Shown piece after piece: positions 1 to 64,000 of a stretch of DNA of 64,000 nt (position 1 is the stretch's first letter; every line of letters begins with the position of its first letter). The position numbers and the translations under genes were made by a program. Origin of the DNA: Bacteroidota bacterium (GTDB lineage Bacteria; Bacteroidota; Bacteroidia; 2-12-FULL-35-15); contig JAOQAG010000034.1 of the NCBI GenBank assembly GCA_025963715.1, forward strand, positions 1-64,000. The letters run 5' to 3'. Below the pieces are notes generated by a model. The model did no database searches. It was not told the DNA's origin and saw only the letters and a program-made list of their open reading frames with translations.

Positions 1-150
1 TACTGTCATCCCGGGCTTGACCCGGGATCTGTTAAATACTTGCAGCGCCTACACAGTTCTTAATTGGCAGATCCCGGGTCAAGCCCGGGATGACAGCTGA
101 AGAAAGTATTTCTGTTTCCATAAACAACAATGTTCTACAACATAACCTTA
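1..150. repeat. REP-like palindrome with a conserved tail
   Basis: Two inverted half-elements (about 4-31 and 67-97) carry the core GTCATCCCGGGCTTGACC and its complement. The right half is followed by a tail (about 98-150) that recurs almost unchanged at 45212-45265. Related copies lie at 47471-47569 and 50074-50102, with degenerate ones near 49555 and 62415. The element lies in the gap before the first gene. It is truncated or just complete at the window edge, so its left limit is uncertain. Confidence 0.85.
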
Positions 151-235
151 TTTTTCAATAAAAAAATCTGTGCATCTGTGGCTTCCTTATCAAAACAGAA
201 ATAATATTATATTTAAAGACATTTAAAACCAATCT

Positions 236-2143
236 ATGAAACCAGCAATTACAAAAAGTGTATTTCCCTTAGCGCAAAAATGGCATCTTCCGTTGATCGT
301 TATTTCGGCTCTGGTGGCGTATCTTGGAACGCTGGGGCATGGTTTTGTGCTGGACGATGTGGCCGTGATCGATCAGAATAGTTTTGTAAAACAAGGCTTT
401 AAAGGTATTCCGCATTTGCTGAATACGTTTTACTGGCAAGGCTACTGGAACAGTAATGCCGGGCTTTACCGGCCGTTGTCGCTGATCACTTTTGCGATCG
501 AATATCAGTTCAGCAAGAACAATCCGATGATCCATCACTTTTTTAATGTGGTGTATTATGTGATCATTTGTTGTTTGCTTTACAAAGTATTGGTAAAATG
601 GTTTGTAAAATTGGATGCGGGAATTATTCTGCTGATCACTTTATTGTTTGTGGTGCATCCGATCCATACGGAAGTGGTGGCGAACATAAAAAGCCGCGAC
701 GAATTACTTGCACTGTTATTCTTTTTACTGAGTGCGAATGCTTTTAAAGCAGGTAATACAAAATCAATTCTACTGAGTAGTTTTTATTTCCTGCTGTCGC
801 TTTTTGCGAAGGAGGGAGCACTGATGCTGTTGCCGGTATTGCTGATCTATGTGCATGTTACAAGCAATTTCAAACCGCTGCAGGTGTTTAAAACATTTGC
901 TCCGTTTTTTGTTGTTTCCGGAATATGGCTGCTGATCCACCAGTATGTGATCCAGCACGGGCCGACTGTGATCACGTATAGTTACAGTGATAACAGCCTG
1001 ATAGCGGCACATTCCGTGATCGAGCAAAAAGCCACTGCATTCAGCATTCTTGCAAGGTATTTTGTAAAGCTGATCTTCCCTTATCAAATGTCGTATGATT
1101 ATTCGTTCAACCAGATCCCGATCGTGGGATTATTTTCGATTGGCGCATTGGCTGGGATTATGATGTTAGGAGCACTTGTTTATTTCTGTATTAAATTTTA
1201 CAGGAAGGATGCGTTTATCACGATCGCGATCGCGTTTATTTTATTCCCGTTATTATTGACTTGCAATTTACTTTTCAATATCGGCGCTACTGCTGCTGAT
1301 CGCTTTTTGTTTGTATCGTCCATCGGCAGCTGCATGTTGCTGGTATATTTGCCTTACCTGCTGATCAAAAATGTGGAGCAGCGCTCACTGATAAAATACT
1401 GTGTGGTGGTGTTCTCGGCTGTTTTTATAATAATGACGATTAACCGGAACAAGGTATGGAAGAGTGATTTTACACTGTTTGAAAGTGATGTAACAGTTTC
1501 TGAAAACAGTGCACGCACACATTACAATTATGGAACAGGATTGATGAATCGTTCGAAAGACCCGGCAGATAAAACCATGGCGGATGCAAAAAATGAATTA
1601 ACAGCAGCAGTAACGATCGATCCGGGATATTATGATGCGCTTATTAATTTAGGAGCGGTGCATACCAAACAAAAAGCATATCCGGAAGCGCTGGCTGTTT
1701 ACCGGCAGGCATTAAAATTAAGCCCGGAAAGTAGTCTCCTGGCAGGCAATATGGGAGAAGCTTTTTACAGGAATAATCAGATGGATAGCGCCATTCTTTA
1801 TTTCAATAATGCACACCGTTTGGGTAATCATAATCTTGAATCGTATAATATTTTAGGAACTATTTATTTTACTAAAAAAGATTACGTGCAAGCCTGTAAA
1901 GTCTTTGAAGAGGGCATCACAACAACAAAAGATTCTACTTCCTCCAATTTATACATGAATTATGGCAATGCGCTGGCGATGAGCAACCGTGATCCGGAAG
2001 CGATCAAAGCACTGGAGCGCTCGTATGAATTAAATAGTAAAAATCCGCAGGCCTTGTATTTTATAGCGATTACGTATAATAAAATGGGGGATACACTGAA
2101 CGCGAATAAATATTACAGGGAGTTTAAGCAACTGAATCCTTAG
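236..2143 (+). CDS. GT-C-type membrane protein with C-terminal TPR repeats
   Basis: This is a 635-residue integral membrane protein. The first roughly 410 residues hold about ten hydrophobic segments. An early acidic pair (D40-D41, in VLDDVAVID) and the following YRPLSLITF stretch are typical of the TMTC/O-mannosyltransferase-like GT-C fold found in many bacterial TPR proteins. From about residue 421 onward there are soluble tetratricopeptide repeats (for example YYDALINLGAVHTKQKAY). The family suggests transfer of a lipid-linked sugar to extracytoplasmic protein, but the substrate cannot be told from sequence. The gene stands alone. Its TAG stop is the first base of a dispersed repeat, and a hairpin terminator follows at 2207. 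Confidence 0.7.
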   Translation: MKPAITKSVFPLAQKWHLPLIVISALVAYLGTLGHGFVLDDVAVIDQNSFVKQGFKGIPHLLNTFYWQGYWNSNAGLYRPLSLITFAIEYQFSKNNPMIHHFFNVVYYVIICCLLYKVLVKWFVKLDAGIILLITLLFVVHPIHTEVVANIKSRDELLALLFFLLSANAFKAGNTKSILLSSFYFLLSLFAKEGALMLLPVLLIYVHVTSNFKPLQVFKTFAPFFVVSGIWLLIHQYVIQHGPTVITYSYSDNSLIAAHSVIEQKATAFSILARYFVKLIFPYQMSYDYSFNQIPIVGLFSIGALAGIMMLGALVYFCIKFYRKDAFITIAIAFILFPLLLTCNLLFNIGATAADRFLFVSSIGSCMLLVYLPYLLIKNVEQRSLIKYCVVVFSAVFIIMTINRNKVWKSDFTLFESDVTVSENSARTHYNYGTGLMNRSKDPADKTMADAKNELTAAVTIDPGYYDALINLGAVHTKQKAYPEALAVYRQALKLSPESSLLAGNMGEAFYRNNQMDSAILYFNNAHRLGNHNLESYNILGTIYFTKKDYVQACKVFEEGITTTKDSTSSNLYMNYGNALAMSNRDPEAIKALERSYELNSKNPQALYFIAITYNKMGDTLNANKYYREFKQLNP

Positions 2144-2184
2144 GTACGGATAACGAACAGGAGCGAAACTACGAATCGGTGTGT
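2144..2184. repeat. Dispersed ACGGATAACGAAC-type repeat, copy 1
   Basis: The sequence GGTACGGATAACGAAC and the following ACTACGAATCGGTGTG directly abut the TAG stop at 2141-2143. The reverse complement of 62570-62612 is nearly the same and also starts at a TAG stop. Other copies lie at 51000-51040 and 62287-62325. Confidence 0.75.
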
Positions 2185-2206
2185 ATGTTGTGTGTTTAAA
2201 GGAACT

Positions 2207-2227
2207 ACCCCTGTCAGGGGTTTTTCT
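2207..2227 (+). terminator. Rho-independent terminator-like hairpin
   Basis: ACCCCTGTCAGGGGTTTTT forms a short GC stem followed by five T residues, 63 bases after the stop of the GT-C/TPR gene. Confidence 0.6.
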
Positions 2228-2251
2228 TTATACTGCGCAGCATGTATACTT

Positions 2252-2364
2252 CGCAGGCGCGAGTGTCCCAACGTGCCAAACTATTTTATGGCATCTTGCC
2301 ATTACTAAAAAAGAGCGAGACGCTCTAAAAATAAAAAGGCACGAGTGGGACACTCGCGCCTGCG
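2252..2364. repeat. Inverted-repeat element, GCAGGCGCGAGTGTCCC family, copy 1
   Basis: The left arm (2252-2277) and right arm (2338-2364) are complementary over about 26 bases, enclosing an AT-richer centre. A second, more degenerate member lies at 33102-33211. The arrangement resembles a short non-autonomous palindromic element. An open frame across it (2181-2390) looks fortuitous. Confidence 0.75.
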
Positions 2365-2366
2365 CA

Positions 2367-2404
2367 CAAAAAAAACCTGACGGGGTTTAAAACCCTTTCA
2401 GGGG
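2367..2404 (-). terminator. Terminator of the secreted-protein gene at 2481
   Basis: Read on the minus strand this is CCTGAAAGGGTTT / TAAACCCCGTCAGG followed by a run of eight T residues. It lies about 75 bases downstream of the minus-strand stop at 2481. Confidence 0.6.
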
Positions 2405-2480
2405 GGATAACAAACGTTGGCATGTGATGTTTTTGAGGTGCTGTGTTATATCAATTTAGATGACGTTAAGAGTCTAATAT

Positions 2481-2903
2481 CTATTTCGCTTCCATCACAA
2501 AAATCGAATGCGTTTCATCCGGATCGCGGTAATCCACTTTTATTGATTTAGGATCAACAGCAATTACTTTGTAGGAAAATTTATCTCCGCTGGCTGGATT
2601 TACAAAATAAATATATTGTCCGGAGCGCGACCATGTACCGGAGCTTTTTTTACCAAACAGAATAGCTGTGTAGGTCATATCGGTACCCATTTGCAGCATG
2701 TCGGTTGCATTTTTTTCACCGGGAGGTTTTGTTACTACGGACCATTCTTCCACTGAAATGACATGCCATTCTTTTCCGCACATCAGCGAATCGGTATGCG
2801 ATAATTTTAAGGACGTTCCTAATTTGCTGGCTGTTTTTGTTTGTGCAACAAGGGCGCTGCTCATTATTGCTGCAAGGAATAGAAAAGTAATTTGTTTTTT
2901 CAT
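2481..2903 (-). CDS. Small secreted protein of unknown function
   Basis: This 140-residue protein starts with a clear signal peptide (MKKQITFLFLAAIMSS, cleavage expected just before Q21). The mature part has alternating short strands (GKEWHVISVEEW, YIYFVNPASGDKFSY) and looks like a small beta-barrel or lipocalin-like fold, but no diagnostic motif was recognised. It lies 28 bases after the lipoprotein gene at 2932, on the same strand, and is probably the last gene of that transcript. No function is assigned. Confidence 0.7.
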   Translation of the reverse strand: MKKQITFLFLAAIMSSALVAQTKTASKLGTSLKLSHTDSLMCGKEWHVISVEEWSVVTKPPGEKNATDMLQMGTDMTYTAILFGKKSSGTWSRSGQYIYFVNPASGDKFSYKVIAVDPKSIKVDYRDPDETHSIFVMEAK

Positions 2904-2931
2904 GAAAATAGAACTGTTTAAATACTATAAA

Positions 2932-4005
2932 CTAATGGATCTGAACCATCACAATTTTTCCTTCCTGCGTTACCAGGCTTTGCTGCACGCCGCCGACAAA
3001 GCGTGTACCATCAGGTGCAAACGATCCCAATCCGGCCCACACCGCATGGCCTGCATATTGCGAGCTGCCGGATTCATTAAAATAAGTAAGGCGTGTTTTG
3101 CTGGTTCCATCCGGATTCATCATCCACCAGTCGGTTCCACCAGCACCGCTTTTAGTATTACTCATCCATACGATCTTGCTGCCATCGGGTTTATAAAAAC
3201 CATGCTCGTTGTAATCTGCGGTAGTTAATTTCAGCAGGTTGGTGCCTAATGTATCAATGGTGTAAATGTGCTCATCCAAAAACGAAACCTGGTTCATATC
3301 GCTGCAGAAGATCAGGCGGCTATCGTCCGGTGAAAAGCCGTAACATTCATAAAATGCATTGGTAACCGGTTCAATCGTACGGATATTGCTCACAACGGGC
3401 GTACTGTCGGTTGGATCAAAATGGAAATCAGCGATTTTAATGGTCCAGAAACCAGCTTGCTGTAAAGGATTTAAAATATTGGGCTGTGCTTTTCTATCCG
3501 TCCAGGAAATTTGTTTTCCATCGTGCGAAAAGCGCGGTGCAATTACGCCATGATCGTAATCATTGGGAATGTCCACAATTTTATACGCTTTTGTCCCAAG
3601 TGTATTCATTACCCAGATATCGCAATAAGCACCAAAGCCCGGCAATGCGTCGGTAGAAGAACCCGGATGTGTGGCTTTTTCAACCGCCATAATGATCCAT
3701 TTTCCGGAAGGATGCCAGTACGGCGTGCAAATGTGTTTGTTGGGTAATAGCGGGCTGGCGCAGGTAAGGCAAACATCGCCGGATGCATCCGGATTGGCAA
3801 AGTGAATATCGTAGTAAGTATCCGCTTCTTTGATGGAATAAGCAATGCGGTTGCTGCCAGATTGATCCCAGGAAACATCCAGTCCATGCTCGTTAAACGT
3901 GCTTACCGTTGTTGGAAGGTCGGCATCGGGAATGGAATTGTCTTTTTTACAGGATGCAAAAAAAAATAAAAGTAAACCGGGGAGCAGGATCTTTTTCATT
4001 TTCAT
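2932..4005 (-). CDS. Lipoprotein with TolB/PD40-type beta-propeller
   Basis: This 357-residue protein has a lipobox ending at Cys19 (FFFASCKKD), so it should be a membrane-anchored lipoprotein exposed to the periplasm or surface. The mature part contains repeated PD40/WD40-like blades: phrases such as WHPSGKWIIM, FSHDGKQISWTD, FSPDDSRLIFCSD and YKPDGSKIVWMSN recur at regular spacing. Such propellers bind proteins or peptides and are frequent in T9SS-containing bacteria, but the ligand is unknown. A second in-frame Met sits two codons later. It is spaced 33 bases from the upstream gene at 4039 and is probably co-transcribed with it. Confidence 0.8.
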   Translation of the reverse strand: MKMKKILLPGLLLFFFASCKKDNSIPDADLPTTVSTFNEHGLDVSWDQSGSNRIAYSIKEADTYYDIHFANPDASGDVCLTCASPLLPNKHICTPYWHPSGKWIIMAVEKATHPGSSTDALPGFGAYCDIWVMNTLGTKAYKIVDIPNDYDHGVIAPRFSHDGKQISWTDRKAQPNILNPLQQAGFWTIKIADFHFDPTDSTPVVSNIRTIEPVTNAFYECYGFSPDDSRLIFCSDMNQVSFLDEHIYTIDTLGTNLLKLTTADYNEHGFYKPDGSKIVWMSNTKSGAGGTDWWMMNPDGTSKTRLTYFNESGSSQYAGHAVWAGLGSFAPDGTRFVGGVQQSLVTQEGKIVMVQIH

Positions 4006-4038
4006 GTTGTTTATGAAAATAAAAGTAGTTAAAAAAAA

Positions 4039-4635
4039 TTACAATTGCACCCCAATGTGAAGGCCTAAACCAGATGTGCCAATGTTGACTTTATCCATAA
4101 GCTTGTACAGTTTTTTGCCGTTGTGCTTGTGTACAACAAACATGGTGGTATCAAACAGGAATAAAAAGCCGCCGTTCATGATCAGCGCATTTCCCCAACC
4201 GTTCCATTTGGCGCTGTGAGGCAGGTCGTTCTTTGCTTTTTCCGTTAAATACAATCCTACGGAAGAATACAAAAGATCAAGCGCGGCGTTGGCAATATAC
4301 GTGGATTCGGTATTGCTTTGCCATTGCAGGGTTTTGTTAAGATCAAGATCGTTTTTTTGCTTTGGCAGCAGGCTTGCGCCGACGATGATCACATTTACAC
4401 CATTGAACAGGACGTTCATCTGGTTAAAATAGTTGTCGCTTCCCTTCGTATTAAAATACAGGTAACTGCTGGCTGCTACATTGCCAACAGCCCAGCCACC
4501 CAATACTTTAAGGCCGGTCGCCGTTTTTGCATTGCGGGATCTGTTGAAATTATACAGATCGGAATTTACCGGCGCCTGCGCGAACGTCATCGTGCAAAAC
4601 GCGGTTAAAAAAAGCAGCGCAGCAATTTTTTTCAT
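4039..4635 (-). CDS. Secreted/periplasmic protein of unknown function in the carotenoid operon
   Basis: This 198-residue protein begins with signal peptide MKKIAALLFLTAFCTMTFAQ. The ATG at 4635 overlaps the TGA of the lycopene cyclase gene by four bases (ATGA), which decides this start against the longer open frame reaching 4815 and indicates translational coupling. The mature part has several hydrophobic stretches (VGNVAASSYLYF, VNVIIVGASLL, LIMNGGFLFLFDTTMFVV) that could be membrane helices. The family was not recognised. Its coupling to the cyclase suggests a role linked to carotenoid or membrane biogenesis, but that is inference. Confidence 0.7.
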   Translation of the reverse strand: MKKIAALLFLTAFCTMTFAQAPVNSDLYNFNRSRNAKTATGLKVLGGWAVGNVAASSYLYFNTKGSDNYFNQMNVLFNGVNVIIVGASLLPKQKNDLDLNKTLQWQSNTESTYIANAALDLLYSSVGLYLTEKAKNDLPHSAKWNGWGNALIMNGGFLFLFDTTMFVVHKHNGKKLYKLMDKVNIGTSGLGLHIGVQL

Positions 4636-5309
4636 GCTCGTTTTCGTTTTAAATATTCGTAAACCGTTACTACGAGAAGGATCTGCAGCATTCCGTAAAA
4701 CAGGTCTTCTAAGGGGATGCAATATATACGCACATTCATGTTTTTCAGATTGTTGTATACTACAATCGGTAAACCGGTGATGAACCCATTGATGAGCAGG
4801 AAGGGGACAATGCACACCGCCCAGGCAATGTAAAACCGGCCTAAATAAGCGGACCGGATGATAAATTGATGGATGAAAAGAAACGCGCTGAGTGCTGCAA
4901 AATCAACAAGTGTATATATTTTATCGTGATAAATAATGGCGCCAATCAGCAATGCTGTTGCCAGGATGAGTGTAATGCTGCTGGTAACAAGTGCAGGCAG
5001 ATCTTTTTTTATAAAATAATTGAGCACTTCATAAATAAAAATGCAGGAAAATGGCACGACCAGGAAAAAAAGCCATTCTTCAACCGGCAATCCGTAAATA
5101 AACAAGCCTTGCACATATCCGGAATTAAAGCTCCAGACATTGATTTTGGTAAACCAGATATCCCATGGGATAAAAACTGCAGCGCTTACCAGGATGGACG
5201 GGAACAGGTACCGCCATTTTTTATAAAAGCGGATCTTCTCTTCGAAGCTTTTGAAAAGCGGGTAGGAGAGGGTGAATAGTAATAAAAATATGTAAGCGAA
5301 ATGCTGCAT
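4632..5309 (-). CDS. crtYcd: Lycopene cyclase, small two-domain membrane type (CrtYc/CrtYd-like)
   Basis: This 225-residue polytopic membrane protein carries two copies of the lycopene-cyclase domain. The first contains PWDIWFTKINVWSFN and GLPVEEWLFFLVVP, the second IPLEDLFYGML; the P-x-E-[ED] motif in each is the family hallmark. These enzymes close the ends of lycopene to beta-ionone rings in the cytoplasmic membrane. The ATG at 5309 is chosen because the next 66 bases upstream, although open, are made of a dispersed repeat (5310-5348) that also precedes pdxH. It overlaps the next gene by ATGA and sits between cruF and the 198-residue protein. Confidence 0.88.
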   Translation of the reverse strand: MQHFAYIFLLLFTLSYPLFKSFEEKIRFYKKWRYLFPSILVSAAVFIPWDIWFTKINVWSFNSGYVQGLFIYGLPVEEWLFFLVVPFSCIFIYEVLNYFIKKDLPALVTSSITLILATALLIGAIIYHDKIYTLVDFAALSAFLFIHQFIIRSAYLGRFYIAWAVCIVPFLLINGFITGLPIVVYNNLKNMNVRIYCIPLEDLFYGMLQILLVVTVYEYLKRKRA

Positions 5310-5348
5310 ACGAATAACGAATAAATACGAATTTACGAATCTGTGTGG
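5306..5348. repeat. ACGAATAACGAAT-type repeat abutting the cyclase start codon
   Basis: On the minus strand the repeat reads CCACACAGATTCGTAAATTC, then TATTCGTTATTCGT, then the ATG of the cyclase gene. The same words precede the pdxH start at 47700, so the repeat stops exactly at a start codon in both places. Confidence 0.7.
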
Positions 5349-5451
5349 AATAATTAGTTCAGTCGTTTCTTGCACCGCGGCGGCCTAAAAATGACAATTG
5401 TAATTCTGTACTTGCTATGTCATGAATCAGTATGTGTTAAAATTCTATGTG

Positions 5452-6087
5452 TCAAAAAAAGCAAAGCACGGCAAAAAATAAAAACTGGATGATCAGTAAT
5501 ACCGGTGCCAGTTTGTTTTGTTTGTTAAATTTTAACGAATGAAAAAGATACAGCAGTAAAAACGAAACGATAAACCATGCGATGTAATTGCGCATGGGCG
5601 CTATGCCTTCATACCATTCCCAAAAACCATATTTTCCGGAAACGGGTTCGATCATGTTATCCAGTATTACCAGCATTAATGCGCCAATGCAGCTTTTTAA
5701 AATAATGGTTGTTTTTATTTTGTCGCTGATAATTCCTGCGCAATACACCAGCATCAGCCAGTTAACACCAATTACCAATGGGACATCCAGGAGTTTCCAG
5801 CCGAGTGTGTTCCTGTAATCATAATAGCCGAAAATTATTTTTGTTTTTACACCCAAAAATTCAATGAAAAAACCGGACACAGAACAAACAATAATGAACA
5901 GTAAAAATGGCTTGTTAAAATTTTTATGATTCAATAAAAGAAGAAAAGCGCTAAGCAGTAAATTGACCGGTGTAAGCGCTAAAAAAAAATCGCGGTAAAC
6001 GCTGTGGATACCGATAATGCCCGCCACATGCACGATCACAAGAATGATTGCGGATACAAAAAGTTGTTTATCTTTTTGCGCTTGCAT
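5452..6087 (-). CDS. cruF: Carotenoid 1,2-hydratase-type membrane protein (CruF family, DUF422)
   Basis: This 211-residue protein has about seven hydrophobic helices. It matches the CruF/DUF422 carotenoid biosynthesis family in the pattern FGYYDYRNTLGWKL, then VPLVIGVNWLMLVYC, then DNMIEPVSGKYGFWEWYEG. CruF enzymes hydrate the psi-end of acyclic or monocyclic carotenoids (C-1',2' hydratase), in the cytoplasmic membrane. With a cyclase in the same cluster, this points to monocyclic hydroxylated carotenoids of the saproxanthin/myxol/flexixanthin type. It immediately follows the small secreted-protein gene (ATG at 6087, previous stop at 6088), consistent with an operon. Confidence 0.85.
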   Translation of the reverse strand: MQAQKDKQLFVSAIILVIVHVAGIIGIHSVYRDFFLALTPVNLLLSAFLLLLNHKNFNKPFLLFIIVCSVSGFFIEFLGVKTKIIFGYYDYRNTLGWKLLDVPLVIGVNWLMLVYCAGIISDKIKTTIILKSCIGALMLVILDNMIEPVSGKYGFWEWYEGIAPMRNYIAWFIVSFLLLYLFHSLKFNKQNKLAPVLLIIQFLFFAVLCFF

Positions 6088-6597
6088 TTAGTTGGCTGCT
6101 GATTTTATTTTTTTCTTTTCGTCCGCATTCACATAGCTGGTCGATAACAGATATTCCGCAATTTTATGCCGGAGATCAGTATTTTTTAAAGAAGCGAAAT
6201 GACTGATAATGTATTTTTTATCGGGATCTATTTGTTTGTAATATCCCAATGCTTTCGGGCAATTGGTTTGGATCGTAAAACGTAAAAAACGTAATTCCAC
6301 ATTGGCGCTGTCGGATTTAATAGATTGCTCGATCAATTTTTTTCCGGCAGTAAACAGTTTTATTTTTTCTTCCTTGTTTTTTACGTGATTGGCCATGGAA
6401 GCCGTGATCGCGCCTTTGTAGCCATTGATGAGATTGTCGGTGGAATTATTTTTTGATAATTTGTTGTACAATTTTGTACAGGTTGCACTATCTGTATTCA
6501 GTTTGTAATAATCCTTGCGAAGTGTTTCAATGCTGATATTTTGTGCGTTTGAAAACAAACCGGCCATTAAAAATAAAAAGAGAATGTTCCTTTTCAT
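6088..6597 (-). CDS. Small secreted helical protein in the carotenoid operon
   Basis: This 169-residue protein starts with signal peptide MKRNILFLFLMAGLFSNAQ. The rest is predicted mostly helical (YNKLSKNNSTDNLINGYKG, KEEKIKLFTAGKKLIEQSI, PDKKYIISHFASL), resembling irregular TPR-like hairpins. No enzyme motif is visible. It lies one base after crtB and directly abuts cruF, so it is almost certainly part of the crt transcript. Its function is unknown; a periplasmic accessory role is only a guess from position. Confidence 0.75.
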   Translation of the reverse strand: MKRNILFLFLMAGLFSNAQNISIETLRKDYYKLNTDSATCTKLYNKLSKNNSTDNLINGYKGAITASMANHVKNKEEKIKLFTAGKKLIEQSIKSDSANVELRFLRFTIQTNCPKALGYYKQIDPDKKYIISHFASLKNTDLRHKIAEYLLSTSYVNADEKKKIKSAAN

Positions 6598-6598
6598 T

Positions 6599-7435
6599 TT
6601 AAATAAGATTTAAGCTGTGTTTAACATAAGAACCGATAAAAAGCATGTACTTTTTGGAATCGGAAATACGGATACGTGTATCCATCACATGTTCGGGCGA
6701 TGTATTTTGTATTTTTTTAAACAGGGAAATGTAATAGATGTATGCTAAATAAACGCCCAGTCGCGCTTTTCGCGGAAGCTGCTGAATGCCTCTTAATCCG
6801 GCATCAAAATCTTTTTGAATGTCGGCCTCAATTTCTTTTTTTGTTTCTTTATTAAAATTTCTCGCATCAAAACCCGGAAAATAAGAGCGGCCCAGCAAAT
6901 GCACATCCGCTTTTAAATCGCGTAAAAAATTAATTTTTTGAAACGCAGCACCGAGCTTCATCGCATCAGGTTTAAGCTCCAGGTATTTTTTTTCATCGCC
7001 TTCTACAAATATTTTCAGGCACATTAATCCAACCACTTCCGCCGATCCTAAAATATATTCTTCATATCCTGCCTGGTTGTATTTGGTTTTATCCAGATCC
7101 ATTTCCATGCTTTTCAAAAAAGTATCGATCAGGTCCATGTCGATGTTGTATTTATTTACCGTGTCCTGAAAGCATTGTAAAATGGGGTTTAAGCTGATCT
7201 TTTGCCCGATGGCATCGTGTGTATCTTTAATAAAACGATCCAGCAATTCCTGTTTGTTATGATCGTGAAAGGTATCCACAATCTCATCTGCAAAGCGCAC
7301 AAAACCGTAAATAGCGTGGATTGGCATTACAAAATCTTTGTGAAGCAGGCTTACGCCCAACGAAAACGATGTGCTGTAATGGTGAGTCACCAGCTTACTG
7401 CAATTGTAACATACTTCGTTGTATAAGTCTTTCAT
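6599..7435 (-). CDS. crtB: Phytoene synthase
   Basis: This 278-residue protein belongs to the squalene/phytoene synthase family, which joins two geranylgeranyl-diphosphate molecules to phytoene, the first committed step to carotenoids. Both aspartate-rich Mg/diphosphate sites are present: DEIVD at residues 50-54 and LRDLKAD (D173, D177) followed by GRSYFP. The N-terminal HHYSTSFSLG is the usual flap region. Length is normal. It heads the group crtB-6088-cruF-crtYcd-4039, while crtI lies upstream across a 355-base repeat-filled gap, so crtB may have its own promoter. Confidence 0.95.
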   Translation of the reverse strand: MKDLYNEVCYNCSKLVTHHYSTSFSLGVSLLHKDFVMPIHAIYGFVRFADEIVDTFHDHNKQELLDRFIKDTHDAIGQKISLNPILQCFQDTVNKYNIDMDLIDTFLKSMEMDLDKTKYNQAGYEEYILGSAEVVGLMCLKIFVEGDEKKYLELKPDAMKLGAAFQKINFLRDLKADVHLLGRSYFPGFDARNFNKETKKEIEADIQKDFDAGLRGIQQLPRKARLGVYLAYIYYISLFKKIQNTSPEHVMDTRIRISDSKKYMLFIGSYVKHSLNLI

Positions 7436-7790
7436 TTATCTGCTAAATACTAATGTTTACTAATTTACTAATCTGTTTTAATCAACGAAAAACGAAATTT
7501 GCGAAATGAACGAAACTGTGTGGTCGCTGTATTTCACACACCCCTGGCCCCTCTCAAGAGGGGAATGGACGCTACTGATTTTTAATTTTTTAGTTATTAA
7601 ATTTTAATTAATTATTAAATAGTAAAAATAATTTCAATGCTGAAGGATCAAATTCCCCTCTTGAGAGGGGTTAGGGGTGTGTTCTGCGTCAACCATCTTA
7701 CACACAGACTAATAACTATTCCACACACAGCAAACTTTGAACCTTGAACTTTGAACTTTTTTCCCACAGCAAACTTTTAACTTTCTAACT
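7436..7790. repeat. Repeat-filled gap between crtI and crtB with inverted repeat 7536-7682
   Basis: Three repeat families are stacked here. Near crtB, 7470-7522 carries ACGAAA-type words ending in ACTGTGTGG. Then 7536-7566 and 7652-7682 form an inverted repeat with about 29 of 31 matching positions (core CCCCTCTCAAGAGGGGAAT). Finally 7724-7800 is an array of AACTTTGAAC-type words with ACACAGCAAAC, running into the TAA stop of crtI. No coding region is seen. Confidence 0.8.
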
Positions 7791-9266
7791 TTAAACTTTA
7801 AACTTCTTCACAATCTCCTTCGCCGCTACCAGTCCCGAAATAATGGACGGTGGCACTCCCGGCCCCGGCACCGTTAATTGTCCGGCATAATATAAATTAC
7901 TTACTTTTTTATTTTTTAATGATGGTTTTAAGATCGCCGTTTGCATCAGTGTATTTGCCAATCCATAAGCATTACCACCAAATGAATTGTAATCGTTCTT
8001 AAAATCATTGATCGCATAACTCTTTTTTACGATCACGTATTTTTTTATTTCCTGCCCGGTTAAATGCTCCAGGCGATCCATCATGATGTTAAAATATTTT
8101 TCACGGATGGCTTCGTTATCTTCGATGTTTACCGCAATCGGAATTAAAAGTACTAAATTTTCTTTTCCTTCCGGTGCCACGCTTTTGTCGGTTTTAGAAG
8201 CGCAGGTAGAGTAGAAGAGTGGGTTGCTGGGCCATTGCGGACGGTCGTAAATTTCTTCCGCATGCAGGTCGAACGGTGCATCAAAAAATAAATTATGATG
8301 TTCCAGTCCTTCTATTTTTTTATCGATCCCGATGTAATACATCAGGCAGGAAGGTGCCATTTTACGGGACTTCCAGTAATCAGCAGAATAATTCCGGTAT
8401 TTTTCTTCCAGTAATTTTTGTTCGGTATGATGATAATCGGCAGCGCCAACCACCACATCCGCAGCATGTGCAAGGCCATTGGATGTAACGCTTACTGCTT
8501 TTCCGTTTTGGATCTTGATCTGCTCCACGTTTTCGCCTGTTCTTATTTTTACACCCTGTTGCTCCGCTACACGTACCATGGCATCTACAATTTTGGACAT
8601 TCCACCCATCGGGTACCATGTACCCAGTACAATATCTGCATAATTCATCATGCTGTACAATGCCGGTGTTTCATTGGGTTTGGCGCCTAAAAACAACACC
8701 GGGAATTCCAGTAGCTGAATTAATTTTTCGTTCTTAAAATGTTTATGAATGTATTTGCTGATGGATTTAAAAAGATCCATGCGCAATGCGGCATTCAGGA
8801 TCCGGAAATCCATAAATTCCAGGACGGAAAGGCTTGGTTTGTGAACAAAATCGCTCATGCTCACATTGTACTTGTATTCAGCGTCTTTCAGGAATTTTTT
8901 AAGCTGAATGCTGCTGCCGGGTTCCTGCTTTTCAAACAGCTGGTAAAATTCACTGAGGTTGGCCGGAATGCGGAATACATCGTCTTTGCCAAAAAAAACA
9001 GCGTAAGAAGGATCCAGCCGGATCAGCTCATATTGCTGTGCAACACTGGTATTAAACTGTTTGAAATAATCTTCGAACACATCCGGCATCCAATACCAGC
9101 TTGGGCCCATGTCAAATGTAAAACCGTCGATCTCCAACTTGCGTGCGCGGCCGCCCAGCTCCTTGTTTTTTTCCAGTACAGTAACATCAAAACCTTCGCT
9201 GGCAAGCTTTGTGGCTGCCGATAATCCGGCAAAACCGGCTCCGATAATGATTGCTTTTTGTTTCAA
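7791..9266 (-). CDS. crtI: Phytoene desaturase (CrtI-type)
   Basis: This is a FAD-dependent desaturase that converts phytoene to lycopene at the membrane. The dinucleotide-binding site is KAIIIGAGFAGLSAATKL, followed by VLEKNKELGGRAR and the typical FTFDMGPSWYWMPDVF. The C-terminus has the CrtI signature region YYAGQLTVPGPGVPPS. With a TTG start at 9266 the protein is 491 residues and begins MKQKAIIIG like close relatives. A GTG at 9293 would add nine residues encoded by the flanking repeat, so the shorter form is preferred. Orientation and order (crtI then crtB) are typical of Bacteroidota clusters. Confidence 0.93.
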   Translation of the reverse strand: MKQKAIIIGAGFAGLSAATKLASEGFDVTVLEKNKELGGRARKLEIDGFTFDMGPSWYWMPDVFEDYFKQFNTSVAQQYELIRLDPSYAVFFGKDDVFRIPANLSEFYQLFEKQEPGSSIQLKKFLKDAEYKYNVSMSDFVHKPSLSVLEFMDFRILNAALRMDLFKSISKYIHKHFKNEKLIQLLEFPVLFLGAKPNETPALYSMMNYADIVLGTWYPMGGMSKIVDAMVRVAEQQGVKIRTGENVEQIKIQNGKAVSVTSNGLAHAADVVVGAADYHHTEQKLLEEKYRNYSADYWKSRKMAPSCLMYYIGIDKKIEGLEHHNLFFDAPFDLHAEEIYDRPQWPSNPLFYSTCASKTDKSVAPEGKENLVLLIPIAVNIEDNEAIREKYFNIMMDRLEHLTGQEIKKYVIVKKSYAINDFKNDYNSFGGNAYGLANTLMQTAILKPSLKNKKVSNLYYAGQLTVPGPGVPPSIISGLVAAKEIVKKFKV

Positions 9267-9280
9267 TGATTTTTTATTTT

Positions 9281-9394
9281 GCCACAGATTCACAGATTTT
9301 TTATTTAAAATAAAAATTTACTCAGATCAAATCGCAAAGCGATTAATGATCTGTGTAATTCAATTTTTTAATTTTTAATCTGTGAATCTGTGGC
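9281..9394. repeat. Inverted-repeat element, GCCACAGATTCACAGATT family, copy 1
   Basis: Arms GCCACAGATTCACAGATT (9281-9298) and AATCTGTGAATCTGTGGC (9377-9394) are perfectly complementary. The centre carries the small palindrome AATCGCAAAGCGATT. A second member with the same arms and same central palindrome lies at 37517-37633. It fills the gap between rpe and crtI. Confidence 0.85.
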
Positions 9395-9407
9395 TTGTTT
9401 TCGCGGC

Positions 9408-10058
9408 TCATATTTTTTTGAGCTTCGCAATTGTTTTTGAAGGATCTGCCGATGAAAATACGGTATTGCCCGCTACCAAAACATTGGCGCCTGTTTCTAT
9501 CAATTTTTTATAATTGTTCAGGTCCACACCGCCGTCAATTTCAATCAGCGCGCTTGATTTTGTAGCGCGGATCAACTCCTTTAATGAAGCGATCTTACGG
9601 TATGTATTTTCAATGAATTTTTGTCCGCCAAATCCCGGGTTCACGCTCATCATGCATACCAGGTCGATCTCGTCGATCACATCCGCCAGGTGACTGATGG
9701 AAGTATGCGGATTGATGGCCACACCGGCTTTCATTCCCAGCGCTTTAATGCCCTGGATGGTACGGTGTAAATGCGGACAGGCTTCCAGGTGAACGCTTAA
9801 AATATCAGCACCGGCATCTTTAAACGTTTGTAAATAACGGTCAGGATCCTGGATCATCAAATGCACATCCAGCGGTTTTGTTGCATGTTTTTTAATGGCT
9901 TTGATCACCGGAAAGCCAAAGGAAATATTTGGCACGAACATGCCATCCATAATGTCCACATGAAACCAGTCGGCTTCACTTTTATTGATCATTTCAACAT
10001 CGCGTTGAATATTGGCAAAATCTGCGGAGAGAATGGAAGGGGCAACTAAGTGATTCAT
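9408..10058 (-). CDS. rpe: Ribulose-phosphate 3-epimerase
   Basis: This 216-residue TIM-barrel enzyme interconverts ribulose-5-phosphate and xylulose-5-phosphate in the pentose phosphate pathway. Visible family motifs are SILSADFANI, HVDIMDGMFVPNISFG (metal-binding His and catalytic Asp), DVHLMI, MSVNPGFGGQKF and EIDGGV (second catalytic Asp). Length is normal. It is a single gene between the crt cluster and an HExxH protein gene, with a -7 promoter element at 10129. Confidence 0.96.
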   Translation of the reverse strand: MNHLVAPSILSADFANIQRDVEMINKSEADWFHVDIMDGMFVPNISFGFPVIKAIKKHATKPLDVHLMIQDPDRYLQTFKDAGADILSVHLEACPHLHRTIQGIKALGMKAGVAINPHTSISHLADVIDEIDLVCMMSVNPGFGGQKFIENTYRKIASLKELIRATKSSALIEIDGGVDLNNYKKLIETGANVLVAGNTVFSSADPSKTIAKLKKI

Positions 10059-10128
10059 TTGTAAATTATTGATTAAAGGGTTTAATGGTGCCGTTGTAAC
10101 AAACAGGCAGCATCGCTTTTAAGCGGCA

Positions 10129-10136
10129 CAAAAGTA
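10129..10136 (-). promoter_or_regulatory. Bacteroidota -7 element upstream of rpe
   Basis: On the minus strand this reads TACTTTTG, an exact match to TAnnTTTG, 71 bases upstream of the rpe start codon. No clear -33 TTG is seen at the expected distance. Confidence 0.45.
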
Positions 10137-10189
10137 CGAAAAAAGAAGAGAAAAATAAGAGTTAAGATGCAAGAATCAAGAGCCAGGAA

Positions 10190-10240
10190 AAAAGTACATA
10201 AACTAATTACTAACCACTAAAAACTAACGACTAGTAACTA
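10190..10240. repeat. TACTAACGACTA-type repeat abutting a stop codon
   Basis: AAACTAATTACTAACCACTA and ACTAACGACTAGTAACTA run into the TAG stop (10238-10240) of the next gene. Similar arrays abut stops of the aldolase (24288), the DUF4476 gene (33285) and pnp (20442). Confidence 0.65.
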
Positions 10241-10747
10241 ATCCCGCAGCCACTTCAGCATTTTCGGAAATGCCGGTTGGCCCAGTTGTTTTGCTTTGGG
10301 CTCGTCTAATGCAAGGCCGATCCATTCCAGGAAAGGCATTCCAATGTATAGCTTACTGTTTAAAGTTTCGATAAGCCATTCCGCCTCATTTTTATACCCG
10401 TTTGGATGAAATACAATTTCGGGGGCAATGCCAATGTGTGTTAATGCAGCATACGACCACAGGATGGCACCCATTTCATCACCGCCTTCCGGCCATTCCG
10501 GGTACATTTCCGGGCTGCCTATCTTACTGCGCCATTTCGCTTCGGTCACGGCCAGATGTCCCGCTTCGTGCAGCAGATCACCGGGATACAGCATGCGTGT
10601 TTTATCCATGTAAATGCAATTGGGACCCAACGCCAGCCCGGGAACAAACGTAATGCCGGTAAGTTCACGTTCAACAACTGCAATCCCGATCTCATCGAGG
10701 AACGAAAGAATGAGCTTTACTTCCGTGGTTTCTGTAGATGCATTCAT
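10238..10747 (-). CDS. Hypothetical protein with HExxH metallopeptidase-like motif
   Basis: This 169-residue soluble protein has no signal peptide. It contains LLHEAGHLAV, an HExxH motif with flanking hydrophobics as in zinc metallopeptidases of the ImmA/M78-like or minigluzincin type. Downstream GGDEMGAILWSYAALTHIG may supply a third ligand. Whether it is an active protease is unknown. It ends six bases downstream of the zinc-ribbon gene and is probably translated from the same mRNA. Confidence 0.65.
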   Translation of the reverse strand: MNASTETTEVKLILSFLDEIGIAVVERELTGITFVPGLALGPNCIYMDKTRMLYPGDLLHEAGHLAVTEAKWRSKIGSPEMYPEWPEGGDEMGAILWSYAALTHIGIAPEIVFHPNGYKNEAEWLIETLNSKLYIGMPFLEWIGLALDEPKAKQLGQPAFPKMLKWLRD

Positions 10748-10753
10748 GATCTG

Positions 10754-11353
10754 TTAATTTCTGTCTACGCCAATAATATCGCCTTTTTGCAGCATATCCT
10801 GTAAATCGGATCTTAAAACAGCCAAAGCCGTATCGTTGTATCCCATGGATTTTAACTGGTCAATATCCTTTGCATTATCCGATTGATATTCGTTTAATAA
10901 AATATTGACTGTATCAGCGGAAGTGCTTTGTACTTTGTAAAGCGTGTAATTGCCATCGTCGGTTTTTACTTTGTAAATATCGCCTTTCAATGGCTGCTGG
11001 ATCATGTTCGCGTACTCTTTTTTGTTGAATTCATCTTTTATGAAGCCAACCGAAACGCAGCCTGCAATAATGATCGGGCCTGCAAACATCCATACCGGGA
11101 TGCGGTTTTTACGGGGCATGTTTTTATAGGAAAGCCGGACCGCTTCCGGCAGATCTCTCTTTTCATTGGTGATCCCACAAGCTGAGCAGTGGCTTTTTAC
11201 AGTTTTTCCGATCGGGAACAGCGGAATCCAGAACACATGAAAATACCGGTGAAATACATGTAATGACATGCTAAAGGGTTTGCCACAATTATTGCAGGGA
11301 TCTGTGATTTCCTGTGTTGCAGTTTGTTTTTCTCTCCAACCGTAAATGATCAT
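10754..11353 (-). CDS. Zinc-ribbon membrane protein
   Basis: This 199-residue protein begins with a four-cysteine zinc ribbon: CNNCGKPF, then after about 35 residues CSACG. Between the pairs lies the HVFHRYFHVFWIPLFPIGK segment seen in related Bacteroidota proteins. One transmembrane helix follows (IPVWMFAGPIIIAGCVSVGF). The C-terminal half is a small beta-rich domain (GDIYKVKTDDGNYTLYKV). No function is known. It lies between the sigma-factor terminator and the HExxH gene. Confidence 0.7.
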   Translation of the reverse strand: MIIYGWREKQTATQEITDPCNNCGKPFSMSLHVFHRYFHVFWIPLFPIGKTVKSHCSACGITNEKRDLPEAVRLSYKNMPRKNRIPVWMFAGPIIIAGCVSVGFIKDEFNKKEYANMIQQPLKGDIYKVKTDDGNYTLYKVQSTSADTVNILLNEYQSDNAKDIDQLKSMGYNDTALAVLRSDLQDMLQKGDIIGVDRN

Positions 11354-11398
11354 TTTTTTATAGGTTTTAAAATAAGTGTTTCAGAAGCAAAGTAAATA

Positions 11399-11433
11399 AA
11401 AAAAGAGAGGAAACAATAGTTTCCTCTCTTTTT
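11399..11433 (-). terminator. Terminator of the primary sigma factor gene
   Basis: AAAAAGAGAGGAAAC and its complement surround a five-base loop, with T runs on both sides. It lies 26 bases downstream of the minus-strand sigma-factor stop. Confidence 0.8.
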
Positions 11434-11458
11434 AAAATTTTAATCACAAACAAAAAAA

Positions 11459-12328
11459 TTATCCTAAATATGTTTTCAAGATTTTGCTTCTTGACGTATG
11501 TTTTAATCTGCGAATGGCTTTTTCCTTGATCTGGCGAACGCGTTCGCGGGTAAGGTCAAATTTTTCACCGATCTCTTCCAGCGTCATGGCATGTTCGCCG
11601 CTCAGGCCGAAGTAAAGGCGCACCACATCTGCTTCACGCGATGTTAATGTATGTAATGCGCGTTCAATTTCCCTGCGCAACGATTCGTGCAACAAGCCGT
11701 TTTCAGGATTGGGTGCATCATCCGATTCCATTACATCGTACATGCTGCCTGCATTGTCGTCACCGGTAGTCAGCGGCGCATCCATGGAAACATGGCGGCC
11801 TGTATTTTTCATGGATTCTTTTACATCGCTTTCGGAAATTTCGAGCATTACTGCAATTTCGGCGGGACTAGGCTCGCGTTCGTATTCCTGCTCTAATTTG
11901 GAGAATGTTTTATTGATCTTATTGATGGAACCGATCTTGTTCAAAGGTAAACGAACGATCCGCGACTGTTCGGCCAATGCCTGCAGGATCGACTGGCGGA
12001 TCCACCACACGGCGTAGGAAATAAATTTGAAGCCGCGTGTTTCGTCGAAACGCTGTGCTGCTTTTATCAAACCCAGGTTACCTTCATTGATCAAATCGGG
12101 TAAGCTAAGTCCTTGATTTTGATATTGTTTTGATACGGAAACCACAAAACGAAGATTTGCTTTTGTTAGTTTTTCCAATGCTCCCTGGTCACCTGCACGA
12201 ATTTTACGCGCTAATTCAACTTCTTCATCTGCAGTAATCAGATCCACCTTGCCAATTTCCTGTAAATATTTATCAAGGGATGCAGTTTCACGGTTAGTAA
12301 CCTGTTTCGATATCTTTAGCTGTCTCAT
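11459..12328 (-). CDS. rpoD: Primary RNA polymerase sigma factor (RpoD/SigA family)
   Basis: This 289-residue sigma-70 protein is the short form typical of Bacteroidota, without region 1.1. Region 1.2 is near residues 16-46 ([20 protein letters not shown]), region 2 contains [20 protein letters not shown] and [10 protein letters not shown], region 3 carries the [10 protein letters not shown] helices, and region 4 ends with a helix-turn-helix ([20 protein letters not shown]). It directs polymerase to the TAnnTTTG promoters seen elsewhere in the window. It is monocistronic, with its own terminator at 11399. Confidence 0.95.
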
Positions 12329-12566
12329 AAAGTGGTTTAATAGTTTATGTTTTCTGTTTCCTATACGGGAATGTTTCCAAAAAGTTTCAACTAAAATACA
12401 TTTTTTTTACGATTAAAATCGTTTTTTTGACGATGGATCGGTTTTTAGCAAAAGTTAAAACATGGATTTTTTCCGGCAATTACCTAAAAATAAAGGCAAA
12501 ATTTATAAGACAGAAGGGCAAAAAAAGACGATGAATATTTTTTCAGGGCAAAAAAAGCAGGATCGC

Positions 12567-13319
12567 CTAAATGTGATCCTTTAAATATTGAATAATGGTT
12601 GTTTTCCGGCGTCGGGAAACTTCAATTTCAGCATCTGCACCTTTCATGGTAATGTAGCATACGGTTCCTTTGCTATAATTTTTTAAATGATTGATATTGA
12701 TGATGGTACCTTTGTTTACCCTTAAAAAATTAGGGTAGGGCTTGAGTAATTCTTCGTAATCGGTGAGTGTTTTTGCCGACACCAGTTTTTGTCCGCTCAG
12801 CACCGAGATCTCGCAGTAGCCTCGCAATGCGTTTACGGAGCAAATATCGCTGATGTTTACCACATGCACTTTCCCGTTGTGATGCAGCGAGATGTTTTTG
12901 ATCAGCTGGTTCTTTTCGTCGAGCGAATCGATGAAATGGATAATGTGGTTGTCGTTTTTTTCCCTGACCCTGTCTTCGGCTCTTTTTACCGCCGAGATCA
13001 ATTTAGCATAATCGATCGGTTTTAAAATATAATCCACTGCGCTGAATTCAAATGCCTGTATGGCATACTGATCGAACCCGGAAATGAAGATCACATTAAA
13101 ATTTATTTTTTCGAACATGCGTAACAGGTCGAAGCCCGTTTTTACCGGCATTTTGATATCCAGGAACACGAGGTCGGGTTCTTTTTCAGTAATAAGCTGA
13201 TAGCCTTCGTCGGCAGACTCGGCAAAACCTACCACATCAATGCCCGGACAATGCAGGTTGAGCAGGCTGTTTAAAACATTGCGGTTGGCCGCTTCATCAT
13301 CAATTATTAAGACTTTCAT
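12567..13319 (-). CDS. LytTR-family response regulator
   Basis: This is a two-domain regulator. The receiver domain has the acidic pair (IIDDEAANR), the phosphoacceptor region LVFLDIKMPVKTGFD and the conserved Lys in YILKPIDYAKL. The LytTR DNA-binding domain ends with HLKNYSKGTVCYITMKG and ISRRRK-like residues (VSRRRKTTII). The ATG at 13319 gives 250 residues and begins directly with MKVLIIDDE. A longer frame to 13340 would overlap the kinase gene further. The gene overlaps the kinase stop by 20 bases, so the two are translationally coupled and form a pair. Confidence 0.92.
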   Translation of the reverse strand: MKVLIIDDEAANRNVLNSLLNLHCPGIDVVGFAESADEGYQLITEKEPDLVFLDIKMPVKTGFDLLRMFEKINFNVIFISGFDQYAIQAFEFSAVDYILKPIDYAKLISAVKRAEDRVREKNDNHIIHFIDSLDEKNQLIKNISLHHNGKVHVVNISDICSVNALRGYCEISVLSGQKLVSAKTLTDYEELLKPYPNFLRVNKGTIININHLKNYSKGTVCYITMKGADAEIEVSRRRKTTIIQYLKDHI

Positions 13320-16300
13320 TTTTGTTGTCATATAGTTCATCTAATACATTTAAAGGAAATAAGAGGTCAACGCGACTACCAGCCGGACTTCCATCGGCTG
13401 CCAGCAGGTCAATAAAACGGAACTCGCTTTTGTTTTGCGGATGCAGGCGGTTAAGGTTGGCAATACGGTTCATCACCAGCCACGTTCCTTTTGATTCTCT
13501 TTTATTAGGCTCCGCTCCCGGCATTATTTTCGGACGGCCCACGCCATTGTCGATCACCGAGATAATCAGCTTGCCTGCGGTGATCCTGATCTTTAAGATC
13601 AGCTTGGGAGTGCGCTCATTTTTAAGCGGCATCAATCCGTGCCAGATCGCGTTTTCAATTAAAGGTTGTGTGATCAGCGGCGGAATAAAAATTTCGTCGA
13701 GGCCGATGTCGTTACCAATCTGTTTCTCAAATATAAATTTGTTGCTGAACCTTAATCTTTCCAATTCAATGTTCAGGTCAACAATATCAAGCTCATTACG
13801 GAGGCAGGCGGCTGATTTATCGGAATAATTAAGGGTATACCGGATCAGGAAACTGAATTTAGCAATGTACTGATTGGCTTTATCGATGTTGTTTTCGAGG
13901 ATCAGCTGCTGGATTGCGGTAAGCGAATTGGAAATAAAATGCGGATTGATCTGTGCTTTTAATGCAGTTAAGCGCTGCTCGATGATCAGGCGGGTGATCA
14001 TTGTTTTGCGTTCCTGCTTTTTCTTGAGGCGGTCGTAAAAAAATCCGGTAAAAAAAACGCAGATCGCAATAACGGTCACAATTATTTCGAAAATAAATAA
14101 ATTGGTTTGCCAGAAAGCAGGCTTTATGTAAAACGGAATGTACAATACATTTTTTTTAATGCGGTTATCATCATCCCTCAAATACACATACAGGCGATAG
14201 TTGCCGGGCTGCAGATTTTGCAGGCGCAGCACATTCCCGGAAATTTTTCCTTTATCGCCGTAAGGCCCCTGCAGCTCATAAAAAAAAGAAGGATCTTTTT
14301 TTCCGTATTCCAAAATATTAAAATCAAAATAAAGATCGTTTTGTGAATAAGATAATTGCAGGTTCCGGCAATCTATTTTTTTATCATTTACCGTTACCGA
14401 CTCTAAATACAAAGGTGATGGAGTGGATGAGAATAACCTTTTTTTGCTCATTGCCACCAATCCCTGCTTGGTGGCAATGTACACTTTGTCTTTGTATTCT
14501 TCTGCAAACACAATTTCATTATCATACAGCAGGCGCCAGGATGAAGCAGCATCTATTACACTTTTGGTGGTTATAAAAAGCCCCTTATTGGTGGATAATA
14601 AAAAGGTAGTATCATCTACAAAGCTGATGTTATTTACTACGTTACTGGGTACATTTTTGATCCTGATCAGGTGATTGTTTTGGGTAAGCACATAGAGCCC
14701 GGCACCTTTTGTACCTATCCAGATATTTTTTTTCGAATCAACCTTTAAGTGTGTAATGTTTTTACCTTCCAACACTTTTAAGTAGTCGGGAATATACACC
14801 CGCTGATTAAATAAATATACCCCTTGTGGAGTGCCAATATAATGTTCGTTTGGGGAGCGATCAACAATGCTCCTTGTTTTAAACATGTTTTGAGGCCCCA
14901 AAAACAGGTTGGATTTATACTTTTTATAGATGCCCGCCGCGGTAATAAAAACTAGTGTGTCGTTTATTTCCCCTCCAAACCCGTATGGATTGCAGTATCC
15001 ATCCGGAACTATTCTTTCGAAGGGCTGGAAATATTTATCGACAAGAGTTAAATTTTCATCCAATATATGCCCCCCGTTTTTTGTACCGATCATATATTGA
15101 CCGTCATAAATGGTGGCATCCGTAATGTAAGAACCATTGTTGTTCATATCTATTTTTCGCAAGCTGTCGGATTCATTTACAAACAAGCTGCCGTTGCCTG
15201 TCCCGACAAATAATTTAGTACCTACTTTTTTTACCAGGCTTATGTTTCCTGATAGTTCAGGAATGTTATCGTAATAAGTGGTATAAATATCCTTGCAGTA
15301 ATAAATTCCTTTTTCGATGCTGGATACCCACATGCCGCCTTGTCTGTCAAATAATATATCTGAAATATTAAGGTTCTCAAAATAATAGTTCAGGATCTCC
15401 AGGTTTTCATTCAGCTCATACAATCCTTTGTTTGTACCTACCCATATATGTCCGTTCGGATCGCTTTCAAGATTAATGGTTGATTCATGAAATTTCGTTT
15501 TCTTTATCCTGCCTTGTCTATCGATGGAAATGAGCTCATACTTTGATAAAAAATAATACGTACCATTCATCTCCCTTAAATGATCCCGCTCAATTATTTC
15601 ACTATAGTATTTCTGTTTGACCTGCTGCTTGTTTTCCGAATCGATTATTTTAAAATAATTATTATCGATTACAGGATCATGTGTTTTTATAAAAGAATAT
15701 CTGTTCCCTACTTTTTTCAATAAGCCTTTTGAATCGACTAGCTTAAAATAATTATTCTTACTTACAGGGTCATGTGTTTTTATAAAAAAGTAGCTGTTCC
15801 CGATTTTTTTAAACACCACATTTACTGAATCTTCGTTATAAAAATCAGAAATTGGGATGATATTGCCCGATTTTTTTTCTAATTTATAGCTATTATCAAA
15901 GGTGGAGAAATAAAGGTTCAGCGAATCGTCTACCTGCATTTGATAGATCGTTTCATTGTTCAGGATGATTTTATAAGAAATTTTTTCTATTCCTTTCACA
16001 AGAAAAGCACTGTCGTTTTTTACCCGGTAAATGTGTGCTTTTGAATTGGCGATGTATATTTCTTTTCCCGGTGATTCACAAATGGCATACACGGTGGATT
16101 CTTCAAATGGCAGGTTTTTGCAAACGGGCACAAACCGCTTGCCGTTGTGCTTGACAATCCCGTATTCGGTAAAAGCCCACACATAGCCATTGGCATCCTG
16201 CAACAGATTATACACTTCGCTGGCAGGCAGGCCGTCTTCTGTTCCGAGGAGCTGAAATTTTAATTTCTGTGCTTTTGTTTCGGTCGCGAATAAACAACTG

Positions 16301-16344
16301 AAAGTCAGTAAAATGTTTATTAGAAACGGTTTAGCCTTTAGCAT
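13300..16344 (-). CDS. Propeller-type sensor histidine kinase (LytS-like)
   Basis: This 1014-residue sensor starts with a signal peptide (MLKAKPFLINILLTFSCLFA). A periplasmic two-component-regulator propeller follows, with repeats such as SDPNGHIWVGTNKGLYEL and VDSKKNIWIGTKGAGLYVL, then a Y_Y_Y domain, a transmembrane helix near residues 748-770, and a LytS-type kinase domain with the acceptor His at about residue 802 (NPHFISNSLTAIQQ) and an N box/GVGRP ATPase part. ATG 16344 is chosen over an upstream TTG at 16353. Residues 179-209 and 210-240 are a tandem duplication. It probably senses a surface or glycan ligand and signals to the LytTR partner. Confidence 0.9.
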   Translation of the reverse strand: MLKAKPFLINILLTFSCLFATETKAQKLKFQLLGTEDGLPASEVYNLLQDANGYVWAFTEYGIVKHNGKRFVPVCKNLPFEESTVYAICESPGKEIYIANSKAHIYRVKNDSAFLVKGIEKISYKIILNNETIYQMQVDDSLNLYFSTFDNSYKLEKKSGNIIPISDFYNEDSVNVVFKKIGNSYFFIKTHDPVSKNNYFKLVDSKGLLKKVGNRYSFIKTHDPVIDNNYFKIIDSENKQQVKQKYYSEIIERDHLREMNGTYYFLSKYELISIDRQGRIKKTKFHESTINLESDPNGHIWVGTNKGLYELNENLEILNYYFENLNISDILFDRQGGMWVSSIEKGIYYCKDIYTTYYDNIPELSGNISLVKKVGTKLFVGTGNGSLFVNESDSLRKIDMNNNGSYITDATIYDGQYMIGTKNGGHILDENLTLVDKYFQPFERIVPDGYCNPYGFGGEINDTLVFITAAGIYKKYKSNLFLGPQNMFKTRSIVDRSPNEHYIGTPQGVYLFNQRVYIPDYLKVLEGKNITHLKVDSKKNIWIGTKGAGLYVLTQNNHLIRIKNVPSNVVNNISFVDDTTFLLSTNKGLFITTKSVIDAASSWRLLYDNEIVFAEEYKDKVYIATKQGLVAMSKKRLFSSTPSPLYLESVTVNDKKIDCRNLQLSYSQNDLYFDFNILEYGKKDPSFFYELQGPYGDKGKISGNVLRLQNLQPGNYRLYVYLRDDDNRIKKNVLYIPFYIKPAFWQTNLFIFEIIVTVIAICVFFTGFFYDRLKKKQERKTMITRLIIEQRLTALKAQINPHFISNSLTAIQQLILENNIDKANQYIAKFSFLIRYTLNYSDKSAACLRNELDIVDLNIELERLRFSNKFIFEKQIGNDIGLDEIFIPPLITQPLIENAIWHGLMPLKNERTPKLILKIRITAGKLIISVIDNGVGRPKIMPGAEPNKRESKGTWLVMNRIANLNRLHPQNKSEFRFIDLLAADGSPAGSRVDLLFPLNVLDELYDNKNESLNN
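15625..15810. repeat. In-frame 93-bp tandem duplication in the sensor kinase
   Basis: Units 15718-15810 and 15625-15717 each encode 31 residues and share the words KK[IV]GN, FIKTHDPV and NNYFK. The duplication is in frame, lies in the sensor propeller, and has diverged by roughly a third at protein level. Confidence 0.9.
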
Positions 16345-16350
16345 ATCAAA

Positions 16351-16358
16351 CAAAAATA
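16351..16358 (-). promoter_or_regulatory. -7 element immediately upstream of the sensor kinase
   Basis: Minus-strand TATTTTTG fits TAnnTTTG and ends six bases before the ATG at 16344, so transcription would start at or almost at the start codon. It is supported by the motif only. Confidence 0.35.
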
Positions 16359-16396
16359 ATGTTTTTTTTACTGGTATTGTTTATTGTATTGATATG

Positions 16397-16421
16397 TGTG
16401 CAGAAAACCTATCCAATGGTG
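16397..16421. promoter_or_regulatory. Candidate operator, AAAACC-n-AATGG copy 1
   Basis: TGTGCAGAAAACCTATCCAA resembles the element that recurs at 16465-16490 and 19211-19237 (TGTGCTGAAAACC..CGAACGG). It lies in the intergenic region between the kinase gene and the secreted-protein gene. Confidence 0.35.
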
Positions 16422-16464
16422 ATTTCCTTTTCTGGTAAAGGATACAGACTATTTTAATTTTAGT

Positions 16465-16593
16465 TGTGCTGAAAACCGCGCGAACGGTGGAGCGAAATAT
16501 AATTATCCTGCAGACATTTGTAGCGTTACAAAAAAACTATTTCAATTAAAATAGCGGGTGCCGAAAAGCTTTGATAGAGTAGGCGGGAAAAAA
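16465..16593 (+). promoter_or_regulatory. Conserved upstream region and leader, copy A
   Basis: This region matches 19211-19342 in order and spacing: TGTGCTGAAAACC..CGAACGG (16465-16490), then CATTTGTA (16515-16522, a near-match to the -7 box), then the leader core GGGTGCCGAAAAGCTTTGAT and AGAGTAGGCGGGAAAAAAA (16554-16593), just before the ATG of the secreted protein. The core differs from copy B at only a few positions. It could be a shared promoter plus an RNA leader or protein-binding site. Confidence 0.7.
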
Positions 16594-16603
16594 ATTCAAA
16601 TAA

Positions 16604-19084
16604 ATGATCATGAAAAAACAATTAAAAAAAATCTTCCTGGGAACATTGTTGCTCCTCGGGAGTATTTCGGGAAAAGCACAAACGCAATTAAGCAAATGGC
16701 AGGTTAATACCTCGGACTATATTAGCTTTACAAGTTCAACGCCTGCTTATTCAGGGCCGAATACGTTTCCTCTGAATGTCGTATACAACAGTATTTCAGA
16801 CAATGCAGGCAATATTATTTTTTCGGTTATAGGCCAGTCTGTTAGAAATGCAGCCGGTACGGTGATCGGTACACTTCCTATTTTGTATAGAAATACAGAA
16901 ATTGCAATTGTTCCTAATCCGGGAAATTTTACTAATGCCTGCCAGAAAAAATATTATATCATATATCCACGTAAGAATGTCGACACAGAGGGTGGATATA
17001 TGGCGTATGCGGAAGTGGATATGAATGCCGCTTCAGGAGCAGGAACTTTAACACTTGTCACTTCCAATATTGGTGTTGTTACCAATCCTGTAAACCCAAT
17101 GGCAGTGAGCCGTGTGAATGCTAATGGCAAACGTTATCTTTATTTTTTAAGCGGTAGTCAGTATAATATCAGCATCTGCGAAATTTCTGCAACGGCAATT
17201 ACACCTTTGAATACTTCTGCTTATACGGTTGCAGGAAATGTTACACAATGTAATGAAATGGAACTTTCAAATGCCGGTGATAAGCTGGCTTTTATAAACA
17301 CCGCCGGCGCTTTGGGGAAATATGTTATTGTGGTACCCATCAATCCGGCAACCGGTTTAAGTTCCGGATCACCTTCCAGCATAACCGTAACGGGAAATGT
17401 AAACGGGCTTGAGTTTGATGCTTCGGGCAACAAGCTTTTTTTCTCTAAACCGGGCAGCGGCGTTTATGTTGAAGACCTGAGCACTTCTGCTGTAACTGCT
17501 ATAACAGGTACAACAGCTTTTGGCTCGGGAATGCTTGAAAAAACATTCAGTGGAAGTACCCAATACATTGCCTGCGCTTCAGCCACAGGCCTGGTTGGCT
17601 TTATTGACCCTTCTACAGCAACACTTAACAGCAGCCTTAATATCAGTTACCAGCTATCCAACAATATGGACCCGGGTTATACTATTGTGCTTATGCCGGA
17701 CCAAATTGATGGTGAAAATTATGCTTCCGTTGCAACAATATTGTTTCCTTCGTTTACAGTGCCCGCGTCCATCTGTTCAGGTAACCTCATTACTGTTAAT
17801 GGCTTAGCCAGTTATGGTACCATCAATGGAAATGTGGTAACTTCACCAAGCCCAATCGGCAGTTACACGTGGACATTGGTTGAAAGCAATGCAGCCGGTA
17901 CCCCGGTAACAGGTGCAACGGTATGGTCAAGCCCTGCTTACACAGGCGCACCGGGTTATTTTACCTTTCCGGATGTATCAGCCGGTGGGCCAACTATCAG
18001 TTGCGGAAAATACTATTGTATAAAGATTAGGTTAATGAACTCCTGTATAATCGGGATTGAAACACAACACGTTGTTTATGTTAATTGTTTGCCTACAGTA
18101 ACATTAACCGGTTCTTCACAGTATATCTGCAATGGCAGTTCGGGCACACTGGCGGCAAGTATTAATAGCCCGGATCCCGGCCATACTTACACGCTTACAT
18201 GGACGTATATTACAATTCACCATGGCCTTGAGCTTATGACTACTCTTTATTCAGGTGCGCCGGGCTCTGTAAATGTATCACCAACTACCAACACTACTTA
18301 TTATGGCACAATAACGGATAATGTTACCGGTTGCTCAACTTCCTTTACCTGGACAGTAAATATAGTGAATGATAATCCGTCATTCAGTATTTCTACAAAC
18401 ACTGCAGATACGAATTATTACACAATAACTGCCACAGCAAATGATCTGTCACAGTTTTCTTTACCCGGCTTTAATTACATTCATTTAATAGAAGAACTGG
18501 ACGGATCGGGCAATCCACTTTATCCGGCAGAGTGGCCGGGCGGCCCGTGGCTGACAGGTGCCACCCAACATTTTGCGGGATTTGTAGGCTTGGCAATAAC
18601 CCCATTTTATTCCCAGGATCCGGCTGGGACCTATCCTGCTCAGGGTCAGTTCCTGTACTTTCACACCTACAGGATCACCAGGGGAGTATTGGATGATTAT
18701 TGCAGTTACAGACAAACTTCAGTCACGATTACTACAGCTAAAAGCCTTGAAGATGGTAAACCAACAATAATAATTACGGAAGATAAAAATGCTCCTGATT
18801 ACAGTTATTTGATGACTAATCATACTGCGGCTGTTGCTCCTGTAATTAATAATGATGAATTGAATGTTTATCCAAATCCCGGTACAGGCGTATTTACTAT
18901 TGAAACAAATTCAGCTGATAAATCCAGCATCGAAATTTACGATGTGCTTGGCAACAGAGTAAAAGCATTTGAACAAAACGGATTTAAATCAACGGTTGAT
19001 CTGTCCGGTTATCCAAAAGGAATGTACATGATCAATGTAATTACCAATGGAAAAAAAGTAAGCAAAAAAATTATCCTTGAATAA
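16604..19084 (+). CDS. Large secreted protein with T9SS type A sorting domain
   Basis: This 826-residue protein starts with a signal peptide (KKIFLGTLLLLGSISGKAQ). An N-terminal propeller-like region (residues about 40-370) is followed by Ig/PKD-like beta segments with paired cysteines (ICNGSSGTLAASI; TTYYGTITDNVTGCS). The last 75 residues form a type A T9SS C-terminal signal: LNVYPNPGTGVFTIET, IEIYDVLGNRV and YPKGMYMINVITNGKKVSKK. The product should be exported by T9SS and attached or released at the surface; its ligand is unknown. A second Met two codons in is an equally good start. It has the shared leader upstream and a terminator downstream. Confidence 0.85.
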   Translation: MIMKKQLKKIFLGTLLLLGSISGKAQTQLSKWQVNTSDYISFTSSTPAYSGPNTFPLNVVYNSISDNAGNIIFSVIGQSVRNAAGTVIGTLPILYRNTEIAIVPNPGNFTNACQKKYYIIYPRKNVDTEGGYMAYAEVDMNAASGAGTLTLVTSNIGVVTNPVNPMAVSRVNANGKRYLYFLSGSQYNISICEISATAITPLNTSAYTVAGNVTQCNEMELSNAGDKLAFINTAGALGKYVIVVPINPATGLSSGSPSSITVTGNVNGLEFDASGNKLFFSKPGSGVYVEDLSTSAVTAITGTTAFGSGMLEKTFSGSTQYIACASATGLVGFIDPSTATLNSSLNISYQLSNNMDPGYTIVLMPDQIDGENYASVATILFPSFTVPASICSGNLITVNGLASYGTINGNVVTSPSPIGSYTWTLVESNAAGTPVTGATVWSSPAYTGAPGYFTFPDVSAGGPTISCGKYYCIKIRLMNSCIIGIETQHVVYVNCLPTVTLTGSSQYICNGSSGTLAASINSPDPGHTYTLTWTYITIHHGLELMTTLYSGAPGSVNVSPTTNTTYYGTITDNVTGCSTSFTWTVNIVNDNPSFSISTNTADTNYYTITATANDLSQFSLPGFNYIHLIEELDGSGNPLYPAEWPGGPWLTGATQHFAGFVGLAITPFYSQDPAGTYPAQGQFLYFHTYRITRGVLDDYCSYRQTSVTITTAKSLEDGKPTIIITEDKNAPDYSYLMTNHTAAVAPVINNDELNVYPNPGTGVFTIETNSADKSSIEIYDVLGNRVKAFEQNGFKSTVDLSGYPKGMYMINVITNGKKVSKKIILE

Positions 19085-19105
19085 TTTTAATTGTTACTGA
19101 ACAAT

Positions 19106-19140
19106 AAAAAGGCTATCGGAAACGGTAGCCTTTTTGTTTT
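19106..19140 (+). terminator. Terminator after the T9SS cargo gene
   Basis: AAAAAGGCTATCG, loop GAAA, CGGTAGCCTTTTT, followed by GTTTT. It lies 22 bases after the stop codon. Confidence 0.85.
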
Positions 19141-19210
19141 AATAATTTGTGCAATGTTTTTCACACCTATTACTATTGTTGAGATTCCGGCAATTGTTAA
19201 AAAGCGAATT

Positions 19211-19342
19211 TGTGCTAAAAACCTTTCGAACGGCACAGAAATATTTAATAATCATCTTCACATTTGTAAAAGTAACTTTAACACTACTCCGTTAAAACAA
19301 AAGCGGATGCCGAAAAGCTTTGACAGAGTAAGCAGAAAAAAA
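19211..19342 (+). promoter_or_regulatory. Conserved upstream region and leader, copy B
   Basis: This is the second copy of the module at 16465-16593: TGTGCTAAAAACC..CGAACGG (19211-19237), CATTTGTA (19261-19268) and the leader core GGATGCCGAAAAGCTTTGAC then AGAGTAAGCAGAAAAAAA (about 19304-19342). It ends six bases before the ATG of the lipoprotein gene. Confidence 0.7.
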
Positions 19343-19348
19343 CAAGTT

Positions 19349-20311
19349 ATGAAAACAAACAAATTAAAAATTGCTGTTGTATTGTCAGCAGCATGCGCAA
19401 TGACATTCTCTGCGTGCAAAAAAGAAAACATGGAGCCAATGTCCAACAATCCTGCAAATGAAAAACGTCCTTTGCATTTTTCGTTTGAGATCCGTTCCAA
19501 TGAAGGCTTTCGCCAGGGAATTGAAGATCCGGGTTTCACTGTTATTAACCGGAACACGTATGGAGCTTCCTTCATTGGAGAAGTTCACTTAAGTGTACAC
19601 GGTGAACTTAACAGTATGTATCCAAGCGGAATGAACGGGTACGGACAATCCCCGGAAGTAGGCATTACCGCTATTACGTATAACGAAATAAGTACACATT
19701 ACCCGATGATTTATTTTACTGCGCACCCAACTTCCGGTGTTACCGGAAATTCGTTCAGGATCCAGTACAGCGGTTTCGACATGAATGTGGATGAGATAGA
19801 AGTAAACCCGGATGATAGCCAGGTGTATGCATTGGCAACTTATGGCAGCACAAAAGCGCTGTACAAATTAGTGCCGAATACCACAACCGGAATTGCAGAT
19901 GCAACCTGGATGGGGGAATTGTTCCATAACTTTGCGGTCAATGGTTATATTGGCGGTTCTATTGCATTTGTGCAGGATCAAACAACTGCTGCATGGCATT
20001 TATCATTCACAAGTGAATCAACGGTGTATTCTACACTCGGTATTGTTCAATGGAATTATACAGTAGGAACATCTTCTATCGCTTCTGATGCAACGGCGCA
20101 TCCAAACTGTTATTACGCCAGCGGAATTGCCAATGCAGGAACCGGAAATATAAATACAGTGGCTTTTAACGGTGATGTTTATTTTGCAAGGGATAATGAA
20201 ACATTGTACAAATTTGTTCCTGCTTCAGGAGGCGGATCAAGTACGGTAACGTCCATCGGAAGCATCTCAGCGTCGCATGATTTTGGCCCTGATACGGAAA
20301 TTTCTTTTTAA
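19349..20311 (+). CDS. Lipoprotein of unknown function co-regulated with the T9SS cargo
   Basis: This 320-residue protein begins MKTNKLKIAVVLSAACAMTF and has a lipobox ending at Cys23 (FSACKKE). The start at 19349 is preferred over the open frame from 19091 because that extension would cross a terminator and the conserved leader. The mature part looks like a beta-propeller with short blades (VDEIEVNPDDSQVYALATYG; NTVAFNGDVYFARDNETLY). No family was recognised. The same upstream module as the gene at 16604 suggests joint control. Confidence 0.75.
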   Translation: MKTNKLKIAVVLSAACAMTFSACKKENMEPMSNNPANEKRPLHFSFEIRSNEGFRQGIEDPGFTVINRNTYGASFIGEVHLSVHGELNSMYPSGMNGYGQSPEVGITAITYNEISTHYPMIYFTAHPTSGVTGNSFRIQYSGFDMNVDEIEVNPDDSQVYALATYGSTKALYKLVPNTTTGIADATWMGELFHNFAVNGYIGGSIAFVQDQTTAAWHLSFTSESTVYSTLGIVQWNYTVGTSSIASDATAHPNCYYASGIANAGTGNINTVAFNGDVYFARDNETLYKFVPASGGGSSTVTSIGSISASHDFGPDTEISF

Positions 20312-20370
20312 TGGTTGAAAATAATAATCAGTAAATAAATGAGATCTGATTTAATTTAAAATAATTTCAG

Positions 20371-20413
20371 ATAAAAAAGAAAGCCGCACAATTTGTGCGG
20401 CTTTCTTTTTTAT
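20371..20413. terminator. Bidirectional terminator between convergent genes
   Basis: GAAAGCCGCACAA and its complement are flanked by A and T runs on both sides. It serves the lipoprotein gene (plus) and pnp (minus). Confidence 0.85.
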
Positions 20414-20441
20414 CTAAATACTAAGTACTAAATACTTTGTA

Positions 20442-22595
20442 CTAGTTTTGTGCAGTAGTGCTTTCCGGTTTTGGTAATAACACCTTGCGCGACAATTTGA
20501 ATTTGCCTGTTTTCGGATCAACACCGATCAGTTTTACCTGGATCTTGTCGCCTTCTTTCAAAACGCCATCCATTGATTCCAATCTGCGGTGTTCTACTTC
20601 CGAAATGTGAAGCAAGCCATCTTTACCCGGCATAAATTCAACGAATGCACCGAATGCCATGATCGATTTTACTTTTCCTTCGTATACTTCACCTACTTCA
20701 GGCTGCGCTACAATACCTTTGATCTTCGCAAGTACTGCATCGATTTTTTCTTTATCAACCGCAACGATATCAATGTGTCCCATTCCGTTGATCTCTTCAA
20801 TAACAATGGTGGCACCTGTTTCGCGTTGCATTTCCTGGATAATTTTTCCACCGGGCCCGATGATCGCACCAATGAATTCTTTTGGAATCGTCATTTTAAC
20901 GATACGTGGAGCATGTGCTTTGTAATCTTCACGGCTGGCAGTAATGGTTTTATTCATTTCACCAAGGATGTGTAAACGTCCTTCTTTCGCTTGTTCCAAC
21001 GCTTCCGCCATTACTTCGTAAGGTAATCCGTCTACTTTCAAGTCCATCTGGCAGGCAGTGATCCCGTCTTTTGTTCCGGTTACTTTAAAGTCCATATCAC
21101 CCAGGTGATCTTCGTCACCTAAGATATCGGAAAGGATCGCGTATTTTCCTTTATCATCTGTGATCAATCCCATTGCAATTCCTGAAACAGGTTTTGTGAT
21201 TTTCACACCTGCATCCATCAATGCCAATGTACCTGCGCAAACAGTTGCCATAGAAGAGGAACCGTTAGATTCCAAAATGTCAGAAACAACACGTACAGTA
21301 TACGGATTTTCAGGAGATATTACTTGTCTTAATGCGCGTTCCGCCAAATTACCATGTCCCACTTCACGACGTCCCGGACCACGGTTTGGTTTTACCTCAC
21401 CTGTAGAAAAAGCAGGAAAGTTGTAATGCAGCATAAAATTATTTTGTCCCTGGAACAATGCTCTGTCAATAGATTGCAGATCTAATTTAGTTCCCAGTGT
21501 AACAGAAGTCAGTGATTGTGTTTCTCCACGTGTGAAGATTGCTGAACCGTGTGCAGATGGCAAATAACCGATCTCGCTCCAGATAGGGCGGATCTGGTTG
21601 GTTTTACGGCCATCCAAACGAGCTCTTTCATCCAATACAAAACGGCGAACCGCATCGTATTCCACTTCGTGATAGTATTTTTTAACCAATGAAGTACTGA
21701 TGGTTGCTTTTTCTTCTTCCGGCAATGAATCGATAAATTCAGTTACAACAGCTTTGAAAGCAGCGCCACGCTCTTTTTTATTTGGATTTTGTGATTTTGC
21801 AACCGCGTATGCTTTTTCGTAAAGCGCTTTGTGAACGCGTTCTCTCAATTCAGCATCGTTTGTTTCGTGGTTGTATTCACGTTTCACGATCGCTGCACCT
21901 CTTGCTGCTTCAACTTTCGCAACCAATTCTTTAATAGCATTGATCTGGATTTTGATAGCTTCGTGTGCAAATTTAATTGCTTCCAGCATTTCCGCTTCTG
22001 AAATTTCTTTCATTTCGCCTTCCACCATCATAATGTCTTTTGCGTTTGCAGCAACGATCATGTCCAGTGTAGATTTTGCGATCTCTTCAACAGTTGGGTT
22101 TGCAATTAATTTACCGTCGATCTTCGCTACACGTACTTCCGATACAGGGCCGTTAAACGGAATGTCGGAAACAGAAAGAGCTGCAGATGCTGCTAAACAA
22201 GCCAATGCATCCGGTGCGGTGTTTTTATCTCCGGAAATTAAGGAGATCAATACTTGTGTATCAGAGTGATAATCCTCAGGGAAAAGCGGGCGCAATGCAC
22301 GGTCAACCAGGCGGCAGATCAATATTTCGTAATCGGATAAACGTGCTTCGCGTTTAAAAAATCCGCCCGGGAAGCGGCCTGCAGCAGCAAATTTTTCCTG
22401 GTAATCAACGGATAAAGGTAAAAAGTCGGTTCCTTCTTTTGCATCTTTGTTTGATACAACTGTAGCAAGTAACATGGTATTACCCATTTTTACCACTACC
22501 GAGCCGTCAGCTTGTTTCGCTAATTTTCCTGTTTCTAATGTAATTGAGCGACCATCGCCTAATTCAAATGTGTGTGAAATTCCAATTTGTGACAT
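20442..22595 (-). CDS. pnp: Polyribonucleotide nucleotidyltransferase (PNPase)
   Basis: This 717-residue protein degrades RNA 3' to 5' by phosphorolysis in the cytoplasm. It shows the full PNPase architecture: a first RNase PH domain ([20 protein letters not shown]), a helical linker, a second catalytic RNase PH domain ([14 protein letters not shown], then [20 protein letters not shown] with catalytic acids), a KH domain ([16 protein letters not shown]) and a C-terminal S1 domain ([20 protein letters not shown]). Length is normal. It follows rpsO on the same strand, the classic order, but an rpsO terminator lies between them. The stop codon abuts a TACTAA-type repeat. Confidence 0.97.
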
Positions 22596-22701
22596 GATTT
22601 TTTGTTTTTTAATTTATTGTTTTCCTTGACCTCTTGACCTCATCCCTCAATCCTTATCCTGCTAAACAGGGTAGGGAAGAAGGAATAATAAGTACTTTTA
22701 T

Positions 22702-22737
22702 AAAAATACAAAAGCATCCCGATGTGTCGGAATGCCT
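22702..22737 (-). terminator. rpsO terminator
   Basis: The minus strand reads GCATTCCGA, loop CACA, TCGGGATGC, then TTTTGTATTTTT. It lies between rpsO and pnp. Confidence 0.8.
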
Positions 22738-22764
22738 TCGATATTATCTATTGAATCATTAAGA

Positions 22765-23034
22765 TTATTTTCTTAATTCTAATTTTTTAACTACTGCACG
22801 GTATCTTTCGATATCGGTTGCTTTTAAGTAGTCAAGCAAGCTACGTCTTTTACCTACTAAGTTCAAAAGAGCACGTTGTGTACCGAAATCTTTTTTGTTA
22901 GACTGCAAATGTGCAGTTAAATGGGTAATTCTGTGGGAGAACAAAGCAATCTGACCTTCGGATGATCCGGTGTCTTTTTCTGATTTACCGTGTTTTTTGA
23001 AAATTTCTTTTTTAATTTCTGATGTTAAATACAT
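22765..23034 (-). CDS. rpsO: 30S ribosomal protein S15
   Basis: This 89-residue primary rRNA-binding protein of the small-subunit platform has the family hallmarks TGSSEGQIALFSHRITHLT (H-T near h22 contact), KKDFGTQRALLNLVGKRRSL and the C-terminal LDYLKATDIERYRAVVKKL. Length is exactly that of typical S15. It is upstream of pnp and has a well-formed promoter at 23070-23099. Confidence 0.97.
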   Translation of the reverse strand: MYLTSEIKKEIFKKHGKSEKDTGSSEGQIALFSHRITHLTAHLQSNKKDFGTQRALLNLVGKRRSLLDYLKATDIERYRAVVKKLELRK

Positions 23035-23069
23035 TGTATATTGGTATTTTGATTTTTAAATTCGGATGG

Positions 23070-23099
23070 CAAAGATAAGTATCTTTTTTAATTTCGCAA
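23070..23099 (-). promoter_or_regulatory. rpsO promoter (-7 and -33)
   Basis: The minus-strand TATCTTTG (23070-23077) is an exact TAnnTTTG -7 box. A TTG (23097-23099) sits 19 bases further upstream as the -33 box. The leader would be about 30 bases. Confidence 0.65.
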
Positions 23100-23342
23100 T
23101 ATTTTATTGAAAAAAATAGGCAATGATGCAATAGGCAAGTAGGCAGTAGACAAATTTCTAATTAAAATTTTGTTATTCTTCGCCATCCTGCAACTATCTT
23201 TCAACAATAAACAATTCACAAACTGTGTGAGAAGTCTTATCTAAGGACGCTTTGTCTATTACTGTTTCCGCAAACCGGTGCTTTCAAAACGCACTAAAAT
23301 CATTTTAAAAAGTTTTGTCGACTGTCAACTGCTTTTTGCCAA
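23100..23342. other. Non-coding gap between accD and rpsO
   Basis: Apart from the rpsO promoter at its edge, no gene, hairpin terminator or strong repeat was found. A few short repeated words (GGCAATGATGCAATAGGCAAG, TCGACTGTCAACTGC) resemble the dispersed AT-rich word repeats elsewhere. Confidence 0.5.
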
Positions 23343-24194
23343 TTAATTCTTAAAGAATTTCAGCAATTGCGCCAGTTTTGCTTTCAGTTCCTTGCGGTTA
23401 ACGATCTTATCCAAAAAGCCATGTTCCAGTACAAATTCCGAGGTCTGAAATCCTTTCGGAAGATCTTTTCCAATGGTTTCTTTCACCACGCGCGGACCTG
23501 CAAATCCGATCAGTGCACCCGGCTCGGCAATGTTAAGGTCGCCCAACATAGCGTATGAAGCGGTAACACCGCCGGTGGTAGGATCAGTAAGGAAAGAGAT
23601 GTACGGTATTTTTGCCTCGTTCATCAACGATAATTTAGCAGCTGTTTTTGCCATTTGCATCAATGAAAATGCAGCTTCCATCATGCGGGCACCACCCGAT
23701 TTGGAAATGATCATTAACGGAACGCGTTTTTCGAGGCAATAATCGCAGGCTCGGGCAATTTTTTCGCCCACAACCGAACCCATAGAACCACCAATAAAGC
23801 TAAAATCCATACAGGCGATTACTAAATCTTCACCCTCTACTTTACCATGTGCCGTGCGGATCGCATCCTTCAAATGTGTTTTTTTGATGGTATCTACCAA
23901 ACGGTCCGTATATTTTTTTGTATCCGTAAAATCAAGCGGATCGGCAGCGATCATATTTGGGTTCAATTCCGTAAACTCGTTGTTATCGAAAATGATCTCA
24001 AAATATTCGGCAGAACCTATTTTTTCGTGATACTGGCAATCCTCATTGGTACACACATATTTATTTGCAATATGCTCCGTCATCGGTGATATTTTTTTAC
24101 ACTTCGGGCATTTGTACCAGAGGCCTTCCGGCGTTTCTTTCTTATCTTTTGTAGAAGTGGTGATCCCTTCTTTTATACGTTTAAACCAACTCAT
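23343..24194 (-). CDS. accD: Acetyl-CoA carboxylase carboxyltransferase subunit beta
   Basis: This 283-residue subunit transfers the carboxyl group from biotin to acetyl-CoA, the first step of fatty-acid synthesis, as a complex with AccA. The N-terminal zinc ribbon is present (CPKCKK, then CTNEDC). The crotonase-like core shows [39 protein letters not shown] and [20 protein letters not shown], and ends with [18 protein letters not shown]. Length is normal. It lies downstream of the aldolase gene on the same strand, with a repeat-containing gap. Confidence 0.96.
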
Positions 24195-24225
24195 TTTTTT
24201 CTTAGTATTGAGTCTGAAGTCACTA

Positions 24226-24290
24226 GTCTTTAGTACAAAAAAATGGGTGACCCATCTAATTACTAACGACTAATTACTAACGACTAGTTA
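24226..24290. repeat. TACTAACGACTA-type repeat abutting the aldolase stop
   Basis: CTAATTACTAACGACTAATT and TACTAACGACTAG end at the TAA stop (24288-24290) of the aldolase gene. It belongs to the same family as 10190-10240 and 33018-33095. Confidence 0.7.
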
Positions 24291-25346
24291 AGCAATTGTG
24301 ATCGTTTTATCCAAATATACATCCTGGATGGTATTCAATAATTCAACACCGTCTTTCATTGGCTTTTGGAATGCTTTACGGCCGGAGATCAACCCTTGTC
24401 CGCCTGCGCGTTTGTTGATCACTGCTGTTGTTACCGCTTCTGCCATGTCGGATGCGCCTTTTGATTCGCCGCCGGAATTGATCAATCCGAAACGCCCCAT
24501 ATAGCAATTTGCTACCTGGTAACGGCAAAGATCGATCGGGTGGTCGGTTGTTAATTCGGAATATACTTTCGGATGTGTTTTACCGAAATTCAGCGCGGTA
24601 TAACCGCCGTTCTTATCAGATAATTTTTGTTTAATGATGTCTGCCTGGATCGTAACTCCCAGGTGATTTGCCTGCGATGAAAGATCGGCAGCCGTGTGAT
24701 AATCCACACCATCTTTTTTAAATGCATTGTTACGGGTATAGCACCATAAAATGGTTGCCATTCCCAGCTCATGCGCACGGTCAAATGCTGCTGCTACTTC
24801 CACGATCTGGCGGGAAGATTCCGGCGAACCGAAATATATAGTAGCGCCAACTGCTGCAGCGCCCATGTTCCAGGCATCCTGCACCGATCCGAACATGATC
24901 TGGTCAAATTTATTAGGATAGGTTAAAAATTCGTTGTGATTGATCTTTACAATAAAAGGGATCCTGTGTGCATATTTGCGGGAAACCGACGCCAGTACGC
25001 CAAATGTGGAGGCTACCGCATTGCAACCGCCTTCAATGGCAAGCTTTACAATGTTTTCGGAATCAAAATACATTGGATTTGGAGCAAAAGAAGCGCCTGC
25101 ACTGTGCTCAATTCCCTGGTCGACAGGCAAAATGCTCATATAACCGGTATTTGCAAGGCGGCCGGTACCGTATAATTGCTGCAAACTGCGCAATACCTGT
25201 GGGTTACGGTTGGAGCCGATAAAGGTACGGTCAACAAAATCGCCACCCGGCAAATGAATGTGTTCTTTAGAAATGGTTTTGCAAGTGTGATCTAATAGAT
25301 TACCGGCATTTGCGCCCAATAACTCTTCAATTTTTTTGTTTGCCAT
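24288..25346 (-). CDS. fbaB: Class I fructose-bisphosphate aldolase (FbaB/DhnA type)
   Basis: This 352-residue Schiff-base aldolase is of the archaeal/FbaB type and acts in glycolysis and gluconeogenesis. Motifs include [32 protein letters not shown] (family Lys region), [13 protein letters not shown] and near the C-terminus [11 protein letters not shown] and [20 protein letters not shown], the phosphate-binding segment. Length is normal for the family. pckA lies 5.4 kb away on the same strand, but there is no operon link. A promoter-like box lies at 25386. Confidence 0.93.
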
Positions 25347-25385
25347 CGTGTACTTTTAATAATTGGTTTTTGTTTTTCAGGAAGG

Positions 25386-25417
25386 CAAAGCTAATAAAAA
25401 ATTAGTTCAAAGTTCAA
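25386..25417 (-). promoter_or_regulatory. Aldolase promoter (-7 and -33)
   Basis: Minus-strand TAGCTTTG (25386-25393) is an exact TAnnTTTG, with a TTG at 25415-25417 at 21 bases. The -33 box lies inside an AACTTTGAAC-type repeat, so the repeat may supply it. Confidence 0.5.
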
Positions 25418-25447
25418 AGTTTCAAAGTTCAAAGTTACTGTGTGTGG
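25403..25447. repeat. AACTTTGAAC-type repeat with GTGTGTGG tail
   Basis: GTTCAAAGTTCAAAGTTTC then AAAGTTCAAAGTTACTGTGT. The same words recur at 7724-7800, 47286-47322, 49910-49945, 50145-50187, 50905-50945, 55190-55230 and 63688-63722. Confidence 0.75.
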
Positions 25448-25569
25448 GAAAGGGGTATAGTTGGAAGGTTTTAATGTTGTAACTAATATTTAAGATGTTA
25501 ATGACAATAAATTGTGCAGAAATACCATTAGCACAGTCTTGGCTCTTGCATCTTACATCTTAATTCTTT

Positions 25570-28044
25570 TTAAAAAGGATAGTTGATCCCGATGTTGAAC
25601 ACTAAAAACGAATACTTTTTGCCGTTGTGCGTAGCCCTGTAATTGCTTTTCCAGGCGGGATTAAAGAGATTGCTGATCACCCAGCGGGTTGGCTCTGTAA
25701 ATTGCGGATCACGCACTTTTAAACCCACATCGAGGCGGATCACAAAAAAGTTGAAATCGGCACGCAAACCGGCACCCGAGCCCAGTGCTATTTCCTTGTA
25801 AAAGCGGTCGAGCTGAAAATCGGCACCCGGCTTACTCGGATTCGGTTTCCGGAGCCATACATTCCCGCCGTCCACAAACAAAGCGCCGTTCAGCATTTTA
25901 AACATCTTGAAACGGTATTCCACATTGCCTTCAATTTGTTCATCGCCAAACTGGTCGAACGAAAAGCTTCCGTCGTCCTCATACGAGCCGGGGCCAAGCG
26001 TGCGCGATTGCCATGCACGGATGCCGTTGGAACCGCCGCTGAAAAAGCTGCGCTCAAATGGCAGGGAAGTAAAATTGGTAAGCGGCCTGCCGATCCCGCC
26101 TGCAAGACGGAATACCACTTTGTTGATCTCGTTGGAATTAAAATAATACCGGAAATCGCCGTCGATGCGCAGGTATTGCGAATATACAATGTCGAGCAGC
26201 TTATAACGTCCCTGGTTGTCCATTTTAAAGGTATTTGGCTGAATGGAATTAACGGTGTTGTAAAATCCGCGCAGGATATTTCCCGACGATTCGGCATTGA
26301 TCTTCAGGAAGGAGAAATTGGCCTGTTTCCTGATGTCCTGCTCATTGAACGTGAACGTGTATACTGTGCTGGTGGACAAGTGATTACTAAAGCTGTTGAG
26401 CGTGTATAAATCATGCACATTCTCATTCAGGTATTGCGAAAATTCCGGCGAAAGCCCCACTTTTACAAAATTGATCACCAATGGGTTGATCGTGTGCCGT
26501 TTTTTTGCCGTTTCGCGCCAGCTATAGCCGAAGGATAAGTTGGTGATGTAACGCGTGTAATCCTGCCTGCGCTGATAGATCACCGAGCTGGTAAATAATG
26601 TACGCGGATTGGCGCGCTTGGACGGATTGACCCTGAACGGCACTAAAAAGCGGGGAATGGTTACGTTCAATTCCGGACCCAGCTCCACGGTATTGAACTG
26701 TTTTGCCGCGTCCGAAATGGTATTGTTGGAATTTCCGAGGATCTGCTGCGCTTCTACACCGCCTTTCAGCCGCAACTCAAAGATCTCGGCACCACGAAAC
26801 AAATTCCGGTTCTGGTACACAATACTACTGGCAAAACCTAAGTTTCCCGACGTGTTTGTCCCTTCCGTTTCAATGGTAAGCGATTGTTTGTAGATCGGGC
26901 TCATCTGAATGTAACAATCGAGGTAATCGCCCTGACTGGCCTGCTTAAAGGAGATATTGATGGTTTTAAATGCCTTGAGCTCTGAAAGGCGCTTGTACGA
27001 ATCTTCCACATTCTGCAACTGGAACAGCTCGCCTTTACGGATAAAAATAGCGCCCAGCAATACGCGGGTTTTATACCGCAGCTTGCCTTTGTGTAAGATC
27101 ACATAATCGTTTTTTTTCAGTGAATCTTTTGGTGCCGATTCGTATTTTTTGGAAACATAATCGGGTTCTATGTAAATATTATTAATGTAATAGCGCCGGT
27201 GCGGCGATTCTACAATGGAATCGGATGTTTCGGAAAGCTTGCTGGCAAAATTTTTAATACCGAGTGTTACGTTTACTTTTTTACTGCCGATGGTTGTGTC
27301 AACCTCGTAATAAATGTAATCTTTTGAGAAAAAATAATAGCCGTTGTTATTCAGCTCCGTTGTGATCCGTTCACGCTCTGCCTGCAGCACATCCACATCG
27401 TAATTATTTCCTTTTTTGATCAGGCAATTGGATGAATCCGCCAGTACATAATAGCTCAGCTGATCGTCCGGGATGCGGTATTCGATCTTGTTAACGGTAT
27501 ATGGCGCCGAAGCTTTCAGCGTATAGTATACCGATGCGCGTTTCCGGTGCTTGTAGTATACCGAATCCGTTACCGTATTTATAAAATAACCTTTATTGTT
27601 CAGCAATGATTTGATCTGCTTCGACGATTTTTTTGTCATGATCGAATCGTATACCACCGGCGGTTCCCCAATATTCAGGAGCCATTCGCCAAACAGCTGG
27701 TGGTCGTTTATTTTCGGTTTTTTCCCTTTTGCGATGCGGCGGTTGTTTTTACGCTCGAATTTTTCATCGTATAAAATGCGCTTGCGTTTTACATTGTCTT
27801 CATTGGCCAGGTTGTACAGCCACAGGTGAAAACGGAATACCAGTAAGATCTTTTTATTGGGTTTTTGCTTGATATAGCTTTCAATTTCGCTGTTGTCGAT
27901 CTTCGTATCTTTATTGATCACGTGGTTTTTATACAACAGGTATTCGCCATTTTTTAACTTGCGTGCGGGATTACAGGCATCGAACAGGACCGGCAACAGA
28001 AAAACCAATGCAAGGAATTTTATTTTGGAAATTTGTTTTATCAC
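25570..28044 (-). CDS. tamL: TamL: lipoprotein Omp85-family outer-membrane protein
   Basis: This 824-residue BamA/TamA-superfamily protein carries a lipoprotein signal ending at Cys24 (LPVLFDACNPARKL), the diagnostic feature of TamL, the Bacteroidota counterpart of TamA. The N-terminal half holds POTRA-like modules (VNKIEYRIPDDQLSYYVL; YINNIYIEPDYVSKKYE; RKGELFQLQNVEDSYKRLS). The C-terminal half is the 16-stranded barrel with FFSGGSNGIRAWQSRTLGPG, the conserved lid-loop region, and ends in an aromatic residue (INYPF). With TamB it moves proteins or lipids to the outer membrane; tamB is not in the window. The start is GTG. It is divergent from a SpoU methyltransferase gene. Confidence 0.92.
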   Translation of the reverse strand: MIKQISKIKFLALVFLLPVLFDACNPARKLKNGEYLLYKNHVINKDTKIDNSEIESYIKQKPNKKILLVFRFHLWLYNLANEDNVKRKRILYDEKFERKNNRRIAKGKKPKINDHQLFGEWLLNIGEPPVVYDSIMTKKSSKQIKSLLNNKGYFINTVTDSVYYKHRKRASVYYTLKASAPYTVNKIEYRIPDDQLSYYVLADSSNCLIKKGNNYDVDVLQAERERITTELNNNGYYFFSKDYIYYEVDTTIGSKKVNVTLGIKNFASKLSETSDSIVESPHRRYYINNIYIEPDYVSKKYESAPKDSLKKNDYVILHKGKLRYKTRVLLGAIFIRKGELFQLQNVEDSYKRLSELKAFKTINISFKQASQGDYLDCYIQMSPIYKQSLTIETEGTNTSGNLGFASSIVYQNRNLFRGAEIFELRLKGGVEAQQILGNSNNTISDAAKQFNTVELGPELNVTIPRFLVPFRVNPSKRANPRTLFTSSVIYQRRQDYTRYITNLSFGYSWRETAKKRHTINPLVINFVKVGLSPEFSQYLNENVHDLYTLNSFSNHLSTSTVYTFTFNEQDIRKQANFSFLKINAESSGNILRGFYNTVNSIQPNTFKMDNQGRYKLLDIVYSQYLRIDGDFRYYFNSNEINKVVFRLAGGIGRPLTNFTSLPFERSFFSGGSNGIRAWQSRTLGPGSYEDDGSFSFDQFGDEQIEGNVEYRFKMFKMLNGALFVDGGNVWLRKPNPSKPGADFQLDRFYKEIALGSGAGLRADFNFFVIRLDVGLKVRDPQFTEPTRWVISNLFNPAWKSNYRATHNGKKYSFLVFNIGINYPF

Positions 28045-28083
28045 TGTTTGTTTTTATGCCCGTTCAGAAGGCCACTAAATTAC

Positions 28084-28091
28084 TACATTTG
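28084..28091 (+). promoter_or_regulatory. -7 element of the SpoU methyltransferase gene
   Basis: TACATTTG fits TAnnTTTG exactly and ends 24 bases before the ATG at 28116. No clear -33 was seen. Confidence 0.5.
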
Positions 28092-28115
28092 CCGAAATAA
28101 AATCCATATAAAAAG

Positions 28116-28874
28116 ATGCTCTCAAAAAATCAGATCAAATTTGTGAATTCCCTCAAACAAAAAAAATACAGGGAAGAGCATCAGCTATTTATTGCCGAAG
28201 GAGCGAAAATTGTGCCCGAACTTTTAAATTCAAGGATCGTGGTAAAACAGGTATTTGCAACCTCCGAATTTTTACGGGCGCATCAGATCGGGAAAGACAC
28301 AGAACGTTTCGAAATAAAAGAAGCGGAACTGGAGCGCATTTCTACGCTGATGACGGCCAATGAAGCGCTTGCTTTGTGCGAGATCCCTGTGTACACGCTG
28401 GATCCGGAAGCAATGAAAAATGAATTGACGCTGGTGCTGGACGATATTAAAGATCCCGGTAATTTAGGAACCATCATCCGGATTGCCGACTGGTTTGGCA
28501 TTTCCAACGTTATTTGCAGCAATGATTCGGTGGATGTTTTTAATCCGAAAGTGGTGCAGGCCACCATGGGCTCCATTGCGAGGATCAATGTACACTATAC
28601 CGATCTTGTTGAATTTTTTAAAACCAATGCTCCTGTACATGTAATGGGCGCCTTGCTGGAAGGTGAAAATATCTATACCAAACAATTGCCTGATTCCGGA
28701 TTTATTGTGATCGGAAACGAATCAAAAGGAATTTCGGAAGCGGTGCAGCAATCCATCACCGATAAGATCAGCATTCCCTCATTTTCGCATGAACAGGCAG
28801 TTGGAGGCGAAGCGGAATCACTGAATGCCGCTATTGCCACTGCCATAATCTGTTCCGAATTCCGCAGACGATAA
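28116..28874 (+). CDS. RNA 2'-O-methyltransferase, TrmH/SpoU family
   Basis: This 252-residue SPOUT-fold enzyme has an N-terminal substrate-binding domain (QIKFVNSLKQKKYREEHQLF, typical of RlmB/TsnR-like members). Three catalytic motifs follow: DIKDPGNLGTIIRIADWFG (motif 1), VIGNESKGIS (motif 2) and ISIPSFSHEQAVGGEAESLN (motif 3). It methylates a ribose in rRNA or tRNA using S-adenosylmethionine; the exact target cannot be read. Its 3' end overlaps the convergent DUF1189 gene by 57 bases. It is divergent from tamL. Confidence 0.92.
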   Translation: MLSKNQIKFVNSLKQKKYREEHQLFIAEGAKIVPELLNSRIVVKQVFATSEFLRAHQIGKDTERFEIKEAELERISTLMTANEALALCEIPVYTLDPEAMKNELTLVLDDIKDPGNLGTIIRIADWFGISNVICSNDSVDVFNPKVVQATMGSIARINVHYTDLVEFFKTNAPVHVMGALLEGENIYTKQLPDSGFIVIGNESKGISEAVQQSITDKISIPSFSHEQAVGGEAESLNAAIATAIICSEFRRR

Positions 28875-29654
28875 AGCCGCTGCATCATCCGCCTCTTTGG
28901 TGGCTTTCAGCCCAAAATACAGGTAAGCAATGGAGATCACAATACAAAGGAGCCACCAGCCTGTAAAATCAATCCCGAACAGGTCCAGTATTTTGCTGAG
29001 TACAAATGCCGGTGTGATCGCCAGGATCGTTAAACGGTAAATGGTTTGGAACGGGTATTGTGTTTGTAATATCGATTGTATGATCAACCCGATCAGCGCG
29101 TAGATCAGCGCCTGGAAAGAACGATAGGCGAGGATCGCAGGAACAATGACAATGTATAGGAAAATACAGAGAAAATTTCCGATGGCAGCCCAGGAATAAA
29201 TCTTTTCGTGGGTCAGTGTAAAATCATCAATTTTAGAGAGGCTGTATTCTTTGGTTTGCATCTTGTTTTCAATGTATACAACATGTGTTCCGGTTAAAAG
29301 AAACTGAGCATCGGTTCCTGCCAGTGACGTGTATTTTCCGGATGTATCAAAGATGAACATGTCTTTACCTGTTGCATCGTCCCTGATGATGTAAGGAGAA
29401 GGTTTATCAAATGAAGCCAGCCCGTTTTTAATAGTGACAACCGGTAATTTTTCTACAAAAGAAGGCAGATCGTTTGCAATGGAATTACTGATCTGCAGCT
29501 GCATTTTTACCATCATCGGGATCCAAAGCAGCAGGATCATGATGAATAAATACAGGAAACCTGATTTGTTTTTTTCTGATCTTCCAACAAAAGCATACAG
29601 GTCTTTTGAGTAAAAAGCAAGAATAAACCGTTTGTAAAAAGGATAGTTAGTCAT
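28818..29654 (-). CDS. DUF1189-family membrane protein
   Basis: This 278-residue protein has an N-terminal transmembrane helix after the FYSKDLYAFVGRSEKNKSG region, a large extracytoplasmic domain (residues about 50-165) and four to five C-terminal helices. The layout and the phrases YKRFILAFYSKDLYAF and VVYIENKMQTKEYSLSKID match DUF1189. No function is established. The start ATG overlaps the rsmE stop by eight bases, so the two are coupled; its end overlaps the convergent methyltransferase gene. Confidence 0.8.
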   Translation of the reverse strand: MTNYPFYKRFILAFYSKDLYAFVGRSEKNKSGFLYLFIMILLLWIPMMVKMQLQISNSIANDLPSFVEKLPVVTIKNGLASFDKPSPYIIRDDATGKDMFIFDTSGKYTSLAGTDAQFLLTGTHVVYIENKMQTKEYSLSKIDDFTLTHEKIYSWAAIGNFLCIFLYIVIVPAILAYRSFQALIYALIGLIIQSILQTQYPFQTIYRLTILAITPAFVLSKILDLFGIDFTGWWLLCIVISIAYLYFGLKATKEADDAAALSSAEFGTDYGSGNSGIQ

Positions 29655-30360
29655 TGTTTATAATATTTATGGTTGTGCAGGCGTACAATGCCGCGGTTTC
29701 TGTACGCAGGCGGCTTGTACCCAGACTGATTTCTTTAAATCCATTGTCCAGCGCCAGTTTTACTTCCTCCGGCGTAAAATCTCCCTCGGGGCCAATCAAT
29801 ATCAATGCATTTTGCTGAGGCGAATATAGTGTTTTCAAATGCGGCAATGCTTCGCGGTTATTGCAATGCGCAATAAATTTTTCGCCGGTAAATGTTGCCG
29901 AAAGAGTAATGAATTTTTTAAAGTCAATGATCTCATTCACTGCCGGTAAATAAGCTTTCATGCTTTGCTTGATGGCGGAAACAGCGACTTTTTGGAGGCG
30001 TTCGGTTTTTGCAACACTGCGTTCGCTGTTGGCGCAATCCAGTAAGCTGATTTCGTCGATGCCAATTTCTACGGCCTTTTCCACAAACCATTCGGTGCGG
30101 TCGTTGCTTTTTGTAGGCGCTATGGCGATGTGCAATTGCCAGTTGTGTTTGCCTGTTTCTTTTTTTACAGCTGTAATTTTTACCGTGCAGCGTTTGGGAT
30201 GATCGTCGGTGATGGTGGCATCATACAAACCACCTTTACCATCGATCAGCACAATTTTATCGCCAATTTTCAAGCGCAGTACACGAATGGCGTGTTTACT
30301 TTCCTCTTCGCTGAGCGTGTATGTATCAGGTGTTATATCGGGTGTGTAGAACAGGTGCAT
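29647..30360 (-). CDS. rsmE: 16S rRNA (uracil-1498-N3)-methyltransferase RsmE
   Basis: This 237-residue SPOUT methyltransferase modifies U1498 of 16S rRNA. A PUA-like N-terminus (MHLFYTPDI, then SKHAIRVLRLKIGDKIVLID) is followed by the SPOUT core: IAPTKSNDRTEWFVEKAVEI, LIGPEGDFTPEEV and SLGTSRLRTETAALYA, all diagnostic. The ATG at 30360 is preferred over an upstream in-frame start at 30396 because MHLFY is the usual beginning and a -7 box lies just upstream. It is coupled to the DUF1189 gene. Confidence 0.95.
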   Translation of the reverse strand: MHLFYTPDITPDTYTLSEEESKHAIRVLRLKIGDKIVLIDGKGGLYDATITDDHPKRCTVKITAVKKETGKHNWQLHIAIAPTKSNDRTEWFVEKAVEIGIDEISLLDCANSERSVAKTERLQKVAVSAIKQSMKAYLPAVNEIIDFKKFITLSATFTGEKFIAHCNNREALPHLKTLYSPQQNALILIGPEGDFTPEEVKLALDNGFKEISLGTSRLRTETAALYACTTINIINND

Positions 30361-30366
30361 GTGGAA

Positions 30367-30374
30367 CAAATATA
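30367..30374 (-). promoter_or_regulatory. -7 element abutting the rsmE start
   Basis: Minus-strand TATATTTG fits TAnnTTTG exactly and ends six bases from the ATG, suggesting a leaderless or nearly leaderless transcript. Confidence 0.4.
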
Positions 30375-30379
30375 CTTTT

Positions 30380-30695
30380 TTTACCACTAAGCTCACTGAG
30401 AAAAAAGAGAAATGTGCTGCGTGTTTTTTCTACCACAAAAGGCACAAAAGAAAACATAAGGCAAGACGCAATTACTGCGTGTTTTTTTGAACCACAAAAG
30501 AAAACAAAAGAATCAAAAGACGAAACCCGCAGCACTTTGTTCTTTATACACACAACTCTGCGATCTCTGCGCCTTCTCAGTGTCCTTTGCGGTAAAATAC
30601 ACACAGCACAAACTTCGCCTTATGTTTTCTTTTGTGCCTTATGTGGTAGAAATGGGGGTGGGGGCTCAGTGTCCTTAGTGATCTTAGTGGTAAAT
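30380..30695. repeat. Long nested inverted repeat between rsmE and pckA
   Basis: Outer arms TTACCACTAAG..CTCACTGAG (30381-30400) and CTCAGTG..CTTAGTGGTAA (30665-30693) enclose inner arms 30431-30462 and 30617-30648, complementary over 32 bases with one mismatch (core GGCACAAAAGAAAACATAAG). The centre carries related words (GAACCACAAAAGAAAAC) that recur at 63632-63655. Open frames crossing it look fortuitous. Confidence 0.8.
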
Positions 30696-30704
30696 CAGCC
30701 TGCA

Positions 30705-30738
30705 AATAAAAATGTCCCGATTTTCACCGGGACATCTC
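30705..30738 (-). terminator. pckA terminator
   Basis: Minus strand: GATGTCCCGG, loop, ATCGGGACATTTTTATTT. It lies 26 bases beyond the pckA stop. Confidence 0.75.
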
Positions 30739-30763
30739 TATAAATAATTAAAACCAAATTTCA

Positions 30764-32377
30764 CTATGCATTCACGGCAACTTTTGGAGCTGCAGCCATG
30801 ATCTCTTCATTGGCAGCACTTGCATATTGTTCAAAGTTTTTGATGAACGATGCTGCTAATTTAGCCGCAGTATTATCATACGCTTCTTTATCTTTCCAGG
30901 TTGTGCGTGGGTTCAGGATCTCAGCAGGAACCCCAGGGCATTCAACCGGCATTTGTAATCCGAATACAGGCAGTGTTTCAAATTTGATGCTGTCCAGTTG
31001 CCCGGTTAACGCCGCAGTAATCATGGAACGGGTATAGGATAATTTCATGCGGCTTCCAACGCCGAATGATCCGCCTGACCAGCCGGTGTTTACTAACCAA
31101 ACGTTTACTTTGTTCTCTTTTAATTTTTTACCCAGCAATTCCGCGTATTTGGTCGGGTGCAATGGTAAAAATACTTTCCCGAAACAAGCGGAAAATGTCA
31201 ATGTAGGCTCGGTGATCCCCATTTCGGTACCGGCAACTTTGGCGGTATAACCGGAAATAAAGTGATACATCGCTTGTCCGGTCGTTAATTTGGAGATCGG
31301 AGGCAACACACCATACGCATCACATGTTAAAAAGAAAATATTTTTTGGAATGTTTCCTACAGAAGGATTCACCGCATTGTTGATGAAATCGATCGGGTAG
31401 CTTACGCGGGTATTTTCGGTTTTAGAAATATTCGCAAAATCAACAGTAGATGAGTTTTCGTAATATTCTACATTTTCCAGTAAGGAACCGAATTTAACAG
31501 CAGCATAAATCTCAGGTTCTTTTTCTTTGGTCAGATCCACACATTTTGCGTAGCAGCCGCCTTCAAAGTTAAATACACCTTTATCGCTCCAGCCATGTTC
31601 ATCATCGCCGATCAAACCGCGGTTAGGATCAGCGGAAAGCGTGGTTTTACCGGTTCCGGATAAACCGAAGAACACGGCAGTATCACCGTCTTTACCAATG
31701 TTGGCAGAGCAGTGCATGGATAAAACACCTTTTTCGTGTGGTAATATATAATTCAATAACGAGAAAATTCCTTTTTTAATTTCGCCGGTGTAGCCCGATC
31801 CACCAATTAAAATAACCTTGCGGGTCATGTTCACAATGGTAAAATTGTGCTGGCGGGTTCCGTCAATCTCCGGTGTAGCTCTAAAGCCCGGAGCGCAGAT
31901 GATGGTCCATTCAGGATCAAAGCTCAGGATCTCTTCCTGTGTTGGACGCAGGAACAGGTTGTTGGCAAATAAGTTGGACCATGGATATTCAGTTACTACG
32001 CGGATATTCAGACGGTAAGCAGGATCTGCGCAGGCGTAAGAATCACGCACATACACTTCTTTGCCGGTTAAGTAAGCTGCAACGCGGTTGTACAGCAAAT
32101 CAAATTTATCAGCATCAAATTTAAAATTCACATCGCCCCACCAGATCGTATCTTTTGTTTTTTCGTCCAGCACCACAAATTTATCTTTTGGTGAGCGGCC
32201 TGTAAATTCGCCGGTATCAACGGCTAATGCTCCGGTATCGGTAAGCATTCCTTCTCCACGCACAATTGTTTCTTCAACAAGCTCAGCTGCATTCAGGTTC
32301 CAATAAGCAGCAGATACATTTCCTAAACCTAAACTTGCAATGCTTGCATTTTTGGCTTTAATTCCAAATTCGTTCAT
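30764..32377 (-). CDS. pckA: Phosphoenolpyruvate carboxykinase (ATP)
   Basis: This 537-residue enzyme makes PEP from oxaloacetate with ATP at the entry to gluconeogenesis. Diagnostic motifs are FTGRSPKDKFVV, LSMHCSANIGKDGDTAVFFG, the P-loop GLSGTGKTTLSADPNRGLIG, DDEHGWSDKGVFNFEGGCYA, SYPIDFI and NTGWSGGSFGVGSRM. Length is normal for the ATP-dependent class. It is monocistronic, with a promoter at 32418 and a terminator at 30705. Confidence 0.97.
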   Translation of the reverse strand: MNEFGIKAKNASIASLGLGNVSAAYWNLNAAELVEETIVRGEGMLTDTGALAVDTGEFTGRSPKDKFVVLDEKTKDTIWWGDVNFKFDADKFDLLYNRVAAYLTGKEVYVRDSYACADPAYRLNIRVVTEYPWSNLFANNLFLRPTQEEILSFDPEWTIICAPGFRATPEIDGTRQHNFTIVNMTRKVILIGGSGYTGEIKKGIFSLLNYILPHEKGVLSMHCSANIGKDGDTAVFFGLSGTGKTTLSADPNRGLIGDDEHGWSDKGVFNFEGGCYAKCVDLTKEKEPEIYAAVKFGSLLENVEYYENSSTVDFANISKTENTRVSYPIDFINNAVNPSVGNIPKNIFFLTCDAYGVLPPISKLTTGQAMYHFISGYTAKVAGTEMGITEPTLTFSACFGKVFLPLHPTKYAELLGKKLKENKVNVWLVNTGWSGGSFGVGSRMKLSYTRSMITAALTGQLDSIKFETLPVFGLQMPVECPGVPAEILNPRTTWKDKEAYDNTAAKLAASFIKNFEQYASAANEEIMAAAPKVAVNA

Positions 32378-32592
32378 TTCTTTTGTTTTTGGTTAATTTT
32401 TTTGGGTTTTAAGGACACAAATTTAAAAAATATTGATTAATCCTGTTCAATTTATATTTTTTAATCAATTATAAACAAGGTTTTAATAAAAAATTAAATT
32501 TTATAATAAACTGATTAAGAGATTTTTACAAATATTATCTAAACAAATAATTAATTTAAAACTGTTGATAATTCATCACACCAGATGCCTTT
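32378..32592. promoter_or_regulatory. pckA upstream region with -7/-33 boxes
   Basis: Minus-strand TAAATTTG at 32418-32425 is an exact -7 box. TTG at 32447-32449 lies 21 bases upstream as the -33 box. The rest of the gap (32450-32592) is extremely AT-rich with no further feature recognised. Confidence 0.55.
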
Positions 32593-33000
32593 TTACTGCT
32601 TGCTTTTACGGGCAGAGAATGCCAGCAGCAGCCATCCGGCAATAAAGAACAATCCGCCAATAGGAGTGATCGGCCCCAGCCAGCGAACGCTTGCCAAACC
32701 CATAAGGCTTGCGGTGGATAAAAGGTATAGCGAACCGGAAAAGAGCACGATGCCCGCCATAAAGCAATAAGCTGCTTTGTAAATAAATTTACTGTTGAGT
32801 TTATCCAGCATCAGTGCAATGATCAGCAGCACGATGCTGTGGTACATCTGGTACCGGGAGGCCGTTTCAAAGGCATTTAAATCGTTTTGGGTAATAAGGC
32901 CGCCTTCCATTTTGGAACGCAGCAGGTGGGCTGCCATTGCACCCAAAGCCACGGCAATGGCTCCTGAAATTCCTGCGAATGCTACAAATCGTTTTTGCAT
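32593..33000 (-). CDS. DUF423 (TMEM256/YgdD-like) membrane protein
   Basis: This 135-residue protein has four transmembrane helices. The N-terminus (FVAFAGISGAIAVALGAMAA then HLL) and the C-terminal TPIGGLFFIAGWLLLAF match DUF423 closely, including the G-A-x-x-V-A-L-G-A pattern and FETASRYQMYHS. The family is widespread in bacteria and mitochondria, but its function is not settled. It is a single gene, with a -7 box only four bases upstream of the ATG. Confidence 0.9.
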   Translation of the reverse strand: MQKRFVAFAGISGAIAVALGAMAAHLLRSKMEGGLITQNDLNAFETASRYQMYHSIVLLIIALMLDKLNSKFIYKAAYCFMAGIVLFSGSLYLLSTASLMGLASVRWLGPITPIGGLFFIAGWLLLAFSARKSKQ

Positions 33001-33004
33001 GGTG

Positions 33005-33012
33005 CAAATGTA
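33005..33012 (-). promoter_or_regulatory. -7 element abutting the DUF423 start
   Basis: Minus-strand TACATTTG fits TAnnTTTG exactly and ends four bases before the ATG, again pointing to a leaderless transcript. Confidence 0.4.
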
Positions 33013-33017
33013 TAAAA

Positions 33018-33287
33018 TAGTAATTAGTCGTTAGCCACTAGTAAATAGTCAATGTGTACTATTTACTAACAACCAGCAACTAATTACTAACGACTTGATC
33101 AGCAGGTGCGAGTGTCCCACTCGTGCCTAACTATTTGAGGGCGTCCCGCCCTGTATGCAAAAAGTGGGACGTTCTATAAATAATGGTAGAAGTAGGAACT
33201 CGCGCTTGCGTGACAGTTGTGAGTAATAGTAATTAGTAAATTATAGTACCAGCAGCCTGTATTTACTAACGACTAACTACTAAATTA
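33018..33287. repeat. TACTAACGACTA repeats flanking a second GCAGG..GAGTGTCCC element
   Basis: Arrays of GTAATTAGTCGTTAG words (33018-33095) and their complements (33224-33287) surround an inverted-repeat element (33102-33211) related to 2252-2364. The right array runs into the TAA stop (33285-33287) of the DUF4476 gene. Confidence 0.7.
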
Positions 33288-34247
33288 ATGACTCTGCGTG
33301 TACTGGTTCAGCTCCTCAATGGAGGATTCAAATCCGAAAGCATCATTCAGGGTGTAATAATTGCCTTTATCAAGATTATGGTTCCAGGCATATTTTGCAA
33401 GGTCCAGCTTGGTGGATTCAAAACTCATTAATTCCATCAATTCCTTGATTTGCTTGCAAAGCATGCAATTGCTGCTAATAATTTGTTTGGCAATGGTAAG
33501 CCTGCTTTCGTCAAAACCTTTGTCGGCAATGGACTTTTTTGCGGCCTCAAAATCTTCCGGCGACATAGGCGCAGGGCAACCGTATACACCATTATAACCC
33601 GGCAGCGCGTAAGGAGCATTGTTATGCGAATGGTGATTGTGATCAACGTGTGGTTCCGGGCTGGAAGAAGAGGTAGTAACCGTTGTAGTAGTGGTGGTGG
33701 TAGAGCTTCCCACATAGTTTGGATCATTCACATTCAGGTTAATGTTAACGCCCGGTACTCCCACATTTACACCTACCGTTCCGCTCCCGGTAGTATTGGT
33801 AGTTGTAGTGCCAACGGTATTGGTTGTAACAGTGGTTGCAGCACCGTAACCGGCAGGGTTATAATTGATCACGGTTTGTTCCGGATTAGCTGTAACAACA
33901 GTTTCAATGGGAGCGGTTCCCCTGAACTGTAATTTATACGTGCCTTTTTTATTGATGATCGCGGAAGTGAACTCCGTATTTTGAACCGGGCTGCCGCCAT
34001 TCATCAAGTACAGGTTCTGATCAATATCGCTTATGCCGTTTGCAAAGATCACTTTTGCCTGGTAAGTGGCGTTGTTCAGCCCCGTTACTTTTACATTGGT
34101 TTCGGGTTGTGCATTTTGCCGTACGCCGTTTAAGATCAGCGTAAATTTTAATCCATCCTGCGAGTAGATCACTACATTGTTATTTTGCCCCAGCACCATG
34201 GTGCCGAACAAAAAGATTGCTAAAAATGAAAGGAATGCGCGTTTCAT
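33285..34247 (-). CDS. Secreted DUF4476-domain protein with His- and Thr-rich linker
   Basis: This 320-residue exported protein has signal peptide MKRAFLSFLAIFLFGTMVLG. An N-terminal beta domain (about 22-120) starts with NNNVVIYSQDGLKFTLILNG. Then come a low-complexity Thr/Gly/Asn linker (VGTTTTNTTGSGTVGVNVG) and a His-rich patch (HVDHNHHSHNN) that could bind metal. The last about 95 residues match DUF4476: FEAAKKSIADKGFDESRLTI, then CMLCKQIKELMELMSFE and LDLAKYAWNHNLD. The role is unknown. It is a single gene between repeats. Confidence 0.85.
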   Translation of the reverse strand: MKRAFLSFLAIFLFGTMVLGQNNNVVIYSQDGLKFTLILNGVRQNAQPETNVKVTGLNNATYQAKVIFANGISDIDQNLYLMNGGSPVQNTEFTSAIINKKGTYKLQFRGTAPIETVVTANPEQTVINYNPAGYGAATTVTTNTVGTTTTNTTGSGTVGVNVGVPGVNINLNVNDPNYVGSSTTTTTTTVTTSSSSPEPHVDHNHHSHNNAPYALPGYNGVYGCPAPMSPEDFEAAKKSIADKGFDESRLTIAKQIISSNCMLCKQIKELMELMSFESTKLDLAKYAWNHNLDKGNYYTLNDAFGFESSIEELNQYTQSH

Positions 34248-34476
34248 AAGCTGTTTTTTTTAATTGTTAATTTTGGATAATTTTAAAGTACATCCCGCTC
34301 ATATTGCTATGAACGGGAAGCTGCAGCAAAACAGGTAACCACTATTTTACATGTTGTTGATGCAGTTTTTTTTAACATGATTATTTTATTTTGGTTGTGT
34401 ATGTTTGTAAGTCCGATCCTGTTCCGGGAGTAAAATTAACCGGGAAAATGTATCTTTAAAAACGCTATACAGGCCC
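34248..34476. other. Gap with a probable promoter for the gene pair at 34477/34566
   Basis: TATCTTTA at 34451-34458 differs from TAnnTTTG at one position and lies 18 bases before the small ORF at 34477. The remainder of the gap contains an imperfect GC palindrome (CCCGCTCATATTGCTATGAACGGG, at 34290-34316) and AT-rich sequence, with no gene seen. Confidence 0.4.
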
Positions 34477-34569
34477 ATGGGTTGGATTGGCGGTTGCCGG
34501 ATGGGCGAACATGCACTGAACAAAGCAAAAGAGCGGTTGATTTATGAATTCACAAAAAAGAAAGAATGA
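34477..34569 (+). CDS. Candidate small ORF translationally coupled to the next gene
   Basis: ATG at 34477 opens a 30-residue frame (MGWIGGCRMGEHALNKAKER, then a short basic tail) whose TGA overlaps the ATG of the next gene as ATGA. Codons look normal and a -7-like box precedes it. It could be a leader peptide or a short unrecognised protein. Without homologues this is tentative. Confidence 0.35.
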   Translation: MGWIGGCRMGEHALNKAKERLIYEFTKKKE

Positions 34570-36056
34570 ACAAACAGGTATATGAATCGTTCAAAAAACT
34601 AAATGAAACGGAGCGGGCAGAGCTGATCTATAAATTTAAAAACTCGCCAACGGTTACCCGGTTCATTGATTTTATTGAAAAATTAAAAAGTCCGAATTTT
34701 AAAACCATGGCAGCCATTGATGCCGTGTACAGCGATGAAAAGGAACAAACGGCTTATGCTGTGCTGGAAAACCGTTTTTTTAAGCTGCGTAAAAAAATAC
34801 TGGACGAACTGGAAAGCTTCCAAACCAACGATACATCGCAGGTACATGCAGAAGAAGAGCTGAAATTCCTGAAAGCAAAACTTTTTATTGCCACAGAAAA
34901 TAAAGAAACCGGCTACAAACAATTGCTGGAGCTGGAAAAGGTATGTTGGGAGAAAAATATTTTTGAGCTGCTTCCTGCTATTATTGATCAATTGATCTTT
35001 TGTAACCAGTCGTTTAACCGGCTCGAAAATAATGTACCGCTATATACCAAACAACAAAAGGCAATTGAGCTGCAGGCAGATATGAACCGTTGCTGCATGA
35101 CGGCACGACAGGTATACGAGATCAACTTTACAGTAGGAGTGAAGTTCGCAAAAAAAGAACTGAATTACCTGCGTACGCTGGCAGTAAAGCACAAGGCATA
35201 TCCCCGGTTTTTATTGTGTTATCACCATGTATCGGCGTATTACAAATTAGGCTCGAAAGATTATTCTACCGATCCGCAGGTGTTGAGCAGGCATTTATCG
35301 GCGTTTAAAAAACTGCAATCAAAATACCCGCAAATTCCTTTGCTGACCTATAAAGTAAATTATGTGCAATTGCAGCACATGCATTTCAACAGCATGGTCA
35401 TGTCGTATCATTTTACGCGTTGCGAATTTGAAGAATCGTACCAGATCGTGCATGCTTTTTCAAAACAAATGGACGATGAACATTCCGTTTTTAAAACACA
35501 CAAAACAGAAGCTTTCTTTTATAATCTCATCACGGCACAGTGCATGACCCACCGGTATTCCGAAGCCATGGAAACCATCAATAATTTTGCGGTGTATTTG
35601 AAAAACAATCATCAAACGGATAAATTAATGCTCGTAAATGCAATGAAAGCGCGTATTTACAGCGAGGTTTATCCGCAAACCTATAAAATGGATCCCGCTT
35701 TTTTACTGGAGCAAACGGAGGAATATGCAAAAGTGCTGCGCAAGTCCGATAATATGATGACCTCGCTGGATCAGACGCTGATCCTGAGAATCAAACTGCT
35801 GATCATTGCCGGTGCTTACAAAAAAGCAGTGCAGGGTTTGAAAGAACCCGTTGTAACGGATTATTTAAAAGGATTGAATTTGTATGATGCTTTCGCTGAG
35901 CTGATCAGTATTTTAACAGATAATTCATCGCAAAAACACAAGCAGCTCCAGGAGTTGAATAAATCCATTCAGCTGATAAAGCACCGTTCCAGAACGCCTG
36001 CGCAATACATGCACATTTTCTGGCTGCAACATTATATCAAACATCTGCTGGCTTAA
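34566..36056 (+). CDS. Hypothetical helical-repeat protein, 496 residues
   Basis: This is a cytoplasmic protein with no signal or membrane segment. It is almost wholly helical, with irregular TPR-like hairpins (TARQVYEINFTVGVKFAKKE, MTHRYSEAMETINNFAVYLK, GAYKKAVQGLKEPVVTD). The N-terminus (FKKLNETERAELIYKFKNS) resembles a short regulatory segment. The general type is common in Bacteroidota, but the family was not identified. It may be a scaffold or regulator. The start overlaps a 30-codon ORF by ATGA. A saccharopine-dehydrogenase gene follows 58 bases later. Confidence 0.75.
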   Translation: MNKQVYESFKKLNETERAELIYKFKNSPTVTRFIDFIEKLKSPNFKTMAAIDAVYSDEKEQTAYAVLENRFFKLRKKILDELESFQTNDTSQVHAEEELKFLKAKLFIATENKETGYKQLLELEKVCWEKNIFELLPAIIDQLIFCNQSFNRLENNVPLYTKQQKAIELQADMNRCCMTARQVYEINFTVGVKFAKKELNYLRTLAVKHKAYPRFLLCYHHVSAYYKLGSKDYSTDPQVLSRHLSAFKKLQSKYPQIPLLTYKVNYVQLQHMHFNSMVMSYHFTRCEFEESYQIVHAFSKQMDDEHSVFKTHKTEAFFYNLITAQCMTHRYSEAMETINNFAVYLKNNHQTDKLMLVNAMKARIYSEVYPQTYKMDPAFLLEQTEEYAKVLRKSDNMMTSLDQTLILRIKLLIIAGAYKKAVQGLKEPVVTDYLKGLNLYDAFAELISILTDNSSQKHKQLQELNKSIQLIKHRSRTPAQYMHIFWLQHYIKHLLA

Positions 36057-36114
36057 AATGGTTAAATACAATAATTAGTTTTAATTTCGCCCGCAATTAA
36101 TAGAGCATTATCAA

Positions 36115-37440
36115 ATGAAAAATATATTGTTAATCGGCGCAGGCCGTTCCGCATCTTGCCTCATTAAATATTTACTGGATCATTCAACCGCCGAAAACTG
36201 GAATGTAACCGTTGCGGATGTGTCGCTGGAACTGGTGCAGCAAAAAACAAACAACCATCCGAACAGCCGCGCTATTGCGATCGATATTAATGATGAGATG
36301 CAGCGCGAGCAGGAAATTACGCGTGCAGATCTTGTGATCTCTATGTTACCGGCCTTTATGCACATGAGCGTGGCAACCGATTGCGTGCGTTTGAAAAAAC
36401 ACCTTGCAACCGCTTCCTATGTTTCCAAAGAAATGGCCGCATTGAACGATGAAGCAAAAGCTGCAGGCATTATTCTGATGAACGAGATCGGGCTGGATCC
36501 GGGCGTGGATCATGCTTCCGCGATGAAGATCATTGATGAGATCCATGAAAAAGGGGGGGAGCTCACCTTGTTCAAATCCTATTGCGGCGGACTGGTAGCA
36601 CCCGAAAGTGATACCAATCCATGGGGCTATAAATTTTCGTGGAACCCGCGCAATGTAATATTGGCAGGGCAGGGAACCGCGCAATACATCGAGAACGGAA
36701 AATATAAATACATTCCATACAACCGTTTATTCACACAAACCGACATGATCGAAATGGACGGAAACAGGAAATACGAAGCGTATGCTAACCGTGATTCCTT
36801 GTCTTACCGACATTTTTACAACATCGAAAACATTCCAACCATGCTGCGCGGAACACTGCGCATGCCGGGCTATTGTAAAGCATGGAACGTGTTTGTAAAA
36901 TTAGGGCTTACGGACGATACCTACAAGATTGAAGCATCCGATACATTAACGTACCGCGAACTGATGGAAGCATTTTTACCGCAGGGAAAACAAACGGTAA
37001 AAGAAAAATTAATTGCATTCATGGGAGCAGAAATGGATGCGGAAACATTGAGCAGGATCGAATGGCTGGATCTTTTTGGAGATCGTAAGATCCGGATGGA
37101 AAATGCATCACCAGCACAAATTTTGCAGGATCTGCTGGAAGAAAAATGGAAGCTGGAAGAAAATGACAAGGACCTGATCGTGATGCAGCATCAATTTGAA
37201 TACATGTTGAACGGAGAATTAAAAAAAATAAATTCCTCGCTGGTTGTAAAAGGCGAAGATCAAACCTACACCGCCATGGCAAAAACCGTGGGCTTACCCT
37301 TGGCGATCACTGCAAAATTGATCCTGCAGGGGAAAATAAAAGCACGCGGTGTTACCATTCCCACAATAAAAGAAATCTACGAACCGTTGTTGCAGGAGTT
37401 AGAAACATACGGTGTACAGTTTATTGAGAAGCATAGTTAA
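36115..37440 (+). CDS. Saccharopine dehydrogenase family (Lys9-like) oxidoreductase
   Basis: This 441-residue NAD(P)-binding protein begins with a Rossmann motif (NILLIGAGRSASCLIKYLL). It continues with the family signatures ADLVISMLPAFMHMSVAT and NEIGLDPGVDHASAMKIIDE, then FKSYCGGLVAPESDTNPWGY, all diagnostic of saccharopine reductase/dehydrogenase (glutamate-forming type). In fungi this enzyme makes saccharopine; in bacteria it may act in lysine or related amino-acid metabolism. No other lysine gene is nearby, so the pathway is uncertain. Length is normal. Confidence 0.88.
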   Translation: MKNILLIGAGRSASCLIKYLLDHSTAENWNVTVADVSLELVQQKTNNHPNSRAIAIDINDEMQREQEITRADLVISMLPAFMHMSVATDCVRLKKHLATASYVSKEMAALNDEAKAAGIILMNEIGLDPGVDHASAMKIIDEIHEKGGELTLFKSYCGGLVAPESDTNPWGYKFSWNPRNVILAGQGTAQYIENGKYKYIPYNRLFTQTDMIEMDGNRKYEAYANRDSLSYRHFYNIENIPTMLRGTLRMPGYCKAWNVFVKLGLTDDTYKIEASDTLTYRELMEAFLPQGKQTVKEKLIAFMGAEMDAETLSRIEWLDLFGDRKIRMENASPAQILQDLLEEKWKLEENDKDLIVMQHQFEYMLNGELKKINSSLVVKGEDQTYTAMAKTVGLPLAITAKLILQGKIKARGVTIPTIKEIYEPLLQELETYGVQFIEKHS

Positions 37441-37516
37441 GTAGAAAGTATCAGGTCGCAGGTATTAGGTACTAAATCCGGAAAATGCTAATTTTTAATA
37501 CAGAGTATCATTTGTT

Positions 37517-37633
37517 GCCACAGATTCACAGATTAAAAAAATATAAAAACCATTACACAGATCATCCAAAATCGCTTTGCGATTTTATCCGTGCAATTCA
37601 AATTTAAATTAAAAAAATCTGTGAATCTGTGGC
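37517..37633. repeat. Inverted-repeat element, GCCACAGATTCACAGATT family, copy 2
   Basis: This copy has the same 18-base arms as 9281-9394 and the same central AATCGCTTTGCGATT palindrome in opposite orientation. It sits between the saccharopine dehydrogenase gene and the DUF2459 gene. Confidence 0.85.
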
Positions 37634-37667
37634 TTATTAAGCCAACACAGTACCTGATACTTTTTCC

Positions 37668-38357
37668 TTGATACTTTTTCTAAAAAAAACTCTTCGTTAC
37701 ATTTTATACACTGCTGCCGGAATCATCACCTTCGTCGGCATCTACCTGCTGCTTTCTCAGATCCTGCCTTATTTTAAAGTAAACGCGGATGTTCCTCCTC
37801 CGGAAAACGGGATCACGATCTATATCGAATCAAACGGTGTGCATACCGATTTTGTGATGCCTGTAAAAATGCCGCAAATGGACTGGAATACGCTTTTTCC
37901 GTATTCCGATTTTGAAAAAGTGGATTTCACTTACAGGTATGTTGCTGCGGGTTGGGGCGACAAAGGCTTTTTTATCGGAACACCCACCTGGGCGGATCTT
38001 AAATTCTCCACCGCATTTAAAGCCGCATTCGGGTTGAGCTCTACCGCCATGCATGTAACATACAAACATTACGAGCCGCATGTAAGCGAATCCTGCAAAA
38101 AACTGGTGATCTCGCAGGAACAGTACAATACGCTGATCGCTTACATCAAAGAATCGTTTCAGTACAGCAATGGAAAAACGATCCGGGTAAACCATGCCGG
38201 TTATTCCTACAACGATTGTTTTTACGAGGCAAACGGAACCTATAGCCTGTTTAAAACCTGCAATGTATGGACAGGCAGAGGCTTAAAGAAAATAGGACTG
38301 AGGATCGGGATCTGGACGCCATTCCAGGGCGGAATCATGGAACATTTGCCACAATAG
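37668..38357 (+). CDS. DUF2459 (TIGR02117-type) protein
   Basis: This 229-residue protein has one N-terminal transmembrane helix (YILYTAAGIITFVGIYLLLS) and a periplasmic domain matching the DUF2459 family: IYIESNGVHTDFVMPV, YVAAGWGDKGFFIGTPTW, STAMHVTYKHY and NDCFYEANGTYSLFKTCNVW, with the Cys/His set of a possible peptidase-like fold. It starts with TTG at 37668; an in-frame stop lies 30 bases upstream and no ATG is available. The function is unknown. Confidence 0.85.
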   Translation: MILFLKKTLRYILYTAAGIITFVGIYLLLSQILPYFKVNADVPPPENGITIYIESNGVHTDFVMPVKMPQMDWNTLFPYSDFEKVDFTYRYVAAGWGDKGFFIGTPTWADLKFSTAFKAAFGLSSTAMHVTYKHYEPHVSESCKKLVISQEQYNTLIAYIKESFQYSNGKTIRVNHAGYSYNDCFYEANGTYSLFKTCNVWTGRGLKKIGLRIGIWTPFQGGIMEHLPQ

Positions 38358-38452
38358 GAAGTTATTAACCATCGTTAATACATTATCACCGACAAATAAT
38401 TGACTTCTACCGAAATGTTTTTTAACTTTACGGTAAAATTAGATTATGTTCC

Positions 38453-38926
38453 GTGAAAACCTTCAGGTTAAAATATTTAATTTTTCTTAACCTATTGCTC
38501 GTTGCCTTTCGTGCTTCTGCTCAACCGGATAACAATACGAACAACGATGCAACGGTGACTATTGTTGGAAATATCCCTGACAATAATGATAATAATCTGC
38601 CCGGAAATTACTCCACACAAACTACCAACGACCAGCCTCCGCCTCCCGCACAACAGCAATTAGCTCCCAAAAACGATAATATTGAGCCTACCATTGAAAA
38701 TGGCTTCCACATGCGTTACCAGATCCAAAGTCCCGGTTCGGCCGAACGAATGGTTTCTGTTGGATCTTCTTCAGCAGGCGGATCATCTGTTTCCAGCGGT
38801 GCCAAATCAAAGCGGCACGCTGTTTCGCTGGCAGAACGCAGTTTTAATTTCAAAAAGAAATTCAAAAACTGGTGTCCTCACCGCAAAAAAAAGTACCACC
38901 CCACACTTTGCGAAAAATTCAAATAG
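38453..38926 (+). CDS. Small secreted low-complexity protein
   Basis: This 157-residue protein starts at GTG 38453, with a signal peptide (YLIFLNLLLVAFRASAQ). It has an Asn/Asp-rich segment (PDNNTNNDATV, PDNNDNNLPGN), a Pro/Gln stretch and a basic C-terminus with two cysteines (NWCPHRKKKYHPTLCEKF). No domain was recognised. It precedes the PorE-like gene by 96 bases on the same strand; a link to secretion or gliding is possible but unproven. Confidence 0.6.
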   Translation: MKTFRLKYLIFLNLLLVAFRASAQPDNNTNNDATVTIVGNIPDNNDNNLPGNYSTQTTNDQPPPPAQQQLAPKNDNIEPTIENGFHMRYQIQSPGSAERMVSVGSSSAGGSSVSSGAKSKRHAVSLAERSFNFKKKFKNWCPHRKKKYHPTLCEKFK

Positions 38927-38993
38927 TTCCGGCTGTTAACGCCTGAAATAAATCTATTCATCTGTTAAAAGCCATCATTCGTTGCTTTTTTTT

Positions 38994-39001
38994 ATCTTTG
39001 C
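38994..39001 (+). promoter_or_regulatory. -7 element of the PorE-like gene
   Basis: TATCTTTG fits TAnnTTTG exactly, 22 bases before the first ATG at 39023. No convincing -33 box was seen. Confidence 0.5.
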
Positions 39002-39022
39002 TTTCCATTAAAAATTATAGCG

Positions 39023-40627
39023 ATGTATTTAACAATGAAAAAGTCATTATTTTTTGCCTGCTCTCTCTTTTTATTATCAGCACCTGCAGCTTTTGCGCAG
39101 GACGAATCCACAAAAAAAGTAGATGCGTACGAAGCAGATAAAAAGTTTTTGCAGGGCAATTACGAAGCAGCGTTGGATGATTACCTGGCCCTGTTGGATA
39201 AAGATCCGAAAAACGATAAATACAATTACGATATCGCTATTTGTTACCTGAATACCAATATCAACAAAACAAAAGCGATCCCATACCTCGAGATTCTTAC
39301 GCATAAAACAAAATACGATCCCAATGCCATGTATTTATTGGGCCGCGCTTATCATTATGCATACCGTTTCGACGATGCCATAAAAGCGTACAATACCTTT
39401 AAACAAACCGGCCGCGGTAATGCCGATAACTTAACGGATGTTGACCGCCAGATCCAGTTTTGCATCAACGCAAAAGAGCTGATGAAATTCCCATTGAACG
39501 TAACGTTTGAAAACCTGGGGCCGAATGTAAATTCGCCTTACGCAGATTATTATCCTTTTGTACCGAACGATGAATCGTTCATTATTTTAAACACCCGCCG
39601 TCCGGATGAAGGTGCAGAAGTTGCAAAAGACGACGGTTCATACCCAGCAGCCATTTATGTTTCGAAAGTAACAGATGGCGTTTTCTCAAAAGGAAAAAAC
39701 ATCGGGCCACCGATCGCAAAAAACGATGGCGAACAGGAGATCATCGGCTTATCAGCCAGCGGCGAGATCATGTTGCTGTATTATACCAATTTAAAAGGAG
39801 TGGGCGATATTTACAGCACCACTACAGATAAAAACAAAAGCTTTAAGCCCGCTGAAAAATTAAGCGAAAATATTAATTCCTCGAAAGCAGAAGAGATTGC
39901 TGCGTGTATCAGCAGCGATGGCAGCATGCTGTATTTTGCGAGCAACCGCGCAGGCGGACAAGGCGGTACAGACTTATACATGAGCCGTAAATTACCAAAC
40001 GGAACCTGGGGCCCGGCGCAAAATTTAGGCCCGGAGATCAACACACCGTTTGATGAAGATTTTCCAAATGTTACCAACGATGGAAAAATGCTGTATTTCA
40101 GTTCCAACGGACATACCAGCATGGGCGGTTACGATATTTTTAAAGCAGAGTGGAGCGAAGAAACGCACCAGTTCAGCAATCCTAAAAATGTAGGTTACCC
40201 GATCAACACACCGGAAGATAATTTTAATTTCCGTTTGGCGGATAATGGCCGTTTTGGATACATGGCCGCTTTGCGCGAAGGTGGATTGGGCGACCTGGAT
40301 GTGTATCGCGTAACATTTAATGAGGTGGATCCGCAATACTCGGTGGTAAAAGGAAATATTTCTTCGGCCGACAGCACTCAGAAATTAAATTATACGGATG
40401 TGTTTATTTCCGTTACCAATACAAAAACACAGGAAGTGGTAGGAAACTATTTACCAAATCCGAATACCGGAAGATATGTGATGGTGCTTGCACCGGGAAA
40501 TTACCAGGTGAACATTGAGGCAAACGGTTTTCAGCCGGTAACAAATACGATCAACATCCTTGATAAAAGCTCCTATAAATTTGAGATCAGCAAGGATATT
40601 CAACTGAAACCGGAAGGATATAAATAG
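39023..40627 (+). CDS. PorE-like TPR / beta-propeller protein without an OmpA domain
   Basis: This 534-residue secreted protein (signal MKKSLFFACSLFLLSAPAAF from the second Met) has the order of PorE: TPR repeats (YEADKKFLQGNYEAALDDYL; YDPNAMYLLGRAYHYAYRFD), a PD40 propeller (residues about 160-420; SSDGSMLYFASNRAGGQGGT, TNDGKMLYFSSNGHTSMGGY) and a carboxypeptidase-regulatory-like beta domain (VVKGNISSADSTQKLNY). PorE of T9SS normally ends with an OmpA domain; here the chain stops after the beta domain (KPEGYK). It may be a T9SS or gliding accessory protein. A terminator hairpin follows. Confidence 0.8.
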   Translation: MYLTMKKSLFFACSLFLLSAPAAFAQDESTKKVDAYEADKKFLQGNYEAALDDYLALLDKDPKNDKYNYDIAICYLNTNINKTKAIPYLEILTHKTKYDPNAMYLLGRAYHYAYRFDDAIKAYNTFKQTGRGNADNLTDVDRQIQFCINAKELMKFPLNVTFENLGPNVNSPYADYYPFVPNDESFIILNTRRPDEGAEVAKDDGSYPAAIYVSKVTDGVFSKGKNIGPPIAKNDGEQEIIGLSASGEIMLLYYTNLKGVGDIYSTTTDKNKSFKPAEKLSENINSSKAEEIAACISSDGSMLYFASNRAGGQGGTDLYMSRKLPNGTWGPAQNLGPEINTPFDEDFPNVTNDGKMLYFSSNGHTSMGGYDIFKAEWSEETHQFSNPKNVGYPINTPEDNFNFRLADNGRFGYMAALREGGLGDLDVYRVTFNEVDPQYSVVKGNISSADSTQKLNYTDVFISVTNTKTQEVVGNYLPNPNTGRYVMVLAPGNYQVNIEANGFQPVTNTINILDKSSYKFEISKDIQLKPEGYK

Positions 40628-40655
40628 ATATAATAAATTTAGATATAATTAATAT

Positions 40656-40690
40656 CAAGCAAAAGCCGAGCAATGCTCGGCTTTTGCTTG
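40656..40690. terminator. Strong hairpin between the PorE-like gene and the OLD nuclease gene
   Basis: AAGCAAAAGCCGAGC and its complement around a short loop; a bidirectional-type terminator. It ends only 15 bases before the ATG of the OLD nuclease gene, leaving no room for a separate downstream promoter. Confidence 0.8.
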
Positions 40691-40705
40691 AAAAAAACTT
40701 AGACA

Positions 40706-42523
40706 ATGAAACTTTTACAAGTAAAAATACTAGATTTTAAGTCTATCAAAAACCTGACAGTTCAATTTAAAAATAATTTAACCTGTTTAATTGGCAAGAA
40801 TGAATCTGGTAAATCTAGCATTATTGAAGCTATTGAATATTTAAATTATTACAAATTGTTTGGCAATAATTTTAAATTGAAAAACAAAAATTCTCCTCAA
40901 TATAATAAAGAATTTCCAGTTATAATAGGTGATTTCAAGGGAAGTGCTCAAGAAATTGGCAAGAAAAAGACAGAAGAATTTATTCGTTTTTACACTATTG
41001 ATATCAAAACCATTTTACAAGAGATAATAACTTCAGAAGATTTTTATTATACAATCATTAGATGGGGGGATGGGACTGATCATATTGAAGTTAAAATATA
41101 TAACAAAGAACATCTTGTAGATGTTGATATTTTTCAAAATTTGAAAGATGAAAGATCTAAAAATGCAGTAATTGAATTTTTTGTAGAGAATTTCGTACCT
41201 GCAATTGAATTGTTTTCAGATGAAAATTTAGAAATTAAGCCTGCAAAAATAGAGGACTTAAAAGGTGACAAACAAGAGTTTGAAACATTAAGAAGATTAT
41301 TGATAATTGGAGGATGTGAAGACTTTTCTGTTTTAGAATCAGATGATGATCATTTAGTTGGTCAAATCTTAGGAACTGCTCAAGATAAAATAACGAGATT
41401 ATTCCAAAAACATTATAATCAAGATGATAGTATCCGATTTGAACTTACATATTTGAGAAATAAAATTGTTTTACAGATTTATGATGCTTCAGATGCAAGA
41501 TATAGTATAGAGGAGAGAAGTCCTGGTTTTCGCTATTATTTTGCCTTTTTAATTAATAAATATTACTTGACAAAAGATTCATTAAAGCCTCTTGTTTTTT
41601 TGCTTGATGAACCTGGAGCAAGTCTTTATCCTCATGCTTGCAAATCCTTATTAAAAACATTTGACGAATTCTCTTTAAAAAATGAAATTATTTATACCAC
41701 GCACAACGTTTTTCTTACTTTGAGAAATGATCTGGATAGCCTTGTGTTTACAACAAAAGACAAAAATAAGGGGACATTAATTGAAAGGAAAACATACAAA
41801 AATAAATATCAAATATTTAGAAAAGAATTAGGCATTTTGTTAAATGATTCGTTTCTAATAGGGAACTTGAATATTATAGTAGAGGGTGATACTGAACATT
41901 TCGTATTAAGAAAGTTAATAAGTGAATACGCATCCAAAGATGAAAAATACGCTTCATTAGAATGGCTAAATATTTATGATGCAGGCGGTGTATCTGAAAT
42001 CGAAAATGCTATCCGGTATTTAAATTCTCTCGGTGATGAATTGTGTGGAGTGATATTGCTGGATAGTGATGAAGCAGGTGATAAGGTTTTTAAAAAAGAG
42101 AAATTTGCTAAACTCATAGATAATAAACGATGGTTTTGCATAAGAATAAACGATGTTTTTCAAGATTCTAAAAGTAGAACTTTTGAAGATTTATTGCCGC
42201 AAAATGAATACATTAGGGCTTATAATTCGCATTATTCAGAAGGCTCATATGATTTTGATAAACCATTTTCCAAACTTGAAGAAAAAGAATTGAACACTCC
42301 TATCGTTGATTCAATTGAAGAATCTCATTATTTAGAATTTTTTGAGATTAAGAACAGAAAGAAAAAAGGAATAAGTAAAATCAATATTATGCGTGTACTG
42401 CTTGAAAATGTTAAAAAAAATGGAGAAGGAGAAAGGAATGCTGTCTTAGAAAATGTTAATAAATTAATTGAGTTAATAAATGACAAAGTAAAAAAAATAA
42501 AAAATGTCGACACTAAAGCATAA
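40706..42523 (+). CDS. OLD-family ATPase-TOPRIM nuclease (candidate defence gene)
   Basis: This 605-residue protein has an SMC/ABC-like ATPase N-terminus with Walker A GKNESGKS (G30 to S37), an ABC signature-like ERSPGFRYYFAF, Walker B VFLLDEPG (D301, E302) and the His switch YTTHN. The C-terminal TOPRIM nuclease has E393 in IVEGDTEHF and D453/D455 in LLDSDEAGD, the metal-binding set of OLD, GajA and AriB-like proteins. Such proteins cut DNA or act as phage sensors. No UvrD-like GajB gene is adjacent. The unit is much more AT-rich than its surroundings, suggesting transfer. It overlaps the next gene by 20 bases. Confidence 0.9.
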   Translation: MKLLQVKILDFKSIKNLTVQFKNNLTCLIGKNESGKSSIIEAIEYLNYYKLFGNNFKLKNKNSPQYNKEFPVIIGDFKGSAQEIGKKKTEEFIRFYTIDIKTILQEIITSEDFYYTIIRWGDGTDHIEVKIYNKEHLVDVDIFQNLKDERSKNAVIEFFVENFVPAIELFSDENLEIKPAKIEDLKGDKQEFETLRRLLIIGGCEDFSVLESDDDHLVGQILGTAQDKITRLFQKHYNQDDSIRFELTYLRNKIVLQIYDASDARYSIEERSPGFRYYFAFLINKYYLTKDSLKPLVFLLDEPGASLYPHACKSLLKTFDEFSLKNEIIYTTHNVFLTLRNDLDSLVFTTKDKNKGTLIERKTYKNKYQIFRKELGILLNDSFLIGNLNIIVEGDTEHFVLRKLISEYASKDEKYASLEWLNIYDAGGVSEIENAIRYLNSLGDELCGVILLDSDEAGDKVFKKEKFAKLIDNKRWFCIRINDVFQDSKSRTFEDLLPQNEYIRAYNSHYSEGSYDFDKPFSKLEEKELNTPIVDSIEESHYLEFFEIKNRKKKGISKINIMRVLLENVKKNGEGERNAVLENVNKLIELINDKVKKIKNVDTKA

Positions 42524-42878
42524 ATTATTTCTTATTCCGATTGAAGAAGGAGAAATAAATATTAATGATAAAGCATTACAGGAAATTAATGTATTTTTAG
42601 CGAATGAGAACATGATATACTTAAATCATTCTATCTCAGTAACCTCTAAGGACGAGTATATTACTAATACTCCATTCAAATTTGAACAGATAACCTCTAG
42701 TCCAGAGATGGATCGGTTTTTTAAATATAAAAATATTAATGTATATTGTGTGATTAGCCTTGTATATAGGGATTTATCAAACACAGAAAATGACCTGAGT
42801 AAGCTGTCCAGTAAATCAAAGAAAGTAGTTAAAGAACTAGTTCAATCGGTCAAAAAAATTCCTAAACCTAATATTTAG
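42504..42878 (+). CDS. Unknown 124-residue protein coupled to the OLD nuclease
   Basis: It starts 20 bases before the nuclease stop, so translation is coupled. No signal or membrane segment is present. The pattern is strand (KHKLFLIPI), helix (KALQEINVFLANEN), strand (MIYLNHSISVTSKDEY), linker, strand (NINVYCVISLVYRD) and a Lys-rich tail (SKKVVKELVQSVKKI). The order resembles an enlarged version of the two small proteins that follow. The function is unknown; a partner, regulator or effector of the nuclease is plausible. AT-rich codons match the nuclease gene. Confidence 0.75.
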   Translation: MSTLKHKLFLIPIEEGEININDKALQEINVFLANENMIYLNHSISVTSKDEYITNTPFKFEQITSSPEMDRFFKYKNINVYCVISLVYRDLSNTENDLSKLSSKSKKVVKELVQSVKKIPKPNI

Positions 42879-42885
42879 ATAAATT

Positions 42886-43053
42886 ATGAAGGAATATAAA
42901 GTATTTACATTTCAATATAGTAATTATAACTTTCAAGCATTAGAATCTAGTCTTAACGATTTGTCAAAAGATTCATGGTCAATTTTGTCCATACAGGACA
43001 TTAAGCAAGGGTTTACCTTGGTTTTTATTTTAGAACGATTTAAAACCACTTAA
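42886..43053 (+). CDS. Small DUF4177-like protein, copy 1
   Basis: This 55-residue protein starts eight bases after the previous stop. It begins MKEYKVFTFQ, has the helix-strand core ALESSLNDLSKDSWSILSIQ, and ends FTLVFILERF. This is the strand-helix-strand-strand plan of DUF4177, where a Trp after a short acidic/polar turn is conserved. DUF4177 proteins have no known function. The gene is below usual length cut-offs. It is clearly paralogous to the next gene and shares the low GC of the unit. Confidence 0.7.
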   Translation: MKEYKVFTFQYSNYNFQALESSLNDLSKDSWSILSIQDIKQGFTLVFILERFKTT

Positions 43054-43054
43054 T

Positions 43055-43225
43055 ATGAAAGAATATAAAATAATACGTTTAAACGTAGCAAGTGAGAACA
43101 TTATCGCGGCTGAAATTAAGTTAAATGATTTTGCCAAAGATGGCTGGGCTATCGTTTCTGTAAATTCAGGAAGCGTTAATGCTACTATTTTGGTATATAC
43201 ACTTGAAAAATTCATTACTCCTTAA
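43055..43225 (+). CDS. Small DUF4177-like protein, copy 2
   Basis: This 56-residue protein starts two bases after the TAA of the preceding paralogue. It begins MKEYKIIRLN, keeps the core NDFAKDGWAIVSV (compare NDLSKDSWSILSI) and ends TILVYTLEKF. It is the last gene of the AT-rich unit; downstream lies only a short AT-rich gap and the ndh promoter. Confidence 0.7.
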   Translation: MKEYKIIRLNVASENIIAAEIKLNDFAKDGWAIVSVNSGSVNATILVYTLEKFITP

Positions 43226-43298
43226 ATGTATAATTCTAAAATATAGGTTTTAGTCTTACTTATGACACTTTTTTTTAAGATGCAAGATATTAATTAAG

Positions 43299-43306
43299 TA
43301 ATTTTG
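43299..43306 (+). promoter_or_regulatory. -7 element of ndh
   Basis: TAATTTTG fits TAnnTTTG exactly and lies 17 bases before the ATG at 43324. Confidence 0.5.
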
Positions 43307-43323
43307 TGTCATAAATCTCCCTT

Positions 43324-44607
43324 ATGAAAGCCAATATCACAGAAACCTCGCAAAAACGGATCGTTATTGTTGGAGGCGGTTTTGGCGGACTTAAAATAGC
43401 CCGTGAATTATCAAATACAGATTACCAAATCGTACTGATCGATAAGAATAATTATCATCAGTTTCAACCATTATTTTACCAGGTGGCTACAGCCGGACTG
43501 GAACCCAGCGCAATCGCATTCCCTTTCCGGAAGATCTTTCAGAAATCAAAAAACGTACACATCCGTGTAGCAGAAGTCAGTAAAATTGTTGCGGAACAAA
43601 ATTGCATTGAAACCAGCATTGGCATTATCAATTACGATCAGCTGGTAATTGCGATCGGTGCCGACACCAATTTTTTTGGCAACACACAAATGATGGAAAA
43701 CGCTATCCCGATGAAATCCGTGGGAGAGGCACTGGCATTGCGCAATACCATTTTACAGAATTATGAAGATGCGCTGATCACAGAAGATCCCGAACAGCGA
43801 AAAGGATTAATGAACATTGTGGTGGTAGGCGGTGGGCCAACGGGAGTAGAGGTTTCGGGAACGCTGGCAGAAATGAAAAAGATCGTATTGCCGAAAGATT
43901 ATCCCGAGCTGGATTTTAAAATGATGCAGGTTCATTTGCTGGAAGGCTCGTCGAAAGTGCTCAACGGCATGTCGGATGCTGCATCAAAAAAAGCAAAAAT
44001 TTACCTCGAAAAATTAGGCGTGGAAGTAATGCTGAATGCGCGTGTAAAAATATACGACGGAAAAAATGTGTTTATGGAAGATGGCAGCTCCATCCGTACC
44101 GATACATTGGTATGGGCTGCAGGCGTTACCGGTAATAAGATCGAAGGATTGAATCCGGCTGCCATTGCACGGGCAAACCGTATAAAAGTAGACCGTTACA
44201 ACAAAGTGGAAGGTTACAATAACATTTACGCAATTGGTGATATTGCCTGGATGACGGAAGAAAAATATCCGAACGGTCATCCGCAGGTAGCGCAGGTGGC
44301 AATCCAGGAAGGCGATCTGCTGGCAAAAAATTTAAAGAACCAATTACTTGGCAAACCGTTAAAACCGTTTCATTACAAAGATCTCGGATCGATGGCAACG
44401 GTGGGACGGAACAAAGCAGTAGCCGATCTGCCGCGCATAAAATTCCAGGGATTTTTTGCATGGCTGGTATGGATGTTCGTGCATTTAATGTCGATCGTGG
44501 GAATTAAAAACAAACTGATCATTTTTATTAACTGGGTATGGAATTATGTGACGTACGATCAATCACTGCGCCTGATCATTAAACCTAAAACAAGAATAAA
44601 AAAATGA
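43324..44607 (+). CDS. ndh: Type II NADH dehydrogenase (NDH-2)
   Basis: This 427-residue single-subunit flavoprotein passes electrons from NADH to quinone without pumping protons, bound to the cytoplasmic face of the membrane. The FAD site is VIVGGGFGGLKIARELS, followed by NYHQFQPLFYQVATAGLEPS (the NDH-2 quinone region). The NAD site is VVVGGGPTGVEVSGTLAEM, and a second FAD motif is NNIYAIGDIAWM. The C-terminus (FFAWLVWMFVHLMSIVGIKN) is a membrane-anchoring amphipathic helix. The stop overlaps the start of the DinB-like gene (ATGA). Confidence 0.95.
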   Translation: MKANITETSQKRIVIVGGGFGGLKIARELSNTDYQIVLIDKNNYHQFQPLFYQVATAGLEPSAIAFPFRKIFQKSKNVHIRVAEVSKIVAEQNCIETSIGIINYDQLVIAIGADTNFFGNTQMMENAIPMKSVGEALALRNTILQNYEDALITEDPEQRKGLMNIVVVGGGPTGVEVSGTLAEMKKIVLPKDYPELDFKMMQVHLLEGSSKVLNGMSDAASKKAKIYLEKLGVEVMLNARVKIYDGKNVFMEDGSSIRTDTLVWAAGVTGNKIEGLNPAAIARANRIKVDRYNKVEGYNNIYAIGDIAWMTEEKYPNGHPQVAQVAIQEGDLLAKNLKNQLLGKPLKPFHYKDLGSMATVGRNKAVADLPRIKFQGFFAWLVWMFVHLMSIVGIKNKLIIFINWVWNYVTYDQSLRLIIKPKTRIKK

Positions 44608-45143
44608 GCTTCGAAAAACATTTTTTGGAAAACACCATCGGTGTATTTACCAATTACAGGAACCTTGCGGAAAAATCATTCGCGCAATTAACCGCAGATG
44701 CGGATTTCCATTACACGCCTGATCCTGAGTCCAACAGCATTGCCGTGATCATGAAACACATGAGTGGAAATATGATCTCGCGCTGGACGGATTTTTTAAC
44801 TACCGATGGCGAAAAGCCTGACCGGAACCGCGATGCGGAATTTGTGGACAGCACACAAACGCGCGAACAATTAATGGAAATCTGGAACAAGGGCTGGAAG
44901 GTATTCATGGATACGCTGGAATCGCTGAAAGAAGAAGATGTGATGAAAACGGTAACCATCCGCGCTGAAGCATTAACTGTGGCGCAGGCGCTGAACAGAC
45001 AAACGGCGCACTATGCATATCACATCGGGCAGATCGTATTCCTGGCGAAACATATTAAAAATTCGGAATGGAAATCACTGTCCATTCCAAAAAATAAATC
45101 CAATGAACATTTGAACGGCAGTTACCTTGATAATCTGAAATAA
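44604..45143 (+). CDS. DinB-superfamily protein (DUF1572)
   Basis: This 179-residue four-helix-bundle protein matches DUF1572: FTNYRNLAEKSFAQL, NSIAVIMKHMSGNMISRWTD, DGEKPDRNRDAEF and HYAYHIGQIVFLAKH. The histidines in MKHMSGN and HYAYHIGQ are the usual divalent-metal ligands of the DinB fold. Members may act as thiol-dependent transferases, but the substrate is unknown. It is translationally coupled to ndh by ATGA overlap. Confidence 0.9.
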   Translation: MSFEKHFLENTIGVFTNYRNLAEKSFAQLTADADFHYTPDPESNSIAVIMKHMSGNMISRWTDFLTTDGEKPDRNRDAEFVDSTQTREQLMEIWNKGWKVFMDTLESLKEEDVMKTVTIRAEALTVAQALNRQTAHYAYHIGQIVFLAKHIKNSEWKSLSIPKNKSNEHLNGSYLDNLK

Positions 45144-45189
45144 AAGGTGTTGTTGTAGGAAAATGTTATTTTTTTAGAATATTCACAAA

Positions 45190-45265
45190 TAATACTGTCA
45201 TCCCGGGATGACAGCTCAAGAAAGTATTTCTGTTTCCATAAACAACATTCTTCTACAACATAACA
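45190..45265. repeat. Deletion derivative of the REP-like element with conserved tail
   Basis: ACTGTCATCCCGGGATGACAGC joins the outer ends of the palindrome directly, lacking the centre seen at 1-98. The following tail (AAGAAAGTATTTCTGTTTCC and ATAAACAACATTCTTCTACA) matches 103-150 with few changes. It precedes the rhomboid gene and makes a false N-terminal extension open in the same frame. Confidence 0.85.
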
Positions 45266-45294
45266 AAATAAAACAATTGCTTATCTTTACAGAT

Positions 45295-45933
45295 ATGACC
45301 ACATCCATTATTACATCTGTTATCATAGCCGTTACGGTGCTTGTATCTTTTGCAGCGTTTGAGAATAATACATTAAAAAATAAATTAATGTTCAACGCAT
45401 ATATGATCAATCACCGGAAGGAATGGTATCGCTTTTTTTCCAATGGGATCATTCATGCAAACATTCCGCATCTGACGTTTAATATGTACGCATTATGGAT
45501 CTTCGGATCGAATGTGGAAAAGATCTACAGCCTTAATTGGATCTACGGCGCTAAAGGCCCGCTGTTTTATGTTTTATTGTATGTAGGCGGATTGGCTATG
45601 TCGTCGTTGTATTCATACGAAAAAAACAAAGACAATATCTACTACAACGCGTTGGGTGCATCAGGAGCGGTTTCGGCCGTGATGTTCTCCTTTATAGTGC
45701 TGGCGCCCACCGCTAAATTATCACTGCTGATCCTGCCCATTCCCGGAGGTATTCCCGCTTATATTTTTGGAGTATTGATATTGGGAGTGGAGCATTACCT
45801 GAGCCGCAGGGGAAATACGGGCATTGCACACGACGCCCATTTCTGGGGATCGGTATTTGGGGTGCTTTTTACCATCGCGTTAAAGCCCGGCTTAGCAATT
45901 GATTTTATTCACAAAATCCAGGGAACATATTAA
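45295..45933 (+). CDS. Rhomboid-family intramembrane serine protease
   Basis: This 212-residue polytopic protein has the rhomboid catalytic pair: Ser123 in GASGAVSAVMFSF and His182 in HDAHFWGSVFG. It also has the family motif HLTFNMYALWIFG (H-x-x-x-N) in the second helix region. It cleaves transmembrane segments of other proteins; the substrate is unknown. ATG 45295 is chosen because the upstream open part (45208-45294) is encoded by a REP-like repeat. The gmhB start follows one base after its stop. Confidence 0.9.
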   Translation: MTTSIITSVIIAVTVLVSFAAFENNTLKNKLMFNAYMINHRKEWYRFFSNGIIHANIPHLTFNMYALWIFGSNVEKIYSLNWIYGAKGPLFYVLLYVGGLAMSSLYSYEKNKDNIYYNALGASGAVSAVMFSFIVLAPTAKLSLLILPIPGGIPAYIFGVLILGVEHYLSRRGNTGIAHDAHFWGSVFGVLFTIALKPGLAIDFIHKIQGTY

Positions 45934-45934
45934 A

Positions 45935-46414
45935 ATGAACAAAGCAATATTTTTAGACAGGGATGGTGTGATCAACACAGAACGCGGATATACCCATCGT
46001 TTGGAGGATTTTGTGATCCTGCCGGATCTGATGGAAACATTGCAGGAATTTGTACGCCGCGGATATTTGCTGATCGTGGTGACCAACCAAAGCGGCATCG
46101 CCAAAGAGCTGTATAAACAGGAAGACGTGGAGATCCTGCATTCATATCTGAAACAGGAGCTTAAAAAAAATAATATTACCTTATCCGAAGTGTATTATTG
46201 CATGCATCATCCGGATGTAGGCAATTGCATTTGCAGGAAGCCCAACTCGTTATTTGTTGAAAAAGCATTGGCGCGTTTTGATATTGACGCATCAAAAAGT
46301 TATTTTATTGGCGACAAAGAACGTGATGTAGAAGCCGGGGAAAAAGCCGGTGTAAAAGGAATTCTGATCGAAGCAAACAGTTCATTGAAACTGTTGCTGG
46401 ATCAGATCAATTAA
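45935..46414 (+). CDS. gmhB: D-glycero-D-manno-heptose-1,7-bisphosphate 7-phosphatase (HAD-IIIA)
   Basis: This 159-residue HAD phosphatase has the nucleophile motif FLDRDGVIN (D8, D10), motif II VVTNQSGI, a zinc-binding loop CMHHPDVGNCICRKP (Cys, His, two Cys) and motif III/IV FIGDKERDVEAGEKAG. This set is diagnostic of GmhB, which removes the 7-phosphate in LPS heptose synthesis in the cytoplasm. The start at 45935 is preferred because it begins directly with MNKAIFLDRDG. Other heptose genes are not in the window, so a different sugar bisphosphate is possible. Confidence 0.9.
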   Translation: MNKAIFLDRDGVINTERGYTHRLEDFVILPDLMETLQEFVRRGYLLIVVTNQSGIAKELYKQEDVEILHSYLKQELKKNNITLSEVYYCMHHPDVGNCICRKPNSLFVEKALARFDIDASKSYFIGDKERDVEAGEKAGVKGILIEANSSLKLLLDQIN

Positions 46415-46439
46415 AAAAAGATTTTGCAAAGAACAAAAT

Positions 46440-47285
46440 ATGCAGCAATACATTAACCATAACGGAACATTGCTTCCGGATGATAAACCTTCTTTAAGCC
46501 ATACTAACAGAGCTTTTCGCTATGGCGATGCCTTGTTTGAAACGATCAGGATCGTGTGCGGCAAGCCTGTGTTTTTGCCTGAGCACATCAATCGTTTGAT
46601 CGATGGATTGAACGTGATGAAAATGCAAACACCCATCAATTTGAATGCGGATATTTTAGAACGCTTGATCACAGAGCTTTTACAAAAAAATAATATTGGC
46701 AGTGATGGAAGAGTGCGTTTTACCGTTTATCGCAACAATGGCGGCTTTTATACGCCTACCGACAACCAGGTTTCTTTTTTACTGGAAGTAAACCCGATCG
46801 AGGAAAAAGGATATCACCTGAATCAAAAAGGATTGCTGGTGGATCTGTTTGTTGATTTCAAAAAAACACCCAATGCGCTTGCATCCATCAAATCCGCAAA
46901 CAGCGCGGTATATGTGATGGCCGGGGTTTATAAAACACAGCATCAATTGGATGAATGTGTATTGATCAATGACAAGATGCAGATCATTGAATCGATCAGC
47001 TCCAATATTTTTGCAGTAAAAAACGGAGTGTTATATACACCACCGCTTACCGACGGTTGCGTGAATGGCGTGATGCGCAGAAAAATAATTGAGATCGCAC
47101 AGGCGAATAAAATTGCAGTGTATGAAAACTCCATCATGCAAAGCGTTTTGCTGGGCGCAGATGAATTATTTTTAACCAATACGATCAAAGGCATTCAGTG
47201 GGTGGTGGCGTACAAACAAAAACGCTATTTTAATACCACATCAAAAAAACTGGTGGATGAGTTGAATAAGCTGGTAGAGTGTTAA
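46440..47285 (+). CDS. Class IV PLP aminotransferase (branched-chain / D-amino-acid / ADC-lyase type)
   Basis: This 281-residue fold-type IV PLP enzyme has the start LSHTNRAFRYGDALFETIRI typical of the class, the PLP lysine at K151 (ASIKSANSAVYVMA) and SSNIFAVKNGVLYTPPLTDG for cofactor phosphate binding, then VLLGADELFLTNTIKGI. Members include IlvE, D-amino-acid transaminase and 4-amino-4-deoxychorismate lyase (PabC). The substrate cannot be read with certainty; PabC-like is the closest guess. The TAA stop is the first base of an AACTTTGAAC-type repeat. Confidence 0.85.
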   Translation: MQQYINHNGTLLPDDKPSLSHTNRAFRYGDALFETIRIVCGKPVFLPEHINRLIDGLNVMKMQTPINLNADILERLITELLQKNNIGSDGRVRFTVYRNNGGFYTPTDNQVSFLLEVNPIEEKGYHLNQKGLLVDLFVDFKKTPNALASIKSANSAVYVMAGVYKTQHQLDECVLINDKMQIIESISSNIFAVKNGVLYTPPLTDGCVNGVMRRKIIEIAQANKIAVYENSIMQSVLLGADELFLTNTIKGIQWVVAYKQKRYFNTTSKKLVDELNKLVEC

Positions 47286-47699
47286 GTTCAAAAGTTTAAA
47301 GTTCAAAGTTTGCTGTGTGTGGTGCTTCGCAGCGGATTTTTACCACGAAGGCGCAAAGGCGCGAAGAAAATGAATGGTCATTTCTTTTTTTATTGCTTGG
47401 TCACACAGATTTGAAATTATTTTAAGCTGTTAAAAAATATTTATTAAAAAGCAGGTTCACCATCTTAAATTGTCATCCCGGGCCTGACCCGGGATCTGCC
47501 AATTAAAAACAACAAACAAACACTGCAAGCATTTATGAGATCCCGGGTCAGGTCCGGGATGACAGCTCCGAAAGAAGATTTTATTTATAAAACAAACATT
47601 TTACACACATCGCTTTCATACAGATTTGTAAATTTGTATTAATTCGTAATTTGTAACCGCACAGATTCGTTTTTTCGTTTTTTATTCGTTATTCGTAAT
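47286..47699. repeat. Repeat-filled gap upstream of pdxH
   Basis: The gap holds in order: an AACTTTGAAC-type repeat (47283-47322), a CCACGAAGGCGCAAAGGCG stretch, an REP-like palindrome pair (47471-47504 and 47539-47569, core GTCATCCCGGGCCTGACCC), and an ACGAATAACGAA-type repeat (47618-47699) ending exactly at the pdxH ATG. No coding region is seen. Confidence 0.8.
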
Positions 47700-48350
47700 A
47701 TGGAAGATTTAAAAAATTACATCAACTCCCTCCGTCACGATTTTTCCAAACAAACACTGGATGAAACGGACGTTGCTAAAAATCCATTTTTACAATTCGA
47801 AAAATGGTTCAAAGAAGCAATTGATTCAAAAGTAAACGAACCGAATGCTATGACGGTTGCTACTGTTTCCGGGCAAGGGCAGCCAACTGCACGCATTGTA
47901 TTGTTGCGGAATTTTAATGAGGATGGTTTTGTTTTTTATACCAATTACACCAGCAGGAAAGGGGAGAACATTGCAGACAATCCCAAAGCGGCATTGCTTT
48001 TTTTTTGGCCGGAACTGGAGCGCCAGGTGCGCATTGAAGGAACGCTGACAAAACAAACAGCGGAAGAATCCGACCGTTATTTTAATTCGCGCCCGCGTAC
48101 AAGCAAGCTGGGTGCCTGGACATCCGAACAAAGTAAAATCATTACCGGCAGAAATATACTGGATGAAGCATATAAAAAACTCTCCGAAAAATATCCGGGT
48201 GAAGATGTACCACGTCCTGATTATTGGGGCGGTTATGTGTTAAGGCCTGATTCAATGGAGTTCTGGCAGGGGAGGCCCAGCCGTTTGCACGACAGGATCT
48301 TGTACACACTGGAAAATAATAACTGGAAAATTGCCCGTTTGGCACCGTAA
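47700..48350 (+). CDS. pdxH: Pyridoxamine 5'-phosphate oxidase
   Basis: This 216-residue FMN enzyme oxidises pyridoxine- and pyridoxamine-5'-phosphate to pyridoxal phosphate, the last step of vitamin B6 synthesis. Family motifs are [72 protein letters not shown] and the C-terminal signature [20 protein letters not shown] with RLHDR. Length is normal. The start codon abuts a dispersed repeat. Confidence 0.97.
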
Positions 48351-48420
48351 TTCGCAGTATTGTTTTACTTTAGTTCTGTAAACATTTCCATTCAAATGTT
48401 GTCACAGATAAAATTAAATT

Positions 48421-49527
48421 ATGAATTTTAAGATCCGCATACTCACCACTATTTTTCTTTCCGTTTTTATTTTTTCGGCACAGGCTCAAACGGAAAAACT
48501 CAAGCCCGGTTTTGATAAAAAACAATACATCGAAATGCTGAAGATCACAGCACGGCAGGTGGATACGCCCTGGACAAAAGTAACCGTTCCATTTCCGGAA
48601 AAATATCATTTTGCATACCGCTCCAAAGTGATCGGACTCGATAATCAATGGGATCTGTGGCTGAGCACCGATTCAGTTGCAGTGATCAGTCTGCGTGGTA
48701 CCACAGCCGATCAAACCAGTTGGCTCGCCAATTTTTATGCAGGCATGGTACCGGCGGTAGGGAAGCTGGAGCTGGAAAAGAATTTTACATTTGATTATCA
48801 TCTGGCCGATAATCCAAAAGCGGCGGTGCATATTGGTTGGCTGGTTGGAATGGCGTATCTGCAGCGCGATATTTTACCGAAAATAGATTCGTGCTACAAC
48901 AAGCTAGGCATTCGCAACTTCATCATCATGGGCCACAGCCAGGGTGGGGCCATCGCTTACATGCTCACATCACACCTCGAAAATTTAAAACAACAGCACA
49001 AATTGCCAATTGACATTCGCTTTAAAACCTATTGCAGCGCGGCACCCAAGCCTGGTAATTTATATTACGCTTATGATTATGAAAATTTAACCCGCAATGG
49101 CTGGGCTTACAATGTAGTAAACGCAGCCGATTGGGTTCCGGAAACACCGTTTTCCATACAAACGGTAAATGATTTTAATACGGTAAATCCATTTACGAAT
49201 GCGAAAAGGATCATCAAAAAACAGAAATTCCCGGTGAGCATGGTGCTGAATCACATTTATAAACAAATGGACAAGCCCACAAAAAAATCGCAACGGAAGT
49301 TTGAAAAGTATTTAGGCAAAAAAGCATATTCGCTCCTGAAGAAAAAGCTGCCTGAATTCAAACAGCCGGTATATATCAAAAGCACTAATTATGTGCGAAC
49401 CGGCGTAACCATTGTGCTGATACCGGATGCCGATTATTACAAAAAATATCCGGATGATAACAAAGTGATCTTCTCACATCATTTTCCGGAGCCTTATTTG
49501 TACCTGGCGGAGAAATTAAAAGATTGA
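48421..49527 (+). CDS. Secreted lipase (class 3) / alpha-beta hydrolase
   Basis: This 368-residue protein has signal peptide ILTTIFLSVFIFSAQAQ. The lipase class 3 core shows AVISLRGTTADQTSWLANF (oxyanion region), the nucleophile elbow IIMGHSQGGAIAYML, and NVVNAADWVPETPFS carrying a likely catalytic Asp. A C-terminal His candidate lies in HHFPEPYLYLAEKL. It probably hydrolyses esters in the periplasm or outside the cell; the substrate is unknown. It is a single gene. Confidence 0.88.
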   Translation: MNFKIRILTTIFLSVFIFSAQAQTEKLKPGFDKKQYIEMLKITARQVDTPWTKVTVPFPEKYHFAYRSKVIGLDNQWDLWLSTDSVAVISLRGTTADQTSWLANFYAGMVPAVGKLELEKNFTFDYHLADNPKAAVHIGWLVGMAYLQRDILPKIDSCYNKLGIRNFIIMGHSQGGAIAYMLTSHLENLKQQHKLPIDIRFKTYCSAAPKPGNLYYAYDYENLTRNGWAYNVVNAADWVPETPFSIQTVNDFNTVNPFTNAKRIIKKQKFPVSMVLNHIYKQMDKPTKKSQRKFEKYLGKKAYSLLKKKLPEFKQPVYIKSTNYVRTGVTIVLIPDADYYKKYPDDNKVIFSHHFPEPYLYLAEKLKD

Positions 49528-49605
49528 AACGGAGACGAATCATTCTCTAAATCGTCATCCCGTGCTCCGACATGGGATCTCATAATTGAAACTCATATTG
49601 TTCCA

Positions 49606-49640
49606 TAAAAAAACTCACAACAATCGTTGTGAGTTTTTTG
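49606..49640. terminator. Bidirectional terminator between lipase and THX genes
   Basis: AAAAAACTCACAACAA and TCGTTGTGAGTTTTTT form a perfect stem with A and T runs at the ends. Confidence 0.8.
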
Positions 49641-49661
49641 TTATAGAACCGTTTTATAAAA

Positions 49662-49838
49662 CTATTCTGCTTTTTTAGCTGCTTTTTTCGGAGCTACTTT
49701 TTTAGCTGGTGCCGCAGCTTTGCTGGCAACACCTGCTTTTTTAGCTGCTGCTTTTTTTACACTTTTCTTTGGACGGGTTACACCGTGTGAACCCATTGCG
49801 ATTTTACCTTTGCGGCTTTTTTTATCACCTTTTCCCAT
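49662..49838 (-). CDS. 30S ribosomal protein THX with Lys/Ala-rich tail
   Basis: This 58-residue protein starts MGKGDKKSRKGKIAMGSHGV, then TRPKK, which matches bacterial THX (compare the MGKGD..RRGKI start of the Thermus protein). The last about 33 residues are a Lys/Ala repeat (VKKAAAKKAGVASKAAAPA, then KKVAPKKAAKKAE) like those of histone H1-type proteins. It stabilises the head of the small subunit. The gene falls below usual length cut-offs but has a clear promoter and terminator. Confidence 0.85.
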   Translation of the reverse strand: MGKGDKKSRKGKIAMGSHGVTRPKKSVKKAAAKKAGVASKAAAPAKKVAPKKAAKKAE

Positions 49839-49874
49839 AATAGTTTTTATTGTGTTTTTAGTTAATTCGTGTTA

Positions 49875-49905
49875 CAAACCTACGTTTAATTTAGATAATA
49901 TCAAA
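49875..49905 (-). promoter_or_regulatory. THX gene promoter (-7 and -33)
   Basis: Minus-strand TAGGTTTG (49875-49882) is an exact -7 box, and TTTG (49902-49905) lies 19 bases further as the -33 box. Confidence 0.6.
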
Positions 49906-50184
49906 ACGAGTTCAAAGTTCAAAAGTTTAAAGTTCAAAGTTAGCTGTGTTTTCTGAAACTTAAAAGGAGAAATTCAAAAGTCGGTTATATTTAAATAAGT
50001 ACGGCTGGGGCTGGCAGAAAAACAGCAAACACAGCATCTGCGCAAAGCAAACTTTAAACTTGCTTCTAATTGGCAGATCCCGGGTCAAGCCCGGGATGAC
50101 AACGGAGTGTAATGGGTCTCCGTTTTTAGCAAAAGTAGCATCTGCGCAAAGCAAACTTTAAATTTTCCAACTTTAAACTTTGAA
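49906..50184. repeat. Repeat-filled gap between THX and trmH
   Basis: AACTTTGAAC-type arrays occur at 49910-49945, 50040-50060 and 50145-50187, the last running into the TAG stop of trmH. A single half of the REP-like element (GCAGATCCCGGGTCAAGCCC) lies at 50078-50102. The 16-base word CATCTGCGCAAAGCAA occurs twice (near 50036 and 50140). No gene is seen. Confidence 0.7.
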
Positions 50185-50868
50185 CTATTTGTTTTTCCTT
50201 CTTTCCTCGTAATCCTTCTCGATCAGTTCCACCTTGCTGATGGATTTACGCAGCCAGTGGAGGGTAAGTGTTTCTTTTTCCTCTTCACTCAAATGCCAGT
50301 TCACATCCGTTTGATGCAGCTTCTCCACCAGGCTGTGCAAACACAGGGCGGCCGATACGGAAATGTTAAAACTTTCGGTAAAACCATACATTGGGATCAT
50401 TACAAAATCATCGGCAAGTTCACGAACGGTATCCGAGATGCCGGTTAATTCGGTGCCAAAAAACAGTGCCAGCGGTTGATCTACCGGCAGATCTTTTAAT
50501 TCATAGCCATTCTTGTGCGGCGATGTGGCAACGATCCTGTAACCTTTCGCTTTCAGTTTGGTGATACAATCAACGGTATTATCTTCCGCATTGCGGTATT
50601 TGTGAATATTCAACCATTTTGGCGAACCCATTGCAATGTCTTTATTAACAGTATATGCATGCTTGTTCTCAATAATGTGAATGTCCTGGATCCCAAAAAT
50701 ATCGCAGGAGCGGAGTACCGCGCTTGCATTGTGCGGCTGATACAGATCTTCCAGCGCAATGGTAATATGGCGCGTTCTGCAATTGAGCACATCGTCAAAT
50801 TTCTGACGGCGTGTTTCAGATACAAATTGCTCTAAATAAGTAATCAAGTCTTTATTCTCTACACTCAA
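50185..50868 (-). CDS. trmH: tRNA (guanosine-18-2'-O)-methyltransferase TrmH
   Basis: This 227-residue SPOUT enzyme methylates the ribose of G18 in the tRNA D-loop. Motifs: RTRHITIALEDLYQPHNASA then VLRSCDIFGIQDIHIIE (motif 1 with the catalytic Arg), LFFGTELTGIS (motif 2) and MIPMYGFTESFNISVSAAL (motif 3). The C-terminal basic tail (DYEERRKNK) is typical. It starts with TTG at 50868; no ATG lies in frame before an upstream stop. It is separate from the SpoU gene at 28116, which has a different N-terminal domain. Confidence 0.92.
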   Translation of the reverse strand: MSVENKDLITYLEQFVSETRRQKFDDVLNCRTRHITIALEDLYQPHNASAVLRSCDIFGIQDIHIIENKHAYTVNKDIAMGSPKWLNIHKYRNAEDNTVDCITKLKAKGYRIVATSPHKNGYELKDLPVDQPLALFFGTELTGISDTVRELADDFVMIPMYGFTESFNISVSAALCLHSLVEKLHQTDVNWHLSEEEKETLTLHWLRKSISKVELIEKDYEERRKNK

Positions 50869-51146
50869 AATTGAAAGATTTTAATTTTCTAAATTGGTTT
50901 ATAATTAGTTCAAAGTTTAAAGTTCAAAAGTTTAAAGTTTGCTGTACGCAGAAAAGTTATTAGTAATTAGTCGTTAGGCTACGTATGAGGTTTTGACACA
51001 CGGATTCGTAGTTTTGTTCCTGTTCGTTATCTGTACTAAAATTTGTTTTCAAATTCGTACGATCCGTACCTACACAGATTCGATATTCGTTTAAATTTGT
51101 TATTCGTTGATTTCTCAAACAGCACACTTCCGCATTCCGCCTTCTT
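50869..51146. repeat. Repeat-filled gap between trmH and the ureohydrolase
   Basis: An AACTTTGAAC-type repeat (50905-50945), a TAATTAGTCGTTAG word (50960-50975) and ACGAATAACGAAC-type repeats (51000-51040 and 51055-51112) follow one another. An open frame across them (50960-51229) appears to be translated repeat. Confidence 0.7.
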
Positions 51147-52202
51147 TTATACTTTTTTATTCGATTTCGCCACCATGTTTGCAATCCGGTACAACATGCG
51201 CGCACCCACATTTGCATCCCATTCATCACCGCCCGGCGCTACTTCATTGATGTCAAAAGCAATGATCGTTTTTTTACTTTCAATGATCTTCTGAACCAAA
51301 TATAAAATTTGCTCCGCTTCAAAACCACCGGCAACAGGCGTTCCTGTGTTCGGACATAATTTCGGATCCAGCCCGTCGATGTCAAAACTCAAATAAATTT
51401 TATCAGGCAATTCCTTAATAATATCGTTGCAGATCTTTTCCCATGATCTTCCTTCGTACTGCTGATGCTTGATATCGCGATCATAAAAAGACACCACACG
51501 TTTTTTTGAATTTTTTACAATGTTGTATTCCGCTTCGCAATAATCGCGGATTCCCACTTGTACCAGTTTCGAAACCTGTTTTATTTTTAATGCATTGAAC
51601 ATGATCGACGCATGTGAAAATTCAAAACCTTCATACGCATCGCGCAGATCCGCATGTGCATCAATTTGTAAAATTCCGTACGATTTGTGTTTTTCGGCCA
51701 GTGCCTGCATCATCCCGTAAGGTGTGCTGTGATCGCCACCCAACAATGCCACCACTTTATTTTTATTCATAAAATGAAGTACGCGTGCTTTTACCCATGC
51801 ATTCATTTCTTTGCAGGCAGCATTTACTTCTGCCTGGATCTTTTTCATCGTTGCATTTTTCTCCGGTGAGTTGCCGTCTTCCAGCATCCCGATGTATTGC
51901 TCTGCTTTTTTGCGGAGGTTATTGCTTTTCTTTTCAATTTCCGGAGAAATTTTGTCCATTGCCAATCCTATTTTCCATGCATCTTTGATAATGGGATCAA
52001 AAAGATCGACCTGGAACGACGCATCAAAAATAGCCTGCGGACCTTTCGCCGTACCGGCAGCATAGGAAACCGTAACTTCCCATGGAACGGGAACGATCAC
52101 CACTTCCGCTTCGTCGGTTGTAAATGGCAAACCAAAAATGTTTGCATTTTTATCACCTAAATTATTCGGGTCGAATTTTTTTATTTTGTCTGCTTTGCTC
52201 AT
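51147..52202 (-). CDS. Arginase/agmatinase-family ureohydrolase
   Basis: This 351-residue binuclear manganese enzyme has all metal-binding motifs: VALLGGDHSTPYG, QIDAHADLRDAYEG and YLSFDIDGLDPKLCPNTGT, plus FDINEVAPGGDEWD near the end. The family cleaves guanidino compounds (arginine, agmatine, formimidoylglutamate, proclavaminate). The N-terminus is longer than in SpeB, and the substrate cannot be decided; agmatinase-like is the usual annotation for such Bacteroidota proteins. A -7 box lies at 52241. Confidence 0.88.
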   Translation of the reverse strand: MSKADKIKKFDPNNLGDKNANIFGLPFTTDEAEVVIVPVPWEVTVSYAAGTAKGPQAIFDASFQVDLFDPIIKDAWKIGLAMDKISPEIEKKSNNLRKKAEQYIGMLEDGNSPEKNATMKKIQAEVNAACKEMNAWVKARVLHFMNKNKVVALLGGDHSTPYGMMQALAEKHKSYGILQIDAHADLRDAYEGFEFSHASIMFNALKIKQVSKLVQVGIRDYCEAEYNIVKNSKKRVVSFYDRDIKHQQYEGRSWEKICNDIIKELPDKIYLSFDIDGLDPKLCPNTGTPVAGGFEAEQILYLVQKIIESKKTIIAFDINEVAPGGDEWDANVGARMLYRIANMVAKSNKKV

Positions 52203-52240
52203 AAGGATCTGTAGAATTGAAATGCGTTTTATTTTGGCTG

Positions 52241-52248
52241 CAAAAATA
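52241..52248 (-). promoter_or_regulatory. -7 element of the ureohydrolase gene
   Basis: Minus-strand TATTTTTG fits TAnnTTTG, 38 bases upstream of the ATG. It abuts the HU terminator. Confidence 0.4.
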
Positions 52249-52250
52249 AA

Positions 52251-52290
52251 ATAAAAAAGCCCTCCCGAAACCGGGAAGGCTTTTTTATTT
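52251..52290 (-). terminator. HU gene terminator
   Basis: AAAAAAGCCTTCCCGG and its complement form a GC stem with A and T runs, 15 bases downstream of the HU stop. Confidence 0.85.
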
Positions 52291-52304
52291 CGTTTAGTTG
52301 ACGA

Positions 52305-52580
52305 CTATTTGTTAACTGTTTTAGCTAACTCAGCACCAGCTTTAAATTTAGCCACTTTTTTAGCAGCAATTTTAATTGCTTTACCAGTTTGTGGGTTACG
52401 GCCAGTTCTTGCAGCTCTTTTAGAGATAGAGAAAGATCCGAAACCTACTAATGCAACGCGGTCACCTTTTTTAAGTGCTTTTGTTGTAGCGTTAACGAAT
52501 GCATCTAAAGCTCTTTGTGAATCTGCTTTAGTCAATTTTGTTTCTGATGCGATTGCATCAACTAATTCTGCTTTGTTCAT
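52305..52580 (-). CDS. hup: HU-family DNA-binding protein
   Basis: This 91-residue histone-like protein bends and compacts DNA as a dimer. It has the standard HU sequence: MNKAELVDAIASETKLTKAD, VALVGFGSFSISKRAARTGR and NPQTGKAIKIAAKKVAKFKA, with the DNA-intercalating Pro in RNPQTG. Length is normal. It has its own promoter (52631) and terminator (52251). Confidence 0.97.
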   Translation of the reverse strand: MNKAELVDAIASETKLTKADSQRALDAFVNATTKALKKGDRVALVGFGSFSISKRAARTGRNPQTGKAIKIAAKKVAKFKAGAELAKTVNK

Positions 52581-52630
52581 TTTGAATTGTTTTTAAGGGT
52601 TAAACATTTAATTAATTACTTGAACGAGAA

Positions 52631-52660
52631 CAAAATTAGTAGGAATCCCATACCATGCAA
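52631..52660 (-). promoter_or_regulatory. HU promoter (-7 and -33)
   Basis: Minus-strand TAATTTTG (52631-52638) is an exact -7 box, and TTG (52658-52660) lies 19 bases further as the -33 box. Confidence 0.6.
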
Positions 52661-52863
52661 CATACAGCGCAAAAAAAATGCAATATTGTTGATAAGTCGT
52701 GTTTTTGTTAATAACTGGGTCTGAAAGGCTATATATAGTTATGTTACAGAAAAAAGAGTGATCGAATCAATATTTATACTGGAAGATCAGCCTGTTGAAT
52801 GGCTGTAAACTATACTATGCCTGTGTTCCCGTTTTCGATTTTTTGACATATTTTAACATTTTG

Positions 52864-53829
52864 TCAAAAGCATTTCCATTCATTACTGATCGGAAATCCG
52901 CGTAAAAATTCATCTGTCCCCATGCGTTTTTTTCCGGCCAGCTGCAGGTCCCTGATCTGCACAAAGCCGTCTTTTACCGCTACTTTCAGGTACGTTTTGG
53001 CATCCGTATCAATTGTTCCGATAGAGGATGGTTGATCTTTCATTTCTTTTTCCGTCCGGAATATTTTCACTAAATAGCTTTTTCCGCCGGGTGCTATAAG
53101 CTCTGTAAAAGCCGCCGGGTATGGGCTTAAACCGCGAATTTGGTTATGGATCTCTTCCACAGAAAACTGCCAGTTGATCCTGCAATCTTCTTTAAAGATC
53201 TTGGGTGCATGCTGTTCTTTTTCTCCTTTTTCAATAAAACGCGCCTGGTCAATTTGCGGATAATCATTTTGTTCGATCGCCTGAACGGTCTTTAAAACCA
53301 GGCTGGCACCAATCACCATCAAACGGTCGTGTACATCACCGGCCGTTTCGTTTTCAGCAATTGGCGTGTGTTCCCTGAAAATAATTTTACCGGTATCGAT
53401 TTCCTGCTGCAGAAAAAAGGTGGTCACGCCGGTCTCTTTTTCGCCGTTCATTACCGCCCTGTTGATCGGCGCAGCACCGCGATATTGCGGCAATAGCGAG
53501 CCGTGTAAATTGAATGTTCCCAGGCGCGGCATGCTCCAAACCACTTCCGGCAGCATCCGGAAGGCCACCACAATTTGCAAATCGGCTTTTAATTCACGCA
53601 GCTGGTTTAAAAATTCTTCCGATTTTAATTTTTCCGGTTGCAAAATGTGCAATCCTTTTTCGAGTGCATATTTTTTTACCGCCGGTTGCTGCAGTTGTTG
53701 TCCGCGACCTGCAGGTTTATCCGGCACAGTTACCACGCCCACAATGTTGTAATTGTTTTTAACCAGTATGTCGAGGGATTCCACCGCAAATTCCGGTGTA
53801 CCCATAAAAATGATTCTTAAGCTATCCAT
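52864..53829 (-). CDS. fmt: Methionyl-tRNA formyltransferase
   Basis: This 321-residue enzyme formylates initiator Met-tRNA using 10-formyltetrahydrofolate. Motifs: RIIFMGTPEFAVESLD, VVTVPDKPAGRGQQLQQPAV, NLHGSLLPQYRGAAPINRAV (the SLLPxYRGAAPI catalytic motif, with the catalytic Asn-His), and TGVTTFFLQQEIDTGKII. The C-terminal OB-like domain is present (DGFVQIRDLQLAGKKRM). Length is normal. It starts three bases after the lipoprotein gene stop, so the two are probably co-transcribed. Confidence 0.97.
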   Translation of the reverse strand: MDSLRIIFMGTPEFAVESLDILVKNNYNIVGVVTVPDKPAGRGQQLQQPAVKKYALEKGLHILQPEKLKSEEFLNQLRELKADLQIVVAFRMLPEVVWSMPRLGTFNLHGSLLPQYRGAAPINRAVMNGEKETGVTTFFLQQEIDTGKIIFREHTPIAENETAGDVHDRLMVIGASLVLKTVQAIEQNDYPQIDQARFIEKGEKEQHAPKIFKEDCRINWQFSVEEIHNQIRGLSPYPAAFTELIAPGGKSYLVKIFRTEKEMKDQPSSIGTIDTDAKTYLKVAVKDGFVQIRDLQLAGKKRMGTDEFLRGFPISNEWKCF

Positions 53830-53832
53830 GTT

Positions 53833-54171
53833 TTATTTTCTTAATTGAATTGATGCCAATGTCACCATTTTTCCTGTCATGCAAATACTGCTTGCACCTT
53901 TTTTTAATGAATAGGTGATCCACACTTTTAAATTGTTTTTCTGAAATTCCGGACTGAGATTTACCGGCTGCAGCTTTGTTCCGTCTTCCAGTATTAGCAG
54001 CCAGGTACAACCATCCACTGTATAATTGATAACGGTTGCCTTTTCGGAGCTTTCGGTATATGCAGGTGAAGGGCGATAACGGTCGCCCGGCAATAAAAAA
54101 CAAGATGTACAGCACAAAATCAGTAAAATAACAAGGCTGATAAAAGCTGTATTTTTAAGTATGTTTTTCAT
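53833..54171 (-). CDS. Small lipoprotein of unknown function
   Basis: This 112-residue protein has a hydrophobic N-terminus and a likely lipobox ending at Cys24 (ILLILCCTSCFLLPG). The mature part is a compact beta-rich domain (ATVINYTVDGCTWLLILEDG, LKVWITYSLKKGASSICM) with two cysteines that may pair. The family was not recognised. It immediately precedes fmt. A -7-like TAGTTTTG on the minus strand (54188-54195) lies 16 bases before the start. Confidence 0.7.
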   Translation of the reverse strand: MKNILKNTAFISLVILLILCCTSCFLLPGDRYRPSPAYTESSEKATVINYTVDGCTWLLILEDGTKLQPVNLSPEFQKNNLKVWITYSLKKGASSICMTGKMVTLASIQLRK

Positions 54172-54285
54172 GGCGGGGATTTGTTTACAAAACTATATTT
54201 TTTAATTGATAAATTGTCGGGAACTATTATGACACTATCTCGAAATAAAGATTTATTTTCGCCTAAATAAAACATACTACTAAAA

Positions 54286-54978
54286 ATGAAAAAAACAACA
54301 TTGATTTTTGCCGCTTTCTGTTTACTCGCGGGAAGTGCAAATGCGCAGGACAAAGCTTTCAAAAAAGGCGACATGACCGTTGAACTTGGCGCTGGATTGG
54401 GGCTTTACAGGACACATGCATTCGAATCTTACAACCAAACCAACTACTTTACAAATCAAAAGGAAAGAATCACCAAAGATACTACCGATGCTGCAGCTTC
54501 GGCGATCTATCCTATAGCATTTGAATATGGAGTTACCAATTGGCTTGGAATAGGTGCGCGCGTAGCCTATTGTAAATATTTAGGTGGAAAAGATTCTGTT
54601 ACCGGTGACAAGCCAACAGTGCATTCGGTAGATGCAGATATATTTGCCGATTTTCACCTCGTAAAATCAAAACATTTTGATATGCCGATCCGTGTAACAC
54701 TTGGTTATTCCAACTTTAAATACCTTTCAAATGACGGATTTGGATCGCAGGCAAAAGACAATGGCATTAATTACGGAATTGCATTGGTACCACGTATTTA
54801 TTTTGGAGATCACATCGGCATGTATTTTAATGTAGGATATGCCGGATATAATTACCCAAGCTTTATTTTTTCCAATGATACGGATTCAAATGTGAATGAT
54901 AATGATGGGCGAGACTGGAAATACAAATTATCCGGGAACGGTTTCAATCTTGGCATTGGCCTGATCGGGAAGTTTTAA
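54286..54978 (+). CDS. Outer-membrane beta-barrel protein
   Basis: This 230-residue protein has signal peptide TTLIFAAFCLLAGSANAQ. The mature chain is made of alternating amphipathic strands (MTVELGAGLGLYRTHAF, WLGIGARVAYCKYLGG, HIGMYFNVGYAGYNYPSF) and ends GIGLIGKF, with a terminal aromatic residue as in outer-membrane proteins; an eight- to ten-stranded barrel is likely. The function is unknown. It is a single gene with a terminator at 55004. Confidence 0.8.
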   Translation: MKKTTLIFAAFCLLAGSANAQDKAFKKGDMTVELGAGLGLYRTHAFESYNQTNYFTNQKERITKDTTDAAASAIYPIAFEYGVTNWLGIGARVAYCKYLGGKDSVTGDKPTVHSVDADIFADFHLVKSKHFDMPIRVTLGYSNFKYLSNDGFGSQAKDNGINYGIALVPRIYFGDHIGMYFNVGYAGYNYPSFIFSNDTDSNVNDNDGRDWKYKLSGNGFNLGIGLIGKF

Positions 54979-55003
54979 CAGCAGCATTTTAATTTTAGAT
55001 TCT

Positions 55004-55037
55004 AAAAAGGCATTGACTCAGGTTGATGCCTTTTTTA
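55004..55037 (+). terminator. Terminator after the beta-barrel gene
   Basis: AAAAAGGCATTGAC and TTGATGCCTTTTTT form an imperfect stem, 25 bases after the stop. Confidence 0.75.
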
Positions 55038-55120
55038 TTTCGGAATGATCGGTTGGATCTTGGATGTTAGATTTTTGATGTTGGAGCTGATTTATAGCAG
55101 GCAATAACAAATTGTTTGAT

Positions 55121-55185
55121 CGTAGGCGCTAGGCTCTGCCTGGTGACTCTCACAATTTGTCACTAGGCAGAGCCTAGCGCCTACG
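55121..55185. repeat. Long perfect hairpin (27-bp arms)
   Basis: CGTAGGCGCTAGGCTCTGCC (continuing to 55147) pairs with 55159-55185 with a single mismatch; the loop is 11 bases. It is followed at 55186-55230 by an ACACAGCAAACTTTAAAC-type repeat. It is not terminator-like (no T run). Confidence 0.85.
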
Positions 55186-55339
55186 TGTACACAGCAAACT
55201 TTAAACTTTCCAACCTTCAACTTTGAACTTTTTAATAAAGCAACCTTTACTCCGATAAATCCATCTAATTGTTTGAACCTCATGCTTTTTTATTATATTA
55301 GTAACATTATTTAAACATTTACTTAAACATTATTTTTCA
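55186..55339. repeat. AACTTTGAAC-type repeat and upstream region of the CotH gene
   Basis: 55190-55230 carries ACACAGCAAACTTTAAAC and CAACTTTGAAC words. The rest (55231-55339) is AT-rich with a repeated AACATTATTT.AAACATT word (55303-55335) and presumably holds the promoter of the following gene, although no exact -7 box was found. Confidence 0.55.
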
Positions 55340-57832
55340 ATGGAAATGAAAAATTACTTTAAACGGATTTCCTGTGCAATGATTCTCTGCGGTTCGCTTA
55401 TTACAGCAAAAGCGCAGGTATCGGTCAATGAATATTCCTGTTCTAATATTTCTACCATTACAGATAATTTCGGCGATACGCCCGACTGGATAGAACTTTA
55501 CAACGGCGGGCCCGCTGCAGTGAGCTTAACGGGCTATAGCCTGAGCGATAAGATCAGCAACCCTACAAAATGGTCGTTCCCGGCCGGGATCAATATTGCT
55601 TCCCATGCCTACCTGCTGGTGTGGTGCTCGGGTAAAAATGTGGTGGTAGGTACAAACATCCATACCAATTTTTCATTCAACCAAACCAAACCCGATGAAC
55701 TGGTGTTTACCAATCCTTCGGGAACAACACTTTATTCAACAACGTTACATCCAACCCAAACCGGCCATTCGCGCGGAAAATTAACCGACGGCGGAAGCAC
55801 CTCGGGCGTGTTTTTCACACCAACACCGGGCACATCCAATAGCGGCGGCTTATCGGATTATGCCACAAAACCAACGATGAGCGTTAATGCAGGGTTTTAT
55901 TCATCCGGGCAAACCGTTACCATTACATCGCCGGATGCTGGCGTACTGATCCATTATACAACCGACGGAACAACACCAACAACCAGCTCATCAACCTACT
56001 CAGCTCCCATTTCTGTTTCATCCACCACGGTGTTAAGAGCGCGTGCATTCAGCGCCGATCCTAACATTCCAGCCAGTTTTGTAAAAAGCAATACGTATTT
56101 TATAAACGCCAGCCACACGGTTGCCGTGGTTTCCATTTTTGGTGACCAGGTGATGACGTTGATGACGGGAACCGAGATTGAACCGGAAACAGGCTTGCAA
56201 TATTTTGATGCTTCAAAAAATTTAAAAGCTGATACCGACGGTGAAAGCAACAAGCATGGAAACGATTCATGGTCGTATCCGCAGCGCGGGATAGATTTTA
56301 TTTCAAAAGATGAATTTGGTTATAACTATGCAGTTAACAATAAATTATTTGTAAATAAATCCCGCGATTCATTTAAGCGCATTATCCTGAAATCGGCAGC
56401 AAATGACAATTATCCGTTTGAATCGGGTGGTGCGCACATCCGCGATTCGTATGTACACACACTCTCGCAGCGCGGAAACCTGCACCTGGATGAACGCACA
56501 TGGTCGCCTTGCATTTTGTATGTAAACGGGCAATACTGGGGCGTGTACGATCTTCGTGAAAAAGTGGACGACAACGATTTTACTGATTATTATTATCACC
56601 AGGATGAACCGTATCTGGAATACCTGCAAACATGGGGATCCACGTGGGAAGCTTATACACCAACAGCCGGAGCCGCTAATACCGACTGGAACACTATCCG
56701 CAGCTACATTACGTCCAACAGCATGGCGATACAAGCCAATTATGATCATGTGGATAGTATTTTAAATGTAAAAAGCCTGGTGGATTACATTGTATTGAAC
56801 TCCTGGGCGGTAACGTCCGATTGGCTCAACTGGAATACTGCATGGTGGCGCGGACTTGATCCGGGCGGACAGGAAAAAAAATGGCGCTATACGCTTTGGG
56901 ACAATGATGCTACGTTTGGACATTACATCAATTACACCGGAATCCCAAGCCAGGCGCCAACTGCCGATCCGTGTAATCCCGAAAATTTAGGCGATCCGGG
57001 TGGACAGGGACACATTGAGGTATTGGATGCATTGATGGCCAATCCCGGTTTTAAACAATATTATGAAGCGCGTTACATCGATTTAATGAACACCACCCTG
57101 GGCTGCGATTATGCACTGCCTTTACTGGATAGCATGATTGCGAAGATCCAGCCGGAAATGCCCGGACAAATAGCAAAATGGGGCGGATCGATGAGTGTAT
57201 GGCAAACCAATGTGGCAGCCATGCGCGATTTTATTGATCAGCGCTGCGTGGACATCAACCAGGGAATGGTTAATTGTTATTCGCTTACCGGCCCTTACGC
57301 GATCAAATACGATGTATCGCCGGTAGGAGCAGGGAACATTAAAATTAATAGCATCACACCAGCGAATTATACGTTTATCGGGAATTATTTTGGCGGCATT
57401 GTTACTCTTTTAAAAGCAACACCTGTAAGCGGCGACTGGACATTTGATCACTGGACATTTGACAATCATATCCCTTCGCCAAATGTGCACAGCGACACTG
57501 TTTCAGTTACATACACACAAGCCGATCACGTGGTGGCGGTTTTCCGTAAAACCATTCCGGAAGTGGAAGTAGGCGTGCCTACTGCATTTTCGCCGAACGA
57601 TGATGGCAATAATGATGTATTGTATATACTCGGGAATTTAACGGATATTGATTTTCAGATCTACAACCGCTGGGGACAAGCGATCTTTGAAACAAAAGAT
57701 GTGACCAAAGGCTGGGATGGAACGTATAACGGAGAAAAATTAAATCCGGCAGTGTTTGCCTATCATTTAACGGGCAAAGGTCCGATGGGTGAAACGGTGG
57801 ATCGGAAAGGAAACATTACGCTGGTGCGGTAA
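55340..57832 (+). CDS. CotH-kinase-family protein with lamin-tail domain and T9SS type B sorting domain
   Basis: This 830-residue secreted protein has a signal peptide (ISCAMILCGSLITAKAQ). Domains in order: a lamin-tail domain (about 30-130; DWIELYNGGPAAVSLTGYSL), a chitobiase-type C-terminal domain (about 175-245; VLIHYTTDGTTPTTSSS), a CotH kinase-like domain (about 270-640; WGVYDLREKVDDNDF, then KWRYTLWDNDATFGHY with the catalytic Asp), a beta domain, and a type B sorting domain (VPTAFSPNDDGNNDVLYILG, IYNRWGQAIFET, KGWDGTYNG). It is probably displayed on the cell surface by T9SS. The PorP/SprF gene follows 42 bases later. Confidence 0.9.
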   Translation: MEMKNYFKRISCAMILCGSLITAKAQVSVNEYSCSNISTITDNFGDTPDWIELYNGGPAAVSLTGYSLSDKISNPTKWSFPAGINIASHAYLLVWCSGKNVVVGTNIHTNFSFNQTKPDELVFTNPSGTTLYSTTLHPTQTGHSRGKLTDGGSTSGVFFTPTPGTSNSGGLSDYATKPTMSVNAGFYSSGQTVTITSPDAGVLIHYTTDGTTPTTSSSTYSAPISVSSTTVLRARAFSADPNIPASFVKSNTYFINASHTVAVVSIFGDQVMTLMTGTEIEPETGLQYFDASKNLKADTDGESNKHGNDSWSYPQRGIDFISKDEFGYNYAVNNKLFVNKSRDSFKRIILKSAANDNYPFESGGAHIRDSYVHTLSQRGNLHLDERTWSPCILYVNGQYWGVYDLREKVDDNDFTDYYYHQDEPYLEYLQTWGSTWEAYTPTAGAANTDWNTIRSYITSNSMAIQANYDHVDSILNVKSLVDYIVLNSWAVTSDWLNWNTAWWRGLDPGGQEKKWRYTLWDNDATFGHYINYTGIPSQAPTADPCNPENLGDPGGQGHIEVLDALMANPGFKQYYEARYIDLMNTTLGCDYALPLLDSMIAKIQPEMPGQIAKWGGSMSVWQTNVAAMRDFIDQRCVDINQGMVNCYSLTGPYAIKYDVSPVGAGNIKINSITPANYTFIGNYFGGIVTLLKATPVSGDWTFDHWTFDNHIPSPNVHSDTVSVTYTQADHVVAVFRKTIPEVEVGVPTAFSPNDDGNNDVLYILGNLTDIDFQIYNRWGQAIFETKDVTKGWDGTYNGEKLNPAVFAYHLTGKGPMGETVDRKGNITLVR

Positions 57833-57874
57833 TATTTTCAGGCCACAGAAAAATCAATTCATTAAGATCATTTT

Positions 57875-58921
57875 ATGTTGAAAAAAACAGCTACATACAT
57901 CACACTTTCGGTTGCATTTTTATTCAGCTCCGGTTTTGCTGTTGCGCAGGATATTCACTTTTCGCAATTTACAGAAACGCCGCAATTGCTGAATCCTGGC
58001 GCTACGGGCGTCTACAACGGGTACATGCGTGCGATCGTGAATTATAAAAACCAATGGACATCGATGGGAAAAGCATTCAATACCGAAGCTGCGTCCTTTG
58101 ATATTCCCATGTTTGATTATAACCAGCGCAAAGCCCATCTGGGCGCAGGGATCAATTTTTTTAACGACAAAGCAGGCGATTCTAAATTTGGATTAACACA
58201 AGCCAATCTTTGTATTGCGGGGATTATCCCGGTAAGCATGCAAAGTACTTTTTCGATGGGTGTTTCCATCGGCGCAGCGCAGCACAAAGCGGATCTGAAT
58301 TCGCTGGTGTGGGGCAACCAGTTTAATGGCGAAACATTTGACCCCAGCATTAATTCCAATGAAGGTACACCGGTTAATTCCTTTATTTATGCGGACATTG
58401 GGGCAGGATTGTATTACGAGTACAACAGCGGAAAAGCAACGATCGAACGGAATGAAGCAAAACGTTTTGGAATAGGAGTGGCGTATTATCACATTAACCG
58501 CCCGACTCAAAAATACTTTTCGGTTACGCAAAAACTGGATGCGAAATTAGTAGCGACCATGAACGGAAGCTTTGATAAAACAGGAACAAAATTTTCTATT
58601 CAGCCTTCCGCAATGTTTGCCATGCAGGGAAAAGCAATGGAGATCACAGCCGGGTGTGCGGTGCGTTACCGTATTAAGAACGGAACAAAGATTACCGGTT
58701 TCTACAGCGAATCCGGCATTGCTATCGGCATCAATTACCGTTACAAAGATGCAGTGATCCCGCAGGTATATTACGAAGTAAAAGATTTCGGGATCGGTAT
58801 TTCGTACGATCTGAATATTTCCTCTTACCGCGAAGCATCCCATTACAATGGCGGTGCAGAGATCTCCCTGAAATATTACATTCAGAAAGGCGCACTTTTC
58901 AAACAAAAAAATATGCTGTAA
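57875..58921 (+). CDS. PorP/SprF-family T9SS membrane protein
   Basis: This 348-residue protein has a signal peptide (TYITLSVAFLFSSGFAVAQ) and starts the mature chain with DIHFSQFTETPQLLNPGATG, the hallmark of PorP/SprF. It has a beta-barrel core with LGAGINFFNDKAGDSKFGLT and ends with YNGGAEISLKYYI. In known systems such proteins anchor or escort type B cargo at the outer membrane; here it lies directly behind a type B cargo gene, so it is probably its dedicated partner. A terminator follows. Confidence 0.92.
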   Translation: MLKKTATYITLSVAFLFSSGFAVAQDIHFSQFTETPQLLNPGATGVYNGYMRAIVNYKNQWTSMGKAFNTEAASFDIPMFDYNQRKAHLGAGINFFNDKAGDSKFGLTQANLCIAGIIPVSMQSTFSMGVSIGAAQHKADLNSLVWGNQFNGETFDPSINSNEGTPVNSFIYADIGAGLYYEYNSGKATIERNEAKRFGIGVAYYHINRPTQKYFSVTQKLDAKLVATMNGSFDKTGTKFSIQPSAMFAMQGKAMEITAGCAVRYRIKNGTKITGFYSESGIAIGINYRYKDAVIPQVYYEVKDFGIGISYDLNISSYREASHYNGGAEISLKYYIQKGALFKQKNML

Positions 58922-58960
58922 AAAAACAAAGGCTGTTCATAGGAACAGCCTTTGTTTTTT
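58921..58960. terminator. Bidirectional terminator
   Basis: AAAAAACAAAGGCTGTTC, short loop, GAACAGCCTTTGTTTTTT. It serves both the PorP/SprF gene and the convergent T9SS cargo gene. Confidence 0.85.
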
Positions 58961-58964
58961 CAGA

Positions 58965-59882
58965 TTACTTTACAAACCTTGCAGTACAACTGCCCTTATC
59001 GGTTAGCACAGTAGCAATGTACATCCCAGGCAATAAAGATGCAACATCTGCAGTGATTGTATTACCTGCGATGCTGTAATTAATGTTTTCGATTTGTTTC
59101 CCGCACACATCCGTAATGTATAATCCGGTAGCTTTTGTACCGGCCGCATTGTTTAAACGAAGGTTCAACTGCTGCTCAGCAGGATTTGGGAAACAGGAAA
59201 TGCTGGTATTAGCAGCTTTTATCGAAGCAATGCCCGTTGCTGTATTTACCAATTGAACATCATCCACCAAAAAGCTCGTTCCAAAATTGGCTGCCGTACC
59301 TGGTTTTGCCGTTACAAACTGAATATCCATAAAAACGGCGGTATCGCTTGATGTGTATGTAACCGGGACAGATGCTAAGGTATAGCTGCTTGTAGTGCCT
59401 GAAATGTATATCGCTGCCTCGCCGATCGGGTAATTAGCGCCGTTAAAAACCTGCAGGCGTGCAAATGCAGTATCATTCCCGGCAGGAAAATATTTGTAAT
59501 AAAAGTTAAAGGCTACAGGCTGGCCGCCGCTGGTTAATGGGCTTGAAAATGTATCGTAAACGGAATCGTTCTCAATCATTTTTGCCCTGCCTGCGATTTG
59601 TTCGCCGGTGGCAACGTAATAACCATTGCGCATTTGCAAGGCATAACTACCGGTATGCGCATCGGTGTTGGAAGCATAAAACTGCCCGTCAACGATCAGT
59701 CCATTCGTTGTGTCGGCCCCGGTGCTATCAATGCCGACTGTAATTTGAGTGATGATCACTGCGCCCCAGTTCTTTATGGTTGCATCTCCATTCAGGTTCT
59801 CAAAGCTGCTGTTCAATACCTGCGCCTGCATCGTGCAAGCCGCAATAGCCATGGTTAGGCTTAAAAATAGCTGTTTTTTCAT
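58965..59882 (-). CDS. Secreted protein with T9SS type A sorting domain
   Basis: This 305-residue protein has signal peptide FLSLTMAIAACTMQAQ. The central domain (about 20-215) is a jelly-roll-like beta sandwich beginning LNSSFENLNGDATIKNWG, as in carbohydrate-binding or PCMD-like modules, ending SFLVDDVQLVNTATGI. The C-terminal 75 residues are a type A sorting domain (ISCFPNPAEQQLNLRLNNAA, GLYITDVCGKQI, LPGMYIATVLTDKGSCTARF). The ligand is unknown. It is transcribed alone, downstream of the TPR-HTH gene but after a terminator. Confidence 0.85.
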   Translation of the reverse strand: MKKQLFLSLTMAIAACTMQAQVLNSSFENLNGDATIKNWGAVIITQITVGIDSTGADTTNGLIVDGQFYASNTDAHTGSYALQMRNGYYVATGEQIAGRAKMIENDSVYDTFSSPLTSGGQPVAFNFYYKYFPAGNDTAFARLQVFNGANYPIGEAAIYISGTTSSYTLASVPVTYTSSDTAVFMDIQFVTAKPGTAANFGTSFLVDDVQLVNTATGIASIKAANTSISCFPNPAEQQLNLRLNNAAGTKATGLYITDVCGKQIENINYSIAGNTITADVASLLPGMYIATVLTDKGSCTARFVK

Positions 59883-59984
59883 AGGATTGTTTTTTTAATA
59901 CTGTTTGTAATGAATGATCGGGATGTGCTGTAAAATTACAACAGACAGGGGCGGAAAAGCAATTTTGGACGGTAGACAAAAGGT

Positions 59985-60015
59985 GTACATCCCGCATTTT
60001 TGCCGGGACATCAGG
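59985..60015 (-). terminator. Terminator of the TPR-HTH regulator gene
   Basis: Minus strand: GATGTCCCGGCAAAAATGCG then GGATGTACACCTTTT. The stem is GATGTCCCG/CGGGATGT with an A-rich loop; the T run is short. Confidence 0.5.
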
Positions 60016-60029
60016 TATACAAACACGAA

Positions 60030-61652
60030 TTATAGCGTGGAAACGAATTCGGCGAGGTTATTTTCGGTTGACAGCTGCAGTTTTTTGCGCAGGCGATAAC
60101 GGGCGGTTTTTACACTGTCGGGCGAAATGTTTAAGATCCCTGCCATTTCCTTTGTGGATAAATTCAGCTTAATGAGCGCACAGATTTTGAGATCGTTGGA
60201 GCTAATGCCGGGATAAGCTTCCCGCAGCTTTAAATAAAAATCTTTGTGGAGGCTTTCAAATGAAAGATTAAATTCGGCCCAGTCTTTATCCTGGTTCAGC
60301 TTTTGCCCGATCATTTTTTGCAGGTTCAGCTCATCCTGCGTGCTCTCGCTTTCTTTCTTTTCGAGCTTTTGCCTGATCTCTTCCAGCAACAGGTTTTTTT
60401 CCAGCATTTGCAATGCCATCGCATTTAACTGGCTTTCTTTAAACTCAAGTTCCTGCTGCAAAAAACGCTCCCTGATCCGGGTTTGTTCTTCAAGAGCTGC
60501 AACAAGCGCTTCTTTTGCCTGTACCAGCAATTTATTACGTGCATTTGTCTTCCGTAAAAAAAAGATAATCGCGGCAGAAAGAAAAAGAATAAAAATAACG
60601 CTGATCCATAATAAGTAATTGGACAATTCCACAATGTCCTTTTCCTTTTGCAGGATCACCAGCTTCCGGTCTTTTTCAGCAACGTTAAACTGAACTTCCA
60701 GGCTTTTGGCAAGCTTGCGTTTATCTTCCGAATAAATGGTATCTTTTACTGTATTTATTTCTTCCCGGTAGTGCAGCGCCGATTGATAATCTCCATCCTT
60801 TTTTTTGAAAGCATATTGCTGCTCCAATACTTTGAGGTAAAACGATTTATCTTTCAATGCAGCAGCGGTTTGTTGTGCCAGACCGGAAAGAATAGAAGCA
60901 CTGTCTTTTTTACCAACAACGGCTTCCCACCTTGCAAGACCGAGCAAAGCAATCACTTTTCCCTGCTGATTTCCGGTACTGTCGGCAATGTGCATCGCAC
61001 GCCTGTAAAGTGTTTCGCTTTGTTTGTTGTAGCCATTATTAAGCTCCATATCAGCCACGTTTACATAGGCAGCCGGGAGGTAAACAAAGTTACCGGCTGT
61101 AAGCTGTTCTGTTAGTGCTTCCTGGTTGTAATATGCTGCAGAATCTAAAAGGCCGGTCTGTTCATAAGCATTAGCAAGGCTTGTAAAGATCAGCCCGCGA
61201 TAACCGCTTTTATCGTTCACCGGAAATCCTGCCAATGCTTCGGTACTTAGCCGGATCGCCTCTTTGTATTTTTCCTGTCGGCTGTAAATGGTGCTGAGTA
61301 ATTGCAGGCAGCGGCTGCGGCCAACAAGTGCTTTTTGAGAATCGTGTTGTTCCAGCTTTTTAAATTCAGCCATTGCCATAAAGCAATATTCAGTGCCTTT
61401 GGTATAGCTCACACCGTAATAGCTGATACCGAGGTAAAGCAGGGCAGTGGCTTTTTGTCCGGGATTATTTTCTTTTATTGCTTTTTCATAGGCTAGCTCA
61501 AAACAGGTAATGGCAGCACTGTCGTTATCTACCACCAGAAAATTCCAACCTCTTTTTATCAGCAGATCCTCGTTCTCCAGGCTTTGCGCAGATAGCCGGG
61601 AGCAGCAGCAACATAATAGAAAAAAAATAAAAATCCGTTTGATGCCTTGCAT
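60030..61652 (-). CDS. TPR sensor with transmembrane helix and LuxR-type HTH
   Basis: This 540-residue protein has an N-terminal signal/anchor (IFIFFLLCCCCSRLSAQ) and periplasmic TPR repeats (residues about 25-290; KATALLYLGISYYGVSYTKG, LIFTSLANAYEQTGLLDSAA). A transmembrane helix (LLWISVIFILFLSAAIIFFL) follows, then a cytoplasmic coiled coil rich in Glu/Gln/Leu. The C-terminus is a LuxR/GerE-like helix-turn-helix (LKICALIKLNLSTKEMAGIL, NISPDSVKTARYRLRKKL). It is a one-component membrane regulator of a type common in Bacteroidota; the signal is unknown. A small membrane-protein gene lies upstream. Confidence 0.85.
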   Translation of the reverse strand: MQGIKRIFIFFLLCCCCSRLSAQSLENEDLLIKRGWNFLVVDNDSAAITCFELAYEKAIKENNPGQKATALLYLGISYYGVSYTKGTEYCFMAMAEFKKLEQHDSQKALVGRSRCLQLLSTIYSRQEKYKEAIRLSTEALAGFPVNDKSGYRGLIFTSLANAYEQTGLLDSAAYYNQEALTEQLTAGNFVYLPAAYVNVADMELNNGYNKQSETLYRRAMHIADSTGNQQGKVIALLGLARWEAVVGKKDSASILSGLAQQTAAALKDKSFYLKVLEQQYAFKKKDGDYQSALHYREEINTVKDTIYSEDKRKLAKSLEVQFNVAEKDRKLVILQKEKDIVELSNYLLWISVIFILFLSAAIIFFLRKTNARNKLLVQAKEALVAALEEQTRIRERFLQQELEFKESQLNAMALQMLEKNLLLEEIRQKLEKKESESTQDELNLQKMIGQKLNQDKDWAEFNLSFESLHKDFYLKLREAYPGISSNDLKICALIKLNLSTKEMAGILNISPDSVKTARYRLRKKLQLSTENNLAEFVSTL

Positions 61653-61690
61653 TTTTATCTGTTATTAAAAAAACACCTTTTTATGATTCG

Positions 61691-62239
61691 TTATTCGTTT
61701 TCAAACAGCTTATTTATTCTTGGCTGAATGAACCAGATACCGATAGGGAAGAACCAGATCAAAAAGAATTCCCCTGCATAATCGCTAAAAGTTAATTCAC
61801 GCTGCAATTCCACTGTCCTTAATGTTTTTGAAACAAAATACATCGAATAAAAAATGCAGAACATAGAAAATAAATGCAGCGGAATGATCAATATTAATAT
61901 TGCCGGGTTAGGTATGCGCGGCGACATTGCGATCATCACAAGTACAAAAACAAACAGCAATGTCATGTAACCAACCGGTACAAAAAGAAATGCTTTGAAC
62001 CTGGTGATGTTCATCTGCAAATTTTCCGGAAGTTTTTTATGAAGATTGGTTCCCAGCGCATAAAACCAGCCAAAGAAAAATATCAGCAGGAAGATCATCA
62101 TAACAGGAAATACAATGAATGAAACATACATGTTTTTGGTGACCGCCATTGCTATTACCATTGTGATCTGTGCAATAAACGGTAAGCCAATCAGCAGAAC
62201 AAACAGTTGCCAGTGTTTTATTTTTAACAGGAATTTCAT
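61691..62239 (-). CDS. Small integral membrane protein of unknown function
   Basis: This 182-residue protein has four to five hydrophobic helices (LFVLLIGLPFIAQITMVIAM, FIVFPVMMIFLLIFFFGWFY, LFVPVGYMTLLFVFVLVMIA, IPLHLFSMFCIFYSMYFV, AGEFFLIWFFPIGIWFI). The C-terminus ends QPRINKLFENE. No family was recognised; the layout resembles small DUF4013/DUF805-like membrane proteins without clear motifs. It precedes the TPR-HTH gene by 38 bases on the same strand, so co-transcription is likely. Confidence 0.75.
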   Translation of the reverse strand: MKFLLKIKHWQLFVLLIGLPFIAQITMVIAMAVTKNMYVSFIVFPVMMIFLLIFFFGWFYALGTNLHKKLPENLQMNITRFKAFLFVPVGYMTLLFVFVLVMIAMSPRIPNPAILILIIPLHLFSMFCIFYSMYFVSKTLRTVELQRELTFSDYAGEFFLIWFFPIGIWFIQPRINKLFENE

Positions 62240-62608
62240 TGTATGATTTTAGTTTAATTTAATTTATAATTTTTCGCTGGTACAGATAACGAAAAAAAAC
62301 GAAACTGCGAATCTGTGTGGTTACACCTCACCCCTTCATCCCCTCTCCACAAGAGAGGGGACTATACCCGAACTGTGTTTGTTAATGCTTGCAGTATGTT
62401 GATTTTAGTTTTAATTGGCAAATCCCGATTCAGCACCGGGATGACAATTAAAAATGAAATTGTACTCAGTAATAAATATTGCCACACACTCAGATTCGTA
62501 AAATTTGCTCTTTGTTATGTGTATCACACACAGATTGGTATATTAGTAATAATTGGTATTTAGTAGATCACTCAGATTCGTAGTTTCGTTTTTGTTCGTT
62601 ATCCGTAC
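62240..62608. repeat. Repeat-filled gap upstream of the membrane-protein gene
   Basis: ACGAATAACGAAC-type repeats lie at 62287-62325 and 62465-62608; the second ends at the TAG stop of the M42 gene. A CCCCTCTCC..GAGAGGGG palindrome (62340-62360, related to 7536-7682) and a degenerate REP-like half-element (62415-62448) lie between. No gene is seen. Confidence 0.7.
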
Positions 62609-63535
62609 CTAAAGTTTTTCCATCAAGCCTTTGTACAAATCAATCATCCCCTGTATATCTTTCCGGTGTACTTTTTCATCGGGTGTGTGTACATTTTGTT
62701 CGGCCGCACCTACAAAGCACCAATCCCAGGGGAATTCAGCCATTTGCAATTCCTTGCCATCGCTTCCGCCTGTGCCTTCCACTTCTAACTGGTATGCTAA
62801 TTTTTGTTTTTTCGCAATCTCAATGATCCTGTTCACATAACTTCTGCGCGGGATCAAACTGTCGCGCATAGATATTACAGGGCCTTTGCCGGGTTGTACG
62901 CCTTCCGTGATCCAGGAAATATCGGAGATCAATGCCTGGCTGATCTTGTATTTTTCCTGCAGGAATTTTTGCAGATACGAAACACTTCCGCCGCCATGCT
63001 CTTCCCAGCAGCTGAATACAATAGCGCCGTCTTTTAATGTTTCCGCTACTTTTAATGCATTGTAAACGCCCAAACGGTCGTCCATATAACAACACTGCAC
63101 AAACTCTTTATCCTCCCGCCAGTTTGGTTTAAACGTTAATTCCGTTCCTGTTTCCAAATCGCGTTTGTAGGCATATTCTAATTTTGTTTCCTGTGTTTTT
63201 TTATCGGTCACCAGCTTTAATTTAACTTCCGCTTTTCCTTTGCTGTCTTCACCTACCAGCTCAAAACCATCTACCGTTCTTGGTCCGCCGATCTTCACCA
63301 GTTGTTTTCCATAACGCACGGTAAACCCGATGCTGTCGATGTGCGCAAAGATTGCAGTACGCGGTTTCCCGAAGATCATTACAATACAATCCTGGAAGCC
63401 GTCACCCGCATAGATCTTCGGTTTTACTTTCCATGATTTTTTATTTTTTTTGATATAGTCCAGCAAAAAATTGGTCATTGGGCCTTCGTTGCCGGATGGT
63501 GCATGAATCGCACACATTTTTTTTAATAGTTCCAT
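62609..63535 (-). CDS. M42-family metallopeptidase (glutamyl aminopeptidase/endoglucanase-type)
   Basis: This 308-residue protein has the co-catalytic dinuclear zinc-site pattern of M42 peptidases: MCAIHAPSGNEGPMTNFL, IFAHIDSIGFTV (first His), YMDDRLGVYNAL (bridging Asp), CWEEHGGGSVSYL (general-base Glu pair), GGSDGKELQMAE and NVHTPDEKVH (last His). It probably trims peptides in the cytoplasm; the PA-like inserted domain is present (KAEVKLKLVTDKKTQETKLE). It is slightly shorter than the average of about 350 residues. It is a single gene flanked by repeats at both ends. Confidence 0.9.
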   Translation of the reverse strand: MELLKKMCAIHAPSGNEGPMTNFLLDYIKKNKKSWKVKPKIYAGDGFQDCIVMIFGKPRTAIFAHIDSIGFTVRYGKQLVKIGGPRTVDGFELVGEDSKGKAEVKLKLVTDKKTQETKLEYAYKRDLETGTELTFKPNWREDKEFVQCCYMDDRLGVYNALKVAETLKDGAIVFSCWEEHGGGSVSYLQKFLQEKYKISQALISDISWITEGVQPGKGPVISMRDSLIPRRSYVNRIIEIAKKQKLAYQLEVEGTGGSDGKELQMAEFPWDWCFVGAAEQNVHTPDEKVHRKDIQGMIDLYKGLMEKL

Positions 63536-63539
63536 AATT

Positions 63540-63722
63540 TTTTATGAGTGATGAATTTTTACGAATATACTAATATCTACTAAATACGAATGAATACCAA
63601 TATACGAATCTGCGTAGATGCTGTGTGTTTTTGAACCACAAAAGAAAACAAAAGGGGAAGTCTTTGCTGTTAATTTTTAGCAAATACAGCAAACTTTGAA
63701 CTTTGAACCTTGAACTAATTTT
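63540..63722. repeat. Repeat-filled gap upstream of the M42 gene
   Basis: TACGAATATACTAATATCTA words (63565-63610) next to the M42 start, a GAACCACAAAAGAAAAC word (63634-63652, shared with 30490), and an ACAGCAAACTTTGAACTTTG array (63688-63718) next to the following gene's stop. No coding region is seen. Confidence 0.65.
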
Positions 63723-64000
63723 TTATACGCTTCTCAAATACTTAATCTCCAATCCCTGCACTTTACTAAATAATTCATACGCTTTATTCGAATTGCCTTT
63801 GCGTACCGAAAACGTTAGCGAACAACTCAGTTCAAACGTTTGTGAAAGTTGTTCCAGTTGTTCCTCCTTCATTATTTTCATCACATCATTCATCTGCAAA
63901 TAATCAAACGAAATTTCATACACATCGTTCACTGTTTTTTCAATGATGGAAACATTTCCCAGCACATCGGCAGCAGCCGAACGGTAAGCATTGATCAGTC
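63723..64000 (-). CDS. IMPACT-family (YigZ-like) protein, C-terminal part only
   Basis: The gene runs off the right edge of the window. The visible 92 codons begin LINAYRSAAADVLGN, the end of the IMPACT core (compare LGTSGLINAYK in YigZ), and continue with a DUF1949-like C-terminal domain (VNDVYEISFDYLQMNDVMKI, FELSCSLTFSV). IMPACT/YigZ proteins bind ribosome-linked factors or nucleic acid and are regulators or proteases of uncertain role. A GTG at 63965 is not the real start because the reading frame stays open and conserved upstream. Confidence 0.8.
   Translation of the reverse strand, partial: LINAYRSAAADVLGNVSIIEKTVNDVYEISFDYLQMNDVMKIMKEEQLEQLSQTFELSCSLTFSVRKGNSNKAYELFSKVQGLEIKYLRSV

Follow-up and report, generated by a model that had tools for sequence, protein, structure and literature searches.

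The window, by which we mean the whole stretch of 64,000 nucleotides analyzed here (positions 1 to 64,000 of contig JAOQAG010000034.1 from a Bacteroidota bacterium), carries two neighboring forward-strand genes whose upstream regions resemble each other. The first (16604..19084) is an ORF call of 826 amino acids that encodes a T9SS cargo protein (PF18962, E 9.5e-16). The second (19349..20311), also an ORF call, encodes a lipoprotein-like protein of 320 amino acids that has a lipoprotein-type signal (...TFSACKK, read by eye) and no match at E ≤ 0.01 in a Pfam scan. Two reverse-strand genes provide context, namely a LytTR response regulator gene (12567..13340, Response_reg and LytTR domains) and a sensor kinase gene (13300..16353, Reg_prop and His_kinase domains) that starts at TTG 16353 or ATG 16344. 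BLASTP revealed no homology between the proteins of the two forward-strand genes (best E 0.64).

The order of shared blocks in both upstream regions is TGTGC..AAAACC (16465 and 19211), CGAACGG (16481 and 19227), CATTTGTA (16515 and 19261), and a core, GCCGAAAAGCTTTGA.AGAGTA, within which GCCGAAAAGC lies at 16560 and 19309 and AGAGTA at 16576 and 19325. Local alignment of the two regions gives a score of 78, compared with no more than 31 across 1000 shuffles that preserved dinucleotides, and the matching blocks that a preliminary description had reported in two 130-base regions are confirmed at their places. The identical spacing that it had claimed holds between the upstream block and CATTTGTA (50 bases from start to start in both copies) but not between CATTTGTA and the core, which are 45 bases apart in copy A versus 48 in copy B. 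Its view that everything between the blocks has diverged also stands, as this DNA is at or near the chance level: 18 of 31 columns are identical in the first inter-block stretch (23 of 500 shuffles were equally good) and 18 of 34 in the second (302 of 500).

Putative -7 promoter boxes with the consensus TAnnTTTG, GACATTTG (16513..16520) and CACATTTG (19259..19266), both on the forward strand, were assigned from their distance to the block and from an excerpt of PMC9723704, according to which the Bacteroidota -7 box occupies -12 to -5 relative to the transcription start. Transcription is predicted to start near 16525 and 19271, which is 26 and 29 bases 5' of the RNA described below.

The upstream DNA block

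The block spans 24 bases on the forward strand, both in copy A (16465..16488, roughly 60 to 37 bases 5' of where transcription is predicted to start) and in copy B (19211..19234, found by pattern search). The same search, at one mismatch, located a third forward-strand copy, TGTGCAGAAAACCTATCCAATGGT (16397..16420), between the divergent sensor-kinase and T9SS genes; this copy and the Rfam identity of the core had both been missed in the preliminary description. With the pattern TGTGC-N2-AAAACC-N6-ACGGT at up to 3 mismatches, the window's own genome contains 10 matches and the reversed control 0. The remaining 35 genus members contain 14 matches versus 15 for the reversed control, and thus show no excess by count. 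A stricter form of the pattern matches the own genome and none of the 295 others in the phylum sample. By eye, a signal-peptide gene is the first ORF at 8 of the 10 own-genome sites (the exceptions are C16:88928 and C23:47203). The block is clear in its own genome only, mostly before secreted-protein genes.

When the block was searched together with TTTG, any spacing giving a total length of 44–62 bases was allowed. Seven of the eight matches over 36 genomes measure 55–56 bases in total from TGTG to TTTG (control, 2), including all four own-genome matches and three of the four others (G013, G014, and G034); the eighth, in G006, measures 54 bases. The count in the genus outside the own genome is 4 versus 2 for the control, and the matches in G013, G014, and G034 precede signal-peptide genes, by eye. 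We also observed by eye that several near-matches of the block have TTTG or TTTA at an equal distance.

The preliminary description had treated block and core as a single promoter/leader module. DUF805b RNA, the identity of the core, follows both window copies of the block, C1:59547 (3 mismatches), G007:C167, and G013:C6, and does not follow C1:56766, C10:34177, C16:332247, or C24:166. Because block and core each occur without the other, they do not form a single module, and the block is a DNA element separate from the DUF805b RNA. It is probably an activator site, adjoining the promoter, for a few mostly secreted-protein genes of its own genome.

The DUF805b RNA and its crossing helix

The shared 35-base core is DUF805b RNA (Rfam RF02914), an orphan family of candidate cis-regulatory elements, whose source paper is reportedly Weinberg et al. 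2017. Copy A (16551..16585, forward strand) scores 40.5 bits and copy B (19300..19334, forward strand) 45.2 bits. Both exceed the gathering threshold (35.6), cover all 35 model positions, and have the outer hairpin, P1, and the conserved GAAAA and AGAGUA stretches. They are the sole Rfam matches above gathering across the 64-kb window, and as members of an already known family they overturn the earlier statement that no known leader could be recognized. The related statement that the core is part of the mRNA fared better, as the core lies 3' of the predicted transcription start and behaves as leader RNA. The second helix, P2, joins the three bases 5' of GAAAA to the three bases 3' of GAGTA. 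As read from the sequence, copy A pairs AGC 16553–16555 with GCT 16568–16570 in P1 (3 contiguous pairs) and GCC 16560–16562 with GGC 16582–16584 in P2. Alignment to the model places P1 of copy B at AAAGC 19300–19304 with GCTTT 19317–19321, and P2 at GCC 19309–19311 with AGC 19331–19333, where two of three pairs form and a T-A pair lies beyond.

The own genome contains eight RF02914 copies over gathering, a further two with E ≤ 1e-5, and an eleventh (C7:204805) with E 0.0011, and all 11 stand 5' of an ORF. The eleventh is a member of DUF805 (RF03081), a longer sister family, which shares clan CL00115 with RF02914 and has matches that contain the DUF805b core; its model has 68 positions versus 35, with about 30 extra bases at the 5' end. 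Within the genus, RF02914 is found in 28 of 36 genomes at E ≤ 1e-5 and in 20 of 36 over gathering, and within the phylum sample in 56 of 296 at E ≤ 1e-8 (own genome included in each set), compared with none of 14 control genomes at the latter threshold. Further copies, whose absence the preliminary description would have held against its claim, thus exist both in the genome and across the phylum. Exact core words are weak by comparison, giving 26 genome matches at up to 2 mismatches versus 15 for the reversed pattern.

Cores were parsed for P1, P2, and loops from 75 of the 87 genus matches, from C7:204805, and from 29 phylum genomes, each of the latter represented by its best match (29 of 121 non-own rows, and hence top scorers). 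The resulting covariation set comprises 101 distinct cores. Another 33 copies, found by pattern in public genomes, entered the distance and gene counts but not the covariation set, because the pattern fixes the P2 letters. P2 pairs fully in 89 of the 101 distinct cores (29 of 29 in the phylum set and 60 of 72 in the genus set), whereas shuffling the partners gives a mean of 43.5 and a maximum of 58 (10,000 trials, kinship ignored). As a control, sliding the P2 partner by 1–3 bases leaves 0–4 cores paired. Five fully complementary combinations are each seen at least 7 times, namely GCC/GGC (35), TCC/GGA (15), GCT/AGC (10), ACC/GGT (7), and CCC/GGG (7), while 12 of the 101 cores, including the type of window copy B (GCC with AGC), are short of at least one P2 pair. 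P1 has at least 3 pairs in 97 of the distinct cores, GAAAA is conserved in 98, and an A precedes GAGTA in 91.

As P2 crosses the Rfam hairpin and pairs this consistently, comparative sequence evidence describes DUF805b as an H-type pseudoknot of about 33–35 bases, with P1 mostly of 3–5 pairs and P2 of 3 pairs. Both crossing helices are supported by covariation, P2 from the present set and P1 from Rfam. This covariation implies that the core acts as RNA. The structure line printed by cmscan contains the outer hairpin P1 only, and cmscan output shows nested pairs only. As evidence against the fold, nested folds of the two window leaders are not better than those of shuffles (z 0.78 and -1.12), and nested minimum-energy folds do not yield the pseudoknot. 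What the present analysis adds to that structure line is the crossing helix, together with the viral copies in gene clusters described below. Our literature search found no study of DUF805b RNA and met RF02914 once, in a data-set family list in an excerpt of PMC7682815. The crossing helix, the viral intergenic copies, and the separate promoter block are new with respect to the literature searched, although an earlier mention may exist.

Start codons, downstream genes, and viral contigs

Distances were taken from 138 copies, 136 of which have an ORF. The interval from the end of P2 to the start codon has a median of 22 bases (quartiles 20–24) and falls within 15–27 bases in 117 of 136 copies; the window ATGs at 16604 and 19349 lie 19 and 15 bases after P2. 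The spacer between DUF805b and the start codon is 58% A and 4% G, and a terminator-like T-run was not seen, with TTTTT in only 3 of 129 spacers. On the other side of the element, the TTTG at the heart of -7 boxes in Bacteroidota is most frequent 20–39 bases 5' (135 copies), with counts of 23 and 25 in those two ten-base bins versus 8–18 in the other bins. One of the 33 pattern-scan copies, which precedes an RsmH-like gene in a record assigned to Omnitrophota, is probably due to chance.

Family scans covered 128 led proteins after 8 of the 136 led ORFs were left out (repeats, fewer than 40 amino acids, or a start more than 60 bases off). A T9SS tail is present in 17 of these 128. They match 53 Pfam families in all, rhodopsins, DUF2589, and lectin-like domains among them, and each non-T9SS family has at most 3 members. 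NCBIfam adds a few bacteriocin-like or RiPP-like proteins, and no shared pathway emerged among the best 25 families of each tally. A crude signal-peptide rule marks 52 of 91 DUF805b-led proteins of at least 120 amino acids as export candidates, compared with 56 of 132 flanking own-genome ORFs. A role specific to secretion was considered and rejected, given this small difference, the at least 150 T9SS tails in the own genome, and viral genes that do not fit. The preliminary description was correct about the two window genes, one a T9SS cargo gene and the other with a lipoprotein-type signal by eye, but the RNA is not confined to secreted-protein genes, because its viral copies precede ParB-like and regulatory genes.

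Exact-pattern scans of viral contigs returned 21 stretches of the TCC/GGA type and at least 120 of the GCC/GGC type, in total at least 141 stretches with DUF805b, and no match to a narrower pattern type. In a first reading of loci L270–L370, P1 had at least 3 pairs in 103 of 104 matches, where the patterns themselves fixed one P1 base. A structure scan of 141 fetched loci (1.20 Mb) gave 149 matches versus 0 in reversed sequence, which is no measure of enrichment because the loci were chosen for holding the motif. All 12 viral loci picked for checking from the 141 have Rfam matches. The start codons, for which no selection was made, lie 18–23 bases from the element in 98 of 123 cases. After viral proteins with identical first 60 residues were merged, 106 led proteins were kept, 35 of which match a ParB-like PHROG, some of them being mutually related. 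The other viral led genes include a few HTH regulators, one HU-like protein, and one DNA methylase.

The viral copies frequently stand close behind another gene. With identical copies, ORF-less copies, and copies with less than 300 bases of flank left out, 53 of 96 viral copies have the end of the previous gene on the same strand no more than 20 bases away, and 61 have it no more than 50 bases away, compared with 18 of 120 bacterial copies within 50 bases (10 of 67, 5 of 27, and 3 of 26). The RNA therefore also sits inside gene clusters, although such a position is partly expected because short intergenic distances are usual in phages. One of four named Bacteroidota phages examined, Flavobacterium phage morran9-1, has DUF805b (12838–12872, 52.1 bits), 4 bases after the end of gp39 (12833) and 20 bases before the start of the ParB-like gene gp40 (12893); the element was not found in phi39:1, CRP5, or the first 50 kb of Gundel_1. 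The record gives Flavobacterium sp. LMO9 as the host of morran9-1, and an excerpt of a paper on Baltic Sea Flavobacterium phages names strain LMO9 (PMC7077304).

A probable role in translation initiation, and rival readings

The narrow distance to the AUG and the location behind preceding genes suggest that the element acts on the next start codon, and its frequent position behind a preceding viral gene points to translation initiation rather than to transcription or secretion. We consider it rather probable that the DUF805b pseudoknot influences how translation of the following gene is initiated. The pseudoknot, which ends about 20 bases 5' of the AUG, could offer a structured site where the upstream edge of the 30S subunit lands or is checked. 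The folded element could recruit, slow, or license the 30S subunit, thereby helping to set the translation level of the following gene. In both window genes the RNA stands 3' of an independent DNA element, the block of 24 bases (about -60 to -37), after which the TAnnTTTG-like box comes at a fixed distance. Phages, on the reading that we favor, would use DUF805b for single genes.

According to an excerpt of PMC9976891, Bacteroidota keep the anti-Shine-Dalgarno sequence, yet their ribosomes fail to recognize Shine-Dalgarno (SD) sequences. Because Bacteroidota ribosomes hide the anti-SD, such an action by a folded RNA bordering the 30S footprint is plausible. It is possible, if somewhat short of probable, that DUF805b elements are SD-independent initiation pseudoknots that dock at this edge, both at the 5' ends of host mRNAs and within polycistronic phage mRNAs, where they would tune single (ParB-like) genes. 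The extended SD autoregulation of bS21/rpsU in Bacteroidota, as given in the same excerpt, likewise relies on a distinctive mRNA feature 5' of the start codon that operates with SD-ignoring ribosomes; that feature consists of pairing with 16S rRNA, whereas DUF805b is a folded element about 20–55 bases upstream. DUF805b lies outside the general initiation machinery, because 240 of the 296 phylum genomes have no RF02914 match at 1e-8. Since Bacteroidota ribosomes ignore SD sequences, the question arises of how particular messages get favored, and the occurrence of the element in a named phage with a named host makes this question testable. Here an orphan RNA family combines a covarying pseudoknot with a narrow AUG distance and is common to host accessory genes and phages. 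The element may also be of use as a compact expression part in Bacteroidota.

A regulated switch, in which a small molecule or an RNA-binding protein stabilizes the pseudoknot and so toggles the translation of accessory or exported genes, is a possible but more doubtful reading than direct action on initiation. The conserved GAAAA and A-GAGTA loops could form a binding pocket, nested energies make the fold look weak, and the led genes are diverse and accessory-looking, as with a second-messenger riboswitch. Riboswitches of the preQ1-I type are small H-type pseudoknots just 5' of the start codon, and DUF805b resembles them in size, topology, and position. However, DUF805b is unlike them in that no competing structure was found and the downstream genes have no common pathway; moreover, viral copies precede ParB-like genes and stand inside gene clusters. 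The longest pairing of the core averages 7.11 with the 80 bases downstream versus 7.00 when shuffled, and 6.23 with the 40 bases upstream versus 6.32 (n = 100 each). There is no sign of a competing structure, because complementarity of the core to its flanks does not exceed that of shuffles, and no riboswitch expression platform (competing pairing or terminator) was found by a test that covers perfect complementarity only.

It is unlikely that the LytTR response regulator of the neighboring gene (12567–13340) binds the upstream block. The neighborhood is suggestive, as the block copy at 16397 lies between the kinase gene of that regulator and the T9SS gene, three of seven own-genome block loci (C1, C16:88928, and C42) have one of the genome's 19 LytTR genes at a distance of up to about 6.5 kb, and a congener repeats the pattern at G034:C8, among the matches listed. 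Nevertheless, four of the seven loci have no LytTR gene nearby, and the block does not appear to fit the LytTR repeat spacing. We keep this regulator only as a weak candidate for the block binder, since the block-adjoining LytTR proteins are scattered over the tree, as judged without a formal clade test.

Slightly less likely still is that the two regions are alike only through a recent tandem duplication of the leader. The genes are neighbors, and block, box, and core keep their order and nearly equal spacing, but the stretches between the blocks match at or close to the chance level, BLASTP finds no relationship between the proteins, and each part also turns up singly in other places. A duplication may have occurred, yet the blocks were retained, which does not conflict with a function.

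The reading by which DNA alone matters, the blocks being a promoter with regulator sites and the core a DNA-binding site, is highly improbable: the fixed distance between the upstream block and the TTTG box does make that part of the module a DNA element, but for the core this reading is largely contradicted, as the core covaries as RNA pairs, lies 3' of the predicted transcription start at a steady distance from the start codon, and in viral copies often comes so directly after the previous gene that a promoter would not fit between them.

Short open reading frames led by DUF805b

Several of the short open reading frames led by copies of the cis-acting RNA DUF805b resemble, as judged by eye, bacteriocin or RiPP precursors. 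NCBIfam matches among the DUF805b-led proteins include leader_Chryseo, microviridin, and fulvocin-related families, and GG leaders were recognized by eye in the short reading frames of loci L189, L198, L215, L132, L098, and L100, among others.

Arrangement of DUF805b copies

In two viral contigs (L272 1282-1390 and L278 1104-1212), a tRNA gene is followed on the same strand by a DUF805b copy that starts 5 bases on, with a small gene downstream. It is possible that tRNA 3' processing generates the 5' end of the small-gene mRNA. Copies also occur close together, with three in approximately 5 kb of a congener contig (G025:C132, L130) and three in 1.1 kb of another viral contig (L318 6058-7152).

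Other structured RNAs and a block ahead of a hairpin

The genome under study carries one copy of the longer sister family DUF805 (RF03081; 58.5 bits; G000:C7, L068 8776-8842), and the gene behind it encodes 150 amino acids. Matches to permuted tmRNA exceed the Rfam gathering threshold in DUF805b-bearing viral contigs (L304 5512-5670 and L346 8939-9158). Tenacibaculum phage Gundel_1 harbors a Pistol ribozyme between gp005 and gp006 (L412 2564-2642; 65.6 bits, above gathering). Finally, the stretch G000:C16:88928-89060 (L061 10929-11060) of the genome under study holds a perfect copy of the upstream block with the box TACCTTTG, and a strong hairpin with a T-run is located about 30 bases downstream; this copy may drive a short RNA of approximately 60-70 bases.
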